Positions 1 through 64,000 of a stretch of DNA of 64,000 nt are shown here, in pieces. The position numbers were made by a program, and so were the translations under genes. Numbering within the stretch: the first letter of the stretch is position 1; each line of letters starts with the position of its first letter. The stretch spans positions 62,001 to 126,000 of the forward strand of contig SVPA01000002.1 of NCBI GenBank assembly GCA_015066085.1, in the 5' to 3' direction. Origin of the DNA: Oscillospiraceae bacterium (GTDB lineage Bacteria > Bacillota > Clostridia > Oscillospirales > Acutalibacteraceae). The notes under the pieces are model-generated. The model was not told where the DNA came from. It ran no database searches and saw only the letters and a list, made by a program, of their open reading frames with translations.

Positions 1-69
1 CGATGTTGATAATATACCACATAAGAAGAAGAAAATCAAGAACAAAATTATTTTTTTGCTAATTTCTTC
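1..69. other. Left edge, no gene seen
   Basis: AT-rich sequence without an open frame, hairpin or start signal that I can support. It is presumably the far end of the intergenic region that carries the tRNA promoter. Confidence 0.5.
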
Positions 70-97
70 TTGACTTTAATAAAAATTGGTATATAAT
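70..97 (+). promoter_or_regulatory. Sigma-A promoter of tRNA-Gln
   Basis: TTGACT (70-75), a 16-nt spacer and TATAAT (92-97) lie 13 nt before the mature 5' end of the tRNA. Confidence 0.8.
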
Positions 98-110
98 AAT
101 ATCGTTGCAT

Positions 111-185
111 TGGGGCATCGCCAAGCGGTAAGGCAACGGACTCTGACTCCGTCATTCCTAGGTTCGAATCCTAGTGCCCCAGCCA
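111..185 (+). tRNA. tRNA-Gln (CTG anticodon)
   Basis: A full cloverleaf can be drawn. The acceptor stem is TGGGGCA with TGCCCCA, followed by discriminator G at 182 and an encoded CCA at 183-185. The T arm carries GGTTCGAATCC. The anticodon stem-loop is ACGGA-CTCTGAC-TCCGT, giving anticodon CTG, which reads CAG glutamine codons. It has its own promoter and a strong intrinsic terminator three bases after the CCA, so it is a single-gene transcription unit. Confidence 0.95.
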
Positions 186-187
186 AG

Positions 188-223
188 AAAAACGACAAGT
201 TTCGACAGAAACTTGTCGTTTTT
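188..223 (+). terminator. Terminator of tRNA-Gln
   Basis: A perfect 15-bp inverted repeat (arms 188-202 and 209-223, loop CGACAG) ends in a run of five T. It sits directly after the tRNA. Confidence 0.85.
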
Positions 224-230
224 CAATGAT

Positions 231-388
231 ATCCGTTCTTCCGAGAACGGATGATATATCTTCGATATGATATCCACCTTCGGTGGACGATATATGCCTG
301 CGGCATATGAAGGAACGGATATTATATCATACTTGCGAAGCAAGTATATCACTCGGCAACGCCGTATATCATATCGTGCAAGCGATAT
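231..388. repeat. Array of short hairpins joined by GATAT-type linkers
   Basis: At least seven small palindromes follow each other: 231-252 (ATCCGTTCT arm), 256-268, 273-287 (TCCACC), 292-308 (ATATGCC), 329-347 (ATACTTGC), 354-364 (CGGC) and 371-388 (ATATCG). Each has a 3-6 nt loop and they are joined by GATAT/ATATC-like linkers every 20-30 nt. Arm sequences differ from unit to unit while palindromy is kept, so structure rather than sequence is conserved. The region also opens as spurious frames with recurring DIIS motifs on the minus strand. I recall similar extragenic arrays from gut Clostridia but cannot verify that here. Role unknown. Confidence 0.75.
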
Positions 389-451
389 ATCATTATTTAT
401 GCAAGAGTTCGAATTCATACGCAATAATACCGAAAATATCTTTTTTGTAGC

Positions 452-461
452 CCCCAGCCAA
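452..461 (+). repeat. 10-bp copy of the tRNA-Gln 3' end
   Basis: CCCCAGCCAA at 452-461 repeats the tRNA 3' terminus at 177-186. No tRNA body precedes it. It marks the right border of the hairpin-array region and could be a relic attachment site or chance. Confidence 0.4.
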
Positions 462-501
462 AAAAACAAAAGCCAACCGTCGCGGTTGGCTTTTGTTTTT
501 T
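461..501 (-). terminator. Bidirectional terminator, probably closing lexA-rnhA
   Basis: A perfect 19-bp inverted repeat (arms 461-479 and 483-501, loop TCG) is flanked by T runs on both strands. It is the first strong terminator downstream of the leftward lexA-rnhA pair. Confidence 0.8.
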
Positions 502-527
502 GTTTGTGGCGTTAATCGGAGGCGAAT

Positions 528-583
528 CGTTTTGCCAAAGGCAAAACGGTCGTCGAAGCAGTCCGAAACGCGCGTTAGCGTTT
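528..583 (-). repeat. Two further hairpins in the rnhA 3' region
   Basis: CGTTTTGCC/GGCAAAACG (528-536/540-548, loop AAA) and AAACGC/GCGTTT (566-571/578-583) lie between rnhA and its terminator. Neither has a T run. They may protect the 3' end of the mRNA. With the array and the terminator they account for the 416-bp gene-free stretch 186-601. Confidence 0.5.
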
Positions 584-601
584 TGCGGTCATTATGTTGT
601 A

Positions 602-1048
602 TTATTTTTCCTGTAAATTTTTATAATAAGATACTGCAAGGGTGTCACAACGCTCGTTTTCCGGGTGCCCTGCGTGTCCTTTAACCCAACAAAACTCAAC
701 CTCGTGAACTTCGAGTAAGGGCAGCAGTTTCTCCCATAAATCAACATTAAGCGCGGGTTTCTTGTCAGCCTTTTTCCAACCGTTTTTCTGCCAGGAATAA
801 ACCCATTTTTGAAGAACGGCATCACAAACATACTTTGAGTCGGTCGTGAGCCTTACCTTGCAAGGCTCTTTAAGTGCCGAAAGCGCCTCAATAACGGCGG
901 TCAGTTCCATTCGGTTGTTTGTAGTGTCCTTTTCTCCGCCGAAAAGTTCCTTTTCTTTTCCGCCAAAGCGAAGCACCGCGCCCCACCCGCCCGGGCCGGG
1001 GTTTCCCGAACAGGCGCCGTCAGTAAAAATTTCAACAAACTTTTTCAT
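602..1048 (-). CDS. rnhA: Ribonuclease HI
   Basis: Degrades the RNA strand of RNA:DNA hybrids in the cytoplasm, removing primers and R-loops. The 148-residue frame has the usual length of bacterial RNase HI. The acidic catalytic residues are visible: D10 in [11 protein letters not shown]48 in NRMELTA, D70 in TTDSKY, and the late Asp in ENERCD. The His-containing loop GHAGHPEN precedes it. A basic and Trp-rich segment ([15 protein letters not shown]) matches the substrate-binding protrusion of the E. coli type. It begins 2 nt after the lexA stop, so it is probably expressed from the SOS-controlled lexA promoter. Identity is secure. Confidence 0.95.
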
Positions 1049-1050
1049 AA

Positions 1051-1638
1051 TCAGTACTTCCTGTAACTTCCGATAACTTTACCCAGTATCGAAGGATTTT
1101 CGGGATAAATCGGGTCAAAGTCGGGATTTTCGGGCATAAATATTATCTGTTTATCCCTTATAACAAGGCGTTTAACGGTAGCCTCGTCGCCGTCCATACC
1201 AATTATAATATCCCCGTTTTTAGAAACGGCGTCTTTATCGGCAATAACAATATCTCCGTCCAATATGCCGACATCCTTCATACTGTACCCCACAACCTTA
1301 AGAGCAAAAAGCCCTTCGGCGCTTGAGGTAGCGTAAGGGATATAGTCCTCAATTTCGTGAACCGCAAGAATCGGCTGACCTGCCGTAACTCTGCCGATAA
1401 CGGGAATTTGTGCGGTAGAAGAAGCCCCCGCAATTCTTATTGAACGGGAATATCTGGGGTCACGCTCAATATACCCGTTTTCCTCTAAAACATTCAAAAT
1501 TGCATGTACCGTAGAGGTAGATTTTATCCCCGTATCTTTACAGATTTCTCTGACAGAGGGGGGAACTCCGTTTGCAAGAGTTTTAACAAGAAAGTTATAA
1601 ACCTTAAGTTGTTTTTCGGTAAGTTGGGGCCTTGACAA
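1051..1638 (-). CDS. lexA: LexA repressor, SOS response
   Basis: Represses DNA-damage genes and cleaves itself when stimulated by RecA filaments. I place the start at a TTG (1638), because GGAGGAG lies 6 nt upstream and the upstream in-frame codons cover promoter and operator sequence; this gives 195 residues. The winged-helix domain comes first ([33 protein letters not shown]). The cleavage bond is A86-G87 in VTAGQP. The catalytic pair is S119 (GYSMKDVG) and K156 (EATVKRL), at the same numbers as in E. coli LexA. The gene is followed by rnhA. Two SOS-like boxes cover its promoter, which points to autoregulation. Confidence 0.95.
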
Positions 1639-1654
1639 AGAGGACTCCTCCAAT

Positions 1655-1668
1655 CGAACAAATATTCT
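1655..1668 (-). promoter_or_regulatory. Candidate SOS (LexA) box 2
   Basis: CGAACAAATATTCT matches the Gram-positive SOS consensus CGAACRNRYGTTYC at 12 of 14 positions. It lies over the expected transcription start of lexA. Confidence 0.65.
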
Positions 1669-1674
1669 TTTCAT

Positions 1675-1703
1675 ATAATAGCACAAATGTTCGCCTTTTG
1701 CAA
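1675..1703 (-). promoter_or_regulatory. Sigma-A promoter of lexA-rnhA
   Basis: On the minus strand TTGCAA (1703-1698), a 17-nt spacer and TATTAT (1680-1675) precede the TTG start by about 37 nt. Confidence 0.6.
1680..1693 (-). promoter_or_regulatory. Candidate SOS (LexA) box 1
   Basis: AGCACAAATGTTCG matches the Gram-positive SOS consensus at 11 of 14 positions. It fills the spacer between -35 and -10 of the lexA promoter. Its centre lies 25 bp from box 2. Confidence 0.6.
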
Positions 1704-1707
1704 CAAA

Positions 1708-1744
1708 AAAGATGTATTGACAAATTTCTTGTCAATACATCTTT
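1708..1744 (-). terminator. Terminator of the WG-repeat gene
   Basis: A perfect 16-bp inverted repeat (arms 1708-1723 and 1729-1744, loop ATTTC) is followed on the minus strand by T6. It separates the WG-repeat gene from lexA. Confidence 0.85.
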
Positions 1745-1751
1745 AAAAATT

Positions 1752-2855
1752 CTACTCAAGATAATTGTGCGTTGTACAATAATCGCCGGCGTATGCTATA
1801 TTAAAGCATCCGTAAGCGTCACAATATTTATAGTAGGAAGTCTCTGTATGCGTTGAGCAATATTCACCAGAGGCATAATTAAAACAACCGTCTTTTTGAC
1901 AAATATCGTTATTGTTACGATAACCTATAGCATCGAATTCGCCAAGGGTAACGGTACGGCCTTCTTTATCTATTACTATCATGTTTTTATTTGTGTTCAT
2001 GACTACTGCGTATCCATCGCTACTCATATCATATGCCTTTACGTATTGATAACTTATAACAGTTTCTCCTTTGGCATTGATATAGCCCCACCTGTCCCCA
2101 CTCTTTACGGCTGCCATACCATTTGAAAAAACATTTGCATCTACAAATTGGGGATTTACTACATATTCACCTTTAAGATTTATATAACCGTATTTGTCTG
2201 CTACTTTGATAAGTGCAATCTTTTCATAAAAAGAATAGGCGTAATCGAAAGAAGGATTGATAACATATTTTCCTGTTTTGTCAACATATCCATACTTATC
2301 TCCAGACTTTACACAAGCTAAACCGTTATAAAAATTATCAGCGCTATCAAATTGCGGATTTATCAGGTATTTTCCTTTTGAATCTATGTAACCGTATTTA
2401 CCGTCAACCGTTACAACAGCGATACCATCTATAAAATCTGAAGCACTATCAAATTGAGGATTTATAACAAATTTGCCACTATTATCTATGTATCCCCATT
2501 TTTCTCCTGTTTGAACCCTCAACAAACCACTGTCAGAAAACAGTTTGTCATATTCGTCGTTCGTATTTTTAAGCGAAGAATTAGAAAATAACATGAATGA
2601 GGCTAATGTGCCGGAAAGCACTAATGAAAGTGCTAACAATATAGCAAGTATGGTAATTACAATGGCACAGGCCTTTTTCTTTTTCTTTTTCTTTTTCTTG
2701 ACGGGCGTGGCGGTTTTTGTAGTTTTTTTGTTTGAATTATCAGATAGTGCTTGTGCGGAGATTTCTTCGGGTGCACTACTTTCGTTTTTGTTTTGTTCTT
2801 GAGGTTCATTTAACTCTTGCGTTGTGTTGCTAGCAACTTTTTCTTTTTTTGACAT
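1752..2855 (-). CDS. Membrane-anchored WG-repeat protein with Cys/His-rich tail
   Basis: Function unknown. The 367-residue protein has an acidic, Gln/Ser-rich N-terminus (about 1-50), a run of nine lysines just before one hydrophobic segment (about 62-92), then five WG repeats of about 34 residues (KWGYID, KYGYID, KYGYVD, KYGYIN, RWGYIN) and a sixth degenerate one. The tail carries two copies of a C-x4-C-x8/9-C-x2-H motif (ending CSTH and CTTH), which looks like a metal site. By the positive-inside rule the repeats should lie outside the cell. WG repeats form beta-propeller-like folds, usually for binding. It is divergent from an Xre regulator and shares a palindrome-rich promoter with it. 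Single-gene unit with its own promoter and terminator. Confidence 0.75.
   Translation of the reverse strand: MSKKEKVASNTTQELNEPQEQNKNESSAPEEISAQALSDNSNKKTTKTATPVKKKKKKKKKACAIVITILAILLALSLVLSGTLASFMLFSNSSLKNTNDEYDKLFSDSGLLRVQTGEKWGYIDNSGKFVINPQFDSASDFIDGIAVVTVDGKYGYIDSKGKYLINPQFDSADNFYNGLACVKSGDKYGYVDKTGKYVINPSFDYAYSFYEKIALIKVADKYGYINLKGEYVVNPQFVDANVFSNGMAAVKSGDRWGYINAKGETVISYQYVKAYDMSSDGYAVVMNTNKNMIVIDKEGRTVTLGEFDAIGYRNNNDICQKDGCFNYASGEYCSTHTETSYYKYCDAYGCFNIAYAGDYCTTHNYLE
2673..2696 (-). repeat. Hexanucleotide microsatellite inside the WG-repeat gene
   Basis: Four exact tandem CTTTTT units (AAAAAG on the coding strand) encode most of the poly-lysine tract. Slippage by one unit would add or remove two lysines without a frameshift. 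Confidence 0.8.
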
Positions 2856-2878
2856 AGTTTTTCTCCTTTTTGTGATTA

Positions 2879-2890
2879 ACGGTATACCGT
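2879..2890. promoter_or_regulatory. Palindrome near the WG-gene start site
   Basis: ACGGTATACCGT is a perfect 12-bp palindrome placed around the predicted transcription start of the WG-repeat gene. Candidate operator. Confidence 0.45.
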
Positions 2891-2897
2891 CAACAAA

Positions 2898-2925
2898 AGT
2901 ATACCATAAATCTCAAAAAAGTCAA
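2898..2925 (-). promoter_or_regulatory. Sigma-A promoter of the WG-repeat gene
   Basis: Minus-strand TTGACT (2925-2920), a 16-nt spacer and TATACT (2903-2898), followed by a GGAG site before the ATG. Confidence 0.7.
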
Positions 2926-2935
2926 CGGTTAACCG
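2926..2935. promoter_or_regulatory. Second palindrome next to the WG-gene -35 box
   Basis: CGGTTAACCG is a perfect 10-bp palindrome adjoining the -35 hexamer. It shares the CGGT...ACCG outline with the palindrome at 2879-2890, so the two bracket the promoter. Candidate operator for the adjacent Xre protein. Confidence 0.45.
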
Positions 2936-2987
2936 ACAACTTTCGAAAGGACAGTAATATATACTTATCCTTGAGGTAGGTGATATT

Positions 2988-3230
2988 ATGACAATTTCTG
3001 AGGCTGTTGCAGAACGCATTCTTGCTTTGTGCAAAGAAAGAAATCTCACGGTTAACAAACTATGTACTATATCGGCAGTAACACAATCTACCGTTAATGA
3101 TATAGTAAACAAAAAAGCGCATAATATCGGTATAGTTACAATTAAAAAACTGTGTGATGGTCTTGGCATGGAAATACCGCAATTTTTTGATGATGAACTT
3201 TTCTACGGATTAGAACAAGTTATTTTTTGA
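2988..3230 (+). CDS. Small Xre/Cro-type transcriptional regulator
   Basis: Eighty residues, almost entirely one helix-turn-helix domain of the Xre family (EAVAERILALCKERNL, then VNKLCTISAVTQSTVNDI as helices 2-3, and VTIKKLCDGLGMEIPQFF). No sensor or dimerisation extension is present, so it probably acts as a simple DNA-binding dimer. The ATG follows GAGGTAGGTG at 2973-2982. It is divergent from the WG-repeat gene, with two palindromes between them, which suggests that it controls that gene and perhaps itself. The target is inferred. Confidence 0.85.
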   Translation: MTISEAVAERILALCKERNLTVNKLCTISAVTQSTVNDIVNKKAHNIGIVTIKKLCDGLGMEIPQFFDDELFYGLEQVIF

Positions 3231-3243
3231 TTTCTCTAAAAAC

Positions 3244-3273
3244 AAGGATTGATGTGAAAATGCATCAATCCTT
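3244..3273. terminator. Bidirectional terminator between regulator and TauE half-gene
   Basis: AAGGATTGATG (3244-3254) pairs with CATCAATCCTT (3263-3273), with a T-rich tract after it and an A tract before it. It overlaps the stop codon of the converging TauE/SafE gene. Confidence 0.75.
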
Positions 3274-3630
3274 ATTTTTCTTCTTAAACACCGAAATAAT
3301 CTGCCAAAGCCCCGCCCCTATTAGCAGACCGCCGAAAATTTTTGCAATAAACTCTGCCCCGATAACCGACGAAAGCCAGACTCCGAGTGCTGCCCCAACA
3401 AGCCCCGAAATTGAGAAAAAGAGCACTGTTTTCCACTTTATTTGTTTTTTAAAAGCGTAAATAATAACGCTGAGCATTGCAATCGGGATAAAAAACAAAA
3501 GGTTTATACCTTGGGCGGTAAGTTGATTTGTATTTTTAAAAAGGGCAAGATAAATAAGTAAAACGGCACCGCCGCCAAGCCCCATTGCCCCGATTATTCC
3601 CGAAAGGAAACCCGCTATAATTTCGGTCAT
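3265..3630 (-). CDS. TauE/SafE family membrane permease, half-size (second half)
   Basis: 121 residues from the ATG at 3630, which overlaps the upstream stop as ATGA. It has about four hydrophobic segments and opens with the family's glycine-rich repeat (GFLSGIIGAMGLGGGAVL). TauE/SafE (TSUP) proteins move sulfite, sulfoacetate or other organic anions and usually have about 250 residues in two similar halves. Here each half is a separate gene, so a heterodimer is likely. The substrate cannot be told from sequence. The longer frame to 3690 lies inside the partner gene and lacks a ribosome-binding site. Confidence 0.8.
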   Translation of the reverse strand: MTEIIAGFLSGIIGAMGLGGGAVLLIYLALFKNTNQLTAQGINLLFFIPIAMLSVIIYAFKKQIKWKTVLFFSISGLVGAALGVWLSSVIGAEFIAKIFGGLLIGAGLWQIISVFKKKNKD

Positions 3631-3980
3631 CTTAAAATCAGCCTCACTCCCGCATAAATCATAAAACCTCCGAAAATTACGCCAAGCCATTTAGGAGATA
3701 TTTTTTTAAGAATAACCGTGCCGAGTCCGGCTCCCAAAAGTCCTCCCGGCAGATAAATAAGGCAGTCGGCAAACTCGACCCTCCCGTTTACAAGGTAAAG
3801 AATTGCCGAAAAAACGGTTAAGGGCAGAATTACGGCAACGGCGTTTCTGTGAGCGTCTTTTTGGTCAAGTCCCATCTTTTTAAGGGCGGGAACTGCAAGC
3901 ATACCGCCCCCTGCGCCTAAAAGTCCGTTAACAAAACCAACAAAAAGCCCGAAAAATAGAGTAATAAGTTTTCTTTTCAT
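3627..3980 (-). CDS. TauE/SafE family membrane permease, half-size (first half)
   Basis: 117 residues from ATG 3980 (MKRKLITLFFG). The frame also opens upstream at a TTG (4016), but that extension is hydrophilic and falls in a hairpin. It carries the repeat GFVNGLLGAGGGML, which parallels GFLSGIIGAMGLGGGAVL in the next gene, so the pair looks like the two halves of one TauE/SafE transporter, translationally coupled by a 4-nt overlap. A perfect 10-bp inverted repeat directly precedes the ATG and could limit translation. Confidence 0.75.
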   Translation of the reverse strand: MKRKLITLFFGLFVGFVNGLLGAGGGMLAVPALKKMGLDQKDAHRNAVAVILPLTVFSAILYLVNGRVEFADCLIYLPGGLLGAGLGTVILKKISPKWLGVIFGGFMIYAGVRLILR

Positions 3981-4010
3981 AAAAATATTCTCTGCAAATG
4001 GAATATTTTT
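3981..4010 (-). promoter_or_regulatory. Hairpin directly before the first TauE/SafE start
   Basis: AAAAATATTC (3981-3990) and GAATATTTTT (4001-4010) form a perfect 10-bp stem with a 10-nt loop. It ends at the ATG and would cover the weak ribosome-binding region. Confidence 0.5.
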
Positions 4011-4034
4011 ATACAAAATACAAAACTTACTTTG

Positions 4035-4063
4035 TTGAAATTAAACTATAATTATGTTAAAAT
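4035..4063 (+). promoter_or_regulatory. Sigma-A promoter of nfnAB
   Basis: TTGAAA (4035-4040), a 17-nt spacer and TAAAAT (4058-4063). AAAGGAG at 4079-4085 serves the ATG at 4097. Confidence 0.7.
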
Positions 4064-4067
4064 ATAG

Positions 4068-4081
4068 TTTAGTACACTAAA
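4068..4081. promoter_or_regulatory. Palindrome at the nfnAB transcription start
   Basis: TTTAGTACACTAAA is a 14-bp palindrome apart from its two central bases. It starts 4 nt after the -10 box, a usual place for a repressor operator. The regulator is unknown. Confidence 0.4.
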
Positions 4082-4096
4082 GGAGTTTTAGTACCA

Positions 4097-4942
4097 ATGT
4101 ATAAAATTGTTTCTAAAAAAGAACTTAACCCGACCGTCACCATGATGGAAATCGAGGCGCCTTTTGTTGCAAAAAAGGCCGAGGCGGGTCAGTTTATAAT
4201 ACTTAGAGTAGATGAGGACGGCGAACGAACCCCCTTAACCATTGCCGGTTTTGACCGCAAGGCAGGAACGGTTAAAATAATTTTCCAGATTGTAGGTGCA
4301 ACCACCAAACTCCTAAACGCCAAAAACGAGGGAGATTATATTACCGATTTTGCGGGTCCTTTGGGCAAAGCCACAGAAACCGAGGGCAGACGCAAGGTTG
4401 CGGTTGTCGGCGGAGGAGTAGGCTGTGCTATCGCCCTTCCTATTGCCGAAAAACTTCACGCTCAAGGGGCTGAAGTTTGCTCAATTATCGGTTTTAGAAA
4501 CAAGGATTTAGTAATTCTCGAAGAAGAATTTTCTGCCGCTTCTGACCGACTTATACTTATGACCGACGACGGCTCTAAAGGTAGAAAAGGTCTTGTAACC
4601 GAGCCTCTTGCCGAAATACTTAAAACCGAGAACGACTTTGACGAGGTTATTGCGATAGGACCTCTTGTTATGATGAAATTTGTGGTGGCTACAACCCGTC
4701 CTTTCGGCGTTAAAACCACCGTTTCAATGAACCCGATTATGATTGACGGAACGGGAATGTGCGGCGGCTGCCGACTGACCGTTGGCGGAAAAATGAAATT
4801 CGCCTGTGTTGACGGTCCCGATTTTGACGGTTTCGAGGTCGACTTCGACGAGGCAATGCAGAGAGCGTCGATGTATTCCGATTTTGAACATCATCGCTAT
4901 GAAGAAACCTGCAATCTTTTAAATAAGGAGGTAGCGGAGTAA
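4097..4942 (+). CDS. nfnA: NfnA, small subunit of NADH-dependent ferredoxin:NADP+ oxidoreductase
   Basis: Together with NfnB it couples NADPH oxidation to reduction of NAD+ and ferredoxin (electron bifurcation) or the reverse. The 281-residue protein has a ferredoxin-reductase fold: an FAD-binding barrel with RTPLTIAGF (about 49-57), a nucleotide-binding region VAVVGGGVGCAIA (about 102-114) and a C-terminal [2Fe-2S] motif (GMCGGCRL, then FACVDGPDFDG). The family also contains dihydroorotate dehydrogenase electron-transfer subunits, but there is no pyrD here and the partner gene decides the call. Its stop overlaps the nfnB start (TAATG). Sulfide dehydrogenase is a less likely alternative name for the same pair. 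Confidence 0.88.
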   Translation: MYKIVSKKELNPTVTMMEIEAPFVAKKAEAGQFIILRVDEDGERTPLTIAGFDRKAGTVKIIFQIVGATTKLLNAKNEGDYITDFAGPLGKATETEGRRKVAVVGGGVGCAIALPIAEKLHAQGAEVCSIIGFRNKDLVILEEEFSAASDRLILMTDDGSKGRKGLVTEPLAEILKTENDFDEVIAIGPLVMMKFVVATTRPFGVKTTVSMNPIMIDGTGMCGGCRLTVGGKMKFACVDGPDFDGFEVDFDEAMQRASMYSDFEHHRYEETCNLLNKEVAE

Positions 4943-6354
4943 TGGCAGATATGAGTCCTAAAAAGAATCCAATGCCCGTTCAGCCTCCCGAAATTCGCTC
5001 GACTAACTTTAAGGAGGTTGCGCTCGGCTACAGCGAGCAAACCGCCCTTGCCGAAGCCGCAAGGTGTCTGGACTGTAAAAATATGCCCTGTGTAACGGGT
5101 TGTCCCGTTAATGTTCATATACCCGCCTTTATAAACAGAATAAAGGAAGGGGACTTTAAGGGAGCCTATCAGGTTATTGCCAAATCCTCCTCTCTTCCTG
5201 CCGTTTGCGGACGAGTTTGTCCCCAGGAAAGTCAGTGCGAGGCAAAGTGCGTCAGAGGAATCAAGGGCGAACCCGTTGGCATTGGCAGACTTGAGCGTTT
5301 TGTTGCCGACTGGCACAATAGCCATATGGAAGAAAATTTAGAAAAGGCAGAACCTAACGGCCATAAGGTTGCGGTTGTAGGTTCGGGTCCGGCGGGGCTT
5401 ACCTGTGCCGGAGACCTTGCTAAAAAGGGTTATAGCGTAACCGTTTTTGAGGCGCTTCATCTTGCGGGCGGTGTTCTTGTTTACGGAATACCCGAATTCC
5501 GTCTTCCTAAAGAGATTGTTAAAAAAGAGGTTGACGCCCTTAAAAAACTCGGCGTTACGATTGAAACTAATATAATAATCGGTAAAACAATAACGGTTGA
5601 TGAACTCTTCAGTTTAGGCTATGAAGCGGTCTTTATCGGTTCGGGAGCAGGGCTTCCTCGGTTTATGGGAATTGAGGGGGAAAGCCTTAAAGGAGTTTAC
5701 TCGGCAAACGAGTTTTTAACCCGAAATAATCTTATGAAGGCTTATGAAAAGACTTCCGAAACCCCTATTATGCACGCTAAAAAGGTCGCTGTTGTCGGAG
5801 GCGGGAATGTGGCTATGGACGCCGCCAGAACGGCTCTTCGCCTTGGCGCCGAAAAGGTATATATCGTTTACCGCCGCTCTCTTGACGAACTCCCCGCAAG
5901 AAAAGAAGAGGTTGAACACGCTATGGAGGAGGGAATTGAGTTTAAACTGCTCACAAACCCGACCAGAATTTTAGGATATAATAATCCTGATGATAGGCGT
6001 GACATTAAAAATGGCTTTGTTAAGGGAATTGAGTGCGTTAAAATGGAACTCGGCGAACCCGACGCTTCGGGCAGAAGAAGCCCGATAGAAATTAAAGACA
6101 GCGAGTTTGTGCTCGATGTCGAAAGTGTAATAATGGCAATCGGAACCTCCCCCAATCCTTTAATTAAGGACACTACCGAAGGCTTAGAGGTCAACCGCAG
6201 AGGCGGAATTGTCGTAAGGGAAGAAAGCGGACTCACCTCCAAAAAGGGCGTTTATGCCGGCGGAGATGCCGTAACGGGAGCCGCCACCGTAATTCTCGCA
6301 ATGGGTGCGGGAAAAACGGCAGCCAAAGCAATAGACGAATATATTATGAAATAA
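4942..6354 (+). CDS. nfnB: NfnB, large subunit of NADH-dependent ferredoxin:NADP+ oxidoreductase
   Basis: 470 residues of the glutamate-synthase small-subunit type. The N-terminal Fe-S domain has CLDCKNMPCVTGCP (about 42-55) and CGRVCPQESQCEAKC (about 90-104) for two [4Fe-4S] clusters. An FAD-binding motif (VAVVGSGPAGLTCA, about 141) and an NADPH-binding Rossmann motif (VAVVGGGNVAMDAA, about 283) follow, with GGDAVTGAATVI at the end. The same fold occurs in GltD, but no gltB glutamate synthase is present and nfnA is translationally coupled, so NfnB is preferred. The operon ends in the terminator just after the stop. Confidence 0.9.
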   Translation: MADMSPKKNPMPVQPPEIRSTNFKEVALGYSEQTALAEAARCLDCKNMPCVTGCPVNVHIPAFINRIKEGDFKGAYQVIAKSSSLPAVCGRVCPQESQCEAKCVRGIKGEPVGIGRLERFVADWHNSHMEENLEKAEPNGHKVAVVGSGPAGLTCAGDLAKKGYSVTVFEALHLAGGVLVYGIPEFRLPKEIVKKEVDALKKLGVTIETNIIIGKTITVDELFSLGYEAVFIGSGAGLPRFMGIEGESLKGVYSANEFLTRNNLMKAYEKTSETPIMHAKKVAVVGGGNVAMDAARTALRLGAEKVYIVYRRSLDELPARKEEVEHAMEEGIEFKLLTNPTRILGYNNPDDRRDIKNGFVKGIECVKMELGEPDASGRRSPIEIKDSEFVLDVESVIMAIGTSPNPLIKDTTEGLEVNRRGGIVVREESGLTSKKGVYAGGDAVTGAATVILAMGAGKTAAKAIDEYIMK

Positions 6355-6386
6355 AAAAACAGATGGGCGTTGCCCATCTGTTTTTT
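6354..6386. terminator. Bidirectional terminator between nfnB and the DUF212 gene
   Basis: A perfect 15-bp inverted repeat (6354-6368 and 6372-6386, loop GTT) with A and T runs at its ends serves both converging genes. Confidence 0.85.
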
Positions 6387-6391
6387 GCTGT

Positions 6392-6856
6392 TTAGAAAAT
6401 TAAAAAGTTGAAAATCAGCGCAACCGCAAGTCCTAAAAGCATACCTGCTATAACCTGCGCATTTGTGTGTCCTACAAATTCCTTAAGTTTTACATCGTCG
6501 GGAATAGTGTTGCTTGACATTTTATTTATTAAGTCGGTTATCTGATTAAGAATTTTAGCCTGTTTTCCCGTTTCAAGCCTTACGCCTGTTGCATCATGGC
6601 AAACAATTATTGCAAGAATTGCACTTATTGCAAACTCAATAGAAGCAAACCCGAAGTTCATCGCACACATAGCCGCAACCGAAACGACCGTAGCCGAATG
6701 TCCGCTTGGCATACCGCCGTCCCCGAAAAGACGCCAAAAATCAAATTTACGGTGAACAATAGTGTGAATAATAAGTTTAAGAACCTGTGCGACAAGCCAG
6801 GAAGCAATACCCGTTATAAGAAACTTATTGCTTATAAGTTCAAAAAACCAATCCAT
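6392..6856 (-). CDS. Divergent PAP2-family membrane protein (DUF212, YuiD-like)
   Basis: 154 residues with four to five hydrophobic segments. The region FGDGGMPSGHSATV matches the DUF212 signature, which resembles the PSGH motif of PAP2 lipid phosphatases. A second conserved patch (HDATGVRLETGKQAKILN) and the late VGHTNAQVIAG also fit the family. Members are thought to be phosphatase-like membrane proteins, but the reaction is not established. GGAGG precedes the ATG. It has its own promoter and shares a terminator with nfnB. Confidence 0.85.
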   Translation of the reverse strand: MDWFFELISNKFLITGIASWLVAQVLKLIIHTIVHRKFDFWRLFGDGGMPSGHSATVVSVAAMCAMNFGFASIEFAISAILAIIVCHDATGVRLETGKQAKILNQITDLINKMSSNTIPDDVKLKEFVGHTNAQVIAGMLLGLAVALIFNFLIF

Positions 6857-6898
6857 AAAACCCCTCCGTTAAAGATTGTCTTTTGTCGAATTTAACTC

Positions 6899-6927
6899 AT
6901 AATAACACAAACAATATAAAAAGTAAA
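6899..6927 (-). promoter_or_regulatory. Sigma-A promoter of the DUF212 gene
   Basis: Minus-strand TTTACT (6927-6922), a 17-nt spacer and TATTAT (6904-6899). Confidence 0.55.
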
Positions 6928-7056
6928 GTTTTAAGGAAAGAAAAATAGCGACGCAAACTATGGTTTACAAACCTGAAAACAGGGATTTTTGTGTAAAAGC
7001 AACAAAAATCGACATTAAAAATTGGTTGACGCTTTATAAATTTCACAAAAAAACTC

Positions 7057-7085
7057 TTGAAAAAAATGAAAATATTTGGTAATAT
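7057..7085 (+). promoter_or_regulatory. Sigma-A promoter of the glycogen operon
   Basis: TTGAAA (7057-7062), a 17-nt spacer and TAATAT (7080-7085) lie about 55 nt before glgB. AGAGGTG at 7136-7142 is the ribosome-binding site. Nothing else notable was seen in the 290-bp gap. Confidence 0.65.
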
Positions 7086-7146
7086 TATGGTAATGAGATA
7101 TATTGTATCTAAAAACAGATTGTTTTTAACTATTCAGAGGTGAAAA

Positions 7147-9021
7147 ATGTTCCATACAAGCAAAAGTATAGAAGAAAGACTTAACGCTTTTCATAATGAA
7201 CTTTGTGCCGACACTTACGAAATTCTCGGCCCCCACAGAGTCGGCGAAAAGGTTATTTTCAGAGTTTGGGCGCCAAACGCTTCGGCTGTCAGCGTTGCAG
7301 GTGATTTTAACGGTTGGAATGTCTTTAGCAATCCAATGTTCAAGGTAACTTCGGGAATCTGGGAAGCGCAGATTGAGGGTGTCAATAATTTTGATGCCTA
7401 CAAGTACGCCGTTACCGATTTTGCGGGGAACACCGTCTTTAAAGCCGACCCCTATGCCCGTCACTGTCAGACCGCCCCCGAAACCGCTTCCCGTATTTAT
7501 GACGGCGAAGACTACAAATGGGGCGACTCAAAGTGGCAAAAGAAACAGGCGAAAGAGAATATTTATTCTTCTCCGATAAATATTTATGAAGTTCACTGTG
7601 AGTCCTGGCGTAAATACGAAGACGGCTCTAACTTTGACTATGTCAAACTGGCAGAAGAACTTTCGGAGTATGTTAAGGATATGGGTTATACCCATGTCGA
7701 GTTTATGCCGATGACCGAGTATCCCTTTTCGGGCTCTTGGGGTTATCAGGTTACGGGCTACTTTGCCCCCACCTCACGCTACGGAACTCCCGATGACTTT
7801 AAGCGTATGATTGATATTTTCCATAAGGCGGGAATAGGCGTTATTTTAGACTGGGTTCCTGCCCATTTTCCGCGTGATGAACACGGGCTTTTCCGTTTCG
7901 ACGGAACCTGTTGTTATGAATATGACGACCCAAGACGGGGAGAGCATAAGGAGTGGGGAACCTGTGTCTTCAACTACGGCAAGGTTGAGGTAATGAACTT
8001 CCTCTTATCCTCCGCTTGTATGTTTATTAAAGAGTTTCATATTGACGGTATCCGTGTTGACGCAGTTGCTTCTATGCTTTATCTTGATTATGCAAGAAAA
8101 GACGGCGAATGGGTAGCAAATCAATACGGCGGAAATCAGCATATTGAGGCTATCGAGTTTTTAAGACGACTTAACGAGGCCTGTTTTAGCGTAAATCCGA
8201 GCGTTATGATGATTGCCGAAGAATCAACCGCCTGGCCAATGGTTACAAAACCTGCCGATTGGGGCGGACTCGGCTTTAACTTTAAATGGAATATGGGTTG
8301 GATGAACGATACCTTGCGTTATCAGTCGCTCGACCCGATTTACAGAAAGTTTGAACACAATCTTACAACCTTTTCGTTTATGTACGCCTTTAGTGAGAAC
8401 TTTATACTTCCTATTTCTCACGATGAGGTGGTTCACGGAAAAGGTTCGCTTATAAACAAAATGCCGGGCGACTATGACCAGAAGTTCGACAATTTCAGGG
8501 CGTATATGACCTATATTATGGCACACCCCGGCAAAAAACTTCTCTTTATGGGAAGTGAGTTTGCTCAGTTTATTGAGTGGGACTTTAAAAAGGAACTTGA
8601 TTGGTTGCTTCTTTCTTACGATAAACACCGCCAGACTAAAGATTTTGTAAAGGCTCTCAACAAATTTTACCTTAAACACCCCGAGTTTTACGAACTCGAT
8701 TTCAGCGAAGAGGGATTTCAGTGGATTTCGGGCGAAGATTATATGCAAAGTATAATCTGCTTCCGCCGAAAAGCAAAGGACGGAAGTGAGATTATTGTGG
8801 TCTGCAACTTTGTCCCTGTCGACCGTGAAGGGTATCGCATCGGCATTAGTCAGGCGGGAGAATATAAAGCCGTTTTCTGTTCTGACTGGACCGAATTTGG
8901 CGGAAAAACCAAAAAAACTACCCGTAAAATCAAAACCCAGCCCATTGAAATGCACGGCGAAAAAAACTCTGCCGAAATTTTTATTCCGGGAATGTCAACT
9001 ACCTTTTACAAAAAGGTATAA
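7147..9021 (+). CDS. glgB: 1,4-alpha-glucan branching enzyme
   Basis: Introduces alpha-1,6 branches into glycogen. The 624-residue protein has an N-terminal CBM48 module (FRVWAPNASAVSVAGDFNGWN) and a GH13 catalytic barrel. The GH13 regions are visible: DWVPAHFP (region I), GIRVDAV with nucleophile D305, MIAEES with acid/base E358, and ISHDEVVHGKG with D426. It lacks the long N-terminal extension of enteric GlgB, as is common in Firmicutes. It is the first gene of glgB-glgC-glgD-glgA, spaced 54, -4 and 16 nt. Confidence 0.96.
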   Translation: MFHTSKSIEERLNAFHNELCADTYEILGPHRVGEKVIFRVWAPNASAVSVAGDFNGWNVFSNPMFKVTSGIWEAQIEGVNNFDAYKYAVTDFAGNTVFKADPYARHCQTAPETASRIYDGEDYKWGDSKWQKKQAKENIYSSPINIYEVHCESWRKYEDGSNFDYVKLAEELSEYVKDMGYTHVEFMPMTEYPFSGSWGYQVTGYFAPTSRYGTPDDFKRMIDIFHKAGIGVILDWVPAHFPRDEHGLFRFDGTCCYEYDDPRRGEHKEWGTCVFNYGKVEVMNFLLSSACMFIKEFHIDGIRVDAVASMLYLDYARKDGEWVANQYGGNQHIEAIEFLRRLNEACFSVNPSVMMIAEESTAWPMVTKPADWGGLGFNFKWNMGWMNDTLRYQSLDPIYRKFEHNLTTFSFMYAFSENFILPISHDEVVHGKGSLINKMPGDYDQKFDNFRAYMTYIMAHPGKKLLFMGSEFAQFIEWDFKKELDWLLLSYDKHRQTKDFVKALNKFYLKHPEFYELDFSEEGFQWISGEDYMQSIICFRRKAKDGSEIIVVCNFVPVDREGYRIGISQAGEYKAVFCSDWTEFGGKTKKTTRKIKTQPIEMHGEKNSAEIFIPGMSTTFYKKV

Positions 9022-9075
9022 CCTGTCCCAAATCCGAATATAAATTGATTATCATATCATCAGGAGATGAGTATT

Positions 9076-10290
9076 ATGAAAAAAACAGAATGTGTAGCAA
9101 TGCTTCTTGCGGGCGGTCAGGGAAGCCGTCTTGGTGTTCTTACTAAAAAGATTGCCAAACCGGCCGTTCCCTATGGCGGAAAATACCGTATTATCGATTT
9201 TCCGCTCTCCAACTGCACCAATTCGGGAATTGATACGGTTGGAATTCTAACCCAGTATCAACCGCTTGCCCTGGCTGACTATGTCGGTTCAGGCAAACCT
9301 TGGGACCTCGACAGAACCGGAGGTGTACATATCTTACCCCCCTATCAGAATACCGACGGAGCAGGTTGGTATAAGGGTACCGCAAACGCAATCTATCAGA
9401 ATATGAACTTTATTGAGCGTTATAACCCCGAATATGTTTTAATCCTTTCGGGCGACCATATCTATAAAATGGATTATTCCGATATGATAAAACAACACAA
9501 AGAAACAGGTGCTGACTGTACAATTTCGGTTATTGAAGTTCCTATGGAAGAGGCTTCCCGTTTCGGTATAATAAACTGTAACGAGGACGGCTCAATTTAC
9601 GAGTTTGAGGAAAAACCGAAAGCCCCCAAAAGCAACCTTGCTTCAATGGGAATATATGTTTTCAACTGGGAGAAACTTCGTAAATATCTTACCGAAGACG
9701 AGGCAAAAGAAAATTCTTCCAACGACTTTGGTAAAGATGTTCTTCCCGCAATGCTAAATGACGGCAACAAAATGTTCGTCTACCGCTTTGCTGACTATTG
9801 GAAAGATGTCGGAACTATTGAATCCCTGTGGGATGCTAACCTCGACCTTTTAAATCCGAAAATCGACCTTAATCTTGCCGACCCGAAATGGAAAATCTAC
9901 TCGGGAACCCAGAGTCTTCCTCCCCAGTTTATAGGAGAGTCTGCCGAGGTTGAAAACTCGCTTGTAACGGTTGGCTGTAACGTCTACGGAAAACTTGACT
10001 TTTCGGTTCTCTTTGAAAATGTTACGGTCGAAGATGGGGCAAGCGTTGAGTATTCTCTTGTAATGCCGGGTTCGGTAATTAAAAAGGGAGCCAAGGTTCG
10101 CTATGCTATAATAGCCGAGGGTACCGTTATAGAAGAGAATGCTGTTATCGGTCAAAGTCCCGAATCGGTCGGAAATATTGATGATTGGGGAATTGCCGTT
10201 ATAGGCGACGGACTAAAAGTAGGTAAGAAAGCCAAAGTTTCTGCCGGCAAAATGGTAACTGGCGATGTTGAGGAGGGTCAAACAATATGA
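9076..10290 (+). CDS. glgC: Glucose-1-phosphate adenylyltransferase, catalytic subunit
   Basis: Makes ADP-glucose from glucose-1-phosphate and ATP, the committed step of glycogen synthesis. I use ATG 9076 (404 residues) because AGGAG at 9062-9066 sits 9 nt before it; the frame's first ATG at 9067 touches that site. The nucleotide-binding start [10 protein letters not shown], the catalytic GDHIYKMDY and the sugar-phosphate site FEEKPKAP are intact. A left-handed beta-helix follows in the C-terminal third. Its stop overlaps glgD (ATGA), so the two subunits are made together. Confidence 0.96.
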
Positions 10291-11396
10291 AAACAAATAA
10301 TACACTTGGAATAATTTTTGCCAACTCTCACGATGCACTGCTCGGTAAACTCACTAAACATCGCTCAATGGGTTCTCTGCCTTACGGCGGAAGATACCGC
10401 CTTATAGATTTTTCGCTTTCCAATCTGTCTAATGCGGGAATAGATAAAGTCGGCGTTATAACGAAGGCTAATTATCATTCTCTTATGACCCACCTCGGAA
10501 GCGGTAAACCTTGGGATTTGGACCGTAAAAACGGAGGACTTTCGATTCTTCCGCCCTATGCTTCCCCCGATGCACAGGTCTATAAGGGAAGAATTGAAGC
10601 AATTTACGGAATTTTAGAATATCTGATTGAATCAACCGAGGAATATGTAATTCTCTGCGACAGCGACGTTGTTGCAAACATAGATATTAAAAAGGTAATA
10701 TCTTTCCATAAAGAGAAAAATGCCGATATTACGGTTGTTTATACCCACGGCGACAAGCCCGAAGGTCAAAACGATATGATGGACTTCAAGTTTGACGCCG
10801 ACTCAAGAATTATCGGCGTAAACTTTGAATCCGCAAAGGACTGCGACTACAGTCTTGATATTACCGTAATCGGCAGACAACTTCTTATTGATACGGTTGT
10901 CAGCGAAATAAATACCGGCAGAGTAAGTCTTTCCCACGGTATTTTCGGAAACGGATATCATAAGTATAAGATTTACGGTTTTGAACATAAAGGTTATTCT
11001 GCTGTTATGGACAGCGTAGAGAATTACTTTAAGTCTAACCTTGAACTTCTTGAAGAAAAGGTCAGAAGCGATGTCTTTGACCGAGAAAATCCGATTTACA
11101 CCAAAACCCGTGACGATATGCCCGCAAAATACGGCATATCAGCCCTTGCAAAGAACTCTATAATTGCCGACGGCTGTATAATAGAGGGAACTGTTAAAAA
11201 CAGCATTCTCTTTAAAGGGGTTAAGGTTGGAAAGAACGCAGCAGTTGAAAACTGTGTACTTATGGAGGGGGCTGTTGTCGGAAACAACAGCACGGTTAAA
11301 AATATTATTGCTGACCGTTTTGTACAGATTACTGACGACCGACAGGTTGACGGAAGTAATAACACAATGTACATAGAAAAGGATTCGGTTATTTAG
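10287..11396 (+). CDS. glgD: GlgD, non-catalytic ADP-glucose pyrophosphorylase subunit
   Basis: A 369-residue paralogue of GlgC. It keeps the scaffold ([32 protein letters not shown]) but has lost key motifs. The GGxGSRL nucleotide loop reads ANSHDALLG, the catalytic GDHIYKMDY is replaced by [10 protein letters not shown], and the FEEKPK lysine site is absent. This fits the GlgD role known in Firmicutes, where the subunit lacks strong activity alone but forms a more active complex with GlgC. A 4-nt overlap with glgC and a GGAGG site support coupled translation. Confidence 0.92.
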
Positions 11397-11412
11397 AAAA
11401 CGGAGGACATAA

Positions 11413-12834
11413 ATGAAAATACTTTACGCATCCAGTGAAGCCTATCCCTTTGCAATGTCGGGCGGACTTGCCGATGTTGCGGGTGCGCTTCCTAAAGCCC
11501 TTCGCCGCCGACTTGTCGGCTGCAGAGTTGTAATGCCTCTTTATGATGGCGTTCCCGAGGAACTTAAGGCCGAAATGAAATTTATTACTTCAATTACCGT
11601 GCCTGTTGCCTGGCGCCGTCAGTATTGCGGAATTTTTGAGGCTCGTTATAACGGTATAATATATTATCTGCTTGATAATCAGTATTATTTTAAGAGGGAC
11701 GGACTTTACGGCCACTATGACGATGCCGAGCGTTTCGCCTTCTTCTCCCGTGCCGTGCTTGAAATCATACCCTATATTGATTACACACCCGACATAATTC
11801 ACTGTAATGACTGGCAAACCGCAATGATACCCGTCTATCTTGACAGGTTTTATTGCCACGACCTTAAATATCTGAATATTAAAACTGTTTTTACAATTCA
11901 TAATATTCAGTATCAGGGTAAATTCGGCTATGAACTTATAGAAGATGTATTAGGTCTGCCAAATGAGGATAAGGGCCTTTTGGAATACGAAGACTGTGTA
12001 AACCTTATGAAAGCGGCTATTGAATGTTCTCATATGGTTACAACCGTTTCTCCAACCTATGCAAACGAAATTTTGACTGCCGAGTATTCCCACGGACTCA
12101 GTCCCGTTTTGGAGCGTAACCGCCATAAACTTTGCGGAATTGTAAACGGTATTGATACCGCCGTTTATGACCCCGAAACCGACCTCGAACTTTTTGCAAA
12201 TTACAGTGCCGCCGCCCCCGAAAACAAAGCGGTAAACAAGGCAGAACTTCAAAAATATGTGGGACTTCCCGAAAACCCCGATACCGCGGTTATAGGTATT
12301 GTTTCCCGCCTTGTAGACCATAAAGGTTTTGACCTTGTAAAATGCGTCTTTGAAGATATGCTTAAGGCAAATCTTCAGTTTGTAATTTTAGGTTCGGGCG
12401 ACTGGGAGTTTGAAACCTTCTTTTACGAAATGGCGAAGAAATATCCAAGCAAGGTTGCCTTTAAACTTGGCTTTATTCCAAGCCTTGCAAGAAAAATCTA
12501 TGCGGGTGCCGATATCTTCCTGATGCCCAGTAAAAGTGAACCTTGCGGTCTTGCCCAAATGATATCCCTTCGCTACGGCACAATTCCGATTGTCCGTAAA
12601 ACAGGCGGTCTTAACGATACTATTACCGATGTTTTAGAGGAAAATGCAAACGGTTTTGCTTTTAGTGATTATAATGCCCATCAGATGCTTGAAACCGTCT
12701 GGCGTGCAATCGGTATGTATGAATATGACAAAGAGGCTTGGACAAATCTTAAAAATAAGGCGCTGTCTATTGACAACGGTTGGAATGTTTCGGCCGGTCA
12801 GTACATAAAACTTTACAAAGCGCTTCTTTCATAG
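11413..12834 (+). CDS. glgA: Glycogen synthase (GT5)
   Basis: Extends alpha-1,4-glucan chains from a nucleotide-glucose donor. The 473-residue protein has the two-domain GT-B fold. Visible motifs are SSEAYPFAMSGGLADV at the N-terminus, the central HNIQYQGKF, SRLVDHKGFDL at the start of the C-domain, and KSEPCGLAQM plus KTGGLNDT near the end. The N-terminal KxGGL motif, whose lysine (K15 in E. coli) contacts the donor, reads MSGGL here, with Met at position 15. Clostridial relatives may share this variant. Last gene of the operon; a hairpin without T run follows. Confidence 0.95.
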   Translation: MKILYASSEAYPFAMSGGLADVAGALPKALRRRLVGCRVVMPLYDGVPEELKAEMKFITSITVPVAWRRQYCGIFEARYNGIIYYLLDNQYYFKRDGLYGHYDDAERFAFFSRAVLEIIPYIDYTPDIIHCNDWQTAMIPVYLDRFYCHDLKYLNIKTVFTIHNIQYQGKFGYELIEDVLGLPNEDKGLLEYEDCVNLMKAAIECSHMVTTVSPTYANEILTAEYSHGLSPVLERNRHKLCGIVNGIDTAVYDPETDLELFANYSAAAPENKAVNKAELQKYVGLPENPDTAVIGIVSRLVDHKGFDLVKCVFEDMLKANLQFVILGSGDWEFETFFYEMAKKYPSKVAFKLGFIPSLARKIYAGADIFLMPSKSEPCGLAQMISLRYGTIPIVRKTGGLNDTITDVLEENANGFAFSDYNAHQMLETVWRAIGMYEYDKEAWTNLKNKALSIDNGWNVSAGQYIKLYKALLS

Positions 12835-12843
12835 TATAATAAC

Positions 12844-12866
12844 GGGGTCAGCGTTTCGCTGACCCC
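12844..12866 (+). terminator. Hairpin after glgA, possibly a weak terminator
   Basis: GGGGTCAGCG (12844-12853) pairs perfectly with CGCTGACCCC (12857-12866), loop TTT. No T run follows, so it may stabilise the mRNA end and let some transcription pass into uppP. Confidence 0.5.
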
Positions 12867-12889
12867 ATCAAAATGATTTGGAGAAATTT

Positions 12890-13735
12890 ATGTTCGATAT
12901 TTTAAGGTCAATCATTCTCGGCTTTATCGAGGGAATTACCGAATGGCTCCCCGTAAGCAGTACAGGACATATAAAACTCGCAGGCGCCTTTCTTGAATTT
13001 GAAAATGTAAGTCCGGGTTTTACCGATATGTTTGACTATGTGGTGCAACTCGGTGCAATCCTTGCGGTAGTAGTAATGTACTTTAATAAACTCTGGCCCT
13101 TTGTTTCAAAGGAGAAAGGGTTTATAAAGCGTAAAAGCCTAATGATTTGGTCAAAGGTTGCCGTTGCAATGCTCCCCGCCGCCGTTGCGGGTCTGCTTTT
13201 AGATGACCCGATAGAACAACTTTTAGGCGAGGGAAGACGGGAAGCAACCGTAATTTCTGCAACCCTTATTATTTACGGTATTCTCTTTATTATAATTGAG
13301 GCAATAAACAAAAATCGAAAATCCAAAATAATTTCGGTAAAGGCAATGACCTATAAAGACGCTATTCTAATTGGTCTTTTCCAGGTGCTTTCAATAATTC
13401 CGGGAACCTCCCGTTCGGGCGCTACAATCCTCGGCGCAATGATTTTAGGCGTATCCAGAACAGTTGCCGCCGAATTTAGTTTCTTCCTTGCCGTTCCCGT
13501 AATCTTCGGTGCAAGTTTACTTAAAATTGCTAAATTCCTTTTAGAAAACGGCTTTGCCTTTAGCGGACTTGAATTTGTAATTCTTGCCGCAGGAATGATA
13601 ATTGCCTTTGTGGTTTCAATTTTAACAATTAAATTCCTTATGGGTTATATCAAGAAAAAGAGTTTTGCCGTCTTCGGCTACTACCGAATAGCCTTGGGTC
13701 TTCTCGTCCTGCTTTTCTTCTGGGTATTAAAATAA
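12890..13735 (+). CDS. uppP: Undecaprenyl-diphosphatase
   Basis: Removes a phosphate from undecaprenyl diphosphate outside the membrane, recycling the lipid carrier for peptidoglycan and other wall polymers; it also confers bacitracin tolerance. 281 residues from ATG 12890; the frame's TTG at 12878 is part of the TTGGAG ribosome-binding site. Family signatures are EWLPVSSTGHI (about 20-30) and PGTSRSGAT (about 170), with about eight membrane segments. It lies 55 nt after glgA and ends in a strong terminator. Confidence 0.95.
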   Translation: MFDILRSIILGFIEGITEWLPVSSTGHIKLAGAFLEFENVSPGFTDMFDYVVQLGAILAVVVMYFNKLWPFVSKEKGFIKRKSLMIWSKVAVAMLPAAVAGLLLDDPIEQLLGEGRREATVISATLIIYGILFIIIEAINKNRKSKIISVKAMTYKDAILIGLFQVLSIIPGTSRSGATILGAMILGVSRTVAAEFSFFLAVPVIFGASLLKIAKFLLENGFAFSGLEFVILAAGMIIAFVVSILTIKFLMGYIKKKSFAVFGYYRIALGLLVLLFFWVLK

Positions 13736-13744
13736 GAAAAAAAC

Positions 13745-13779
13745 AACTCCCAAACAGTAAAAGGCTGTTTGGGAGTTTT
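13745..13779 (+). terminator. Terminator of uppP
   Basis: AACTCCCAAACAG (13745-13757) pairs with CTGTTTGGGAGTT (13765-13777), followed by a T-rich tract. Confidence 0.85.
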
Positions 13780-13802
13780 AATTTTCAAAAATAATAAATT
13801 AG

Positions 13803-13843
13803 AAAACGAGAGAAAAAACGAGTAAAAACGAGATAAAAAGAGC
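13803..13843. repeat. Short AAAACGAG direct repeats
   Basis: AAAACGAG occurs three times with spacing of about 10-13 nt, followed by a related AAAAAGAG, in an A-rich stretch 40-80 nt upstream of the rplM promoter. It could be an A-tract upstream element or chance. Confidence 0.4.
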
Positions 13844-13879
13844 AAACAAAATTTAAATTAAAATTTATAGAAAAAGTTG

Positions 13880-13908
13880 TTGACAAACCCTTTCTTCCTT
13901 GTTATAAT
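13880..13908 (+). promoter_or_regulatory. Consensus sigma-A promoter of rplM-rpsI
   Basis: TTGACA (13880-13885), a 17-nt spacer and TATAAT (13903-13908): both hexamers match the consensus exactly. Confidence 0.9.
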
Positions 13909-13949
13909 ATCAAAGCACTTTAAAAATGAATATTATCGGAGGTAAAATT

Positions 13950-14375
13950 ATGTCCACTTTTATGGCTAAACCCGCTGAAATTCAGCGCAAGTGGTATGTA
14001 ATCGACGCTGCCGGCAAACCCCTCGGAAGAACTGCAACCAAGGTTGCTGACCTTCTTCGCGGTAAGGGTAAGCCCGAGTTCACTCCTCACGTTGACTGCG
14101 GTGACCACGTTATCGTAATCAATGCTGAAAAGGCTGTTCTCACCGGCAAAAAGCTCGAGAAAAAGTACTATCGTCATCACACCGGCTACATAGGTAGCCT
14201 TAAGGAAGTTAAGTATGCTACTTTAATGGCAACCAAGCCCGAAAAGGCTATGGAACTTGCTGTTAAGGGAATGGTTCCCGATACTACTATCGGCCGTGCC
14301 GCACTTACCAGACTTCGCATCTACAAAGGTTCTGAACATCTTCACGCTGCTCAGAAACCCGAAGTAATCGACTAA
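13950..14375 (+). CDS. rplM: 50S ribosomal protein L13
   Basis: Large-subunit protein, an early assembly factor that binds 23S rRNA. 141 residues from ATG 13950, chosen because GGAGG lies 8 nt upstream; the frame's first ATG at 13926 has no site. Typical L13 sequence: [22 protein letters not shown], then [25 protein letters not shown] and the ending [17 protein letters not shown]. It forms a two-gene operon with rpsI, 17 nt downstream. Confidence 0.97.
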
Positions 14376-14392
14376 GAAAGGAGCACAGAGTA

Positions 14393-14791
14393 ATGATTGA
14401 AGGAAAGCCTTATTTTTACGGAACCGGCAGAAGAAAGAGCTCTGTTGCCCGTGTTCGCGTTTACAATGGAACTGGTAAAATTATAATCAACGACCGTGAA
14501 ATCGACGATTATTTCGGTCTTGAAACCCTTAAACTTATTGTTCGTCAGCCCCTCGCTCTTTGCGACCTTGAAGGCAAGTTCGATATCGTTTGCCGTGTTG
14601 CAGGCGGCGGTGTTACCGGTCAGGCTGGTGCAATCCGTCATGGTCTTTCCCGCGCCCTTCTTCAGTATGATGCTGAACTTCGCGGCGCCCTCAAGAAAGC
14701 AGGTTTCTTAACCCGTGACCCCAGAATGAAGGAAAGAAAGAAATACGGACTCAAAGGCGCACGTCGTGCACCCCAGTTCTCCAAGCGTTAA
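14393..14791 (+). CDS. rpsI: 30S ribosomal protein S9
   Basis: Small-subunit protein whose C-terminal tail reaches the P-site tRNA. 132 residues. Typical features are [17 protein letters not shown] at the N-terminus, [19 protein letters not shown] in the middle, and the basic tail [18 protein letters not shown] with the conserved final KR. GGAG precedes the ATG. The operon ends with the terminator at 14811. Confidence 0.97.
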
Positions 14792-14810
14792 TCATATTAT
14801 CGCAAATTTC

Positions 14811-14842
14811 AAGGCTCTGTGGAAAACCACAGAGCCTTTTTT
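14811..14842 (+). terminator. Terminator of rplM-rpsI
   Basis: AAGGCTCTGTGG (14811-14822) pairs with CCACAGAGCCTT (14827-14838), loop AAAA, followed by T4. Confidence 0.9.
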
Positions 14843-14843
14843 C

Positions 14844-14872
14844 TTGACTTAAAGTTTAAATAGCGGTAAAAT
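14844..14872 (+). promoter_or_regulatory. Sigma-A promoter of ddh
   Basis: TTGACT (14844-14849), a 17-nt spacer and TAAAAT (14867-14872) directly after the rpsI terminator. Confidence 0.7.
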
Positions 14873-14912
14873 AACATATCATAAAGATGTAATTTTCTGT
14901 AAGGAGTTTTAT

Positions 14913-15899
14913 ATGACTGTGAAAATAGGTATTTTAGGTTATGGAAATTTAGGTCGAGGCATCGAATGTGCGGTAAAGCAAAACAGCGATATGGAACTTA
15001 AAGCCGTTTTTACCCGCCGGCCCCCCGAAAGCCTTAAAATTTTAACTGATAATGTCCCCGTTTATCATATTGATGATATTTTAAACCATAAAGACGAGAT
15101 TGATGTTTTAATTCTTTGCGGAGGCTCGGCTACCGACCTGCCCGCCCAAACCCCCGAATACGCCAAGTATTTTAATGTGGTTGATAGTTTTGATACCCAC
15201 GCTAAAATTCCTGAGCATTTTGAGAATGTTAACAACTCTGCTAAAGAGGGCGGCAAAATTGCGGTAATCTCTTGCGGTTGGGACCCCGGTATGTTCTCTC
15301 TTAACCGCCTTTACGCCTCGGCTATTCTGCCCGAGGGACAAGACTATACCTTCTGGGGCAAGGGTGTAAGCCAGGGCCATTCTGATGCTATTCGCCGAAT
15401 CGACGGCGTCCTTGACGCAAAACAGTATACAATACCTAAAGAAGACGCTCTTGAAGCCGTCAGAAGCGGAGCAAACCCGACCTTAACGGCAAGACAAAAG
15501 CACCTTCGTGAATGTTTCGTTGTGGCTGAAGATGGCGCCGACAAAGAGAGAATAGAAAACGAAATTAAAACAATGCCCAACTATTTTGCCGACTATGATA
15601 CGGTAGTTCATTTTATTACTATGGAAGAACTTAAGAAGAACCATAGCGCAATTGCCCACGGCGGTTTCGTAATCCGTTCGGGTAAAACGGGCATAGAAAA
15701 CCAAAATACCCATATAATTGAGTATAGCCTTAAACTCGACTCAAACCCCGAGTTTACCGCAAGCGTAATTGTTGCTTACGCCCGTGCGGCTTACAAAATG
15801 TATAAAGAGGGAAGCGTTGGCTGCAAAACAGTATTTGATATCCCCCCTGCCTACCTGTCCTACAAATCCTCTGAAGAACTCCGTAAGGAAATGTTATAA
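14913..15899 (+). CDS. ddh: meso-Diaminopimelate dehydrogenase
   Basis: Reductively aminates tetrahydrodipicolinate to meso-diaminopimelate in one NADPH-dependent step, feeding both lysine and peptidoglycan synthesis. The 328-residue length is typical. The N-terminal Rossmann motif is ILGYGNLGRG, followed by the family signatures LCGGSATDLP, VDSFDTHAKIP and SCGWDPGMFSLNR, and GKGVSQGHSDAIRRIDGV. The gene has its own promoter, an AAGGAG site and a terminator, so it is monocistronic. It suggests that the wall contains meso-DAP. Confidence 0.93.
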   Translation: MTVKIGILGYGNLGRGIECAVKQNSDMELKAVFTRRPPESLKILTDNVPVYHIDDILNHKDEIDVLILCGGSATDLPAQTPEYAKYFNVVDSFDTHAKIPEHFENVNNSAKEGGKIAVISCGWDPGMFSLNRLYASAILPEGQDYTFWGKGVSQGHSDAIRRIDGVLDAKQYTIPKEDALEAVRSGANPTLTARQKHLRECFVVAEDGADKERIENEIKTMPNYFADYDTVVHFITMEELKKNHSAIAHGGFVIRSGKTGIENQNTHIIEYSLKLDSNPEFTASVIVAYARAAYKMYKEGSVGCKTVFDIPPAYLSYKSSEELRKEML

Positions 15900-15900
15900 T

Positions 15901-15928
15901 AAAAAAAGCACCCTATGGTGCTTTTTTT
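15901..15928. terminator. Terminator of ddh, also facing the hydrolase gene
   Basis: AAAAAAAGCACC (15901-15912) pairs with GGTGCTTTTTTT (15917-15928), loop CTAT. It works in both directions and touches the stop of the converging hydrolase gene. Confidence 0.85.
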
Positions 15929-16853
15929 ATATCCCCAAAAACCCGTAAAGAGCGTTTGCACAAGCCTCTTTGTCTATCATAAAGGAGCAACCGTGGTCGG
16001 CATTTTCAACCCAAACCGCCTTCTTTTCGCAGGCGGTGGCATTGAAAATTTCTTCCCCCATACAAAAGGGGACAAAACCGTCACTTTTCCCGTGCAGAAA
16101 AAGAATAGGAACGCTGGAACTTTTAACCGAGGTAACAGCACTGCATTCCTCAAAATCAAACCCTGCAATCAATCTTGTTACCGCCCTTGTTGTGTAATAT
16201 AAAGGGAACAAAGGCAGTTTCATATCCTCTTTAATAACCTTTTTGATTATCGCCCCCGGGCTTGTAAAACCGCAGTCGGCAATAATTCCTTTAACATTTT
16301 GGGGAAGCGAAAGCCCCGAAGCCATTAAAAGTGTCGATGCCCCCATAGATACCCCGTTTGCATAAATTACTCCGTCTTCAATTATTCGGTTTATATGCTC
16401 CATCCAACACTTTGCGTCATATCTTTCTTTAACTCCGTAGGTAATAAATTTTCCTCCGCTTTTTCCGTGGGCTCTCTGGTCGGGAACTAAAAGATTAAAC
16501 CCTTTGTCAAAATAGAACTTAAAAGCACAGGAAAAATCGTGCATAGGTCCTGAGCGGTAGCCGTGCATCAAAAGAACGGTTATTTTAGAGCCGTTGTTTT
16601 CATAGAATCTGCCGTAGAGTTTTGTCCCGTCAAAAGATATGATTTCCTGTTCTGTATAAGGGATACCCTCAATCCATTTTTGTCCCTTTGTAATGTCGTC
16701 TTTAAACATAGTATCAAAACAACTTGAGTTTATGCTTTTCCCTGGAAGTGCCATTGGTTTATTCTTTCGGACCACCGCCATATTCATTCCAAAAAGGGAA
16801 ACCGCCCCTAAAAAAATTAAACCGACAACAAAAACTGATACTGCAATTATCAT
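15927..16853 (-). CDS. Alpha/beta hydrolase with N-terminal membrane anchor
   Basis: 308 residues from the ATG at 16853. The frame runs further up, but that part overlaps the start of the divergent S1-protein gene. One hydrophobic segment (MIIAVSVFVVGLIFLGAV) anchors the protein. The hydrolase core shows the oxyanion motif MHGYRSG, DQRAHGKSGG, the nucleophile elbow GVSMGAS, the Asp region HGKSDGFVP and the catalytic His in ENADHGCS. It resembles the BAAT/YfhR-type serine hydrolases often called alpha/beta fold family S9. Substrate unknown. Its start is 131 bp from that of the divergent gene. Confidence 0.85.
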   Translation of the reverse strand: MIIAVSVFVVGLIFLGAVSLFGMNMAVVRKNKPMALPGKSINSSCFDTMFKDDITKGQKWIEGIPYTEQEIISFDGTKLYGRFYENNGSKITVLLMHGYRSGPMHDFSCAFKFYFDKGFNLLVPDQRAHGKSGGKFITYGVKERYDAKCWMEHINRIIEDGVIYANGVSMGASTLLMASGLSLPQNVKGIIADCGFTSPGAIIKKVIKEDMKLPLFPLYYTTRAVTRLIAGFDFEECSAVTSVKSSSVPILFLHGKSDGFVPFCMGEEIFNATACEKKAVWVENADHGCSFMIDKEACANALYGFLGI

Positions 16854-16984
16854 ACCAAACCCGCCTTTTGAGAATTTACAGTTAGTTTTCCCAAAAAAAC
16901 AGCGGATAATAGCCGAAAAAATAAATATTACAGTCTTTTTGTGCATATATATGGAATATGCAAAACAAATGAAAGGTTGATAAT

Positions 16985-17905
16985 ATGAAGGGCTTTTATC
17001 CTGAAGGATGGCAATCATCCGATAAGGACGCAAAAAAGGTAAATTACAGTTTAACTCAACTTAAAGAGGCTTCTTTAAGCGGAGAAATTCTTGAAGCGGT
17101 TGCCTATATGTGCGACAGCGACCACAATCTGCTTGTAAATTTAGGCTCAATCAGCGGTGTAATACCTCGTGTTGAGGGCGCAATAGGTATTGAAGAGGGG
17201 AAAACCCGTGATATAGCCCTTATTTCCCGTGTTGGAAAACCCGTTTGCTTTACGGTGGAAGAAATTTTTGAAACCGAAAATAAAAAACCGTGCGCCTTGC
17301 TTTCAAGACGCAACGCCCAAAGGCAGTGTAAAAGAGAGTTTTTAAACCGTTTAAGCCCCGGAGATATTATAAACGCCAAGATAACCCATCTTGAAAATTT
17401 CGGTGCTTTTTGCGATATAGGTTGCGGTAATATTGCCCTTTTGCCGATAGACGCAATTTCGGTTTCAAGAATATCCCACCCTGCCGACCGTTTTAAAAAC
17501 GGCGATAATATAAAGGTAATTGTTAAAAACATTGATGAGGTGGGAAGAATAACCCTGACCCACAAAGAACTGCTGGGCACCTGGCAGGAAAACGCCGACC
17601 GTATAAGCCAGGGTCAAACGGTCTCGGGCATAGTCCGAAGCATAGAAACCTACGGAATTTTTATTGAACTCGCCCCAAACCTTGCGGGTCTTGCCGAGCC
17701 GAAAGAGGGGGTTCGGGTAGGACAGACGGCGGGCGTCTACATAAAAAGCATTATTCCTGAAAAAATGAAGGTAAAACTCATAATTATCGATAGTTTTGAT
17801 TCTTTGGATATTTTGCCCTTTGAATATTTTTATGAGGGGGATAGAATGGAACATTTCGTCTATTCTCCAAAAGAGTCTCAAAAACTAATTGAAACAATTT
17901 TCTAA
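16985..17905 (+). CDS. S1-domain RNA-binding protein (ribosomal protein S1 paralogue)
   Basis: 306 residues with three S1-like OB folds: a degenerate one at about 30-110, a clear one at about 123-195 (PGDIINAKITHLENFGAFCDIG ... RITLTHKELLG) and another at about 207-270 (GQTVSGIVRSIETYGIFIELAP). True ribosomal protein S1 has four to six domains, so this is the shorter clostridial paralogue; a role in translation or RNA binding is inferred. The stop is followed by the promoter for the Mrp gene. The start at 16985 has only a weak purine stretch (GAAAGG) upstream. Confidence 0.85.
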   Translation: MKGFYPEGWQSSDKDAKKVNYSLTQLKEASLSGEILEAVAYMCDSDHNLLVNLGSISGVIPRVEGAIGIEEGKTRDIALISRVGKPVCFTVEEIFETENKKPCALLSRRNAQRQCKREFLNRLSPGDIINAKITHLENFGAFCDIGCGNIALLPIDAISVSRISHPADRFKNGDNIKVIVKNIDEVGRITLTHKELLGTWQENADRISQGQTVSGIVRSIETYGIFIELAPNLAGLAEPKEGVRVGQTAGVYIKSIIPEKMKVKLIIIDSFDSLDILPFEYFYEGDRMEHFVYSPKESQKLIETIF

Positions 17906-17913
17906 TATCATCA

Positions 17914-17942
17914 TTGAAAAATACTCTGATAAGCGGTATAAT
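17914..17942 (+). promoter_or_regulatory. Sigma-A promoter of the mrp gene
   Basis: TTGAAA (17914-17919), a 17-nt spacer and a perfect TATAAT (17937-17942). Confidence 0.75.
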
Positions 17943-17986
17943 AATACTAATAGTTATTATCATCGTTTATTGGAGTGATTTTTTTA

Positions 17987-18835
17987 ATGGCAGAAGAAAG
18001 AAAATGCAGCGAAACCGGTTGCGACGGCAACTGCGGTTCCTGTTCAAAAGCGGGCTCGTCAAAACCTCAAAAAGAGGCCCTAAATAAAAATAGCAGCGTT
18101 AAAAAGGTTATCGGTGTTGTGTCGGGAAAGGGCGGAGTAGGAAAATCTCTTGTTACTTCTATGCTTTCTGTATTGATGACACGAAAAGGTTATAAAACCG
18201 CAATACTCGACGCAGATATTACCGGACCTTCAATTCCTAAAATGTTCGGTGTTCATACTCGAGCCGAGGCTGACGAGGACGGAATTTTTCCCGCAACAAC
18301 GCTTAGCGGTCTTAAACTTATGTCGGTAAATCTTCTTCTTGAAGATGAAGAAGCGCCTGTGGTCTGGCGCGGTCCCGTAATTGCAGGTGCAGTAACTCAG
18401 TTTTGGACCGATGTAAATTGGGGCGAGGTTGATTATATGTTTGTCGATATGCCCCCCGGAACGGGCGATGTACCCCTAACCGTTTTCCAGTCGCTCCCCG
18501 TTGACGGAATTGTTATTGTAACCTCTCCGCAGGACCTTGTTTCAATGATTGTTAAAAAGGCCTATAATATGGCTAATGCTTTAGATGTCCCCGTTCTTGG
18601 AATTGTTGAAAATATGTCCTATGTCTGCTGTCCCGACTGCGGTGCAGAGTTTAGAATTTTCGGCGAGGGCAAGACCGAAACGGTTGCCGATGAACTTGGC
18701 GTAAAACTTCTTGCTCAAGTTCCTATTGATGTCCGTTTGGCTGAACTTGCCGATTTAGGTAAGTTTGAGTATTTCAGCGCCGAATATATGAACTCGGCGG
18801 CAGATATAATTGAAGAAATTTTTAAGGATAAGTAA
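17987..18835 (+). CDS. Mrp/NBP35-type P-loop ATPase, iron-sulfur cluster carrier
   Basis: Binds and passes on [4Fe-4S] clusters to apoproteins. 282 residues from ATG 17987, preceded by GGAG at 17972-17975. The N-terminus is Cys-rich (CSETGCDGNCGSC), as in NBP35-like and many clostridial Mrp proteins. The deviant Walker A GKGGVGKS is at about 49-56. The cluster-binding CxxC lies in YVCCPDCGAEF, and VDMPPGTGD is the Walker B/switch region. The ATP-grasp gene follows after 1 nt. Confidence 0.9.
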   Translation: MAEERKCSETGCDGNCGSCSKAGSSKPQKEALNKNSSVKKVIGVVSGKGGVGKSLVTSMLSVLMTRKGYKTAILDADITGPSIPKMFGVHTRAEADEDGIFPATTLSGLKLMSVNLLLEDEEAPVVWRGPVIAGAVTQFWTDVNWGEVDYMFVDMPPGTGDVPLTVFQSLPVDGIVIVTSPQDLVSMIVKKAYNMANALDVPVLGIVENMSYVCCPDCGAEFRIFGEGKTETVADELGVKLLAQVPIDVRLAELADLGKFEYFSAEYMNSAADIIEEIFKDK

Positions 18836-18836
18836 T

Positions 18837-19847
18837 ATGAAAAGAATACTTTATTTAGTAAAGCGAATTCTTAAAATGGATTATAAAGGGCTGTTTAAAA
18901 CCGTCAACCGTGTTCATAAAAAAACTAAAATAAACAAAATAAAACTCTTTTTCGATATCGTTAAGTGCGGACTCAAATACGGTGCGGGTTATAAGGATTA
19001 TGAACTTTGCGAGTGGTACAACCTAAACTCCGAGCAAAGAGAAACCTATGTCACAAGAGGAATCAACAATAGAATTGTTTCCCTTTTAAATGACAAAGAG
19101 TATTATCATATTCTGGATAATAAAATAGAGTTTAACAATACTTTCGGCGAGTTTCTCGGCAGACGGTGGATTGATATGACCACCGCTACTTTAAAGGACT
19201 TTGAGCAGTTCGCACAGGGGCTGACCTTCATTATTTCAAAACCTGTTGCCGAAGCCTGCGGTCGTGGCGTTGAAAAAATAAATGTAAGTGATTTTGAAAA
19301 CACTACTGCGCTTTTTGAACACCTAAAGTCAATAGAATCGGGTCTTTGTGAAGAATTTGTTGTTCAGCATAAAGACGTTTCCGCCCTTTATCCCCATTCG
19401 GTTAATACATACCGTGTAGTAACTGTCTTGACCGAGGGCGAGGCTCATATTGTTTACGCCTTTATCCGAATAGGTAACGGCGGACGGTTTGTTGATAATA
19501 TAAACGCCGGCGGAATGGCGGCGCCGATAAATACTCAAAGCGGAATAATTGAATATCCCGCTTTCGATAAAGACAGTATTTACTACGAAACCCACCCCTA
19601 TACCAACTGCGCCATAAAGGGTTGGCAACTTCCTTTTTGGAAAGAATCGGTCCAAATGGTGCTTAAAGCCGCAAAGGTTATACCTCAGGTTGGCTATGTT
19701 GGCTGGGATGTTGCGGTTACAGAAAACGGACCTCTGCTTATTGAGGGCAATCCTTTCCCCGGTCACGATATTTTACAGATGCCTCCCCATGTTCCCGATA
19801 AAATCGGAATGCTCCCACAGTTTAAGAAATATATTAAAAACCTATAA
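18837..19847 (+). CDS. Sugar-transfer associated ATP-grasp protein
   Basis: 336 residues from ATG 18837, one nucleotide after the mrp stop with AAGGAT as ribosome-binding site. The C-terminal two thirds look like the ATP-grasp domain found with polysaccharide genes: FIISKPVAEACGRGVEKI as the ATP-binding lysine region, EEFVVQHKDVSALYPHSVNTYRVVT, and GYVGWDVAVTENGPLLIEGNPFPGHD with the metal-binding Glu and Asn. Such enzymes ligate a carboxylate to an amine or hydroxyl, probably on a glycan precursor. No glycan gene is adjacent, so substrate and pathway are unknown. Confidence 0.75.
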   Translation: MKRILYLVKRILKMDYKGLFKTVNRVHKKTKINKIKLFFDIVKCGLKYGAGYKDYELCEWYNLNSEQRETYVTRGINNRIVSLLNDKEYYHILDNKIEFNNTFGEFLGRRWIDMTTATLKDFEQFAQGLTFIISKPVAEACGRGVEKINVSDFENTTALFEHLKSIESGLCEEFVVQHKDVSALYPHSVNTYRVVTVLTEGEAHIVYAFIRIGNGGRFVDNINAGGMAAPINTQSGIIEYPAFDKDSIYYETHPYTNCAIKGWQLPFWKESVQMVLKAAKVIPQVGYVGWDVAVTENGPLLIEGNPFPGHDILQMPPHVPDKIGMLPQFKKYIKNL

Positions 19848-19851
19848 AAAT

Positions 19852-19876
19852 ACCCCTCAAGCCTTGCTTGAGGGGT
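19852..19876 (+). terminator. Terminator after the ATP-grasp gene
   Basis: ACCCCTCAAGC (19852-19862) pairs with GCTTGAGGGGT (19866-19876), loop CTT, followed by a T-rich tract. It may also serve the converging gene. Confidence 0.8.
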
Positions 19877-19881
19877 TAATT

Positions 19882-20658
19882 TTATTTTTCAACTGAAAAC
19901 TTGTACGCAAACATTACCGAAAAGAAGGCAACCGCAATTCCCGTAAAAGAGGGAACGGGGTTTAAATGAATTGCCTGTTCTATCATAAAAAGGTCTGCAA
20001 TTATTCTCGGAACAGAACTTATTGCCGAAACATATCCGCAAAGCAAAGACAGAGCGAAGACAAAGCGCGCTTTTTTTGTTGGCTGACCGCATTCAATTTT
20101 TGAATAAAAAAGAAAGGTCACAAGGGCAAGACACATAGCCACGGTTTCGATTATTGTGTCGGAAATTGCCGAAATAGAAGAAAATCCCGAAAAAACAATA
20201 ATAAGCCTTGAAATTAAGAAAATAACGGGAGTAAGGGTTAAAATATGCAAATAGCGCTTCTTTAATAACTTTAAAATTCCAATATAAATTAAACTGCCAA
20301 CCGCCCCCACGGCAAGAAGGTAGTGAAGCAGTCTTTGGAAAAGACCTACTCCAAAAAGAATGTTTGAAAAAAAGGTTTCGTAAATAATTGCAAGGGCAAA
20401 AACAAAAAGCGAAACCGAGAAAAGAATACCGCGAAGATTTAAATCTCGGTCGGCTATTTTTCGAACCGCTAAAGAGGAACCAAAAATAAGCAGAGCCCCT
20501 AAAGTAAGGGCAAAGACAATTATTATGGTAGGAGTAACATATTCGGGTTTTATAAAACCGCTTACAGAATCTACCGCAAAAATTAACATAACCGTTCTAA
20601 GAGCAATTCCCAAAGTTGCGGTAATAAGAAAAATAATCCAGTTTAGTTTAGCAGACAT
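19882..20658 (-). CDS. Integral membrane protein, about seven segments, unknown
   Basis: I do not recognise a family. The 258 residues form about seven hydrophobic helices joined by short loops, with a basic stretch at about 130-137 (KLLKKRYLH) and another near 190. No transporter, enzyme or signalling motif stands out. The gene is alone between converging and diverging neighbours and starts about 90 bp from spoIID, which runs the other way. Confidence 0.6.
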   Translation of the reverse strand: MSAKLNWIIFLITATLGIALRTVMLIFAVDSVSGFIKPEYVTPTIIIVFALTLGALLIFGSSLAVRKIADRDLNLRGILFSVSLFVFALAIIYETFFSNILFGVGLFQRLLHYLLAVGAVGSLIYIGILKLLKKRYLHILTLTPVIFLISRLIIVFSGFSSISAISDTIIETVAMCLALVTFLFYSKIECGQPTKKARFVFALSLLCGYVSAISSVPRIIADLFMIEQAIHLNPVPSFTGIAVAFFSVMFAYKFSVEK

Positions 20659-20750
20659 TTAAAGCCTCCAATGTGGTATTAAAAAACATAACTTCTCATA
20701 TATTTTAGTATTATATAGGACAAAAGTCAATAAAAAAGGAAGGACGATTT

Positions 20751-21707
20751 ATGAAAACAGTATATGTAACAATTATGATGGTAACCGCAATGTTTATGCT
20801 TCTTTTGCCGATAACGGCCGGGGCAAAAACCGAAACCAAGGTCGAAGGTCTTTTGGCTTCGGGCGAAAATATTACCGAAGAGGAGAAACTGAGCAAGGTA
20901 AAAGTTCTTATGTCCGATACAAAGGAAATTACCGAATTTTCTCTTGAAGACTATCTGTTTGGAGTAGTTGCCGCCGAAATGCCCGCCCTTTATGAAGAGG
21001 ACGCCCTTAAGGCGCAAACGGTTGCGGCATACACCTATTTTTTAAGAAAAAAAGAGTCAAACGCTCAACAGGATTACGATATAACCGATGATTATACCGT
21101 AGACCAGGCCTTTGTAACCCCCGAAGAGGCAAGAAAAAAGTGGTCAGACAGCGCCGAAACTTATGAAAGGAAAATCAGAAATGCTGTTTTAGATGTTATG
21201 TATAAAAAGTTAACCTACGATTCAAAACTTGCCGCAACGGTTTACCATGCAATTTCCTTTGGGGTAACCGAAAATGCGTCGGAAGTGTGGGGAGGGCAGT
21301 ACCCTTATCTTGTTTCGGTTGACTCAAGTTTTGATAAACTTGCCGACAACTATCTGTCTACCGTTAATCTAACATCTGAAGAACTTAAAACCGCCCTTTC
21401 AGGCAAAGCAGAGGTAAAAAGTCTGACCGAAAACTGTGTTTCGGATATAAAACGGACAAAAGCAGGTTCGGTAAAGAGCGTGAGTATAAGCGGCGTTTCG
21501 GTAAGCGGAAGCGATATCAGAAAGGCGCTTGAACTTCGTTCAAGCGATTTTGATGTTTCCTTTGCCGACGGGGTTTATACCTTTACGGTCAGAGGTTACG
21601 GCCATTTTATAGGAATGAGTCAAAATGGGGCAAACTATATGGCAAAGCAGGGTAAAAATTGGCAGGAAATTCTGCTTCACTATTATCCCGGTTGCAAAAT
21701 TGAATAA
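20751..21707 (+). CDS. spoIID: SpoIID/LytB-type lytic transglycosylase
   Basis: In sporulation SpoIID trims peptidoglycan with SpoIIP and SpoIIM during engulfment. The 318-residue protein has a signal anchor (VTIMMVTAMFMLLLPITAGA). The SpoIID core begins with SLEDYLFGVVAAEMPALY, where the Glu of AAEMPA is the catalytic acid in the family, then DALKAQTVAAYTYFLRKK, and ends with RGYGHFIGMSQNGANYMA. GGAAGGA precedes the ATG. Such proteins also occur outside sporulation (LytB-like), and spoIIP/spoIIM are not in the window, but the length and neighbouring sporulation genes favour SpoIID. Confidence 0.85.
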   Translation: MKTVYVTIMMVTAMFMLLLPITAGAKTETKVEGLLASGENITEEEKLSKVKVLMSDTKEITEFSLEDYLFGVVAAEMPALYEEDALKAQTVAAYTYFLRKKESNAQQDYDITDDYTVDQAFVTPEEARKKWSDSAETYERKIRNAVLDVMYKKLTYDSKLAATVYHAISFGVTENASEVWGGQYPYLVSVDSSFDKLADNYLSTVNLTSEELKTALSGKAEVKSLTENCVSDIKRTKAGSVKSVSISGVSVSGSDIRKALELRSSDFDVSFADGVYTFTVRGYGHFIGMSQNGANYMAKQGKNWQEILLHYYPGCKIE

Positions 21708-21710
21708 TAA

Positions 21711-21745
21711 AAAAGTCGGGAGTATGAAAGATACTCCCGACTTTT
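21711..21745. terminator. Bidirectional terminator between spoIID and hisS
   Basis: A perfect 15-bp inverted repeat (21711-21725 and 21731-21745, loop GAAAG) serves both converging genes. Confidence 0.9.
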
Positions 21746-21746
21746 C

Positions 21747-23042
21747 TTATAGTTCAAATTGTTCTGCAAACTGTGCAAAGGTTGCTTCATAAATTGCGTC
21801 GGCGATATTATCAAGACTGATTTCGCTTTCTTCGCCGTTTTCCATACACTTAAGCCGTGCCTTACCGTTTTCAAGTTCGCTCTCCCCAAGGACAAGGGTA
21901 AACCTTGCGCCAATTTTATTGGCGTATCTCATCTGTGCCTTAAGGCCTCTGCCGACAATATCGGTCAGCGCCTCAAAACCTTCGTCACGAAGAGTGTTAC
22001 AAAGAACACTTGCCTTCAGGGTTGCCGCCTCGCCCATTGGAGCAATATATAAATCACAGGTTTTTGGTGTGGGGATTTCAACATTCTGACTTTCAAGGAC
22101 CATAAGCAGTCGCTCAATTCCCATCGCAAAACCTAAAGCGGGTTCTTTCGCTCCGCCCATCTGTTCAAGAAGACCGTCGTATCTTCCGCCTCCGCAAACA
22201 GTTGCCTGTGCGCCGATATCTCCCGAAATAAATTCAAATACCGTTCTTGTGTAGTAGTCAAGACCTCGAACAATTCGGGGGTTTATTTTATAGGCTATTC
22301 CCATAGCGTCAAGGTGAGCCTTGACCCCGTCAAAATGGGTCTGACATTCGTCACAAAGGAAGTCAATAACCTTAGGAGCGTCCTTTGCAATTTCTGCACA
22401 TACGGGGGACTTGCAGTCAAGAATTCTCATAGGATTACGCTCAAGTCGCTCGTTACAGGTTGCGCAAAGTTCTGTCTTTTTGCTTTCGAAAAACTCTTTT
22501 AAAGCCTTATGATATTCGGCTCTGCAAACAGGACAGCCGATAGAATTTATTTCAAGCGAAATTTTATTTATTCCAATATCACAAAGAAGTTGATTTGCAA
22601 GGGCAATCATCTCGGCGTCGGCCGCAGGAGAAGCGGCGCCAATACATTCCGCGCCGAACTGATGGAATTCACGAAGTCTGCCGGCCTGAGGTTTTTCATA
22701 GCGGTAACAACCGCCACAGTAACAAACCTTAACCGGAAGCGCAGCGGCGGTAAGCGAATGTTCAACAACACTTCTTATTACCCCTGCGGTAAATTCGGGG
22801 CGAAGCGTAATGGAACGGTCGCCCTTGTCTAAAAAGGTGTACATTTCCTTTTGAACGACATCGGTTGTGTCGCCGACATTCTTAACAAAAACTTCGGTAT
22901 GCTCAAAAACAGGAACTCTGATTTCTTTAAAACCATAAAGCCCTGCGGTGTCAATCAGTTTTTGTTCAACAAACTGCCACTTATAACTTTCACCCGGTAA
23001 AACATCATTAGTGCCTCTGGGTGCTTTGTTTATTTCAGCCAT
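21747..23042 (-). CDS. hisS: Histidyl-tRNA synthetase
   Basis: Class II enzyme that charges tRNA-His. 431 residues from ATG 23042 (GGAG 8 nt upstream); the longer frame runs into mgsA. Visible are PRGTNDVLPGE at the N-terminus, motif 2 (FRPEFTAGVIR-like LRPEFTAG and YRYEKPQAGRLREFHQFGAE), the His-specific GLDYYTRTVFE, and motif 3 (GFAMGIERL). A Cys-rich insert (CPVC ... CATC ... CDEC) looks like a zinc site, as seen in some bacterial HisRS. It follows mgsA after 14 nt and is the last gene of this leftward run. Confidence 0.96.
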   Translation of the reverse strand: MAEINKAPRGTNDVLPGESYKWQFVEQKLIDTAGLYGFKEIRVPVFEHTEVFVKNVGDTTDVVQKEMYTFLDKGDRSITLRPEFTAGVIRSVVEHSLTAAALPVKVCYCGGCYRYEKPQAGRLREFHQFGAECIGAASPAADAEMIALANQLLCDIGINKISLEINSIGCPVCRAEYHKALKEFFESKKTELCATCNERLERNPMRILDCKSPVCAEIAKDAPKVIDFLCDECQTHFDGVKAHLDAMGIAYKINPRIVRGLDYYTRTVFEFISGDIGAQATVCGGGRYDGLLEQMGGAKEPALGFAMGIERLLMVLESQNVEIPTPKTCDLYIAPMGEAATLKASVLCNTLRDEGFEALTDIVGRGLKAQMRYANKIGARFTLVLGESELENGKARLKCMENGEESEISLDNIADAIYEATFAQFAEQFEL

Positions 23043-23056
23043 AAAAATCTCCGTAA

Positions 23057-23461
23057 TTATTTTTCGTTTCTCATATATTCGCGCCAATCAAGGTCGCCTC
23101 GGTCAAGACCGCGGATTAGCATTTCTGCCGTTGCAATATTGGTGGCTACGGGAATCTGATGCACATCGCAAAGACGAAGCAGAGAGTGTTCATCGGGTTC
23201 GTCGGGTTTTGCGGTTAAGGGGTCGCGGAAGAGAAGAAGCATATCTATCTCGTCGCAGCCTATTCGTGCAGCAATTTGCTGCGAACCGCCGTGTGCTCCG
23301 CCTAAAAAAGTAATAATATTAAGTCCGGTTGCTTCGGAAACCATCTTCCCCGTTGCGCCGGTAGCAAGTATTGTGTGTCGGCTGAGTATTCCGCAGTACG
23401 CAATGCAAAACTGTGTCATAAGTTCTTTTTTGGCGTCGTGTGCAATTAAAGCAATGTTCAT
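23057..23461 (-). CDS. mgsA: Methylglyoxal synthase homologue with altered active site
   Basis: Methylglyoxal synthase converts dihydroxyacetone phosphate to methylglyoxal and phosphate. The 134 residues align without gaps to the family: ALIAHDAKKELM, ATGATGK phosphate loop, FRDPLTAKPDEPD, LLRLCDVHQIPVATNIATAE. Two of three active-site residues known from E. coli differ: D71 is S60 here (GGAHGGSQQ instead of GGDQQ) and H98 is D87 (KPDEPD instead of PHDPD), while D101 is kept as D90. It may be inactive or use another chemistry. AAAGGAG precedes the ATG. It follows minD, as in other Firmicutes. Confidence 0.85.
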   Translation of the reverse strand: MNIALIAHDAKKELMTQFCIAYCGILSRHTILATGATGKMVSEATGLNIITFLGGAHGGSQQIAARIGCDEIDMLLLFRDPLTAKPDEPDEHSLLRLCDVHQIPVATNIATAEMLIRGLDRGDLDWREYMRNEK

Positions 23462-23501
23462 CGTTTTACTCCTTTCGCATTTTTGGGTGAAATGCTATAC
23501 A

Positions 23502-24236
23502 TTATATTTTTTTAAGTTTTGGCAAAGGCTCAGCCTTGTCGTAAATTCTTTTTACAATTCGGGTAAAGGCTTTAGCCTCTTTCCCCTTAACTGCAAACTT
23601 TCCGTTTAAAAAGGCAAGAGAAAGTCGGTCGCTATAGGGTACTATTCCAAGAAGCAAAAGTCCCGACTGGTCAATAATTCCGTCAATATCCTTAAAAACG
23701 GGGTTTTTAATAAAATAAGGTTCAAACTTATTTATAATAAGCCTTCCGTCACGGTCAATTTCTTTAAGAAGTCTGCCAATAGAACCGGCATCTCTGACCG
23801 AAACGGGATTAGCGTTACAAACGCATATAAATTCGGTATGAACAGGGAAAGCACGGTATAAAGTCTTGTCTGACCCTGCGGGCAGGTCGGCAATTACTGC
23901 GTCAAAGTCGCTGTCCTTCAAGGTTGCTAAAAACTCGCTGAATTTATTAGAATCAACAAGTCCTTTTTCGGCAGGGGCGGCAAGAAGCGATATGTCGGGG
24001 AATTTCTTAATGTTTAAAAGACAGGAAGAAAGGTCTCTTCCGTTTAAAGCGTCCGAAAGGTCAAAGAGAAGGTTTTCACTAACCCCAAGGAGCATATCAA
24101 GACAACGCATACCCTCGTCCATATCAATAAGAAGAACCTTTTTACCCTGTTTAGATAGGGCAATAGCAAGTCCTATACTGCAGGTAGACTTTCCTGCACC
24201 GCCTTTACCGCTGGTAACGGCAATAACTTTTACCAT
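23502..24236 (-). CDS. minD: MinD-like cell-division ATPase
   Basis: Membrane-associated ParA-type ATPase that helps place the division site. 244 residues with the deviant Walker A GKGGAGKST at about 10-18, LLIDMDEGMRCLDMLLG after it, and DAVIADLPAGSDKT as Walker B/switch II. The C-terminus RIVKRIYDKAEPLPKLKKI ends in a short basic helix that could act as the membrane-targeting sequence. MinC, usually next to MinD, is absent, and no minE or divIVA is in the window. It sits between mrdA and mgsA in an mre-min style cluster. Confidence 0.82.
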   Translation of the reverse strand: MVKVIAVTSGKGGAGKSTCSIGLAIALSKQGKKVLLIDMDEGMRCLDMLLGVSENLLFDLSDALNGRDLSSCLLNIKKFPDISLLAAPAEKGLVDSNKFSEFLATLKDSDFDAVIADLPAGSDKTLYRAFPVHTEFICVCNANPVSVRDAGSIGRLLKEIDRDGRLIINKFEPYFIKNPVFKDIDGIIDQSGLLLLGIVPYSDRLSLAFLNGKFAVKGKEAKAFTRIVKRIYDKAEPLPKLKKI

Positions 24237-24312
24237 AGCGTTTCTCCAATCAATAATTTACCATACAAAGTATAGTTTGTCAAATAAATATCAAACTTTT
24301 AAGCAAATATTT

Positions 24313-26292
24313 TTAGCCTATAACAGTGTTGGGTTTAGTCTGGTCTAAAGTCGTTTTGTCCGAGAAGAAATATGCGTCAAGCATTGAACGGGCAACCGAC
24401 GAACAGGTTCTTGAAGACGAGCCGTGTTCAAGAACAATAGCAACCGCAACCTCGGGGTTATCAAAGGGGGCAAAACAAATAAATACCGAATGGTCAGCGC
24501 CGTTTGCAACCTGTGAAGTTCCCGTTTTACCGCCGACCTTAATGCTGTAGTGGTTAAATGTGGCGCTTCCCGTACCGTCCTCGGTAACCGAAAGCATTCC
24601 CTCCTTAACCGCCTGAATGACCGTTTCTTTAATAACAAACTGTTCCATAATTTCAGGTTGGGTGGTTTTATAGGTGTTGCTCATATTGTAGGAAACAACC
24701 TTGTTAACAAGGTTTGCCTTATATCTTGTTCCCTCGTTTGCAAGGGTTGAAACATAAACCGCAAGTTGTAAGGGGGTAAAAGCGTTCATCTGCCCGATAG
24801 CGGCCTGAAGGGTATTTCCGCCCCCGCCCTGTGAAGATTTTTCAATCAAAAGACCCGACGAGTCGTTGACATCTACTCCGGTTTTTACTCCAAGACCAAA
24901 CAGTTTAAAATACTTGTTAATGTTGTCAAGCCCTAACCGATAGCCCATTTCAAAGAAGAAGAAGTTACAGGATTTAGAAATAGCCTGATTAAGATTCATC
25001 GTTCCGTGATAATGCATACAACGGGGCTGATAACTCGAATATTTGGTATATTTTTGAGAGCAGAAAACCGTTTCTCCGTGTTTTAGTTTCTCGTTTTCAA
25101 GAGCCGCAACCGCAACCGCAGGTTTTACGGTTGAACCGGGCGGATAAATTCCCTGAAATGCTCGGTCATTAAGCGGAGTATTAGGGTCGTTTAAGAGTTT
25201 GTTAAAATCCTTTGAATAGGTCGCAAGATTATATGACGGATAGTTGGCACTTGCAATAACCGCACCCGTTTTTACATTCATCATTACTGCGGCGCCGCCC
25301 GTAACCGAACCGCCTCTTGACTTAAGGGTCTCAACCGCATCTTTAAGAGCGTTTTGGGTTGAAATCTGAATACTTTTATCAAGGTTAAGTACAACCGTTC
25401 TGCCGGGGACAGGGTGTTTGGTTATCTCACTGGAGAGAATGTTTCCTTTAGCGTCTATTTTATAGGTAATTTCGCCGTCTGTGCCGTGAAGGTCGTCTTC
25501 GGCAAGGGCTTCAATACCGCTTTTGCCTACCTTATCGTTAAAGGAATATCCTTTGTTTTTATATTTGTTCCATTCTTCTGCATAAATCGGTCCAACCGTA
25601 CCGATAAGGTGGGGAGCGAGAGTACCGTCAACATACTCTCTGAAAGGAACGACATTTATGGTTACTCCCTCTAAAATAACGCCCGATTCTAAAATAATCT
25701 GCATTATTTCACTTGAAACATCTTCAGAAAAGGTAAAAGGATTAGATACCGAAAAATTATATACTTCAAGCGAGTATCTGACCCCCATGATAATTCGCCT
25801 TTCTGCCTTAGAATAGGCCTCAAGGGAGTATCTTTCGGTCATTTCTTCTATACAGTTCTCTACCGTTGCATAGTGGGCAAGACCCAACTTGGATTTAAGA
25901 TTTGCAACCGCTGCAGTATCGTTTGTAAAACTATAGGGAGAAGTAGTCTCAATGGGCAGAGAGTCGGTCCAGGAAGCGCCCTTTTCTAAAAGCATATTAC
26001 AAAGGCGAAGAATCACGCTGTTTGCGGTTTTCATATTGAAATACGCCTTGTTAAAAACAATATTATAGCCCTCACGGTTAACAGCGATTTCCCGTCCGTT
26101 AGCGTCAAGAATTTCGCCTCGTTGAGCCTTTATTACAGCCTTTCGGTAGGAAATTCCCTGCGCCTGAGCAATATACTCCTGAGCGTTAGACACCTGAAGC
26201 GAGAAAATCTGACAGGAATATATAAAAAGGACAACAGCCATTATTACCGACAAGACCGAAAGTCTTTTTCTTGGATTCTTTTTAAATGGCAA
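24313..26292 (-). CDS. mrdA: Penicillin-binding protein 2 (class B transpeptidase)
   Basis: Cross-links lateral-wall peptidoglycan with the MreBCD elongasome. 659 residues. It starts at a TTG with AAGGAG 8 nt upstream. One N-terminal anchor (SVIMAVVLFIYSCQIFSL), then the dimerisation domain (AQRGEILDANGREIAVN), and the transpeptidase with SxxK as S387-K390 (PPGSTVKP), SxN in ISKSCNFFF and KTGTSQ near residue 590. Unlike the E. coli arrangement, no rodA follows. It begins 11 nt after mreD. Confidence 0.93.
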   Translation of the reverse strand: MPFKKNPRKRLSVLSVIMAVVLFIYSCQIFSLQVSNAQEYIAQAQGISYRKAVIKAQRGEILDANGREIAVNREGYNIVFNKAYFNMKTANSVILRLCNMLLEKGASWTDSLPIETTSPYSFTNDTAAVANLKSKLGLAHYATVENCIEEMTERYSLEAYSKAERRIIMGVRYSLEVYNFSVSNPFTFSEDVSSEIMQIILESGVILEGVTINVVPFREYVDGTLAPHLIGTVGPIYAEEWNKYKNKGYSFNDKVGKSGIEALAEDDLHGTDGEITYKIDAKGNILSSEITKHPVPGRTVVLNLDKSIQISTQNALKDAVETLKSRGGSVTGGAAVMMNVKTGAVIASANYPSYNLATYSKDFNKLLNDPNTPLNDRAFQGIYPPGSTVKPAVAVAALENEKLKHGETVFCSQKYTKYSSYQPRCMHYHGTMNLNQAISKSCNFFFFEMGYRLGLDNINKYFKLFGLGVKTGVDVNDSSGLLIEKSSQGGGGNTLQAAIGQMNAFTPLQLAVYVSTLANEGTRYKANLVNKVVSYNMSNTYKTTQPEIMEQFVIKETVIQAVKEGMLSVTEDGTGSATFNHYSIKVGGKTGTSQVANGADHSVFICFAPFDNPEVAVAIVLEHGSSSRTCSSVARSMLDAYFFSDKTTLDQTKPNTVIG

Positions 26293-26303
26293 TTTTTATC
26301 TCC

Positions 26304-26804
26304 TTAATAAGAACTGAGTTTTTTGTTGAGAAAGTAAAAGGGGAAAACCCATACAGCAGTATAAACTGCCGACGGAATAAGGTATAAAATGAAATAGTCA
26401 TAATTTACCGAAACGCCAAAAAACACAAAGTAAATAATGTATTTAAGCATAAAGTACAAAAAGGACATTCCGGCGGAAAGACATAAAGCCGCCTTTAAGT
26501 TTCGGTTAAGAAATCTTGAAGAAAGCACCGAGCAGACCGCACAACCGATAGTGAAGAAAAGGGTATTAAAACAAGATGAGTCGGAAGATACGCTGTCAAT
26601 AAAAACACCGGTTAAAAAACCTGTGAGCAAACCTATGTTTTCAGAGTAAAATATAGATATTGAAAGAGCGGCAGGCAAAAGAATAAGAGGAACCGCCTGA
26701 CCGATATTAAACACCGCAACTCCGCTGTAACGAAGCATAAAGGCTGCCGCTAAAAGCAGAATATTTACAAATGCGGCTATAAAGCGTTTTCGTTTGATGT
26801 TCAT
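26304..26804 (-). CDS. mreD: Rod-shape determining protein MreD
   Basis: Integral membrane component of the elongasome. 166 residues from ATG 26804 (MNIKRKRF), one nucleotide after the mreC stop; the longer frame runs back into mreC. Five to six hydrophobic segments and the family's position between mreC and mrdA support the call. Sequence conservation in MreD is low, so synteny is the main argument. GGGAG inside the end of mreC is the ribosome-binding site. Confidence 0.85.
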   Translation of the reverse strand: MNIKRKRFIAAFVNILLLAAAFMLRYSGVAVFNIGQAVPLILLPAALSISIFYSENIGLLTGFLTGVFIDSVSSDSSCFNTLFFTIGCAVCSVLSSRFLNRNLKAALCLSAGMSFLYFMLKYIIYFVFFGVSVNYDYFILYLIPSAVYTAVWVFPFYFLNKKLSSY

Positions 26805-26805
26805 A

Positions 26806-27672
26806 TTATTCTCCCGAAATAAGCTGGTTACCCTGACCTGCAAAATCGGTTAAAATCATAACATTTCTTAGTTCCTCAAAATTTACTGCGGGCGAAACCG
26901 TGGCATAAAGCGAGGAAGAAATTGGGTCGCTTGAAATGTTACTTACCGTACCGATTATGAGTTTGTCCGGGAAAACACCGCTTCCCGAGGTAACGATTAT
27001 ATCACCTACTGCAACCGAACAGGTTCTCGGAAGGTTAAAGAATTTTGTCTGGTTCTGGGTAGCGAGTTCGGTTGTGCCCGAAAGTGCGCCTGCGTCATTT
27101 GTACGAGAGTCGTACGCTCCGCAGGTAAGCGAAGGGCTTAAAACAGTAGTTACTTTCGAGGTTGTAAAGCCAACCTCGGTTATATATCCTACAAGACCCG
27201 CTTCGGTAATAACGGGGTCGTAAAGAGAAACTCCGTTTAAACTTCCGGCGTCAAGGGTAAAACCGCTGAAAATATCGTCGGGGTCGGTCGCCGTAACCAT
27301 AGCGGGACAAAACTTGAAGTCGGGATTTTGTTCTTTTATTTCAAGATATTTTTTATATTCTTCGTTTTGGTTAAGAATATCGTAGTAATCTACAAGTTGA
27401 CCTCTGAGTTCGTCGACCTGAGCCTTTAGTTCTTCCTTTTCGGCGTTAAGTTCTGTCGCCGACCGAAAATTTTCGGCGAAGTCGGAGAATGCACCTATAA
27501 CCGAGTTGGAAAGTTTTTGGAAAGGTGCAGTAAAAATTCCTACAATTCCTGCCTGAGGCGACATAAGACCGCCGAAAATTCCTGCTAAAATAGAAAGGGC
27601 AAGAACAATAGCAATAATACATAATATTTTTTTAAATTGACGGCTTCTGAGAAAGAAACGCAAATGTTTCAC
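26806..27672 (-). CDS. mreC: Rod-shape determining protein MreC
   Basis: Periplasm-facing scaffold that links MreB to the peptidoglycan synthases. 288 residues: a basic N-terminus (RSRQFKK), one transmembrane helix (ILCIIAIVLALSILAGIFGG), a coiled coil (about 68-105, ELNAEKEELKAQVDELRGQLVDYYDILNQ), and a beta-rich C-domain (VTATDPDDIFSGFTLDAGSLNGV, AGLVGYITEVGFTTSKVTTVL, VTSGSGVFPDKLIIGTV). Lies 14 nt after mreB and runs into mreD. Confidence 0.95.
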   Translation of the reverse strand: MKHLRFFLRSRQFKKILCIIAIVLALSILAGIFGGLMSPQAGIVGIFTAPFQKLSNSVIGAFSDFAENFRSATELNAEKEELKAQVDELRGQLVDYYDILNQNEEYKKYLEIKEQNPDFKFCPAMVTATDPDDIFSGFTLDAGSLNGVSLYDPVITEAGLVGYITEVGFTTSKVTTVLSPSLTCGAYDSRTNDAGALSGTTELATQNQTKFFNLPRTCSVAVGDIIVTSGSGVFPDKLIIGTVSNISSDPISSSLYATVSPAVNFEELRNVMILTDFAGQGNQLISGE

Positions 27673-27686
27673 CTTCTGTAATTAAA

Positions 27687-28709
27687 TTATCTGTACTTCT
27701 TGCCTCTGCGGAAAACATAGTTGTCAAAGCGGTGTCCGGGTTCAAGGCGTTTTGCCGTACCCGCAACAACGCAGTCACTCGGGTTGTCGGCAATTCTTAC
27801 CGGCATATTGGTTTCCTTAGCAATAAGTTCGGCAAGACCACGAAGCAAAGAACAACCGCCCGTAAGGGTAATTCCGCTTTCAATAATATCTGCCGCAAGT
27901 TCCGGAGGGGTTCTTTCAAGGGTTGTGCGGATTGTTTCAACAATAACCGAAACAGTATCGCTCATAGCGTCGCGAACCTCTGCGGAAGAAATAATTATAT
28001 TTTTCGGCAGACCGTCTAAAAGGTTTCTACCTTTAATTTCAACCGTTTTTTCTTCTTCAAGGGGAAGAGCAGAGCCAAGTTCAAGTTTAACCTGTTCGGC
28101 GGTTCTTTCTCCGATAAGAAGATTATATTTTTTACGGATATATCCGATAATTGCTTCGTCAAGGTCATCTCCTGCGGTTCTTACCGACTGGGCGGTAACA
28201 ATATCGCCGAGAGATATAACCGCAACCTCGGTTGTACCTCCGCCTATATCTGCAATCATACAGCCTTTAGCCTCCCAGACGGGAAGACCGGCACCAACCG
28301 CTGCCGCCATAGGCTCCTCAATAATATCAACATCGGAAGCACCCGCCTGTTTTAAAACTCCGTGAACGGCTCGGCTTTCAACCTCGGTTACACCCGCGGG
28401 AACGCAGATTACAACCCTGACTTTTGAGAAGATAGAGCCTTTAAGAGCCTCTTTAATAAACCGTTTAAGCATTGCCGCCGTAACATCATAGTCGGCAATA
28501 ACTCCGTGTTTTAAGGGGCGTACGGCAACAATTGAACCGGGGGTACGGCCAATCATTTCCTTTGCCTCGGTACCAACCGCTCTTACTGCGTCGTTTCGAA
28601 CATCATAAGCAACAACCGAAGGTTCTCTTAAAATAATACCTTTGCCTTTTTGGTAAACCAGTGTGTTTGCGGTACCTAAATCTATACCGATATCTCTTGT
28701 AAATAGCAT
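27687..28709 (-). CDS. mreB: Rod-shape determining actin homologue MreB
   Basis: Actin-like ATPase whose filaments guide side-wall synthesis. 340 residues. Phosphate-1 motif [14 protein letters not shown], phosphate-2 region [15 protein letters not shown], adenosine motif [18 protein letters not shown], and the family signature [16 protein letters not shown]. The N-terminus [11 protein letters not shown] starts with a short hydrophobic end typical of Gram-positive MreB. First gene of the mreBCD cluster, 14 nt after tsaD. Confidence 0.97.
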
Positions 28710-28723
28710 AGTTTATATCCTCT

Positions 28724-29731
28724 CTAAATATAGTCAATGGGAAGTGTTGCTGTGGCGTTGAGTTCGGGTCCTGCCGTGTTTGAATTCATATACTCAAAGT
28801 ATGCCTGAACGCCGACCATAGCGGCGTTATCGCCACAGTATTTAAGTTCGGGACGGAAAAAAGAAATCTCTCTCTTTTTACATTCTTGTTCGAGCCTTGT
28901 TCTAAGTTCGCTGTTTGCCGAAACACCGCCCGCAAGAACAAGGGTTTTTCTTCCCGTTTCTTCAAGGGCAAGTAAAGTGTTTTCAATAAGCATATCGCAA
29001 ACCCGCTTTCTAACCGTTGCCGCAAGAACGGGAATGTCAACCGTTTCTCCCTTTTGCGAGGCGTTGTGCAAGGTGTTTATAACGGCAGTTTTAAGTCCCG
29101 AAAAAGAAAAGTCATAAATACTGTCCTCAATTTGCGGTTTTGGAAGCGGATATTTTTTAAAATCGGCTGTGGTTGCAATTTTGTCAAGGTTTACTCCGCC
29201 CGGGTAGGAAAGTCCCATAGCCCTTGCCGATTTATCAAAACATTCTCCCGCTGCGTCGTCACGGGTTTGCCCGATAATACTGAACTTGGTGTAATCGGCC
29301 ACATCGGTTATAACCGAATTACCGCCCGATACCGTAAGGCATAAAAACGGGGGTTTCAGTTGTTCGTTATCAATATAGTTTGCCGCTATATGCGAGCGAA
29401 GATGATGAACGGGGATAAGGGGCACGTTAAGACTCATCGCAAGACCTTTTGCAAAGTTTACTCCAACAAGCAAAGCCCCAATAAGACCGGGAGCAAAGGT
29501 TACCGCAACCGCATCAATGTCGCTATAGGTTTTTTTAGCGTCGGCAAGTGCTTTGTCTACTACCGCCGATATATTCTCGCAGTGTCTTCTCGAGGCAATC
29601 TCGGGAACGACTCCGCCGTATTTTTTATGTTCTTCAATTTGTGTGTTTATTACCGAGGACAAAATATGTCTACCCTCAGTTACCGCCGCTGCCGTTTCGT
29701 CGCAGGACGTTTCAATAGCCAAAATCAGCAT
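28724..29731 (-). CDS. tsaD: tRNA N6-threonylcarbamoyltransferase TsaD
   Basis: Transfers the threonylcarbamoyl group to A37 of tRNAs that read ANN codons, with TsaB and TsaE. 335 residues. Typical N-terminus LAIETSCDETAAAV, metal-binding histidines in VHHLRSHIAANY, the ASKH-fold nucleotide motif LTVSGGNSVI, and LAGGVSANSELR plus YCGDNAAMVG near the end. tsaB and tsaE are not in the window. It starts 3 nt after rimI, a common neighbour. Confidence 0.96.
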   Translation of the reverse strand: MLILAIETSCDETAAAVTEGRHILSSVINTQIEEHKKYGGVVPEIASRRHCENISAVVDKALADAKKTYSDIDAVAVTFAPGLIGALLVGVNFAKGLAMSLNVPLIPVHHLRSHIAANYIDNEQLKPPFLCLTVSGGNSVITDVADYTKFSIIGQTRDDAAGECFDKSARAMGLSYPGGVNLDKIATTADFKKYPLPKPQIEDSIYDFSFSGLKTAVINTLHNASQKGETVDIPVLAATVRKRVCDMLIENTLLALEETGRKTLVLAGGVSANSELRTRLEQECKKREISFFRPELKYCGDNAAMVGVQAYFEYMNSNTAGPELNATATLPIDYI

Positions 29732-29734
29732 AGT

Positions 29735-30166
29735 TTAAAAACCTTCTGTTGTCATAATTATTGCATCTTCTTTAGGAAGACTGTAAAAATTCTTTCTTTT
29801 TCCAACCGCTTTAAACCCTTGTTTTTCGTAAAGGGCAATAGCGGGTAAGTTTGACTCTCTTACCTCAAGGGAAATAAATTTCAGACCCTTTTCTTTTGCG
29901 AGTTTTTTGCTCTGCTCAATAAGTGCCGAGCCAACCCCTTTTTTTCTTGTTTCTTTTGTTACCGCAACATTGGTAATATACCCTTCGTCAAGCACCGTCT
30001 GCAATCCTACATAACCCAGCACCCGACCCTCTTCTTCAAAAAGCAAAAAATAGGTAGAGTTTTCAAGCGAGTCCAAAACTGCGTTTTCACTCCAGGGAGA
30101 AGAAAAACATTCTTTTTCTAAAAGGGCAATAAATTTTTCGTCCCCCGCCTTAAACTGTCTAATCAT
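29735..30166 (-). CDS. rimI: Ribosomal-protein-alanine N-acetyltransferase RimI
   Basis: GNAT enzyme expected to acetylate the N-terminal alanine of ribosomal protein S18. 143 residues. ECFSSPWSENAVLDSLE matches the RimI acceptor region, and VTKETRKKGVGSALIE is the acetyl-CoA loop (R/Q-x-x-G-x-G/A), followed by LEVRESNLPAIALYEKQGF. Overlaps the phosphatase stop by 4 nt (ATGA) and precedes tsaD by 3 nt, the usual tsaD-rimI pairing. Confidence 0.92.
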   Translation of the reverse strand: MIRQFKAGDEKFIALLEKECFSSPWSENAVLDSLENSTYFLLFEEEGRVLGYVGLQTVLDEGYITNVAVTKETRKKGVGSALIEQSKKLAKEKGLKFISLEVRESNLPAIALYEKQGFKAVGKRKNFYSLPKEDAIIMTTEGF

Positions 30167-30570
30167 AAAATGTTATCCTCAATAAGTTCATCAACAGCCG
30201 AAAAAATCTCGTCACGGCATTCTCGGTATCTGTCAATTCCGCAGCCAAACGGGTCGGAAATTCCGAGAATATGAATTTTAAGTTTATCAACTCCGAGTGC
30301 CTCTAATAAATCGGCGTGGGAGGAGGACATACAAACGATTACATCTGCCGTTTCGGCGTCGCCGTAACCCATCTGCTTTGATATATGTGAAGAAATATCA
30401 ATGCCCTTTTCAAGCATAGCGTTAACGCTATGTGTTGCGGCAGGAGAACCGTCTGCGGCAAGACCTCTGCTTACGATTTCATAGCCCGTCGGTTTTTTAA
30501 ATTTAAGGTACCCCTCTGCCATGGGTGAACGGCAGGTATTACCCGTACAAACAAAAACAACTTTTTTCAT
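30163..30570 (-). CDS. Low-molecular-weight protein phosphatase (YwlE/Wzb type)
   Basis: 135 residues from ATG 30570, which overlaps the polA stop as TGATG. The phosphatase loop CTGNTCRS puts the nucleophile at C8 and the arginine at R14. The general-acid Asp lies in the ISDPFGCGIDRYRECRDEI segment. The loop threonine (CTGNTCR) is the residue associated with arginine-phosphatase specificity in YwlE, where most tyrosine phosphatases have isoleucine; on that basis protein arginine phosphatase is the better guess. Its cognate kinase McsB is not seen here. Confidence 0.85.
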   Translation of the reverse strand: MKKVVFVCTGNTCRSPMAEGYLKFKKPTGYEIVSRGLAADGSPAATHSVNAMLEKGIDISSHISKQMGYGDAETADVIVCMSSSHADLLEALGVDKLKIHILGISDPFGCGIDRYRECRDEIFSAVDELIEDNIL

Positions 30571-33101
30571 CAGCCCTTCGCCTCGTACCAACTTTTTCCG
30601 ATGTTAACATCTGCCGTCAGAGCCACTTTAAGTTTTACCGCATTTTCCATTTCGTGTTTTAGTATTTCGGCGGCTTTTTCGGCGTCCTTTTCGGCGGATT
30701 CTATAATCAGTTCGTCGTGAACCTGAAGAATAAGTTTTGCGTCAAGCCCCTCTTCTTTAAGACGGGCAAAAACATTAACCATAGCAATTTTAATTATATC
30801 GGCAGCCGTTCCCTGAATAGGGGCGTTTCTGGCAACCCTTTCGCCGAACGAACGAAGCATATGATTAGACGAGGCAAGTTCGGGCAGATACCTTCTTCTT
30901 GAGAAAAGGGTTTTGACATATCCGTTTGCCTTTGCCTGCTCAATACTGCTGTTCATAAAACGGTCAACGCCCGTAAAGGTGGAAAGATAACTGTTGATAT
31001 AATCTTTTGCCTCTTTGTTTGAAACGCCAATATCTTTCGCAAGGGAGAAAGCCCCTATACCGTAAACAATACCAAAGTTAACGGCTTTTGCTCGGCTTCT
31101 CATAATCGGGGTAACCATATCAATCGGCATACCGAAAACTTGAGCCGCGGTAGAGGTGTGAATATCCGCCCCGCTTGAAAAGGCGTCGCACATAGCCTTG
31201 TCGTCTGCCATATGGGCGAGAACCCGAAGTTCAATCTGCGAATAGTCGGCGTCAAGCAGAACCTTTCCGCTTTCGGCTATAAAGAATTTTCTGAAAACCT
31301 TTCCTTCGTCGGTTCTAACGGGAATGTTTTGAAGATTAGGTTCTAAAGAACTTATTCTTCCCGTTCTCGTTTCGGTCTGGTTAAAGGTTGAATGAATTCT
31401 CGAGTCCTCTGCTACCGCTTCAAGAAGCGAGTCGCAATAGGTGGATTTAAGTTTTGCAAGTCCTCGGTATTTTATAATCATTTCTACCGCAGGATGAAAA
31501 GCACGAAGTTCTTCAAGCACTTCGGCGTTGGTCGAATATCCGCTTTTGGTCTTCTTCTTTGCGGGAAGCCCTAAATGCTCAAAAAGGGCGACCCCCAACT
31601 GTTTGGGAGAATTCAGGTTAAACTTATAACCGATAAGGTCGTAAATTTCGGTTTCAAGGGCACCGATACGCTCTTCGAGTTGCTTTGAATGAACCTTTAA
31701 AGCCTCACTGTCAATTTTAACACCGCAAAGTTCCATATCTCCAAGCACGGCAGCAAGAGGAAGTTCAATTTCGCTTAGAAGTTTTGTTTGCCCGGTTGCT
31801 TCAAGTTCGCTTTCAAGCCTTTTCGAAACAAAATAGGAAAGTGAACAAAGGCGGATACCCTCGTCTTCGGTGTCAACTTCTGCGTCAGCGCCGTACTCTG
31901 TCGCCAAACGCTCGGTGGTGTACGAATTGCTTGAGGGGTTGCAAAGATATCCCGCAAGCATACTGTCAAAAACAATATTTTTTGGGGTAACGCCAAGTTT
32001 TTTAGCAAATTTATAAATGTTTTTATAATCGTAAACGCTTTTTGCGGTCTTTTCGTCTGCTAAAAGGGCAAGAGTTTCGTCTGCCGGAAGTCTTGTGCAA
32101 ATCTGTCCGTCGCAAACGCCAAAATCTTCCCCTAAAGAGATAACTTCAACCAAAGAATGTGCTTTGGATAAAAACTCACGGGGCAAAACGGCGGTAAGTT
32201 TTTCGGCTTTTTCGGTTTTAGAAGGAGAGTTCGGGGAAATCCCCATTTTTTCCATAAGTTTGAAAAACTCAAGTCTGGTCATAACCGAGGCTACGGCCGA
32301 CTCGTCAATATCTTTGTTATAATAAGAATTGATGTCTAAATCAATGGGGGCTTCTTTACAAATGGTACCAAGCCAACGGGAGAAGAAAGCCGATTCTTTT
32401 CCTGCTTCAAGTTTGGCTTTAACCCCTGCTTTAATGTCAAGTTCTTCTAAATGCTCGTAAATGTAGTCAATATTTTTAAATCTTGTTATAAGGTCGGTAG
32501 CGGTTTTTTCGCCAACCCCACTGACCCCGGGAATATTATCCGACGAGTCGCCCATAAGGGCTTTAAGTTCAATCATCTGACTAGGGGTAAGACCGTATTT
32601 CTGGAATAAAGCCGCCTCGTCGTAACTGACAATTTCGGGAGAACCCGCCTTGGTCGAAGAAAGAACAACACGAACATTATTCCCGATAAGTTGGAGTGCG
32701 TCACGGTCACCCGTAGCAATAACACACTCGTTATCGGTTTTCTGACAAAGGTCGGCAAGGGTGCCTAAAATGTCGTCTGCCTCATATCTTTCGCATTCAA
32801 TAACGGTGTATCCCATTGCGCGAAGCCATTCTTTAAGAGGGGCAAACTGTTCAAGAAGTTCCGGGGGAGTAGCGTGGCGTCCTGCCTTATATTCGGCATA
32901 CTTTTCGTGGCGGAAGGTGGGTTTTTTAAGGTCAAAGGCAACGGCAATACCGTCGGGCTGTTCAGCCTCTTTAAGTCGGTTAAGAATATTTATAAAACCG
33001 TAAACGGCGTTAGTATATCTGCCGTCCTTGGTGGTCAGCAGTTTAATTCCGTAAAAGGCGCGGTTTATAATACTGTTTCCGTCTATTGCCAGCAACTTCA
33101 T
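30570..33101 (-). CDS. polA: DNA polymerase I
   Basis: Fills gaps and removes RNA primers. 843 residues. The 5' nuclease domain is intact (LAIDGNSIINRAFYG, CVIATGDRDALQLI, MGDSSDNIPGVSGVGEKTA). The 3'-5' exonuclease domain is present in size but lacks the DTET, D and YxxxD catalytic motifs, as in Bacillus and Thermus enzymes. Polymerase motifs are LLDADYSQIELRVLAH (A), RAKAVNFGIVYG (B, with the Phe that selects dNTPs) and LQVHDELI (C). First gene of the long leftward run. Confidence 0.96.
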   Translation of the reverse strand: MKLLAIDGNSIINRAFYGIKLLTTKDGRYTNAVYGFINILNRLKEAEQPDGIAVAFDLKKPTFRHEKYAEYKAGRHATPPELLEQFAPLKEWLRAMGYTVIECERYEADDILGTLADLCQKTDNECVIATGDRDALQLIGNNVRVVLSSTKAGSPEIVSYDEAALFQKYGLTPSQMIELKALMGDSSDNIPGVSGVGEKTATDLITRFKNIDYIYEHLEELDIKAGVKAKLEAGKESAFFSRWLGTICKEAPIDLDINSYYNKDIDESAVASVMTRLEFFKLMEKMGISPNSPSKTEKAEKLTAVLPREFLSKAHSLVEVISLGEDFGVCDGQICTRLPADETLALLADEKTAKSVYDYKNIYKFAKKLGVTPKNIVFDSMLAGYLCNPSSNSYTTERLATEYGADAEVDTEDEGIRLCSLSYFVSKRLESELEATGQTKLLSEIELPLAAVLGDMELCGVKIDSEALKVHSKQLEERIGALETEIYDLIGYKFNLNSPKQLGVALFEHLGLPAKKKTKSGYSTNAEVLEELRAFHPAVEMIIKYRGLAKLKSTYCDSLLEAVAEDSRIHSTFNQTETRTGRISSLEPNLQNIPVRTDEGKVFRKFFIAESGKVLLDADYSQIELRVLAHMADDKAMCDAFSSGADIHTSTAAQVFGMPIDMVTPIMRSRAKAVNFGIVYGIGAFSLAKDIGVSNKEAKDYINSYLSTFTGVDRFMNSSIEQAKANGYVKTLFSRRRYLPELASSNHMLRSFGERVARNAPIQGTAADIIKIAMVNVFARLKEEGLDAKLILQVHDELIIESAEKDAEKAAEILKHEMENAVKLKVALTADVNIGKSWYEAKG

Positions 33102-33136
33102 ACAAAGAAAACCCCATAATAAATAATATTTATATT

Positions 33137-33165
33137 ATTATAACAAATAACATATAAATTGTCAT
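33137..33165 (-). promoter_or_regulatory. Sigma-A promoter of polA
   Basis: Minus-strand ATGACA (33165-33160), a 17-nt spacer and TATAAT (33142-33137), about 35 nt before the ATG. Probably drives the leftward polA run. Confidence 0.7.
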
Positions 33166-33179
33166 CATATTTTTAATAT

Positions 33180-33208
33180 TTGACAAGAATTTTTTTTGCG
33201 GTTATAAT
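33180..33208 (+). promoter_or_regulatory. Perfect sigma-A promoter abutting dusB
   Basis: TTGACA (33180-33185), a 17-nt spacer and TATAAT (33203-33208) are exact consensus. Transcription should begin near 33215-33218, at the dusB ATG. Confidence 0.85.
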
Positions 33209-33217
33209 TATCCCGTT

Positions 33218-34186
33218 ATGAAGATAGGAAATGTAACTGTAAACGGTTTTGCTGCTCTCGCTCCAATGGCTGGTGTTGCCGACATGGCAATGAGAGAAAT
33301 ATGTGAAAAATACGGCGCCGCCTACTCGGTTGGCGAACTGACAAGCGCTAAAGCAATTACTTTGGGGGACAAAAAATCTCCCGAGTTTTTGTCAAGGGGA
33401 AACCTTGCTTGTTTTGGAAACCAACTTTTCGGCTGTGAGCCCGAAATTATGGCAAAAGCGGCAAAAGTTGCCGAAAGTTTTGCCCCCGATTTTATTGATA
33501 TAAATATGGGTTGTCCCGCCCCCAAAGTTGCTAATAACGGGGGAGGCAGTTCCCTTATGAAAGACCCGAAACTAGCATGTGAAATAGTAAAAGCGGTTGT
33601 AAACTCGGTAAAAGTTCCCGTAACGGTTAAAATCCGAGCAGGGTGGGACGAAAACAGTTTAAACGCCGTAGAACTCGCCAAAATATGCGAAGCAAACGGT
33701 GCAAGTGCAATTACCGTTCACGGAAGAACAAGAGCACAGATGTATGCCCCTCCCGTAAATCTTGACATTATAAAAGAGGTTAAAAAAGCCGTTAATATTG
33801 CCGTAATCGGAAACGGAGATATAACCGACGGCCCCTCTGCCGCCTATATGTACGAATATACAGGGTGCGATTTTGTTATGGTCGGCCGTGCGGCAAACGG
33901 AACCCCTTGGGTTTTTGATAAAATAAACGCCTACCTTAAAAACGGCGAAATTTTAGAGGACCCGCCCCTTGAAAAACGGCTCGAAATTCTAATGGAGCAA
34001 CTTTCTCTTATGCAAAAATATAAAAGTGAAAGAACCGTTTTATTAGAAGCGCGAAAACACGCCGCTTGGTATATGAAAGGGGTTAGAAATGCCGCTGCTC
34101 TTCGTAAAATGTGCGGCGAAATAAACTCTTTTTCCGATATTGCTTTAATATGTGAAAAAGCCCTTGCCGAAGGCGAGGATATGTGA
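33218..34186 (+). CDS. dusB: tRNA-dihydrouridine synthase
   Basis: Reduces specific uridines in tRNA D-loops with FMN and NADPH. 322 residues. Motifs are LAPMAGVADMAMREI (FMN region), INMGCPAPKVANNGGGSSLM with the catalytic Cys in NMGCP, VTVKIRAGWD, ITVHGRTRAQMY and VIGNGDI, then DFVMVGRAANGTPW. The N-terminus IGNVTVNGFAALAPMAG is conserved in the family, which fixes the start at 33218. No purine-rich ribosome-binding site precedes it, and a perfect promoter ends only 9 nt upstream, so the mRNA is likely leaderless. Confidence 0.94.
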   Translation: MKIGNVTVNGFAALAPMAGVADMAMREICEKYGAAYSVGELTSAKAITLGDKKSPEFLSRGNLACFGNQLFGCEPEIMAKAAKVAESFAPDFIDINMGCPAPKVANNGGGSSLMKDPKLACEIVKAVVNSVKVPVTVKIRAGWDENSLNAVELAKICEANGASAITVHGRTRAQMYAPPVNLDIIKEVKKAVNIAVIGNGDITDGPSAAYMYEYTGCDFVMVGRAANGTPWVFDKINAYLKNGEILEDPPLEKRLEILMEQLSLMQKYKSERTVLLEARKHAAWYMKGVRNAAALRKMCGEINSFSDIALICEKALAEGEDM

Positions 34187-34223
34187 TAAAATAGCAAAGT
34201 CAAAATGTTAAAGGAGAGTTTCT

Positions 34224-34964
34224 ATGTCAGGACATTCTAAATGGAATAATATTAAGCGTAAAAAGGAAAAAACCGACGCCGCAAAGGCGAAAATCTTTAC
34301 TAAAATCGGCCGTGAAATCTCGGTAATCGTAAAAGCGGGAGGCCCTAATCCCCAGGAAAACAGCAAATTAAAGGAAATTATTGCCAAAGCAAAAGCGGCA
34401 AATGTTCCTAACGAAAATATTGAAAGAATTATCAAAAAAGCCGCAGGCGACACCTCGGCTAACAACTATGAAGAACTAATTTATGAGGGCTACGGTCCAA
34501 ACGGTATTGCCGTTGTCGTAGAGGTTTTAACCGATAACAGAAACCGAACTGCCGGCGAAATGCGTCACTATTTTGATAAATACGGCGGAAACCTCGGTCA
34601 ATCGGGCTCGGTTATGTTTATGTTTGACCGCAAGGGACAGATAATTATCGAAGCCGAGGGTAAAGATGAAGATGCCGTAATGGAAGATGCGCTTGATGCA
34701 GGTGCCGATGACTTTAATTTCGACGGCGATATTTTCGAAATTTCGACCGACCCTGCCGGTTTCGGTGCTGTCTGCGACGCCCTTGAAGCAAAGGGATATG
34801 CTTTTGAATCGGCTGAAATTGCCTATGTTCCCCAAACTATGTCTACAATCGACGACCCCGACCAGATAAAGCAAATGGAAAAACTCATTGAAATGCTTGA
34901 AGATAATGAGGATGTTCAGGAAATCTGGCACAACTGGGATATGCCCGAAGAAGACGAAGAATAA
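34224..34964 (+). CDS. yebC: YebC/PmpR family translation or transcription factor
   Basis: 246 residues, the normal family length. The N-terminus SGHSKWNNIKRKKEKTDAAKAKIF is the family hallmark, followed by NPQENSKLKEIIAKAKAANVPNENI, YEGYGPNGIAVVVEVLTDNRNRTA and the C-terminal IAYVPQTM. Family members were long called transcriptional regulators; some have more recently been tied to translation through proline stretches. AAAGGAG precedes the ATG, and a terminator follows. Confidence 0.95.
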   Translation: MSGHSKWNNIKRKKEKTDAAKAKIFTKIGREISVIVKAGGPNPQENSKLKEIIAKAKAANVPNENIERIIKKAAGDTSANNYEELIYEGYGPNGIAVVVEVLTDNRNRTAGEMRHYFDKYGGNLGQSGSVMFMFDRKGQIIIEAEGKDEDAVMEDALDAGADDFNFDGDIFEISTDPAGFGAVCDALEAKGYAFESAEIAYVPQTMSTIDDPDQIKQMEKLIEMLEDNEDVQEIWHNWDMPEEDEE

Positions 34965-35000
34965 AAAAGTCAAATAGTTTCTATATAAGCAAATAAATTT

Positions 35001-35032
35001 AAAACACCCCGTCAATGACGGGGTGTTTTTTT
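35001..35032. terminator. Bidirectional terminator after yebC
   Basis: AAAACACCCCGTC (35001-35013) pairs with GACGGGGTGTTTT (35017-35029), loop AAT, followed by T run. It touches the stop of the converging small gene. Confidence 0.9.
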
Positions 35033-35258
35033 ACGCCTGAATCCAATCGTTTGCCTTATCAGCCGACATACGCTTGATATCTTCCTTTTTATAGGGAGAT
35101 TTTTCTCCGCCGTTTACATAAAGGAAGAACTTTCCGTTTTCGGTTTTATAAAGACTTTCTTCGTAGCCCGAAGGGTCTCCGAAAGAGCCGAAAACCTTTT
35201 TTAAAATAAGTTCAGATTTTTCGGTGTCATACTGCACCTTGCATATTACTTTTTGCAT
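35031..35258 (-). CDS. Small conserved-looking protein of unknown function (75 aa)
   Basis: Not recognised as a named family. It is hydrophilic, with a beta-like start (QKVICKVQYDTEKSELILKK), a Gly/Pro turn (GSFGDPSGYEESLY), an aromatic strand (GKFFLYVNGGE) and a charged helical end (KKEDIKRMSADKANDWIQ). No signal peptide or membrane segment. AGAAAGGATG precedes the ATG, which together with a shared terminator supports a real gene. Lone gene between yebC and the spoIIIA operon. Confidence 0.6.
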   Translation of the reverse strand: MQKVICKVQYDTEKSELILKKVFGSFGDPSGYEESLYKTENGKFFLYVNGGEKSPYKKEDIKRMSADKANDWIQA

Positions 35259-35310
35259 AATTTCATCCTTTCTTTTTAGTTCCGCTAATTCACGAAACTA
35301 TAATATATTA

Positions 35311-35339
35311 GCATATTTTCCGGGCAAAATCAATATAAT
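35311..35339 (+). promoter_or_regulatory. Candidate sigma-E promoter of the spoIIIA operon
   Basis: GCATATT (35311-35317) fits the -35 KMATATT exactly. After a 14-nt spacer, AATATAAT (35332-35339) matches the -10 CATACAnT at 6 of 8 positions. The spacing is right for the mother-cell sigma factor known to drive spoIIIA. Confidence 0.4.
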
Positions 35340-35370
35340 AACCAAAACTCCAAAAATTACATAAAATGCG

Positions 35371-35406
35371 AAAAAAAGGAACAAGATTTCACTTGGTCCT
35401 TTTTTG
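35371..35406. terminator. Terminator-like hairpin in the spoIIIA leader
   Basis: AAAAAAAGGAACAAG pairs with CTTGGTCCTTTTTTG around loop ATTTCA, with one internal A-G mismatch and T runs on both strands. No gene ends just before it on either strand, so it would act inside the spoIIIA leader. Confidence 0.55.
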
Positions 35407-35451
35407 TTCTAAACCTTACGGCCTGTACATATTATTGCATAGGTGATAAAA

Positions 35452-36369
35452 ATGACAGACTGTAAAACAAACTGCGAAAGATTTGACAGAATGCTTTACG
35501 CCTTGCCCGAAAGAATTTCCTTGGTTTTGTCGGCTCTGCCAGTTGCTCTTAAGGCGTCGGCGTATGAAATCAGAATAAGGGTAAATAAACCTGTTTGCAT
35601 AACGGGAGATACCGTTTTTTATATATCTTCAGATTCGGTTGCCTGTACATATATTCCCAAAAGTCCGCTTGTGGCAAGTGAGGAAGAAATCAAGGATATT
35701 TTGCTTCGAATTACCGACCGTTCGGTCTATACCAGAACCGCCGAACTTTCAAAAGGCTACCTGTCAATGCGTTATGGTGGCAGAGCGGGGGTTTGCGGAA
35801 GATTTGTTGAGGGAAAATTTTGCGACACAACCTCGGTAAATATCCGAATACCCCGCCAGGTAATCGGCTCTGCCGAGTCTGTTTTAAACGAGGCTCAAAA
35901 CGGAATCCTTATTGCAGGTCCGCCCGGAAGCGGAAAAACAACCCTGCTTCGCGACCTTGTAAGGCTCTTGTCGGTCAGCGGAAAAAGGGTATGCGTGATT
36001 GATAGCCGAGGCGAAATCTGCGGAAGACAGCAGGAAGAAGATGCCCTTGATATAGGACCTAATACCGATGTTATAACGGGGGTCAACAAAGCCAAAGGAA
36101 CCGAAATCGCCCTTAGAACAATGTTTCCCGACTTTATTGCCTTTGATGAGGTGGGAACGGGAGAGGAATTGGCGCTTATAAAGGAAAGTTTCTTTTCGGG
36201 GGTAAGCATAATAACTACAGCCCACGCCGCTGACACAAGGGACCTTATTTCAAGACCGGTTACTAAACTTATGCTTGAGGGGTTTATGGGCAGTGTCGCT
36301 CTGCTTTCAAAAAAGCCCGGCGGACCCATAAGAATTTTAAAAGCAGAAGAGGTGAGGCGGTTTGCTTAA
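35452..36369 (+). CDS. spoIIIAA: Stage III sporulation protein AA, ATPase
   Basis: Secretion-type ATPase of the SpoIIIA-SpoIIQ channel between mother cell and forespore. 305 residues from ATG 35452 with AGGTGAT just upstream; the frame's first codon is a GTG within that site. Walker A GPPGSGKTT lies at about 156-164, and the Walker B/secretion-ATPase region at DFIAFDEVGTGEE, followed by ITTAHAAD. Upstream, SKGYLSMRYGGRAGVCGRFV is typical of the family. First of eight tightly packed spoIIIA genes. Confidence 0.95.
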   Translation: MTDCKTNCERFDRMLYALPERISLVLSALPVALKASAYEIRIRVNKPVCITGDTVFYISSDSVACTYIPKSPLVASEEEIKDILLRITDRSVYTRTAELSKGYLSMRYGGRAGVCGRFVEGKFCDTTSVNIRIPRQVIGSAESVLNEAQNGILIAGPPGSGKTTLLRDLVRLLSVSGKRVCVIDSRGEICGRQQEEDALDIGPNTDVITGVNKAKGTEIALRTMFPDFIAFDEVGTGEELALIKESFFSGVSIITTAHAADTRDLISRPVTKLMLEGFMGSVALLSKKPGGPIRILKAEEVRRFA

Positions 36370-36805
36370 AATAATAGGCATTATCGGAATAATTACCGCT
36401 TCTACTTTGCTCGGTTTTTTCTTTGCCTTAAAACTTAAAACAAGGCAAACAAGACTTTCAAATCTGTGTTCTTTTATTGAAGAGATAGAAATGCGGATTA
36501 GGTCGGGAGCAGAACTTAAAAAAATATTTGCCTTGTCGGGCAAAAATGTAGGAATTTATGACGACGGATATACGGTAAAAATTTCGCCCGAAAATCTTTT
36601 TAAAGAGGATATTTCTATTTTGGAGGAGTTTTTTTCGGGACTTGGTCTTGGCGATACCGAGTCCCAGATAAAGAGGTGTCAGGTTTATCTCTCGCTTTTA
36701 AAAAAGCAAGAAGAATCGGCGGCTGAACTTGTAAACTCCAAAAGCGGTCTTTATAGCAAACTCGGATTTTTTGCGGGTCTGTTTATTTCGGTAATGCTTA
36801 TATAG
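36362..36805 (+). CDS. spoIIIAB: Stage III sporulation protein AB
   Basis: Membrane protein with a GspF-like cytoplasmic fold in the same channel complex. 147 residues, a little shorter than the Bacillus protein. Starts at a TTG overlapping the spoIIIAA end by 8 nt, with GAGGTGAGG in front. Hydrophobic N-terminal helix (LKIIGIIGIITASTLLGFFFAL), then SNLCSFIEEIEMRIRSGAELKKIF, and a C-terminal helix (LGFFAGLFISVMLI). Confidence 0.9.
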   Translation: MLKIIGIIGIITASTLLGFFFALKLKTRQTRLSNLCSFIEEIEMRIRSGAELKKIFALSGKNVGIYDDGYTVKISPENLFKEDISILEEFFSGLGLGDTESQIKRCQVYLSLLKKQEESAAELVNSKSGLYSKLGFFAGLFISVMLI

Positions 36806-36813
36806 GTGAAGTT

Positions 36814-37008
36814 ATGGATGTTGATTTAATATTCAAGGTGGCGGCAATCGGAATTATAGTGACGGTGCTAAATCAGGTGCTTGTTCGTTCGGGAAGGGAA
36901 GAACAGGCAATGCTGACAACCCTAACGGGTCTTGTCGTCGTGCTGATTATGGTGGTTAATATGGTTGCCGACCTTTTTTCAACCGTCAAGTCGGTTTTTG
37001 GACTTTAA
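36814..37008 (+). CDS. spoIIIAC: Stage III sporulation protein AC
   Basis: 64 residues with two membrane helices joined by a polar turn (RSGREEQ), the size and pattern of SpoIIIAC: DVDLIFKVAAIGIIVTVLNQ and LVVVLIMVVNMVADLFSTV. Lies 8 nt after spoIIIAB and 3 nt before spoIIIAD, with AGGTGA in front. Confidence 0.93.
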   Translation: MDVDLIFKVAAIGIIVTVLNQVLVRSGREEQAMLTTLTGLVVVLIMVVNMVADLFSTVKSVFGL

Positions 37009-37011
37009 AAT

Positions 37012-37398
37012 ATGAATTTAACAGTAATTTTAGGGGTTTTAATAATCGCCTCGGCGGCGGCTTTGGTTTTAAGACAATATAAGGCGGAATACTCGCTTTT
37101 TATCGCCCTTTTAGCAGGGGCGTTAGTTCTTATTGTTTTAATGACCGATATTATGGACGGACTCTATTCTCTGCTTAATACCGTCCTTGGTTTCGGCCTT
37201 GACGGTTCGTATTTTACGGTTGCCTTCAAGTCGCTTGGCATCTGCGTTATTACAGGTTTTATTGCAGACGCCTGTCGTGATTCGGGGCAAATGGCGTTAG
37301 CGTCAAGGGCCGAACTTGCGGGAAGATGTGCCGTATTTATTCTTTCTCTTCCTTTGCTTACTTCACTTCTTGAAACGGCGAAGGAAATAATAGGATAG
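37012..37398 (+). CDS. spoIIIAD: Stage III sporulation protein AD
   Basis: 128 residues, four membrane helices. The second half repeats the SpoIIIAC-like pattern. KSLGICVITGFIADACRDSG and the ending ILSLPLLTSLLETAKEIIG are typical of SpoIIIAD. It starts only 3 nt after spoIIIAC without a clear ribosome-binding site and is probably translated by coupling. Confidence 0.93.
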   Translation: MNLTVILGVLIIASAAALVLRQYKAEYSLFIALLAGALVLIVLMTDIMDGLYSLLNTVLGFGLDGSYFTVAFKSLGICVITGFIADACRDSGQMALASRAELAGRCAVFILSLPLLTSLLETAKEIIG

Positions 37399-37400
37399 TT

Positions 37401-38522
37401 ATGAAAAAGATAGTTAAAGTTTTAGTTTGTTTTCTCGTTTTTCTTTTGGTTTTTTCCTTTTTGGTATCGGCAGAAAACCAAGACGAAACATATAAGGAAC
37501 AGTATAAAATCAGCGGAGCAGAAGATGTTTTTGACCTTTTAAGTGAAGACGCCAAAAAAACTATAGAGGAGTTTAATATTGACCCGTCGGATATAGATTG
37601 GGTTAGCCGACTTGACCCCGAAAGCGTCTTTAAAATGGTTTCGGGTTTCTTTAAAGAGGGTCTTAAAAGGCCTCTTATTTGTTTTAGCGGAATGGTTGCC
37701 GTAATAATTCTTATGGCGGCGGCAAATACATTCGAGGGGTTTAAGATTTACAGCGATGTTTCCGCCTATGTCTTTGTTCTTATTACCGCTGCGGGAATTC
37801 TTATTCCGCTTTTTTCGGTTATCGAAAGTTCGGCAAGTGCGGTAAAAGGAATATCAACCCTGATGCTCGGCTTCATTCCGCTTTATGCGGGAATTCTGAC
37901 CGTTTCGGGTCAGGCAGCGACCGCTTCGGGAATGAGTTTTCTTTTGCTTGCCGCGGCGGGTGCGGTCGGCAATTTTTCCTCGTTCGTAATAGTTCCGCTT
38001 ATGAGTTGTTATCTCGGCGTCGGAATGGCGGGTTCGGTAATGCCGATAGGCGGAACAAACCGTCTGGGCGAGGGAATTAAAACGACGGCTATGTGGATGC
38101 TTTCCCTTGCAATGACGCTCTTTTTGGGGCTTTTATCAATTCAGACCGCTGTAAATAAAGCGGCGGATAATATGGGAATAAAAACCCTGAAATTTATGAT
38201 AGGAACTTTCGTTCCCGTTGCGGGCGGAGCCCTTTCCGACTCTTTTACAACCCTGCTCGGCTCTGTAAAACTGCTAAAATCTTCGGTTGCGATGTTTGCG
38301 GTCCTTGGTATTGCCGTTATGGTCCTTCCGATAGTTATTGAACTTCTTATTTGGCGAATGACAATTTATCTTCTCGATTTAGTGACCGAACTTTTCGGCG
38401 TGAATCTTAAAACCGATGTGCTTAAAGCGACCGACTGTGTTTTATCGGTACTAATCGGAGTTATTTTATTTGTTTCAACTCTTTTCATTATATCCTTGGC
38501 GGTAATTTCGGGAGGCGGATAA
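37401..38522 (+). CDS. spoIIIAE: Stage III sporulation protein AE
   Basis: 373 residues: an N-terminal signal peptide (KVLVCFLVFLLVFSFLVSA), an extracytoplasmic segment, then about seven membrane helices. SGQAATASGMSFLLLAAAGAVGNF and PIGGTNRLGEGIKTTAMWMLSL are conserved family stretches. Polytopic core of the channel apparatus. Two nt after spoIIIAD, and its last base is the first base of spoIIIAF. Confidence 0.94.
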   Translation: MKKIVKVLVCFLVFLLVFSFLVSAENQDETYKEQYKISGAEDVFDLLSEDAKKTIEEFNIDPSDIDWVSRLDPESVFKMVSGFFKEGLKRPLICFSGMVAVIILMAAANTFEGFKIYSDVSAYVFVLITAAGILIPLFSVIESSASAVKGISTLMLGFIPLYAGILTVSGQAATASGMSFLLLAAAGAVGNFSSFVIVPLMSCYLGVGMAGSVMPIGGTNRLGEGIKTTAMWMLSLAMTLFLGLLSIQTAVNKAADNMGIKTLKFMIGTFVPVAGGALSDSFTTLLGSVKLLKSSVAMFAVLGIAVMVLPIVIELLIWRMTIYLLDLVTELFGVNLKTDVLKATDCVLSVLIGVILFVSTLFIISLAVISGGG

Positions 38523-38950
38523 TGGACTCGGTTAGGCAAATAGCCCTTTCTTTCTGTGCTTCTGCCGTGTTTTGTGCGGGAGTCGGCGTTTTAAACGGAA
38601 AGGTGCTCGAAAAAAGCGGACGGTATATTATAGCCCTTATTCTTCTTTGCTCGGTAATAGGAACTTTAGCCTCGGCTGACTTTAGTCTTGGTTTTTTGCC
38701 CGAAAATGTCCCTGCCTTAGAGCAAAGCGAAACGGCAGAAGATTTAAGCGGATACTCGGCTGAATACCTTATAGCATCTCTTCTTAAAGAAAAGGGAATA
38801 AGTTTTGAAAAAATATCGGCTAATGTGACTAAAAACGAGGGCGGCAGCATAGTAATTAGTGAAATAACAGTATTCGGTGCAGATAACCCCGAAGCAGTTA
38901 AAGAAACGCTTGACGCTTGTGGGATTGATTGCGGGGTGAATTTTGCTTGA
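38522..38950 (+). CDS. spoIIIAF: Stage III sporulation protein AF
   Basis: 142 residues with two N-terminal membrane helices (ALSFCASAVFCAGVGVL, IIALILLCSVIGTLA) and a soluble ring-building-type domain (AEYLIASLLKEKGISFEKISANV ... ISEITVFG). The end DACGIDCGVNFA overlaps the spoIIIAG start by 4 nt. Confidence 0.9.
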   Translation: MDSVRQIALSFCASAVFCAGVGVLNGKVLEKSGRYIIALILLCSVIGTLASADFSLGFLPENVPALEQSETAEDLSGYSAEYLIASLLKEKGISFEKISANVTKNEGGSIVISEITVFGADNPEAVKETLDACGIDCGVNFA

Positions 38951-39474
38951 AAGAAAAACTGCTTAATTTTTTAAAGGGTAAAAATACGGCAAAAATTCTG
39001 TTTGTTGCGGGGCTTGTCGGAATAGTGCTTATATTTGTTTCAAGCCTTTTGCCCCAAAAAAACAACAATGTCGAGAAGACCGTTGAACCCTCATTTTCGC
39101 AAGAAGAATACAAAAACGCTCTTGAGGCGGATATAAAGGAAATTGTTTTTGGTATCTGTGGTGACAGTTCTGCGATTGTAACCGTAACTTTAGAAACGGG
39201 AATTGTTTACGAATATGCCGACGAAATCAAGAAAAACAATGCGGCAGACCGCGATAAAACCAGTGAGGAGAGTGAAAAAACCTATATAACCGTAAAAGAC
39301 GGGTCGGGAAGCGAGGTTCCCCTAATAATTACCTCGCATATGCCAAAGGTAAGGGGAGTGACCGTTATCTGCGGCGCGACAAATGACGATACCGTGTCAA
39401 AAATAGAAAGCGCCGTCTGTGCGGCGCTTGATGTCAAATCACGGCAAATTTATATCGGGAGGAAATTACAGTAA
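38947..39474 (+). CDS. spoIIIAG: Stage III sporulation protein AG
   Basis: Ring-forming channel subunit. 175 residues from TTG 38947, which forms TTGA with the spoIIIAF stop; GGGGTG lies 8 nt upstream. The frame's earlier TTG at 38929 lacks a site. One membrane helix (ILFVAGLVGIVLIFVSSLL) is followed by a ring-building domain; LETGIVYEYADE and MPKVRGVTVICGATND are the conserved SpoIIIAG pieces. Its stop overlaps spoIIIAH (TAATG). Confidence 0.92.
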   Translation: MKEKLLNFLKGKNTAKILFVAGLVGIVLIFVSSLLPQKNNNVEKTVEPSFSQEEYKNALEADIKEIVFGICGDSSAIVTVTLETGIVYEYADEIKKNNAADRDKTSEESEKTYITVKDGSGSEVPLIITSHMPKVRGVTVICGATNDDTVSKIESAVCAALDVKSRQIYIGRKLQ

Positions 39475-40016
39475 TGAAAAAAACTAAAAAACTTAAAAAA
39501 ACACATCTTGCCTTGGCGGTAATGGTAATAGCGCTCGGTGCGGCGGTCTGGCTTAATATGAGATATACTTCAACCGGGGCAAACGGGTCAACCGATACGC
39601 CGTCAAAGTATCTCGGTCAGGCGGAATATGTCAACGCCTCGGTATCTGAAAACAGTAGCGAGTCCAAAGAAAGTGATTATTTCGTAAAACTCCGAAACGA
39701 CCGCAAAAAAGCAAGACAGGAGGCCCTCGATATTTTAGAGGAGACCCTCGATAGAAGCGACCTTACCGAAGCCCAAAAAGCCCAGGCGGCAGAAAAGAGT
39801 GCCGCCCTTGCCAAAGCAACCGAAAACGAAGCCTCAATCGAGACAATACTTAAAGCAAAAGGTTTTGCTGATGTCGTTGTTGTAATAGGGGAATCTGATG
39901 TAAATGTAATAGTCAGCAAAACGCCCGACGCCGCAGGAGTTGCAAGAATTCAGGACGCCGTTATTTCCCATACCGATTTTGATATAACCGATATAAAAAT
40001 CATATCGGCGCAATAA
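39474..40016 (+). CDS. spoIIIAH: Stage III sporulation protein AH
   Basis: Mother-cell partner of SpoIIQ. 180 residues. Basic start (MKKTKKLKKTH), one membrane helix (LALAVMVIALGAAVWLNM), a polar linker, a coiled-coil-like region (NDRKKARQEALDILEETLDR) and the YscJ-like ring-building domain (ILKAKGFADVVVVIGESDVNVIV, ISHTDFDITDIKII). Last gene of the operon. spoIIQ is not in the window. Confidence 0.92.
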   Translation: MKKTKKLKKTHLALAVMVIALGAAVWLNMRYTSTGANGSTDTPSKYLGQAEYVNASVSENSSESKESDYFVKLRNDRKKARQEALDILEETLDRSDLTEAQKAQAAEKSAALAKATENEASIETILKAKGFADVVVVIGESDVNVIVSKTPDAAGVARIQDAVISHTDFDITDIKIISAQ

Positions 40017-40044
40017 ATTAAATTTTGCTTTAAAAAAGGCTTTA

Positions 40045-40073
40045 CCTTTTGAAATTTTGTGGTATAATATGCT
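40045..40073 (+). promoter_or_regulatory. Candidate sigma-A promoter of the asp23-family gene
   Basis: A TATAAT box lies in GTGGTATAATATG about 45 nt before the ATG. A weak TTTACC sits 17 nt upstream of it. Coordinates are approximate to a base or two. Confidence 0.5.
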
Positions 40074-40118
40074 TAACAGATGCATATTTACTGTAAATAA
40101 TAATCGGAGGTAATAGTA

Positions 40119-40469
40119 ATGGCCGAAAGAAGCGGACTTTCTATAAATCTTGATGTAATTGAAAGTATGGCGGCTATGGCGGCGCTCGAGGTTAATGGCG
40201 TTTCCTCAATGTCTGCAAAAATTGTTAATATTAAGAATGCTTTCAGCAAAAGCCCCGTCTTTAAACCCGTCAGAGCAGAGGTTAAAAACGGCGCTGTGGT
40301 AATTACTCTTCATATTTGCATTAGCAAAAAGGCAAACGCCAAAGAGGTTGCCGAAGCAGTTCAGGTCAGCGTTAAAGATAAGGTTCAGAGCATGACTTCA
40401 AATGCGATAACAAGCATAAATGTTCATATCGCCTCGGTTGACCTTTCCGAGCCTGACGAAGAAGAATAA
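40119..40469 (+). CDS. Asp23/Gls24 family envelope stress protein
   Basis: 116 residues matching the family fold: LDVIESMAAMAALEVNGVSSM, a variable loop, VRAEVKNGAVVITLHICISKKANAKEVAEAVQVSVKDKVQSMT and SINVHIASVDL. Members associate with the membrane and are linked to wall or alkaline stress. An yqhY-type gene following spoIIIAH is usual in Firmicutes, where nusB often comes next; here the order stops. AATCGGAGG precedes the ATG. Confidence 0.9.
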   Translation: MAERSGLSINLDVIESMAAMAALEVNGVSSMSAKIVNIKNAFSKSPVFKPVRAEVKNGAVVITLHICISKKANAKEVAEAVQVSVKDKVQSMTSNAITSINVHIASVDLSEPDEEE

Positions 40470-40472
40470 AAT

Positions 40473-40509
40473 AAAAACGGCGTACACTTCGATGTACGCC
40501 GTTTTTTTA
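40473..40509. terminator. Bidirectional terminator after the asp23-family gene
   Basis: AAAAACGGCGTACA (40473-40486) pairs with TGTACGCCGTTTTT (40493-40506), loop CTTCGA, with T runs on both sides. Confidence 0.9.
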
Positions 40510-41556
40510 TTTTACAAAGTAAACTACAACATCTCTTCTTCCAAATTCCTTGCACTGTGATTCGGTATCAAGGAAAAGGTCGATGTCGGTTCGGGTTCCG
40601 TTTATAAATCCGCCCGTATCTGCAGCAATAGCATATCCGTAGACATACTTTCCGTCGGCAGAAACGATATACATCTTTGTGCCGTAAGGAATTTCTTTCG
40701 GGTCAACCGCAACACAGCCCGGCTGCGGATAAACACCGGTTGAACATCTATTTCCCGTGTGGGTATAGGCTGTTGCACGAAGAGTAGTTTTTGAAACATA
40801 CTCTATCGGCTTGCCGCTTTTGTCAAGTAAAAGGCTGTCGGGAGCGTCAAGGGTAGAGATACAGGGTACTGAAGAAGCCGGGTAAGAAGCGTTTGCAGAA
40901 TACTGCGGAGTCTTGGTTTCTTCAATAGTGTTTTGTTCAATAGTATAACTGCTGATTTTTTCGCTTGTACTTACAACCTCTGTTGCAACGCCGTTTACAT
41001 ATTTAACACAGGTGGTAATAGTTTTTGTCTTTACCGATTCTTTGCTCTCTGAAGGCACATTTTCGGTTGTAATAACGGTTACAAACTCTACATCGGTTAT
41101 TTCAACTTCGGTAGCCTTGTCAACATAGTAGTTAAGGGAAAGACTTACAATATCGTGCTCATCAAGGTCAATTCCTGCGTCGGCAAGAAGATTTGAAAGA
41201 CGGCCCTCTCTTACAACATAGGTCTTAACCTCGTCGCCCTTTTTAACTGTAAGGGGAACAAGATAAACAATTTCAATTTTTCCTGCAAAAATTCCGTTTT
41301 TAAAACTAACTACTTCGTAGTCTTCCTTTGCAAGATTTACTTTAGAAAGAATAACTTCAGGATTGGCAGAAAGGGTTAAAACCGAATAACTGCTTCGTCC
41401 GTCGTAAATGCTGACCGTGTGAGCCGAACAAACGGTGGTCAGTATTATTGCTGCAACCGTAAGTACAAGACTAACCGTTGCGGGAATGTTGCGTTTAGCC
41501 AGTTCAAGAGTTTTTTTGCCAAACTTTGAGGCAAAACGCTTTGTTTTTTGTAACAT
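40507..41556 (-). CDS. Secreted 3D-domain cell-wall protein with DUF348/G5-like repeats (YabE/RpfB type)
   Basis: 349 residues from the second of two adjacent ATGs (41556), which has the better distance (6 nt) from AAGGAG. Basic N-terminus and one membrane or signal helix (IPATVSLVLTVAAIILTTVC). Two DUF348-like ubiquitin-fold segments follow (VVSFKNGIFAG ..., VVREGRLSNLLADAGIDLDEHD), then a G5-like stretch (VKTKTITTCVKYVNG). The C-terminal 3D domain has RATAYTHTGNRCSTG, GCVAVDPKEIPYGTKMYI, AADTGGFINGTRTDIDLF; three aspartates give the name. The fold belongs to MltA-like lytic transglycosylases. WalR-like boxes upstream fit a wall-turnover enzyme. Confidence 0.85.
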   Translation of the reverse strand: MLQKTKRFASKFGKKTLELAKRNIPATVSLVLTVAAIILTTVCSAHTVSIYDGRSSYSVLTLSANPEVILSKVNLAKEDYEVVSFKNGIFAGKIEIVYLVPLTVKKGDEVKTYVVREGRLSNLLADAGIDLDEHDIVSLSLNYYVDKATEVEITDVEFVTVITTENVPSESKESVKTKTITTCVKYVNGVATEVVSTSEKISSYTIEQNTIEETKTPQYSANASYPASSVPCISTLDAPDSLLLDKSGKPIEYVSKTTLRATAYTHTGNRCSTGVYPQPGCVAVDPKEIPYGTKMYIVSADGKYVYGYAIAADTGGFINGTRTDIDLFLDTESQCKEFGRRDVVVYFVK

Positions 41557-41577
41557 CATAAACTCCTTTAGATTCGA

Positions 41578-41619
41578 AATGATTATGTTTTTTTGTTGAT
41601 TCAACAACCCATAATCATT
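41578..41619 (-). promoter_or_regulatory. Long hairpin in the leader of the 3D-domain gene
   Basis: AATGATTATG (41578-41587) pairs with CATAATCATT (41610-41619), and inside it TTGTTGA (41593-41599) pairs with TCAACAA (41601-41607). The stem ends about 10 nt upstream of the AAGGAG site. Confidence 0.55.
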
Positions 41620-41652
41620 GTTTTCAGGTAAGTCGATTTCAGTCCGTCGGCA

Positions 41653-41681
41653 ATTATAGCCTCAAATTTTGAATATGTCAA
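41653..41681 (-). promoter_or_regulatory. Perfect sigma-A promoter of the 3D-domain gene
   Basis: Minus-strand TTGACA (41681-41676), a 17-nt spacer and TATAAT (41658-41653). Confidence 0.85.
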
Positions 41682-41721
41682 ACGAAACAGCACCCCCTAA
41701 TTTTGTACAATATGCACAAAA

Positions 41722-41759
41722 ATTACAAATAAATTACGAATAGTTACAAGTTTGTAACA
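41722..41759 (-). promoter_or_regulatory. Tandem WalR-type boxes upstream of the 3D-domain gene
   Basis: On the minus strand, TGTTAC-AAACT-TGTAAC (41759-41743) fits the WalR consensus TGTWAH-N5-TGTWAH in full. A second copy, CGTAAT-TTATT-TGTAAT (41738-41722), has one mismatch. The copies are 21 bp apart, two helical turns, and lie 40-80 nt upstream of the -35. Regulator not in the window. Confidence 0.6.
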
Positions 41760-42034
41760 CTTTTTCGACACGATTTATCTCTTTCTTTTTGTGCAATTCT
41801 ACAAAAAATAGGAAAAGAGATTGCCGATAAAGACTGAAAAGGGGCAAAAAACCGCATTTTTTGTGTTTTAAAGCGGATAAATGATTTACAAACACTATAT
41901 AATGTGGTAAGATATTTGCAGAAAAAAGGGTTGCTTTTGTCTTAATATACCCTTAAATTGTTTGCTTAATACAGTTTATGAAACGAACCCTGTAAATAAG
42001 AACAGCAAAGTAAGTATATATAATAGGAGATACG
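41760..42034. other. Remainder of the 478-bp gap before mnmA
   Basis: AT-rich. Apart from the mnmA promoter (41885-41913) and AGGAGA ribosome-binding site I see no gene, and no riboswitch or T-box fold that I can support in the roughly 115-nt mnmA leader. Confidence 0.5.
41885..41913 (+). promoter_or_regulatory. Candidate sigma-A promoter of mnmA
   Basis: TTTACA, a 17-nt spacer and TAAGAT, about 120 nt before the ATG. This implies a leader of about 115 nt. Confidence 0.5.
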
Positions 42035-43084
42035 ATGAAAAAGATAATGACTGCTATGTCGGGCGGAGTTGACAGTTCGGTTGCGGCGGCCCTGCTTAAA
42101 GAAGGCGGATATAATGTTTGCGGAGGAACCCTTCGCCTTTATGAAACGGAAAATACTCCCTCAAAAGAGGTTGAACTTGCAAAAAGTGTTTGCGACCGCC
42201 TTGAAATTGAACACTTTGTTTATGATATGCGTGAAACCTTCTTAAAAGAGGTTATAAACCGCTTTGCAAAAGAATATAACGACGGACTGACCCCAAATCC
42301 CTGTATTGAGTGTAATAAATATATAAAGTTCGGCGCTCTGCTTGAAAATGCGATTAAAGAAGACTGCGCTTTTATTGCAACGGGCCACTATTCAAGAATA
42401 AAAAAAGACCCAAACTCAAGATTTGTTTTATATAGACCGCAGGACCAAAAGAAAGACCAGACCTATGTGCTTTGGAGACTTTCGCAGTACCAACTGTCCC
42501 ACATTTTGATGCCCCTTGGCGATATAACAAAGGAAAGGGTCAGGGAAATTGCCCAAGACTATGGCTTTGTTTCTGCAACGGCAAAGGAAAGTCAGGATAT
42601 CTGTTTTGTCCCCGACGGAAATTATGCCGCTTTTTTAGAGGGCTTTATCGGAAAACCCTTTGAAAAAGGGAATTATACCGATATTTCGGGTAGCGTTCTT
42701 GGCAAACACTCGGGGCATCAGTGTTATACAATAGGTCAGCGCAAAGGACTTGGCATAGCCCTTGGAAAACCGCAGTTTGTAATCTCTAAAAACCCCCTTA
42801 CAAATGAGGTTGTGCTTGGCGACGAGGAGCATATTTTCAAAAAGCGCATATATATAAAGGATGTAAATATGATTGCGACCGAAATGCCTTCTTCTGCAGT
42901 TGCTTGTACCGCTAAACTTCGGTATTCGGCAAAAGACGAAAAGTGTCTGTTCCACCCCTTATCCGAAAACGAGGCTTTGCTTGAATTTGAAAAACCCCAA
43001 CGAGCCGCTTCGCCCGGACAGTCGGCCGTATTTTATGATGTGGATGCGGTTCTTGGCGGAGGGAAAATAGTAAGAGGTGAATAG
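42035..43084 (+). CDS. mnmA: tRNA 2-thiouridylase MnmA
   Basis: Adds sulfur to U34 of tRNAs for Lys, Glu and Gln. 349 residues. P-loop AMSGGVDSSVAAALL at about 7-21. The catalytic cysteines are in NPCIECNKYIKFG and in GHQCYTIGQRKGLG. Other family patches are DQKKDQTYVLWRLSQYQL and KESQDICFVPDG. A cysteine desulfurase gene, often nearby, is not in the window. AGGAGA precedes the ATG; the LUD gene begins 1 nt after the stop. Confidence 0.96.
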   Translation: MKKIMTAMSGGVDSSVAAALLKEGGYNVCGGTLRLYETENTPSKEVELAKSVCDRLEIEHFVYDMRETFLKEVINRFAKEYNDGLTPNPCIECNKYIKFGALLENAIKEDCAFIATGHYSRIKKDPNSRFVLYRPQDQKKDQTYVLWRLSQYQLSHILMPLGDITKERVREIAQDYGFVSATAKESQDICFVPDGNYAAFLEGFIGKPFEKGNYTDISGSVLGKHSGHQCYTIGQRKGLGIALGKPQFVISKNPLTNEVVLGDEEHIFKKRIYIKDVNMIATEMPSSAVACTAKLRYSAKDEKCLFHPLSENEALLEFEKPQRAASPGQSAVFYDVDAVLGGGKIVRGE

Positions 43085-43085
43085 T

Positions 43086-43727
43086 ATGGAGAGTAGAATT
43101 CAAAAAACAATAGACAACCTAAAGGCTAATAATATGGAGGTCTTTTACGCTAACAGCAAGGAAGAAATTCCCGAAATCGTAAAAGGACTTTTAAAGGAAA
43201 ACGATGTAATTTCTTGCGGAGGAAGCGTAACCCTTGCCGAGTGCGGAGTAACCGACCTTATGAAAAGCGGAAACTACCGTTTTCTTGACCGCTCACAGCC
43301 CGGCCTTACCCGTGAAGATATTCAGGAAATTTACAGAAAGACCTTTTTTGCAGACGCCTTTTTAACCTCGGCAAACGCCGTGACCGAAAAGGGCGAACTT
43401 ATAAATGTCGACGGAAACGGAAATCGAGTTACCGCAATCTGTTTCGGGCCTAAAAAGGTTATCTGTATCGTCGGCTCAAATAAAATTGTTCCCGATGTTG
43501 CTTCGGGCTTTAAAAGGGTTAAGACGGTTGCCGCCCCTAAAAACGCCGTAAGACTGAATACTCAAACTCCGTGCAAAACTTTAGGTCATTGTATTTGTCC
43601 CGACGGCGATATAGCGTCGGGTTGCAATTCGCCCGACCGTATTTGTGCCCACTATGTTGTAAACGGTTTCCAAAAGGAAAAAGGAAGAATAAATGTAATA
43701 ATCTGTTCTAAGCCTTTGGGTTATTAA
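43086..43727 (+). CDS. LUD-domain protein (LutC-like)
   Basis: 213 residues from ATG 43086, with AGAGGTGA at 43073-43080. The domain resembles lactate-utilisation subunit C: VISCGGSVTLAECGVTDL, ADAFLTSANAVTEKGELINVDGNGNRV, and FGPKKVICIVGSNKIV. A Cys cluster near the end (CKTLGHCICPDGDIASGCNSPDRIC) is unusual for plain LutC and suggests a metal or Fe-S site. lutA and lutB are absent, so lactate oxidation is not implied. Stand-alone LUD proteins are common in Clostridia and mostly uncharacterised. Confidence 0.82.
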   Translation: MESRIQKTIDNLKANNMEVFYANSKEEIPEIVKGLLKENDVISCGGSVTLAECGVTDLMKSGNYRFLDRSQPGLTREDIQEIYRKTFFADAFLTSANAVTEKGELINVDGNGNRVTAICFGPKKVICIVGSNKIVPDVASGFKRVKTVAAPKNAVRLNTQTPCKTLGHCICPDGDIASGCNSPDRICAHYVVNGFQKEKGRINVIICSKPLGY

Positions 43728-43732
43728 ACTGC

Positions 43733-43769
43733 AACACCCCACATATATTTGTTTATGTGGGGTGTTTTT
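43733..43769 (+). terminator. Terminator of mnmA-LUD, overlapping the dacF translation signal
   Basis: AACACCCCACATA (43733-43745) pairs with TATGTGGGGTGTT (43754-43766), followed by T-rich sequence. The only SD-like sequence for dacF (GGGGTG) is inside the right arm. Confidence 0.8.
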
Positions 43770-43771
43770 AT

Positions 43772-44983
43772 ATGAAAAGAATAATATCTTTTATACTTTC
43801 TTTATGTGTGATGATGACGGCGGTGACTTGTTCTGCCGCTACTGTTTCTACCGAATACGAGGGCGTGAATTTAGAAGAACCTCTTGAAAAGAATATTCAG
43901 GCAAATGCGCCTATTGGCGAAAAGTTGCAGATAAATGCAAAATCTGCAATACTTATAGAGTATAATACGGGCAAGATTCTTTACGAAAGCAACGCCGACG
44001 AAAAACTTGCTCCCGCCTCAATTACCAAGATTATGACGCTTATTCTTGTTATGGAAGCCATTGAGGATAAAAGGCTTTCTCTTGAGGACCAAATTACCGC
44101 CTCTGAACATGCGGCAAGTCTTGGCGGTTCGCAGATATGGCTCGAACCGGGCGAAGTTATGACGGTCGACGAACTCCTGAGAGCAACCGTAATAGCCTCT
44201 GCAAACGATGCAACCGTTGCTCTTGCCGAAGCGGTGTCGGGAAGTGAGGAAAGTTTTGTTTTAAAAATGAACGAAAAGGCGGCTGAGTTGGGTCTTAAAG
44301 ATACCAATTTTGTAAACAGTTACGGACTTGACGCCGAAGGACATCTTACAACCGCTCACGATGTTGCGGTAATGTCAAAGGAACTGATGAAACACGAACT
44401 TATCCGTCAGTATACCGAGAAAACAATGGATTCGCTTCGTGGCGGAGAATCCGAACTTGTAAATACAAATAAACTTATCCGCTACTATGACGGTTGTTTC
44501 GGGCTTAAAACGGGTACAACTTCCAAGGCGGGCTCCTGCCTTTCGGCTATTGCTGAAAGAAACGGACTAACCCTTATTGCCGTCGTCCTCGGTGCGCCCT
44601 CAAGCAAAGACCGTTTCAGCGGAACTCAAAAACTCCTCGACTACGGGTTCGCAAATTACAGTTTTACCGAAACTAAGGCAGATACATCTGAGTTTTCAGA
44701 TATTCCCGTAAGAAGAGGAACAACTCGTTTTGTAACACCGACCGTTACCGAAAAGTTCTTTGCTCTTCTTAAAAAGGGCGACGAAAGCAAACTGACCCAA
44801 ACCTTCACACTAAGCGAGGAACTTGTTGCCCCCGTAAAAGCGGGCGATACGGTAGGATATGTTCATATCTATCTTGGCGAAGAAGAACTTGGAGTGATTC
44901 CGATAATCGCAGGTTCTGATAGCGATAAACTTACCTATTTTGTCTGCCTAATGCGACTGGTTAAGAGTTTATTTACTCTGTAA
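43772..44983 (+). CDS. dacF: D-alanyl-D-alanine carboxypeptidase (DacF/PBP5 type)
   Basis: Trims the terminal D-Ala from pentapeptide stems. 403 residues from ATG 43772. Signal peptide (RIISFILSLCVMMTAVTCSA). Active-site motifs are SxxK in APASITKIMTLI, SxN in ASANDATVALAE and KTG in GLKTGTTSKAG. A PBP5-type C-terminal beta domain follows (TRFVTPTVTEKFF ... VGYVHIYLGEEELG). A C-terminal amphipathic helix (YFVCLMRLVKSLFTL) fits the membrane anchor of this class. The ATG comes 5 nt after a terminator stem. Confidence 0.92.
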   Translation: MKRIISFILSLCVMMTAVTCSAATVSTEYEGVNLEEPLEKNIQANAPIGEKLQINAKSAILIEYNTGKILYESNADEKLAPASITKIMTLILVMEAIEDKRLSLEDQITASEHAASLGGSQIWLEPGEVMTVDELLRATVIASANDATVALAEAVSGSEESFVLKMNEKAAELGLKDTNFVNSYGLDAEGHLTTAHDVAVMSKELMKHELIRQYTEKTMDSLRGGESELVNTNKLIRYYDGCFGLKTGTTSKAGSCLSAIAERNGLTLIAVVLGAPSSKDRFSGTQKLLDYGFANYSFTETKADTSEFSDIPVRRGTTRFVTPTVTEKFFALLKKGDESKLTQTFTLSEELVAPVKAGDTVGYVHIYLGEEELGVIPIIAGSDSDKLTYFVCLMRLVKSLFTL

Positions 44984-44992
44984 TAAAACAAA

Positions 44993-45041
44993 GCCGTATT
45001 TTTTGATAATTTTTTATAAATTCCTTATTGAAAAATACGGC
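44993..45041 (+). terminator. Long-loop hairpin after dacF, overlapping the pgi promoter
   Basis: GCCGTATTTTT (44993-45003) pairs with AAAAATACGGC (45031-45041), followed by GTTTT. The loop is 27 nt. The right arm overlaps the -35 box of pgi. Confidence 0.55.
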
Positions 45042-45056
45042 GTTTTAGTGTAAAAT
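45028..45056 (+). promoter_or_regulatory. Sigma-A promoter of pgi
   Basis: TTGAAA (45028-45033), a 17-nt spacer and TAAAAT (45051-45056). Confidence 0.7.
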
Positions 45057-45096
45057 ATATTTAAATAAATATTCTTCTAATAATAAGGAGCAAAAA

Positions 45097-46437
45097 ATGG
45101 CATTAAGTTTTAACTATAAATATGCAAGTGAATTTCTTTGCGAAAATGATATAAAGGGCCTTGAGGCCCAGGTTAGTGCGGCTCACGATATGTTACACAA
45201 TAAAACCGGTCTCGGAAACGATTTTCTGGGTTGGGTTGACCTTCCCACCGCCTACGATAAGGACGAATTCGCCCGAATCAAAAAAGCGGCAGCAAAAATC
45301 ATATCCGATACCGATGTTTTTATAGTTATAGGAATCGGCGGTTCCTATCTCGGCGCTCGTGCCGCTATTGAGTTTTTAAAGTCAAATAACTATAACGCCC
45401 TTCCCAAGAACACCCCTGATATTTATTTTGCAGGAAATACTATCAGCGGTTCTGCTCTTGATGACCTTCTTAAAATCTGCGAAGGCAAGCGCGTTTCGGT
45501 AAATATCGTTTCAAAATCGGGAACTACTACCGAACCGGCAATTGCTTTCCGTGTTTTCCGTAAATATCTTGAAGAGCGCTACGGCGAAGAGGAAGCCGCC
45601 AAGCGTATCTACTGTACAACCGATAAGGCTCGTGGAACCCTTAAGCAACTTGCTGACCAAAAGGGTTACGAATGTTTCGTAATTCCTGATGATGTCGGCG
45701 GTCGTTTCTCGGTTTTAACCGCTGTGGGACTTCTTCCGATTGCTGTCTGCGGAGCAGATTTAGACGCTATTATGAAGGGCGCAGCCGATGCTGCTGCCGA
45801 TTATGCGGTAAATGACCTTGCAAACAATCCTTGCTATACCTACGCCGCTATCCGTAACGCCTTCTACCGCAAGGGTAAAATTGTTGAAATGCTCGTTTCC
45901 TATGAGCCTCGTTTTACTATGATGGCCGAATGGTTTAAGCAACTTTACGGCGAGAGCGAAGGTAAGGACAATAAGGGTCTTTTCCCCGCTTCTGTTGTTT
46001 TCTCTACCGACCTTCACTCAATGGGTCAGTATGTTCAAGACGGAAGCCGTATTATGTTCGAAACGGTTGTTACTATCGGTGAGTGCGGAAACGATGTAAT
46101 AATCGAAAAGGAAGAAGATGACGGCGACGGACTTAACTTCCTTGCCGGCAAACCCCTTTCTTTTGTAAATAACAAGGCTTTTGAGGGAACTATTCTTGCT
46201 CATACCGACGGTAAGGTTCCTAACCTTGTAATAAATGTTGATAAGGCAGATGAGGAGCATCTCGGCCGTCTTATCTACTTCTTCGAAAAGGCTTGCGGAA
46301 TTTCGGGCTATGTTCTGGGCGTTAATCCCTTCGACCAACCCGGAGTTGAAAGTTATAAGAAGAATATGTTTGCCCTTCTCGGAAAACCCGGCTACGAGAG
46401 CGCAAAGGCAGAACTTGAGGCTCGCCTCGCAAAATAA
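45097..46437 (+). CDS. pgi: Glucose-6-phosphate isomerase
   Basis: Interconverts glucose-6-phosphate and fructose-6-phosphate. 446 residues, the short form usual in Firmicutes. Sugar-phosphate binding region [31 protein letters not shown], and [34 protein letters not shown] carries the catalytic Glu region, and [14 protein letters not shown] ends the protein. Together with the glycogen operon it links stored glucan to glycolysis. AAGGAGC precedes the ATG; monocistronic or leading into the small P-loop gene. Confidence 0.97.
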
Positions 46438-46443
46438 AAAACA

Positions 46444-46457
46444 ATCGCTTCGGCGAT
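46444..46457. repeat. Small TTCG-loop hairpin between pgi and the P-loop gene
   Basis: ATCGC-TTCG-GCGAT followed by ATATATAT. In size and flanks it resembles single units of the array at 231-388, but it stands alone. Confidence 0.4.
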
Positions 46458-46484
46458 ATATATATAAATAAAGGAGCGGATAAT

Positions 46485-46889
46485 ATGATTAAACTTATTA
46501 TCGGAAACAAAGGTTCAGGCAAAACAAAGAAACTCATCGAATTGGTCAATACTGCGGCTAAAAACAGCCCCGGAAGCGTTGTCTGCGTTGAAAAGGGCGA
46601 CGCCCTTAGGTTCAGCGTAGCCAGAGAAGTTCGACTTATCGATGTAGAAAGTTACGGAATTTCCGGTTATGACGAATATTATGCCATGCTCTGCGGAATA
46701 GCAGCAAGTAATCACGACATTACTCATATTTTTGGCGACGCAACCAAGAAAATCGGCGGAGGACTTGACGGTCTTGACAAATTCCTCGCCCGTGTAGATG
46801 CAAATAAGGATATTGAATTTGTATTTACCGTATCCTGCGATGAGGCAGACCTGCCCAAAGCAGTTACCGATATCGCTGAAAAAATTTAA
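46485..46889 (+). CDS. Small P-loop protein of unknown function
   Basis: 134 residues opening with a Walker A motif, IIGNKGSGKTKKLIE. The rest looks like a compact nucleoside-triphosphatase without recognisable Walker B partners: GSVVCVEKGDALRF, RLIDVESYGISGYDEYYAML, then IFGDATKKIGGGLDGLDKFLARVDANKDIEFVFTVS. I do not recognise a named family. AAAGGAG precedes the ATG. It lies 47 nt after pgi and ends at a hairpin, so it could be cotranscribed with pgi. No partner gene suggests a function. Confidence 0.7.
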   Translation: MIKLIIGNKGSGKTKKLIELVNTAAKNSPGSVVCVEKGDALRFSVAREVRLIDVESYGISGYDEYYAMLCGIAASNHDITHIFGDATKKIGGGLDGLDKFLARVDANKDIEFVFTVSCDEADLPKAVTDIAEKI

Positions 46890-46900
46890 AAATTAAGGTC

Positions 46901-46926
46901 TACGGAGCAGGGAAACCTGCTCCGTA
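46901..46926 (+). terminator. Hairpin after the P-loop gene
   Basis: TACGGAGCAGG (46901-46911) pairs with CCTGCTCCGTA (46916-46926), loop GAAA, followed by ATTTAAT rather than a clean T run. Confidence 0.6.
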
Positions 46927-46945
46927 ATTTAATGCCAAAAAACAC

Positions 46946-46974
46946 TTGACAAACATAAAACACTTATATATAAT
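46946..46974 (+). promoter_or_regulatory. Perfect sigma-A promoter of yceD-rpmF
   Basis: TTGACA (46946-46951), a 17-nt spacer and TATAAT (46969-46974). Confidence 0.85.
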
Positions 46975-47001
46975 AATCTTTGTGACAATTGAGGTGAGAT
47001 T

Positions 47002-47499
47002 ATGCTTCTTGATTTGAAGCCGTTATTTGCGGGCAGCAGAAATGAACTGTCGGTAGAACACGAAATGGATTTGTCTGAACTTAGTTTCCTTGGCGTCAAA
47101 CCACTTCGCTCTCCCGTGGCAATCAGCGGAAAGATTGTCAGCCGCGCAGGTATAGTTGAATCTAATCTCGGTTGCAAGGTCAGTTATGTCGGTTTTTGCG
47201 ACCGCTGTCTTAAAGAGACGGTGCTTTCTTATGTCGTAAACATTAACCGAACTATCGTGTCAAGCCTTGAAAATGAGGAAAATGACGATATAACGGTTGT
47301 CCCCGATATGATGCTTGACCTTGATGACTTCTGTTATGCTGACATTGTAATGAGTCTTCCCACAAAGGTTTTGTGTAAAGACGATTGCAGGGGACTTTGC
47401 TCCGTCTGCGGAAAAAATCTTAACGAGGGCGACTGCGGTTGCTCAAAAAGTGAGGTTGACCCCAGACTTGCGGCATTGGCAGAACTCCTAAAAGAATAA
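47002..47499 (+). CDS. YceD/DUF177 family protein
   Basis: 165 residues. The DUF177 pattern is visible: CKVSYVGFCDRCLKETVLSYVVNINR, then VVPDMMLDLDDFCYADIVMSLPTKVLCKDDCRGLCSVCGKNLNEGDCGC, ending in RLAALAELL. Members are encoded just before rpmF in most bacteria and have been tied to 23S rRNA accumulation in plants and bacteria. The two Cys pairs may bind metal. GAGGTGAG precedes the ATG; rpmF follows after 34 nt. Confidence 0.92.
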   Translation: MLLDLKPLFAGSRNELSVEHEMDLSELSFLGVKPLRSPVAISGKIVSRAGIVESNLGCKVSYVGFCDRCLKETVLSYVVNINRTIVSSLENEENDDITVVPDMMLDLDDFCYADIVMSLPTKVLCKDDCRGLCSVCGKNLNEGDCGCSKSEVDPRLAALAELLKE

Positions 47500-47533
47500 T
47501 CTACCAAACAAAAATTTTTAAGGAGGTGCTGAA

Positions 47534-47716
47534 ATGGCAGTACCGAAGAGAAAAACTTCTAAAGCAAGACGTGACAAAAGACGTAATAATTTATGGAAGC
47601 TTACTGCTCCCACCCTCGTTAAGTGCGAGCGTTGTGGCGAATACAAGCGTCCTCACAGACTTTGCACCGCCTGCGGAACCTATAACGGACGCGAAGTTGT
47701 AAAAGTAGAAGACTAA
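47534..47716 (+). CDS. rpmF: 50S ribosomal protein L32
   Basis: 60 residues. Typical start [16 protein letters not shown] and a zinc-ribbon with both Cys pairs intact (CERCGEY ... CTACGTY), so this is the zinc-dependent form. AAGGAGG precedes the ATG. Second gene of yceD-rpmF. Confidence 0.97.
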
Positions 47717-47721
47717 TGGAG

Positions 47722-47751
47722 TAGAGGAGGAGCAATCCTTCTCTATTTTTT
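47722..47751 (+). terminator. Terminator of rpmF
   Basis: TAGAGGAGGA (47722-47731) pairs with TCCTTCTCTA (47736-47745, one G-U), loop GCAA, followed by a T run. Confidence 0.75.
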
Positions 47752-47770
47752 TATAAAGAGGTGATATAAA

Positions 47771-49069
47771 GTGTCGGTAAAAATTTATGATGTTGAGAAG
47801 AAAAGTCCCGCCGCAAAGGCTCGGATAAAAAAGGGAAGCACTCTGGTTTCAATTAACTCAAATGAAATTATGGATGTTCTCGACTACCGTTTTTATCAAA
47901 AAGAAGAAGAACTTAACCTTGTTGTAAGAAATGAAAAGGGTAAAGAAAAAACCTATAAGATAAAGAAAGGCGAGGACTGTGAACTAGGTCTTGTTTTTGA
48001 CAGTTATCTTATGGATTGTCAGCATTCTTGCAAGAATAAATGTATCTTCTGTTTTATCGACCAACTGCCCAAAGGACTTCGTGAAACCCTTTATTTTAAG
48101 GACGACGATTCAAGACTTTCTTTCCTTTTCGGTAATTATATTACCCTGACCAACCTGACCGAACACGAAATTGAGCGTATAATAAAAATGCATATAAGCC
48201 CCGTCAATATTTCGGTTCATACGGTAAATCCCGAACTCCGCTGTGCAATGATGAATAACCGCTTTGCCGGGGAAACCCTCGATATAATTAAGCGTTTTGA
48301 CGATGCGGGAATAAAAATGAATTTTCAACTTGTTTTAGTCCCCGGTTATAACGACGGAAAGGAACTTGAGCGAACGCTGACCGAACTTTCAAGGTATAAA
48401 AATGTCGAATGTATTGCTTCTGTTCCCGTCGGTATTACAAAATTTCGGGACGGTCTTGAAAAAATAGAGCCTTTTACCAAAGAAACGGCAGAAAAGGTAA
48501 TCGAAATAACCGATAAAATCGGCGAGATTTGTAAAAAAGAATACTCAAACCGCTTGGTCTACGCCGCCGACGAGTTTTATCTTTTGGCAGAAAAACCCTT
48601 GCCGAGTTTTGAAGAATACGGCGATTTTCCGCAACTTGATAACGGGGTTGGAATGTGGACCCTTTTTGAAAAGGAAAGTGAGGATGCGCTAAACGAAGTT
48701 CAGCCTCCCGTTTTACCCCGCAATATTTCCTGTGTCACGGGCGTTGCGGCCTATCCGCTTATAAAGTCTACTGTTGACAAGGCGACTTTAAAATGGCATA
48801 ATTTAAACTGTAAGGTTTTCCCCGTTAAAAACAACTTTTTCGGCGAAAAAATTACGGTTGCGGGCCTTGTGACCGGCTCGGATATAATAAATCAGTTAAA
48901 AGGGGAAAATCTGGGCGATACGCTCCTTATCCCCTCAAATATGTTAAGGTTTGAGCGAGACCTGTTTTTAGACGATGTCTCGGTTTTAGACCTTGAAAAA
49001 GAACTCGGAGTAAAGGTAAAAATAACCGAACCCGACGGTTATTCCTTTATAGAAGCGTTATCAGAATAA
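47771..49069 (+). CDS. DUF512 radical SAM protein with N-terminal PDZ-like domain
   Basis: 432 residues starting at GTG 47771 with AGAGGTGAT in front. N-terminal PDZ-like part (SPAAKARIKKGSTLVSINSNEIMDVLDY), then a radical-SAM cysteine motif, CQHSCKNKCIFCFIDQLP (CxxxCxxC of the form C-KNK-C-IF-C), SFLFGNYITLTNL, and the DUF512 C-terminal domain (CVTGVAAYPLIKSTVD, VAGLVTGSDIINQL). Conserved in Clostridia, often before der as here (19 nt). The reaction is unknown. Confidence 0.88.
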   Translation: MSVKIYDVEKKSPAAKARIKKGSTLVSINSNEIMDVLDYRFYQKEEELNLVVRNEKGKEKTYKIKKGEDCELGLVFDSYLMDCQHSCKNKCIFCFIDQLPKGLRETLYFKDDDSRLSFLFGNYITLTNLTEHEIERIIKMHISPVNISVHTVNPELRCAMMNNRFAGETLDIIKRFDDAGIKMNFQLVLVPGYNDGKELERTLTELSRYKNVECIASVPVGITKFRDGLEKIEPFTKETAEKVIEITDKIGEICKKEYSNRLVYAADEFYLLAEKPLPSFEEYGDFPQLDNGVGMWTLFEKESEDALNEVQPPVLPRNISCVTGVAAYPLIKSTVDKATLKWHNLNCKVFPVKNNFFGEKITVAGLVTGSDIINQLKGENLGDTLLIPSNMLRFERDLFLDDVSVLDLEKELGVKVKITEPDGYSFIEALSE

Positions 49070-49088
49070 AAAAGAGAGGAAAAATCAA

Positions 49089-50411
49089 ATGGCGAAACCC
49101 GTTGTTGCCGTTGTTGGACGGCCTAATGTCGGAAAATCGACCCTCTTTAACAAACTTATAGGAAAAAGGATGTCAATAGTCGACGACACTCCCGGTGTTA
49201 CCCGTGATAGAATTTATGGGGATGCCGAATGGTGCGGTTATAAAATGATGCTTATTGATACGGGCGGAATTGAACACGGCACCGACGATGTCATTCTTGC
49301 GGGAATGCGAAATCAGGCAGAACTCGCAATCGAAATGGCTAATGTTATAATTTTTGTGGTCGATATAAAGTGCGGTGTTACCGCCTCTGATGCAGAGGTT
49401 GCGGCTATGCTTCAAAAAAGCGGAAAGCCCGTTGTCCTTTGCGTCAACAAGTGCGACAGTCTTGGAAATCTCCCCCTCGAGTTTTATGAGTTTTATAATT
49501 TAGGGCTTGGCGACCCCGTTGCCGTTTCTTCGGTTCACGGTCACGGAACGGGCGACCTTCTTGATGAGGTTGTAAAATATCTTCCAAGCGCTTTAGATGA
49601 TGAACTTGAAAGCGAAATTATCAATGTAGCGGTAATCGGAAAACCAAATGCCGGCAAATCTTCCCTTGTAAACGCCGTAACGGGCGAGGAAAGGGCAATT
49701 GTTTCGGATATTGCGGGAACAACCCGTGACGCTATTGATACTTTAGTGGAGAATGGTTTCGGCCGTTTTAATTTTACCGATACGGCGGGTCTTCGCCGAA
49801 AGAGTAAGGTCGACGATAAACTTGAAAAATATAGCGTTCTTCGTGCCAGAATGGCGATTGAGCGAAGCGACGTTTGTGTAATTATGATAGATGGAACCGA
49901 CGGCTTTACCGAACAGGATTCAAAGGTTGCGGGTCTTGCGCTGGAAGAGGGAAAGGCTTGTATTATTGCGGTCAATAAATGGGATATCGTCGAAAAAGAC
50001 GGAAGAACTATGGACGCTTACCGCAAAAGCCTTATGAAAGATTTTTCCTTTATGCCCTTTGCCCCGATAATCTTTATTTCGGCAAAAACAGGTCAGCGTC
50101 TTGACCGTCTTTTTGAACTTATTAAGTATGTTCACGAGCAGAATACAATGCGTATTTCTACCGGCCGTCTTAACGACATTCTCGCCGAAGCCACTGCCCG
50201 TGTTCAACCCCCGACAGACAAGGGAAGAAGACTTAAAATTTATTATATGACCCAGGCGTCTACAAAACCGCCAACCTTTGTTTGTTTCTGCAACCGTGCA
50301 GATTTGTTCCATTTTTCGTATCAGCGTTATCTTGAAAATCAGATACGCTCAACCTTCGGTTTAGAGGGTACCCCAATTCGTTTTGTTATTAGAGAAAGAG
50401 GAGATAAATAA
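49089..50411 (+). CDS. der: Ribosome-assembly GTPase Der (EngA)
   Basis: Double GTPase needed for 50S assembly. 440 residues. First G domain: GRPNVGKSTLFN, DTPGVTRDRIYG, DTGG, NKCD. Second: GKPNAGKSSLVN, DIAGTTRDAID, DTAG, NKWD. The C-terminal KH-like domain closes with RFVIRERGDK. Gap of 19 nt from DUF512 with AGAGAGGA as ribosome-binding site; plsY starts on the next base after the stop. Confidence 0.97.
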   Translation: MAKPVVAVVGRPNVGKSTLFNKLIGKRMSIVDDTPGVTRDRIYGDAEWCGYKMMLIDTGGIEHGTDDVILAGMRNQAELAIEMANVIIFVVDIKCGVTASDAEVAAMLQKSGKPVVLCVNKCDSLGNLPLEFYEFYNLGLGDPVAVSSVHGHGTGDLLDEVVKYLPSALDDELESEIINVAVIGKPNAGKSSLVNAVTGEERAIVSDIAGTTRDAIDTLVENGFGRFNFTDTAGLRRKSKVDDKLEKYSVLRARMAIERSDVCVIMIDGTDGFTEQDSKVAGLALEEGKACIIAVNKWDIVEKDGRTMDAYRKSLMKDFSFMPFAPIIFISAKTGQRLDRLFELIKYVHEQNTMRISTGRLNDILAEATARVQPPTDKGRRLKIYYMTQASTKPPTFVCFCNRADLFHFSYQRYLENQIRSTFGLEGTPIRFVIRERGDK

Positions 50412-51119
50412 ATGAGCCCAACCAGTATTTTAATTGCTATCGGAGTAATTATTTTTGCCTATCTTATCGGCTCTGTCAGTTTTTCGGTAATATTCTCTAA
50501 ACTCTTTACGGGAAAAGATGTAAGAAACTCAGGAAGCGGAAATGCGGGAGCAACCAACGTTCTTCGTACTGCGGGAAAACTTCCTGCAATTCTTACCTTC
50601 GTTTGCGATGCTCTTAAAGGCTTTGTTGCCTGTTTTGCGGGAAAAGCGGTCTTTTCTTATCTTTACGCCCTTCCCGAAACCTCCGAGGTTTTAAACCCAA
50701 TGTACGGGGCGTATATTTGCTGTATCGCCGTAATGCTCGGCCACATTTTTCCAATATTTTTTGGTTTTAAAGGCGGAAAAGCCGTCGCTTGCAGTGTTGG
50801 CACCTTTGCCGTTTGCTGTCCTTTGGCAATCGTTTTAGGGCTTTTAGTTTTTGTGCTTGGACTTATCTTTACTAAAATAGTTTCCTTAAGTTCAATCCTT
50901 GCAACCGTAACGGTAGTTTTGTCGGCAATTCTCTATTCGGTTTTCGGCCCCGAAACTGTGTCAAACGCCTTTTTCCCCGCTGTTGACTATAATATTGTAC
51001 CAACCGCTATACTTTCTGTTCTTGCGGGGGCAATAGTAATTTTAAAGCATAAAAGCAATATTGTTCGACTTTTAAACGGAACAGAAAAGAAAATTTCGTC
51101 TAAAAAGAAGGAGGCATAA
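50412..51119 (+). CDS. plsY: Glycerol-3-phosphate acyltransferase PlsY
   Basis: Membrane enzyme that transfers acyl groups from acyl phosphate to glycerol-3-phosphate, the first step of phospholipid synthesis. 235 residues, slightly longer than usual because of a loop near 80-95. Motifs: YLIGSVSFSVIFSKLFTGKDVRNSGSGNAGATNVLR, LGHIFPIFFGFKGGKAVAC. Shares its last base with gpsA (TAATG), coupling acyltransferase and substrate supply. Confidence 0.95.
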   Translation: MSPTSILIAIGVIIFAYLIGSVSFSVIFSKLFTGKDVRNSGSGNAGATNVLRTAGKLPAILTFVCDALKGFVACFAGKAVFSYLYALPETSEVLNPMYGAYICCIAVMLGHIFPIFFGFKGGKAVACSVGTFAVCCPLAIVLGLLVFVLGLIFTKIVSLSSILATVTVVLSAILYSVFGPETVSNAFFPAVDYNIVPTAILSVLAGAIVILKHKSNIVRLLNGTEKKISSKKKEA

Positions 51120-52099
51120 TGGCTAAAATAACCGTTCTCGGAGCAGGCGGGTGGGGTCTTGCCCTAGCGCTTACTCTTTTTGAAAATAAACATCAGGTTG
51201 CCGTTTGGTCGCCCTTTGCTCAAGAGGTCGAGAACCTAAACGCTACAAGAAAGAACGATAAACTCTTAAAGGGAATTACTATTCCGAAAGAAATAACCGT
51301 AACCGATGATATATCTATATCTTCAGGTAGCGATATAACCGTTATAGCAACCCCTTCTTTTGCCGTTCGTCAGACTGCTAAAAGGCTTAAAGAGGTTGAA
51401 AACCACGGAATAGTTGTAAATGTTGCCAAGGGTTTTGAGGCCGATACAATGCTTCGTTTATCTGAGGTAATTAAAGAGGAACTGCCCTCTTCTTTTGTTG
51501 CGGTGCTTTCGGGCCCCTCCCACGCCGAAGAGGTTGCAAGAAAAATTCCGACAATGCTAACCGTTTCGGGAAGCGACCTTAATTCTCTTAAAACTGTTCA
51601 GCAAATCTTCTCTAACAATTTCCTTAGAGTATATACCAATACCGATATTGTTGGCGTTGAACTTGGCGGAGCCCTTAAAAATATAATTGCCGTTGCGGCA
51701 GGTGTCTGTGACGGAATAGGCCTTGGCGACAATTCAAAAGCCGCCCTAATAACAAGGGGTCTTGCCGAAATGATAAGACTTGGTGAGTCTATGGGTGCAA
51801 ATGCGTCAACCTTTTCTGGTCTTTCGGGTATAGGCGACCTTATTGTTACCTGCACCTCGGTACATAGCCGAAATCACCGTTTCGGAGAACTTGTAGGAAA
51901 GGGAACAAGCGTTAGCGAGGCTTTAGATACCGTAGGTACGGTAGAGGGTTACTTTGCCTGTAAAATGGCGTATAGCCTTGCTAAAAAATATAATGTAGAC
52001 GCCCCTATAATTCAGGTCTGTTACGAACTTCTTTATAACGGCTACTCGGTAAAAGATGTCGTAGAACCTCTTATGACCCGTCCTTTTAAAAACGAATAA
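51119..52099 (+). CDS. gpsA: Glycerol-3-phosphate dehydrogenase [NAD(P)+]
   Basis: Makes sn-glycerol-3-phosphate from dihydroxyacetone phosphate. 326 residues. NAD-binding VLGAGGWGLALALTLFENKH, then VNVAKGFE, SGPSHAEEVARKIPT, the catalytic Lys in ELGGALKNIIAVAAGV, and SGIGDLIVTCTSVHSRNHRFG. Third gene of der-plsY-gpsA. Confidence 0.96.
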   Translation: MAKITVLGAGGWGLALALTLFENKHQVAVWSPFAQEVENLNATRKNDKLLKGITIPKEITVTDDISISSGSDITVIATPSFAVRQTAKRLKEVENHGIVVNVAKGFEADTMLRLSEVIKEELPSSFVAVLSGPSHAEEVARKIPTMLTVSGSDLNSLKTVQQIFSNNFLRVYTNTDIVGVELGGALKNIIAVAAGVCDGIGLGDNSKAALITRGLAEMIRLGESMGANASTFSGLSGIGDLIVTCTSVHSRNHRFGELVGKGTSVSEALDTVGTVEGYFACKMAYSLAKKYNVDAPIIQVCYELLYNGYSVKDVVEPLMTRPFKNE

Positions 52100-52105
52100 A
52101 AAGCA

Positions 52106-52136
52106 AAAACCCGAAGACTTTAAGTCTTCGGGTTTT
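52106..52136. terminator. Bidirectional terminator between gpsA and rpmB
   Basis: AAAACCCGAAGACTT (52106-52120) and AAGTCTTCGGGTTTT (52122-52136) form a near-continuous palindrome with T runs at both ends. Confidence 0.85.
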
Positions 52137-52163
52137 AAGTTATTGCTTATTTGTTGCGTAAAC

Positions 52164-52352
52164 TTAGTTAGCGCGAACAACCTTGCCTGAACGAAGGCAA
52201 CGGGTGCAGACATTGATTCTACGGGGTGAGCCGTTTACAATGGCCTTAACCTTTACAACATTGGGTTTCCAAGTTCTGTTGGTTCTTCTGTGAGAGTGAG
52301 AAACCTTAATGCCGAAAGCAATTTCCTTGCTGCAGATATCACATTTTGCCAT
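52164..52352 (-). CDS. rpmB: 50S ribosomal protein L28
   Basis: 62 residues from ATG 52352, with GGAGGTG about 8 nt upstream; the longer frame starts inside the leader. Typical L28: AKCDICSKEIAFGIKVSHSHRRTNRTWKPN, then RRINVCTRCLRSGKV. The Cys pairs CDIC and CTRC mark the zinc-binding form. Confidence 0.96.
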   Translation of the reverse strand: MAKCDICSKEIAFGIKVSHSHRRTNRTWKPNVVKVKAIVNGSPRRINVCTRCLRSGKVVRAN

Positions 52353-52399
52353 GGACACTGCACCTCCTCTTCTTAGAGTTCTAATCAATAGCAAGGGTT

Positions 52400-52428
52400 A
52401 TGATAACACAAATCATAAAAATTTGCAA
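52400..52428 (-). promoter_or_regulatory. Sigma-A promoter of rpmB
   Basis: Minus-strand TTGCAA (52428-52423), a 17-nt spacer and TATCAT (52405-52400). Confidence 0.6.
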
Positions 52429-52456
52429 GTCTTTTTTGAAAAAAATTATATATTTA

Positions 52457-52485
52457 TTGTAAAAGTCTTGAAATTGTGTTAAAAT
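52457..52485 (+). promoter_or_regulatory. Candidate sigma-A promoter of the dCMP deaminase gene
   Basis: TTGTAA (52457-52462), a 17-nt spacer and TAAAAT (52480-52485). Confidence 0.55.
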
Positions 52486-52538
52486 GTCGAAAAAGGGAAG
52501 TAAAAGGCTTTCCAACCAAATTATTATGAGGTGTATTT

Positions 52539-53018
52539 ATGAAACGCGAAGGATATCTTTCCTGGGACGAATATTTTATGGGTGTTGCCGAACTTTCGGC
52601 TATGCGAAGCAAAGACCCGTCTACACAGGTGGGTGCTTGTATTGTAAGTCAGGATAATAAGATTTTATCGGTCGGCTATAACGGAATGCCCAAATCTTGT
52701 TCGGACGATGAGTTCCCTTGGGACCGTGAGGGCGGCGCTCTTGACACAAAATACTTCTTTGTTTGTCATGCCGAACTTAACGCAATTCTTAATTTCCGTG
52801 GCGGTTCACTCGAAGGTAGCAAGGTTTATACAACCCTTTTCCCTTGTAACGAATGTGCTAAGGCAATTATTCAGGCGGGCGTTTCTGAAATTATCTATAA
52901 AAGCGATAAATACGCTAACACCGAGTCAACTATTGCCTCAAAAATGATGTTCAAAGCCGCAGGTATTAAACTGACCCCTTATACCTTTGGCGATAAGGGT
53001 ATAGAGTTTAAACTTTAA
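52539..53018 (+). CDS. Deoxycytidylate (dCMP) deaminase
   Basis: Converts dCMP to dUMP for thymidylate synthesis, with zinc. 159 residues. WDEYFMGVAELSAMRSKDPSTQVGACIV is the dCMP-deaminase start. Zinc ligands and catalytic Glu are in CHAELNAI and FPCNECAKAI. SVGYNGMP is the substrate loop. Comparable to ComEB-type proteins but without a competence gene nearby. Its last 11 nt overlap the converging RluA-type gene. Confidence 0.92.
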   Translation: MKREGYLSWDEYFMGVAELSAMRSKDPSTQVGACIVSQDNKILSVGYNGMPKSCSDDEFPWDREGGALDTKYFFVCHAELNAILNFRGGSLEGSKVYTTLFPCNECAKAIIQAGVSEIIYKSDKYANTESTIASKMMFKAAGIKLTPYTFGDKGIEFKL

Positions 53019-53970
53019 AATCAAAAAGTTCTTCGGCGAACCAAACCTTGTTTACCGTAAAGGTTTTGCCGTTTAGATAGTCTAAAATTCCGCCGTCGGT
53101 TTTAAAGTTAAAGGTTAGTTTGTAGGAATAAAGGGCTTGTCTTGTAAAGCCAAGTTTCTTATCGTTTGCAAGTTTGCCGTATTTTCCGTCGCCAAGAAGC
53201 GGGTGACCGACTGACGCCATATGTGCTCTTATCTGATGGGTTCTTCCTGTTAGCAGGTCAACCTCAATCAGAGATAAATTGTTCTTGCTTTTAAGAACAC
53301 GGTACCTTGTTTTTATTGTAAGGTTACCGTCCTGCTTTTCCGATTTAAGATAAACCTTGTTTTTGCTTTCGTTTTTCTCTAAAAAGCCTTCAAGGGTTGC
53401 CTCTCTTTTTTCGGGAGTGCCGTGAATAACGGCTAAATATTGCTTGTCAATTTCTCGTTCTTTTATCTTTTCGCAAAGTATTTTAAGCGCCTGTGCATTT
53501 TTGGCGGCAATTACAATTCCGCCTGTTCCTCGGTCAATGCGGTTTGCAAGCGACGGCTTAAAACTGTTTTCCTCTTCGGGACGAAATTCGCCTTTGTCAT
53601 AAAGATAGTGCTGAATACGGCCGATAAGCGTGTCGGAGTATTCTTTATCATCGGGGTGTACAAGCACCCCTTGTTTTTTGTCTACAAGAATAATGTTTTC
53701 GTCTTCATAAACAATATCAAGTTTAACGGGTGCCGATAAAAAGTCATATTTAGGGTCGCCTTTTTCAAAAAACTCGTCCTTAATCCAGGCCTCTACCGTG
53801 TCGCCAAGTTCAAGTTTAGTTGAAATTTCGGCGCGTTTGCCGTTAACCTTAATGTGTTTTGTGCGAATAAATTTATACATAAGTGAGTTAGGAAGGCCGG
53901 GCATAGCCTTTTGAATAAACTTATCAAGACGCTTTCCCGCGTCATTTTTTCCAACCGTAAAACTTTTCAT
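53008..53970 (-). CDS. RluA-family pseudouridine synthase (RluD-like)
   Basis: 320 residues from ATG 53970 (GGAG upstream). An N-terminal S4 RNA-binding domain (GKRLDKFIQKAMPGLPNSLMYKFIRTKHIKVNG) is followed by the catalytic domain: DKKQGVLVHPDD, LANRIDRGTGGIVIAAK with the catalytic Asp in RIDRGTGG (the family's HRLDxxTSG loop, here in variant form), LLTGRTHQIRAHMASVGHPLLGD. The target uridine in rRNA or tRNA cannot be told; RluD/RluC are the nearest named groups. Divergent from radC. Confidence 0.88.
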   Translation of the reverse strand: MKSFTVGKNDAGKRLDKFIQKAMPGLPNSLMYKFIRTKHIKVNGKRAEISTKLELGDTVEAWIKDEFFEKGDPKYDFLSAPVKLDIVYEDENIILVDKKQGVLVHPDDKEYSDTLIGRIQHYLYDKGEFRPEEENSFKPSLANRIDRGTGGIVIAAKNAQALKILCEKIKEREIDKQYLAVIHGTPEKREATLEGFLEKNESKNKVYLKSEKQDGNLTIKTRYRVLKSKNNLSLIEVDLLTGRTHQIRAHMASVGHPLLGDGKYGKLANDKKLGFTRQALYSYKLTFNFKTDGGILDYLNGKTFTVNKVWFAEELFDFKV

Positions 53971-54041
53971 ATATAAACTCCATTTATAAGATACATATAC
54001 TATAACATATTTTTCTGCTTTTTGGAAGAGGAGGAACAAAC

Positions 54042-54743
54042 TTGTCCGAAAATATTCATGCAGGTCACAGAAACCGCCTTAAAGAAGAAATTCTTTCGGC
54101 CGACATAACCGACCTTAAACCGCCCGAAAAACTTCTTGAAATGTTGCTTTTTTACGGAATACCCCAAAAGGATACAGCGGGAATTGCAAGGGAACTTATA
54201 AAAACTTTCGGGGATTTCAGCGGAGTGCTTGACGCCGATATTGAGGACCTTGTAAAAATAAAGGGTATGACAAGAAATGCCGCAAGTCTTATAAAACTTA
54301 TGCGTCCGGTTGGCAGAACCTATATTCTTAGCAAGTTCGGCGAAAAACAAACCCTTAAAAATCACGAAGAAATTGGAAATTATATACTTACAAGGTACTA
54401 TTCTTTAAACCGTGAATGTTTTTCGCTTCTCTGCCTTAACCGACTAGGTAAGGTTATCTCTTTTGAAATAATAATGAGCGGTAATGTCGACTCGGTCGGT
54501 GTGAGTATTCGCACAATACTTGAAAAGGTAATGAAGAGCGAGGCAACGGCGGTTGTTATCGCCCATAATCATCCCGGCGGAGTCGCCCTGCCCTCCTATC
54601 AGGATATTGAGATTACCAAATCTATAAAACAATCTCTCGATATAATTTCCGTGAATCTTGTCGACCATATTATAGTTGGCGATGCCGACTATGTGTCAAT
54701 GGCAAGTTCGCGAGAGTTTTCCTATCTTTTTAAAACCGAATAA
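54042..54743 (+). CDS. radC: RadC family JAB/MPN-domain protein
   Basis: 233 residues starting at TTG 54042, supported by AGGAGGA 7 nt upstream. An N-terminal helix-hairpin-helix region (ELIKTFGDFSGVLDADIEDLVKIKGMTRNAASLI) is followed by the JAB domain with the metal site HNHPGGVALPSYQD (the family's HxHPSG variant with Gly for Ser). Despite its name, RadC is not a proven repair protein; the domain suggests a metal-dependent hydrolase. A hairpin follows the stop. Confidence 0.9.
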   Translation: MSENIHAGHRNRLKEEILSADITDLKPPEKLLEMLLFYGIPQKDTAGIARELIKTFGDFSGVLDADIEDLVKIKGMTRNAASLIKLMRPVGRTYILSKFGEKQTLKNHEEIGNYILTRYYSLNRECFSLLCLNRLGKVISFEIIMSGNVDSVGVSIRTILEKVMKSEATAVVIAHNHPGGVALPSYQDIEITKSIKQSLDIISVNLVDHIIVGDADYVSMASSREFSYLFKTE

Positions 54744-54752
54744 ATAAAGTAA

Positions 54753-54797
54753 AAACGGCCATACTTATCATAGAACTCTATGAAAGGATGGCCGTTT
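54753..54797 (+). promoter_or_regulatory. Hairpin between radC and the helical-bundle gene
   Basis: AAACGGCCAT (54753-54762) pairs with ATGGCCGTTT (54788-54797), and inside it CATAGA/CTATG can pair too. It ends exactly at the next ATG and encloses the AAAGGAT ribosome-binding site. Acts either as radC terminator or as a translation switch. Confidence 0.55.
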
Positions 54798-55232
54798 ATG
54801 ATAGAACAGGATACAATTAAACTGCTCAGAGAATGTGATGCAGGGGTAAAAATGGGGACCGAGTCGATAGAAGATGTTATTGATAAGGTAAAGTCGTCTT
54901 CCCTTAGAAAATACCTTTCCGATTGCAAGGTGGAGCACGAAAAACTCAACACCGAAATTCAAAACTTGCTGGATAAATATAAGGATGAGGGTAAAGACCC
55001 AAATCCTATCGCAAAGGGAATGTCCTGGATGAAGACAAATATGAAACTTGCTATGGATAGTACCGACGAAACCATTGCCGACCTTATGACCGACGGTTGC
55101 AATATGGGGGTAAAATCTTTAAACCGTTACCTTAATGAGTATGAAGCCGCCGACGAGGTTTCAAAAGACATCTGCAAACGCCTTATAAATTTAGAAGAGC
55201 GACTCGCCGAAGACATCAGAAAATACCTGTAA
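54798..55232 (+). CDS. Ferritin-like helical-bundle protein of unknown function
   Basis: 144 residues from ATG 54798. Almost wholly helical, with the spacing of a four-helix bundle: LLRECDAGVKMGTESIEDVIDKV, SLRKYLSDCKVEHEKLNTEIQNLL, SWMKTNMKLAMDSTDETIADLMTDGCNMGVKSLNRYL, DEVSKDICKRLINLEERLAEDIRKYL. It resembles the ferritin-like DUF2383/PA2169 type, but the E-x6-Y/E-x2-H metal pattern is incomplete. I cannot assign a function. It ends at a strong terminator. Confidence 0.65.
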   Translation: MIEQDTIKLLRECDAGVKMGTESIEDVIDKVKSSSLRKYLSDCKVEHEKLNTEIQNLLDKYKDEGKDPNPIAKGMSWMKTNMKLAMDSTDETIADLMTDGCNMGVKSLNRYLNEYEAADEVSKDICKRLINLEERLAEDIRKYL

Positions 55233-55257
55233 AAAAACGCCCGTCAGGGCGTTTTTT
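55232..55257. terminator. Bidirectional terminator between helical-bundle gene and sleC-like gene
   Basis: AAAAAACGCCC (55232-55242) pairs with GGGCGTTTTTT (55247-55257), loop GTCA. Confidence 0.9.
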
Positions 55258-56611
55258 ATGTTTCGGTTGCAACTAAAAAGTCATACTGTTTTGCAATCTC
55301 GTTCCAGGTAACTGCCGAAACCGCACCGCTTGGTTCAATCCCGAACAGACGCTGAAAGGTCTGCACGGCGTTTTCGGTCTGTTCCCCGAAATATCCCGTA
55401 ACCGGAATTTTCGGAATATCGTTTATATAGTCTGCAATAAAACTTAAATAGGTCTGAAGGTCGGTGACCGCCTGACCTCTCATTCCCTCGCTTAAAACAT
55501 ACCCGGGGTATAGTTTTGCGCTTACTCCGTAAAAATCCGACGGAATAGCACTTACCGTGTTTATATAAACTTCGCTTAATTTGTTCCAGGTTTCTCTGCC
55601 GACAATACCGTCGGGAATAAGCCCGTAAAACTCCTGAAAGGCTCTGACCGCGTCTGCCGTTGTGCTGTCGTAAACTCCCGTAATCGGTACAATGTTAAAA
55701 GCCCCGTTAAAATAAGCGATAACGCTTAAATAATACTGAATAAGCCGAACGGGAGTACCGGTTGAGCCAATCTGTAAAAGGTTTTCGTAAGGAACCTGTG
55801 CTTCCTGCAAAGTGACCCCCTCGCTTATAAGTTCGGATAGGTTTTTAACCCCGACATAATAGCGTTTGATTCGGTACCAGGTGGCTTTGTCAACCTCACC
55901 CGTCTGATTAAGATTGAAAATTTGCTGAAAACTTCTGACCGCCGCCTCGGTCTGTGTGCCGAAAACTCCGTTTGGGTCGTCAATGTTTGGAATAGCGGGG
56001 TAATTTCTCCTTATTCTGTTAAGTTCGTCCTGAATGGTTTCAACGTCGTTTCCCGAATCGCCTATTCTCAGAGGAGTCCCCGGGTATGACTCGGGAATAT
56101 CTTCAACGGGAGCGTCGTTTATTATATCTATATCCTCGCCGTAATATCTTTGTAAAATCTGATAGGGGGTAAGCCCCGAATTCGCAAGGTCAACCGTACC
56201 CCATTGGGACAGTCCCGCACAGGTAGATGTCGTCCCGTTACAGAACTGCGTAAAAAGGGGATTAACCGTTCCTTGCCGTACTACATAGTCGTTAAAAAGT
56301 TCGTCAACTATATTGCTTATGTTCTCAAAAATATCTCGGTCTTTAACAAAAGCCTGGTCAAATGCGGTTGAATTTGTAATATCAAAATCGTACCCGCGGG
56401 AGGGGTACCACTCGTTATAAATTCGGTTCAGTGCATAGGTAGTAATAGCGTAAATATTCGCCCGAAGAGCATTTTCAGGCCAGTTAGGATATATCTCGCT
56501 CGATGCAACATTCTTAACATAATCGGCAAAAGGAACGGTTACATTTTCTGCCGGGGAATCGGGCGGACCCAAATGCACCGTAATGTTTTCGGGTATGGTC
56601 TGAATCGGCAT
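55256..56611 (-). CDS. SleC-like spore cortex-lytic enzyme, catalytic part with three peptidoglycan-binding domains
   Basis: 451 residues without signal peptide. The first 160 match the SpoIID-like catalytic region of clostridial SleC: IPENITVHLGPP, VPFADYVKNVASSEIYPNW (catalytic Glu probably E39, parallel to AAEMPA of SpoIID), SRGYDFDITNST, CNGTTSTCAGLSQWG. Three PG_binding_1 domains follow at about 180-255 (LRIGDSGNDVETIQ), 283-355 (LQIGSTGTPVRLIQ) and 373-447 (LSEGMRGQAVTDLQ), where SleC as I recall it has one. The SleC pro-region is missing and is encoded by the preceding gene, 11 nt upstream. Likely degrades cortex during germination. Confidence 0.82.
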   Translation of the reverse strand: MPIQTIPENITVHLGPPDSPAENVTVPFADYVKNVASSEIYPNWPENALRANIYAITTYALNRIYNEWYPSRGYDFDITNSTAFDQAFVKDRDIFENISNIVDELFNDYVVRQGTVNPLFTQFCNGTTSTCAGLSQWGTVDLANSGLTPYQILQRYYGEDIDIINDAPVEDIPESYPGTPLRIGDSGNDVETIQDELNRIRRNYPAIPNIDDPNGVFGTQTEAAVRSFQQIFNLNQTGEVDKATWYRIKRYYVGVKNLSELISEGVTLQEAQVPYENLLQIGSTGTPVRLIQYYLSVIAYFNGAFNIVPITGVYDSTTADAVRAFQEFYGLIPDGIVGRETWNKLSEVYINTVSAIPSDFYGVSAKLYPGYVLSEGMRGQAVTDLQTYLSFIADYINDIPKIPVTGYFGEQTENAVQTFQRLFGIEPSGAVSAVTWNEIAKQYDFLVATET

Positions 56612-56622
56612 ATAAAAACCTC

Positions 56623-57138
56623 CTATAAAGTATAGTTTTCAAACTCGTCTATAATTATAGGACGGTTTTGTTCAATCTGACTGGTCATCGGTTCAAGATT
56701 TATATTTTGAACAGAGGTAATCTTGTCAAATACCGCAACATTATAGTTTAAGTTGGTTTTAAACCCGTCCTCGACAGTGCGGATATTATAGTAGGAATAA
56801 GGTCGCTCGGTAGGGTCGGGGGTCTCGGTTAAAACAGAGGACGGCGCCTCAAGGCGAATAGGCGGAGTTTTACCGCTTCTATCGGTTACCTCTTCGGCAA
56901 TAACGGTCATATTCTCTTCGCTTCCCGTAAACACTGTAACCCTTGCCCCGTTTATCGGGTAAAGCCCTCTGACCGATGTAACATTTACGACAAGATATCC
57001 CATTCCCGTCATATCTTCGCTGTTTTCAGGAGCCTGTGTAACGGTGGTAACTTCGGGAGTGTTTTGTGTCGGCAAAGAGGCCGATGCCCTCATCGTTCTC
57101 ATTTCCTGTATGTATTTGTCAAATAAAGATTTGTCCAT
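56623..57138 (-). CDS. Stand-alone SleC pro-domain-like protein
   Basis: 171 residues. After a short polar N-terminus (1-45) comes a beta-sandwich-like domain: MGYLVVNVTSVRGLYPINGARVTVF, TDRSGKTPPIRLEAP, PYSYYNIRTVEDGFKTNLNYNVAVFDKITSVQNINLEPM. This matches the N-terminal part of SleC that precedes the catalytic region and is removed by Csp proteases at germination (from memory of SleC, not a search). Alternative label: carboxypeptidase regulatory-like domain. No signal peptide. First gene of a two-gene operon with the catalytic protein; divergent from the ger operon. Confidence 0.72.
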   Translation of the reverse strand: MDKSLFDKYIQEMRTMRASASLPTQNTPEVTTVTQAPENSEDMTGMGYLVVNVTSVRGLYPINGARVTVFTGSEENMTVIAEEVTDRSGKTPPIRLEAPSSVLTETPDPTERPYSYYNIRTVEDGFKTNLNYNVAVFDKITSVQNINLEPMTSQIEQNRPIIIDEFENYTL

Positions 57139-57169
57139 AATTTTTCTCCTTTAGATTATTCTCATTACA

Positions 57170-57197
57170 TATAATATGCGCAAAACCTCCGAATAGT
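57170..57197 (-). promoter_or_regulatory. Candidate sigma-K-type promoter of the sleC-like pair
   Basis: On the minus strand, AC (57197-57196), a 17-nt spacer and CATATTATA (57178-57170) fit the late mother-cell pattern AC-N16/17-CATANNNTA. The consensus is loose, so this is tentative. Confidence 0.3.
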
Positions 57198-57234
57198 TCT
57201 AACTTAAGAGCAAATAATAACTATGGTGAAGAAT

Positions 57235-58689
57235 ATGGAAAACAAATATTTTTTAGCAAGTTTACCCGATAACATAAAAATTATAGAACAACTGTTTAGT
57301 GGGGATTCGGTGCTTCGTAAAAGGGAGTTTAGTTTTTGTGGGACTAAAGCCTGTCTTTTTTATTTTGACGGAATGGTAAGTGTCGAACTCATAAATGAAT
57401 CAATAATAAAACCCCTTGCTATTGCTGACTTTGTTGACGAAAGTCAGCCTATTGCAGATTTTATCTGCGAAAAACTTCTCTTTGCAAGTGAAATAAAAAA
57501 GACCTCGGTTATATCGGAGGCGGTTTCTTCTCTGCTTTACGGGGATACTCTGATTCTTCTTGAAAAAAGTCATACCGCTATAACCGTAAACAGTAAAGGT
57601 TGGCGGACAAGAGGAATTTCAGAGCCCGAAAACGAAAGGGTTCTGGAGGGCCCGAGAGAGGGATTCGACGAAGCGGCAATGTTTAATGTTGCAATGATTA
57701 GAAGACGGCTTCAAACCCCTGACTTTACTGCCGAAATTACCCGAATAGGAAGAAAAACCAATACTATTATTTTTATCTGTTATTTAAAATCTCTTGTAAA
57801 CCGAGAAACCTTAAGAGAACTCAAAATGCGTCTTTCAAAGATTGATATAGATTCAATTTTAGATTCCCACTATATTACCGAGCAAATAAGGGACAACAAA
57901 AATTCTCTTTTTAAAACGGTCGGCACAACCGAAAGACCCGATGTAGTTGCCGCCAGACTGCTTGAAGGCAGAATTGCTCTTGTAGTAGATGCAACCCCCG
58001 TGGTAATAACCGTACCCTATCTCTTTTCCGAAAATTTTCAGTCGGATGAGGACTACTATACGGGCTATCTTATTGCGTCGGCGGGAAGACTTATGAGAAT
58101 TCTTGCCTTTTTTCTTTCGGTAACCGTCCCCGCCCTTTATATAGCCTTTACAACCCATCATTTTCAGTTTCTTCCTGCCGCCTTTGCCCAAACCGTTTCG
58201 GTTGCCCGTGAGGGTGTCCCTTTTTCAACCTTAGTCGAAGGACTTTTGCTCTGCCTTATCTTTGAAATTTTAAGGGAAACGGGGGTTCGTATGCCCCAAA
58301 GCGTCGGCCACGCTCTTAGTATAGTAGGCGGTTTGGTCGTTGGTCAGGCTGCGGTTGAGGCGAGAATAATAAGCGCCCCAATGCTGATAGCGGTTGCCCT
58401 TTCGGGAATCTGCGGGCTAATGGTGCCCCGCCTTCGCTCTGCCGTTTTTTATCTTCGTTTCGCCTTTATCTTTATTTCGGCTCTTTTTGGTTTTTATGGA
58501 ATACTGCTCTTATGGACGGCGGTTTTAATCAGAATTTTAACCCTTAAATCAATGGGTGTTGACTCGACTATATCTCTTGACACTTTGAGCCTTCAAAGTT
58601 TTAAGGATGTTTTTGTAAGGGCAAGTTGGACAAAAATGTATACCCGTCCCAAAATTCAGAAAAACAATAGTATAAGGAAGAAAATATGA
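57235..58689 (+). CDS. Spore germinant receptor subunit A (GerA family)
   Basis: 484 residues from ATG 57235 (GGTGAAG just upstream). Soluble N-terminal half with GerA signatures (TPDFTAEITRIGRKTNT, then EGRIALVVDATPVVITVPYLFSENFQSDEDYY) and about five membrane helices in the C-terminal half (ILAFFLSVTVPALYIAFTTHH, EILRETGVRMPQSVGHALSIVGGLVVGQAAVEA). In the spore inner membrane these subunits bind nutrient germinants and form the ion-conducting channel. The order A-C-B matches the gerK-type arrangement. Germinant unknown. Confidence 0.92.
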   Translation: MENKYFLASLPDNIKIIEQLFSGDSVLRKREFSFCGTKACLFYFDGMVSVELINESIIKPLAIADFVDESQPIADFICEKLLFASEIKKTSVISEAVSSLLYGDTLILLEKSHTAITVNSKGWRTRGISEPENERVLEGPREGFDEAAMFNVAMIRRRLQTPDFTAEITRIGRKTNTIIFICYLKSLVNRETLRELKMRLSKIDIDSILDSHYITEQIRDNKNSLFKTVGTTERPDVVAARLLEGRIALVVDATPVVITVPYLFSENFQSDEDYYTGYLIASAGRLMRILAFFLSVTVPALYIAFTTHHFQFLPAAFAQTVSVAREGVPFSTLVEGLLLCLIFEILRETGVRMPQSVGHALSIVGGLVVGQAAVEARIISAPMLIAVALSGICGLMVPRLRSAVFYLRFAFIFISALFGFYGILLLWTAVLIRILTLKSMGVDSTISLDTLSLQSFKDVFVRASWTKMYTRPKIQKNNSIRKKI

Positions 58690-59321
58690 AGAAGACAGTT
58701 ATTATTTTGTGCCTTTTGTTTTTGTGCGGTTGCTCTTATACCGAACCCGATGCCGTGTTTACCGTTTCTGCGGTCGGTTTTTCGGTTGAAAGCGGCGAAA
58801 CGGTAGCCTATGTTCAGTTTATAAATGCTTCGGAAAAAAACAGTTTAGTCAGCCCTACCTTTACCGTAAAGGGAAGCGGAGAGGACGAAAAACAGGCAAT
58901 AGATGAGGTAAGAGCAAAACTATCTAAAAAACCCTCATTTTCCCACTGTCGCATTATAGCGGTAAGCAACCGACTGAATCTTTCTGACCTCGGTGCCGTT
59001 CTTGGACTTTGCAGCGACCTTGGCGTTCCGCTGAGAGCCCCTGTTGTTTGCTGTAACAATATAAACGAACTTTTTAATAATGAATTGCTCTCTTCAGGGC
59101 AAGAAATTGAGGGGCTTATCCGCCAAAATGCCGAATATTTCGGTTACGGCGGACATACTGCTCTGTTTGAAATTCAGACTGCTCTGCTTGTAAATGAGGG
59201 TAAATTCGGTCTTCCTATCTTAAAAACCGACCGTGACAGCGTTTTTGTAGAGGGGCTTTATTATTTTACAAACGGTCTGGCGTCGATTGGGGGTAATCAA
59301 AATGACAAGGTCAGTGGATAA
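58686..59321 (+). CDS. Short GerC-type lipoprotein subunit of germinant receptor
   Basis: 211 residues, against about 370-400 for full GerC proteins. A lipoprotein signal (IILCLLFLCGC, modified Cys probably C16) is followed by the N-terminal GerC domain (SAVGFSVESGETVAYVQF, FSHCRIIAVSNRLN, LGVPLRAPVVCC). The C-terminal GerC domain is missing; the frame stops inside the start of gerB and no remnant is left elsewhere. Overlaps gerA by 4 nt and gerB by 20 nt. Confidence 0.8.
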   Translation: MKKTVIILCLLFLCGCSYTEPDAVFTVSAVGFSVESGETVAYVQFINASEKNSLVSPTFTVKGSGEDEKQAIDEVRAKLSKKPSFSHCRIIAVSNRLNLSDLGAVLGLCSDLGVPLRAPVVCCNNINELFNNELLSSGQEIEGLIRQNAEYFGYGGHTALFEIQTALLVNEGKFGLPILKTDRDSVFVEGLYYFTNGLASIGGNQNDKVSG

Positions 59322-60207
59322 CCGCCGTTTTTTTATGCTTGCGGTTATTGCCGTAATAGGAGATATGCTTCTCCTTTTTTCTTTTACCGAAAACACCGCA
59401 GACGACATAATAGGTCTTTTGCTTTCGGCGGTTTTGGCAACCTTGGTTGCCGTTTTGTTTAAAGGCTGTGCCGAAATAATGCAAAAAAGTAAATTTTATA
59501 ATAATAGGCTTGTCTTTGGAGTAATCTGTGTATCCTTGTGTTTGGTGGTTCTGATTACTGCTCTTTATTGCGTAATGAATTTTTCAAACTATGCCTCAAA
59601 TGTTATGCTCGGCACAGAAGAAATTCTTATAACATTTGTGTCTTTTTCGGTTTTAGTTACTGTTTTGGGCTTCTCGAAAAAAGATATTCTGCTTAAACTT
59701 TCTCTTCTGCTCTTTTCGGCGGTTTTCTTGCTCATTATTTTTATGTTTGCCTTTTCGACCGCCTTTATGGAGGTAAAGTATTTGATTCCCTATAAAGTGC
59801 CGACCTTCAGCGGTTCTTTTTCCGCCTTTCTTACAAGTTTTCCGGTCTTTTTCTCAACCGCTGTGCCTTTAACCGTAATAGGAATCAGGGTAAAGAAAAG
59901 ATATTTTGCTCTTTCTTATGTATTAGGTATAGCCTTGACAGTAATCGCTTTTATAAACATTCTTTCGGTCTTCGGAAGTGAATTTGCCTCAACCCTTGAA
60001 TTTCCTTATTCAAAAGCGGTCTCCACCGCATCGCTTGGTCACATTTTTTCAAGGTTGGATATTTTTTTGTACTGTGTATGTTTTTTTACCTGTCTTATAA
60101 AGGCTTCGGTTTGTGTGAGTTCTTTTTCTTTTCTTACCGCTAAATTTTTAAATAATTTATTGAAAAAAATTAATATTTTTATTGAAAAGAAGAAAAAGTT
60201 GTGGTAA
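59302..60207 (+). CDS. Germinant receptor subunit B (GerB family, APC-type permease fold)
   Basis: 301 residues from ATG 59302 with GGGGGT in front; the longer frame lies in the gerC end. About nine hydrophobic helices, shorter than typical GerB (about 360). Helices of note: FFMLAVIAVIGDMLLLFSFT, YLIPYKVPTFSGSFSAFLTSFPVFF, LGHIFSRLDIFLYCVCFFTCLI. GerB subunits resemble amino-acid transporters and help recognise germinants. Ends in a very basic, Asn/Lys-rich tail. Last gene of the ger operon. Confidence 0.82.
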   Translation: MTRSVDNRRFFMLAVIAVIGDMLLLFSFTENTADDIIGLLLSAVLATLVAVLFKGCAEIMQKSKFYNNRLVFGVICVSLCLVVLITALYCVMNFSNYASNVMLGTEEILITFVSFSVLVTVLGFSKKDILLKLSLLLFSAVFLLIIFMFAFSTAFMEVKYLIPYKVPTFSGSFSAFLTSFPVFFSTAVPLTVIGIRVKKRYFALSYVLGIALTVIAFINILSVFGSEFASTLEFPYSKAVSTASLGHIFSRLDIFLYCVCFFTCLIKASVCVSSFSFLTAKFLNNLLKKINIFIEKKKKLW

Positions 60208-60339
60208 TATTACAATATAAATGGCAAAGTCATAGAATAGGTTTTGTGCATTTTGTCGAAAAAACGGGCTGTTTTCTGTAAAAAGGAGCAATTACAGACG
60301 GGCGGCTCGTTTATACAATATCCGAAAGGGGCGCTTCTC

Positions 60340-62397
60340 TTGAAAGACTACAAAGCAAAAAATATTCGAAACGTTGTTTTCTCCGGCCATGCTTCGTCGG
60401 GAAAAACCTCTCTTGTCGAGGCGGCTTATTTTATTACGGGTAAGTCCGACCGCCTTGGTACTATAGCAGAGGGTAATACCGTTTCCGATTTTGACCCTGA
60501 AGAAATTCGCAGAAAGTCAAGTGTATCTGCGTCAATTATTCCTTGTGAATGGAAAGATGTAAAACTAAATATTATTGATACTCCCGGTCAGTTTGACTTT
60601 TCGGCGTCGGTAAGCGAGGGCTTCCGTGCTGCAGGAAGTTCGGTAATTGTTATTTCGGGTAAAAGCGGTGTTTCGGTTGGCGCTAAAAAGGCTTTCGACG
60701 CTGCAACTAAAAAAGGAATAGCAAAAATATTCTTTGTTAATAAAATAGACCACGAGCATGCCGATTTTTATAAGGTTTTTGAAGACCTTAAAGCAACCTT
60801 CGGTCCAATGGTTTGTCCTATCGTTGTGCCTTATGTAGTCGATAGTAAGGTGCAGTGTTACATAAACTTAATCGAATACAGAGCGTATTCTTATGAAAAC
60901 GGAAAGGCTACCGCCGTTGCTATGCCCGATATGGGTCACCGCCTTGAAGGCCTTCGCACCGCAATAAACGAAGCGGTTGCCGAAACAAGCGAAGAACTAA
61001 TGGAAAAATATTTCTCGGGCGAGGAATTTACTCCCGATGAACTTATAATGGGTCTTGCTACGGGTGTCCGCCGAGGCGAAATTGCCCCCGTTTTCTGCGG
61101 AAGCGCTGCCGAAATTCAGGCAATAGACCAACTCTTAAACGGCCTTATCTGGCTTGCCCCCTGGGCAGAAACGGTTGCGGGCGAAGTTGGTGTCGACAAC
61201 AACGGAAATGAAATTGAACTTACCGTAAGTGACGACGCTCAGACCGCTGCTATTGTTTTTAAAACGGTTGTAGACCCCTTTGTCGGAAAACTTGTTTACT
61301 TTAAGGTTGTAAGCGGTAAGGTTACTTCGGATATGACTCTGCTTAATATGAGAACGGGCGCTAATGAGCGTATCGGTAAACTTTACTTTGTTTGCGGTAA
61401 AAAACAGGTTGAAACTTCTTGTGTTTATGCGGGAGATATCGGTGCGGTTGCAAAACTTAATGCTACGGGAACGGGGGACACCCTTTGTTCACCTGCCCGC
61501 CCCATTCGTCTTCCCGAAATTTCCTATGAACTGCCCAACTATAAAATGGCTGTTCGCCCCAAAAACAAGGGAGAGGAAGAAAAACTTGCCGCCGGTCTTA
61601 TGCGTCTTGCCGAGGAAGACCCGACAATTACCCTTAAAAATAACGATGCAACGGGAGAACTCGTTCTTTCGGGTCTTGGTGAACAGCACCTTGACACCGT
61701 TGCTAATAAATTAAAGGCTAAATTCGGCGTAGAGGTTGTTTTTGAAGCCCCCAAGGTTGCCTACCGTGAAACAATTCGTAAAAAGGCAAAAGCCCAGGGT
61801 AGACATAAGAAACAGTCGGGCGGTCACGGTCAGTTTGGCGATGTTTGGATTGAGTTTGAACCAAGCGACTGCGACGGACTTGAATTTGCCGAAACCGTCT
61901 TTGGCGGAGCCGTTCCCAAAAACTATTTCCCCGCCGTTGAAAAAGGTCTGCAAGAATCTGCCCTTACAGGCGTTTTAGCAGGCTACCCAATGGTCGGCGT
62001 TAAGGCTACTTTAACTGACGGTTCATATCACCCGGTAGACTCTTCCGAACTTGCCTTTAAAACTGCCGCTTCGCTTGCCTTTAAGGCAGGAATTCCTCAG
62101 GCAAATCCCGTTTTGCTTGAGCCCGTTGTAACTTTAGTGGCTACTATTCCTTCCGATAATTCGGGAGATATAATGGGTGATATTACCAAGCGTCGAGGCA
62201 GAGTTCTCGGAATGGACCCCGACGGTAAACTTATGATAATTACCGCCGAAGTTCCCGAAAGCGAACTTGCCGATTTCCCGACAGTTCTCCGTTCGGTAAC
62301 AAGGGGAGTAGGTTCTTTCTATACCGAGTTTGCAAGGTATGAAGAGGTCCCCGCCGCAATTGCTCAAAAAATTATTGCCGAAAGCAAAGCAGAATAA
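60340..62397 (+). CDS. EF-G2-type translation-factor-like GTPase
   Basis: 685 residues from TTG 60340 (AAAGGGG 8 nt upstream; the frame's earlier codons lack a site and family match). All EF-G domains are present, but this is the divergent EF-G2 class. G1 is GHASSGKTS (EF-G: GHIDAGKTT). The switch II motif is DTPGQFDF with Gln at 84, where EF-G has the catalytic His (DTPGHVDF). G4 NKID is kept. Domain IV has GHGQFGDVWIEF. EF-G2 proteins bind GTP and ribosomes weakly in those studied; role unresolved. It has no obvious tie to the ger operon. True fusA is not in the window. Confidence 0.88.
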   Translation: MKDYKAKNIRNVVFSGHASSGKTSLVEAAYFITGKSDRLGTIAEGNTVSDFDPEEIRRKSSVSASIIPCEWKDVKLNIIDTPGQFDFSASVSEGFRAAGSSVIVISGKSGVSVGAKKAFDAATKKGIAKIFFVNKIDHEHADFYKVFEDLKATFGPMVCPIVVPYVVDSKVQCYINLIEYRAYSYENGKATAVAMPDMGHRLEGLRTAINEAVAETSEELMEKYFSGEEFTPDELIMGLATGVRRGEIAPVFCGSAAEIQAIDQLLNGLIWLAPWAETVAGEVGVDNNGNEIELTVSDDAQTAAIVFKTVVDPFVGKLVYFKVVSGKVTSDMTLLNMRTGANERIGKLYFVCGKKQVETSCVYAGDIGAVAKLNATGTGDTLCSPARPIRLPEISYELPNYKMAVRPKNKGEEEKLAAGLMRLAEEDPTITLKNNDATGELVLSGLGEQHLDTVANKLKAKFGVEVVFEAPKVAYRETIRKKAKAQGRHKKQSGGHGQFGDVWIEFEPSDCDGLEFAETVFGGAVPKNYFPAVEKGLQESALTGVLAGYPMVGVKATLTDGSYHPVDSSELAFKTAASLAFKAGIPQANPVLLEPVVTLVATIPSDNSGDIMGDITKRRGRVLGMDPDGKLMIITAEVPESELADFPTVLRSVTRGVGSFYTEFARYEEVPAAIAQKIIAESKAE

Positions 62398-62405
62398 TAA
62401 ACGCC

Positions 62406-62437
62406 AAAACCCGTGATGAGTTCATCACGGGTTTTTT
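62406..62437 (+). terminator. Terminator of the EF-G2-like gene
   Basis: AAAACCCGTGATGA (62406-62419) pairs with TCATCACGGGTTTT (62422-62435), followed by T run. Confidence 0.9.
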
Positions 62438-62497
62438 CTTTTTTTGAATAAATTTGTAAGAAATTGTTAAACAATTGGGAATTATCTCTAATTGTTG

Positions 62498-62525
62498 TTG
62501 AAAAATTAAAGAATTGTGCTATAAT
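62498..62525 (+). promoter_or_regulatory. Sigma-A promoter of the polysaccharide operon
   Basis: TTGAAA (62498-62503), a 16-nt spacer and TATAAT (62520-62525), about 55 nt before the aminotransferase ATG. Confidence 0.7.
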
Positions 62526-62584
62526 ATTAGCGGAAAGTCATATTCTATTTATGAATAGATTTTAGTCTGACAGGGGGTCAGGAA

Positions 62585-63787
62585 ATGTATATATCTTTTT
62601 CACCGCCCGATATGACCGAAAGAGAGGCCGATTTTGTTAGAGAAACCGTTCTCTCGGGTTGGATTACAACGGGTCCTAAAGCGGTAGAATTTGAAAATAA
62701 AATAGCCGAGTTTTGCGGTACTAATAAGGCGGTTTGTCTAAACTCTGCTACCGCTGCTTTAGAACTCACTCTTCGTGTTTTAGGAATAGGAAAGGGCGAC
62801 GAGGTAATTGTTCCCGCCTATACCTATACCGCTTCTTGCAGTGTTATCTGTCATGTTGGAGCAACTCCCGTAATGGTTGATTCCGCTCCTGACAGTTTCG
62901 AAATGGATTACTCTAAAATGGAACAGGCGATTACCGAAAAAACAAAGGCTATAATTGCGGTTGATTTAGGTGGAGTAATTTGCGACTACGACCAAATTTT
63001 CAAAGCAGTTGAGAATAAAAAATCGCTTTTTAAGGCAAGTCCCGGTCTTCAGCAGATTTTCGGCCGTATTGCCGTTATTGCCGACTGTGCTCACGGTTTC
63101 GGCGCTAAAAGAAAGGGTCAGAATGCAGGTCAAATTGCCGACTTTACCGCCTTCTCGTTCCACGCCGTTAAGAATCTGACTACCGCCGAAGGCGGTGCGG
63201 TTACCTGGCGTAATATAAAAGATATTGACAACAACCTTTTATATAATGAGTATAGAATGATGTCCCTTCACGGACAGACGAAGTCTGCTCTTAACAAAAA
63301 CAAACCGGGTTCTTGGGAATACGATATAATTGCGCCTTGCTATAAATGCAATATGACCGATATTGCCGCCGCAATAGGAATTGTTCAACTTGAGCGTTAT
63401 AAAGAAATGCTTGACCGCCGCCACTCTATTATCGAGATGTATAATAAGGCGTTTGAAAAACTAAATGTAAAGGTTTTAAATCACAAAAGTGATGACCATA
63501 CTTCAAGCGGACACCTTTATGCCGTTAATATAAACGGCGCGGACCTTAAGACCAGAAACCTTATAATCGAAAAAATGGCGGAAAAGGAAATCGCCTGTAA
63601 TGTTCATTATAAACCGCTTCCAATGCTAACGGCTTATAAAAATTTAGGGTTTAATATTGAAGACTATCCAAACGCTTACGCCCACTATGAAAATGAAATT
63701 TCTCTGCCCCTTTATAGCCGTCTTACCGACGAACAGATAGAGTATATAATTCAAAATTTCATTTCCTGTGTGGAGGAGTTCAGATGA
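62585..63787 (+). CDS. DegT/DnrJ/EryC1-type sugar aminotransferase
   Basis: PLP enzyme expected to aminate a nucleotide-linked keto sugar. 400 residues. Start YISFSPPDMTEREADFVRETVLSGWITTGPKAVEFE, then LNSATAALELTLRVLGIGKGDEVIVPAYTYTASC. The PLP lysine lies in SFHAVKNLTTAEGGA, and the PLP-facing Asp in IADCAHGFGA. LHGQTKSALNKNKPGSWEYDI and NVHYKPLP complete the family. An AGG-rich site precedes the ATG. Its stop overlaps the sugar-transferase start (ATGA), so the pair probably makes an amino-sugar-containing surface glycan. Confidence 0.93.
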   Translation: MYISFSPPDMTEREADFVRETVLSGWITTGPKAVEFENKIAEFCGTNKAVCLNSATAALELTLRVLGIGKGDEVIVPAYTYTASCSVICHVGATPVMVDSAPDSFEMDYSKMEQAITEKTKAIIAVDLGGVICDYDQIFKAVENKKSLFKASPGLQQIFGRIAVIADCAHGFGAKRKGQNAGQIADFTAFSFHAVKNLTTAEGGAVTWRNIKDIDNNLLYNEYRMMSLHGQTKSALNKNKPGSWEYDIIAPCYKCNMTDIAAAIGIVQLERYKEMLDRRHSIIEMYNKAFEKLNVKVLNHKSDDHTSSGHLYAVNINGADLKTRNLIIEKMAEKEIACNVHYKPLPMLTAYKNLGFNIEDYPNAYAHYENEISLPLYSRLTDEQIEYIIQNFISCVEEFR

Positions 63788-64000
63788 CAAAGTGGGAAAA
63801 ACTCCCCGTCTATATGCAAAACGAGGCGGTGCGACCTTATTTTGAGGGGTTAAAACGCAAAGTCTTTACCCGTTTTTTAAAACGCACTTTTGATATTTTT
63901 GCGTCCGGCACATTCATATTGTTACTTTCTCCCGTAATGCTTTTTGTGGCAATCTGGATTAAACTTGACTCAAAAGGCCCCGTTTTTTATAAAAGTATAA
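63784..64000 (+). CDS. Undecaprenyl-phosphate sugar-phosphate transferase, partial (runs off the window)
   Basis: Only the first 72 codons are present and the ORF track omits it. ATG 63784 overlaps the aminotransferase stop by 4 nt, with GTGGAGGAG upstream. The translation contains KRTFDIFASGTFILLLSPVMLFV and IWIKLDSKGPVFYKS, the membrane-helix start of PglC/WcaJ-type bacterial sugar transferases, which load the first sugar phosphate on the lipid carrier. The catalytic part lies beyond the edge. Confidence 0.88.
   Translation, partial: MTKWEKLPVYMQNEAVRPYFEGLKRKVFTRFLKRTFDIFASGTFILLLSPVMLFVAIWIKLDSKGPVFYKSI

Follow-up and report, generated by a model that had tools for sequence, protein, structure and literature searches.

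A two-gene SleC, with a separate pre-domain protein and no detectable Csp protease, beside a germinant receptor operon in an Oscillospiraceae genome

The sleC-ger locus

The window analysed here is a stretch of 64,000 nucleotides from an Oscillospiraceae bacterium (assembly GCA_015066085.1, contig SVPA01000002.1, positions 62,001 to 126,000). Its minus strand carries two adjacent genes, referred to below as gene 1 and gene 2, which encode proteins of 171 and 451 aa (Table 1). A preliminary description of the window had placed these ORFs 11 nt apart, the first with its own stop and the second with its own GGAGG-type site, and the sequence agrees on every point, with 11 nt separating the gene 1 stop from the gene 2 ATG. 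The GGAGG of gene 2 shares the last base of the TAG stop of gene 1 (56623-56625), an overlap that suggests translational coupling of the two genes. As they lie in different frames, the junction is not the scar of a single stop. A gene for a DUF2383 (PF09537) protein (54780-55232, plus strand) converges on the pair and is separated from the pair's 3' end by 23 nt.

Table 1. Features of the sleC pair and the neighbouring germinant receptor genes (positions in the window)
Feature	Position	Strand	Basis or remark
Gene 1, SleC pre-domain protein, 171 aa	56623..57138	-	phmmer to 9h68_A, profile of relatives, one-to-one co-occurrence with gene 2
Gene 2, cortex-lytic enzyme, 451 aa	55256..56611	-	SpoIID-like catalytic domain and three peptidoglycan-binding domains
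Predicted transthyretin/CnaB-like beta-sandwich, gene 1 aa 42-151	56686..57015	-	Profile boundaries; AlphaFold model of a relative and Foldseek
Gene 1 C-terminal tail, aa 152-171	56626..56685	-	By-eye alignment with start of pro region (ELIFDIGEHTL in C. difficile)
Shine-Dalgarno of gene 1, AAAGGAGA	57145..57152	-	Sequence
Shine-Dalgarno of gene 2, GGAGG	56619..56623	-	Sequence
Glu39 codon of gene 2	56495..56497	-	Same residue in 23/23 aligned relatives
-10-like element GCATATTATA upstream of gene 1, sigma-E/K type	57170..57179	-	CATA spacing in relatives
GAATAGT (ACTATTC on the other strand), -35-like for gerA	57191..57197	+	8/9 species of the genus
-10-like element CAAATAATA for the gerA operon, sigma-G type	57211..57219	+	Comparison across species
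gerA, germinant receptor A subunit	57223..58689	+	PF03323, 500 bits
gerC, N-terminal domain only	58686..59321	+	PF25198, 47 bits
gerB, receptor permease subunit	59287..60207	+	Weak, TIGR00912 E 1e-6

The pair stands head-to-head with gerA in seven of the eight assessable species of the window genus. At seven other loci gerA follows directly downstream on the same strand, and most loci have no gerA within their flanks. The GerC protein of the window is only about 211 aa long, a short form also seen in four relatives of the genus (L215-L218).

The intergenic region between sleC and gerA measures 84 bp and holds a conserved ACTATTC/GAATAGT. On the sleC side, CATA occurs 19 nt from ACTATTC in 7/8 species having the element, and the gerA side carries a CAAA(T/C)A(A/C)TA-like element. 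Judged by sporulation sigma-factor consensus, these elements look like a mother-cell-type promoter for sleC and a forespore-type promoter for gerA, set back to back. With two promoter types, receptor and enzyme would be neighbours in the genome yet are probably made in different compartments. The earlier proposal that receptor and effector form one module holds only for their neighbourhood, in this genus.

Identity of the two proteins

The 451-aa protein matches SpoIID (PF08486) in Pfam with 30.6 bits, against a cut-off of 23, and its three PG_binding_1 stretches (169.6 bits) bear out the three binding domains first read from the sequence. Residues 5-260 match PDB chain 9h68_A with an E-value of 5.5e-72. 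Its Glu39 lines up with the AAE glutamate of the SpoIID that this genome also encodes, and by analogy with that enzyme we take Glu39 to be the catalytic residue.

The 171-aa protein matched no family in Pfam or NCBIfam. With phmmer, residues 47-153 match residues 61-169 of the same chain (E 4.7e-4), and a profile built from relatives recovers the protein at E about 1e-40. This match to the SleC N-terminus favours the initial observation that one SleC-type protein is encoded as two genes, since both ORFs match a single chain in the order expected for SleC parts. Entry 9h68 is described as C. difficile zymogenic SleC, and its chain carries SRQSELI, the stretch in which PMC6464247 places the YabG cut after R119, which agrees with that identity.

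For mapping, R119 of C. difficile SleC was set as chain residue 176 of 9h68. The 451-aa protein begins at about C. difficile SleC residue 157, and the 171-aa protein spans the PRE domain and continues into a tail, RPIIIDEFENYTL, which can be aligned with the beginning of the pro region, ELIFDIGEHTLYG; across relatives, Leu is the last residue of about half of the gene 1 tails. The PRE domain is predicted to adopt a transthyretin/CnaB-like fold (AlphaFold model of a relative, searched with Foldseek). When mapped on 9h68 and the canonical linkers, a segment like GTYPPKIPESNLKPLPPPTGFVV is absent between the two ORFs. By homology, the 171-aa ORF is a PRE domain homolog and not the inhibitory PRO-peptide, a candidate that the same mapping rules out. 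The preliminary description had called the small ORF pro-domain-like; the true pro-linker is instead the segment that is missing.

The N-terminus of gene 1 (57097-57138) encodes a helix-like motif, MDKxxFxKYIxEMR, found in the window genus and related genera. Behind it comes a low-complexity linker whose length varies greatly, reaching several hundred residues in some relatives. The short gene 1 homologs do not have the motif, so that the idea of a conserved N-terminal helix in every small protein was dropped, as only the window genus and some others possess it.

Distribution and age of the split

Every assessable species of the window genus carries the split form. Relatives and named genomes gave 105 assessable loci, 101 of them split and four fused (L025, L028, L029, L030), in a scan that kept the loci nearest the window and is thereby biased towards its clade. 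In the class-wide sample, Csp-negative SleC genomes are split in all but one case. Among the named carriers are Ruminococcus flavefaciens, Clostridium methylpentosum, Ructibacterium gallinarum and Sedimentibacter saalensis. The split is thus the usual SleC architecture in a large clade of Clostridia and not a peculiarity of the window strain, and the fused form is not the norm in close relatives. Of 60 relatives, 29 have the catalytic domain, and exactly these 29 have the small domain; the other 31 have neither.

The frame relations of gene 1 and gene 2 divide 47/32/22 among the 101 split loci; since all three relations are present, there is no common scar. A single in-frame stop separates the genes at 36 of these loci, and all three stop types are used. 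Read-through to a fused product was considered and rejected, given the different frames in the window and the mixture of stop types at the in-frame stops of relatives.

A tree of 82 catalytic domains was built by a quick method, in which the branch between split and fused forms has a support of only 81. In it, the 65 split rows need two changes, and the canonical fused SleCs group together in a single supported clade. The split forms are, on this catalytic-domain phylogeny, essentially one clade.

Downstream of the split pair, many relatives (L012, L013, L015, L019, L021, L022, L026, L027) have a third gene of about 172-256 aa with tandem peptidoglycan-binding domains. This gene was not found in the window genus.

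Linker and activating proteases

In the textbook clostridial germination route, a Csp protease acts on SleC. Canonical fused SleCs strongly conserve a linker, NYPPKIPE..KPLPPP..G.VVLPEPV, whose NYPPKIPE..KPLPPP..VVL pattern occurs in all canonical fused SleCs examined and in no split ones. From its place after the YabG site and before the catalytic domain, this linker should hold the Csp activation site, which in C. perfringens SleC we take to be the bond between Val149 and Val150.

YabG strips the PRE domain during sporulation, cutting C. difficile SleC after R119, and C. perfringens SleC is cut after R114 (PMC6464247). Once YabG has removed the PRE domain, C. difficile pro-SleC is inactive until Csp acts (PMC6464247, PMC10681294). 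Okamura et al. 2000, as cited in PMC3567191, reported the prepeptide of C. perfringens SleC to be needed to produce SleC from its precursor.

The window genome is 97% complete and contains SpoIVA. Searches of it gave no subtilase match (PF00082), no CspB prodomain (PF18425), no YabG (PF05582, with B. subtilis as positive control) and no SleB/CwlJ (Hydrolase_2, PF07486), the last domain also being absent from the gene 2 protein; these and the other absences reported here come from draft genomes and HMM first-look filters. Given no detectable subtilase, YabG or SleB/CwlJ, the sleC pair is, as far as such searches tell, the only recognisable cortex-lytic enzyme of this genome. The expectation that control would differ from Csp cleavage is upheld by the lack of subtilase, CspB prodomain and YabG matches. 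Split genomes of five further genera, each at least 90% complete, likewise gave no subtilases and no SleB/CwlJ.

Within the class sample, the same PF18425 search found the CspB prodomain in 8 of 29 SleC-positive genomes. The canonical fused SleC with linker occurs in all eight of these and in none of the other 21, a co-occurrence for which the Fisher tests ignore kinship. YabG is confined to Csp-positive genomes, five of the eight. YabG has been termed a genomic signature of endosporulation (PMC10681294). It is absent from the window genome and from all 60 relatives, though most of them carry SpoIVA.

Some Csp-positive genomes have a second, linker-less SleC paralog (L152, L153, L158). In genome G191, a csp cluster adjoins a canonical sleC (L204) and a split pair lies elsewhere (L208), while four other species of its genus have no csp and no canonical form and keep the split pair. 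This pattern looks like the gain of a csp-sleC cassette.

Possible roles of the pair in germination

Among genera with SpoIVA and good completeness, 5 have both SleC and SleB, 12 SleC only, 20 SleB only and 1 neither. This near-exclusive distribution among sporulating genera is the pattern that alternative cortex-lytic enzymes would give. In many gut Clostridia this enzyme, which probably degrades the inner wall of the spore at germination, is split and has neither the cleaved segment nor its proteases, so that their spores must have a different means of control over that degradation.

Our preferred reading, to which we give a probability of roughly 0.6, is a two-protein SleC that is not activated by Csp and whose pre-domain serves in trans as an obligate partner for folding, delivery or restraint. 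The 451-aa protein would be the cortex-lytic enzyme and the 171-aa protein its obligate, non-covalent partner, taking on in trans the function that the pre-domain has in cis, that is, being needed for functional enzyme. It may remain with the enzyme in the dormant spore. The pair would replace both Csp-activated SleC and SleB/CwlJ, so that cortex lysis would not be triggered by Csp cleavage; the trigger would presumably be release of the partner, a conformational change or degradation by some other route. We infer the physical association of the two proteins, their synthesis in the mother cell and the role in chaperoning, delivery or restraint. By analogy with the prepeptide in cis, an obligate pre-domain in trans would most simply continue the folding or delivery role, and it may hold the enzyme in check as well, in the way proposed for YpeB with SleB (PMC13393411). 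AlphaFold modelling of the read-through pair of a relative (L004) folded both domains, with no confident docking and no 9h68 arrangement. Against this reading there are also the five genera holding SleC and SleB and the linker-less paralogs in Csp-positive genomes, by which a linker-less form need not always be the germination enzyme.

The preliminary description had raised the possibility of inhibition in trans. On this reading the small protein would stay bound to the enzyme of the dormant spore as an inhibitor, and lysis would be activated at germination once it dissociates or is degraded. Obligate pairing of the small domain with the enzyme would suit such a lock, as would the alignment of the small protein's tail with the start of the pro region and the SleB/YpeB precedent (PMC13393411); without linker, Csp and YabG, some other restraint is also needed. 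However, in known SleC the PRE domain is not the lock, pro-SleC being inactive after its removal (PMC6464247, PMC10681294), and no docking over the active site is predicted for the relative's pair. Because removal of PRE in C. difficile does not activate SleC by itself, homology does not imply inhibition by PRE, and as the small ORF is homologous to PRE, inhibition in trans does not follow from it. We consider this reading unlikely. We also give a low probability to a cortex-lysis switch that works without activating cleavage of SleC in this large clade of gut Clostridia, whose SleC has neither the cleavable linker nor the two processing proteases. The separate pre-domain protein would then be a regulator in trans, and its release, tied to the germinant receptor or to the efflux of Ca-DPA, would start the lysis.

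Given its SpoIID-like catalytic domain, the pair might instead be a sporulation-time enzyme that remodels forespore peptidoglycan as SpoIID does. The extra multi-domain SleC paralogs of some Csp-positive genomes (L152, L153), comparable to SleC2 of C. botulinum Group II (PMC5083711), point the same way. For the window pair such a role is quite improbable, as the genome already has its own SpoIID, SleC and SleB almost exclude each other across sporulating genera, and the pair is linked directly to germinant-receptor genes in two different layouts.

A trivial break, in which a stop or frameshift recently split a fused sleC, finds a foothold in the few fused relatives but has a negligible probability, being refuted, as the preliminary description anticipated in seeing no frameshift scar, by more than 100 loci and all assessable species of the genus split in every frame relation, by the Shine-Dalgarno sites and conserved ends of split loci, and by a tree showing one old event.

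Comparison with known systems

The SleC proteins of C. difficile and C. perfringens contain the same succession of homologous parts as the window system, from pre-domain through catalytic domain to peptidoglycan-binding domain. They differ in being one pre-pro polypeptide, whereas the window system consists of two polypeptides, has no pro-linker and belongs to a genome with no detectable Csp or YabG. They also have one binding domain, against three in the window enzyme. Compared by described architecture only, SleC2a/b of C. botulinum Group II (698-792 aa, PMC5083711) resemble the window enzyme in having several binding domains, but each is one polypeptide. The linker-less fused forms (L025, L030, L152, L153, L161) have several binding domains and no NYPPKIPE linker, yet each of these too is a single polypeptide, unlike the split pair.

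SleB and YpeB of Bacillus, which are mutually required for stable incorporation into the spore (PMC13393411), may offer a parallel, in which an enzyme of cortex lysis has a partner of its own; the small protein would be the partner here. However, both the catalytic domain of SleB (Hydrolase_2, PF07486) and its partner are unrelated to those of the sleC pair. SleB is also produced in the forespore and then exported, while the promoter of the sleC pair appears to be of mother-cell type.

Searches of a largely open-access body of literature gave no account of a split SleC lacking both linker and Csp, and no paper linking SleC to spore germination and cortex in Oscillospirales. Split SleC is a widespread variant of a known enzyme family rather than a rare one. 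In a large set of spore-forming gut Clostridia SleC has no cleavage linker, Csp and YabG are absent, and SleB/CwlJ is often missing as well. The two-gene system makes the start of cortex lysis in these spores testable. Comparison with the canonical enzymes also separates two functions that have been lumped as 'pre-pro': the pre-domain is always retained, while the pro-linker is found only where Csp occurs.
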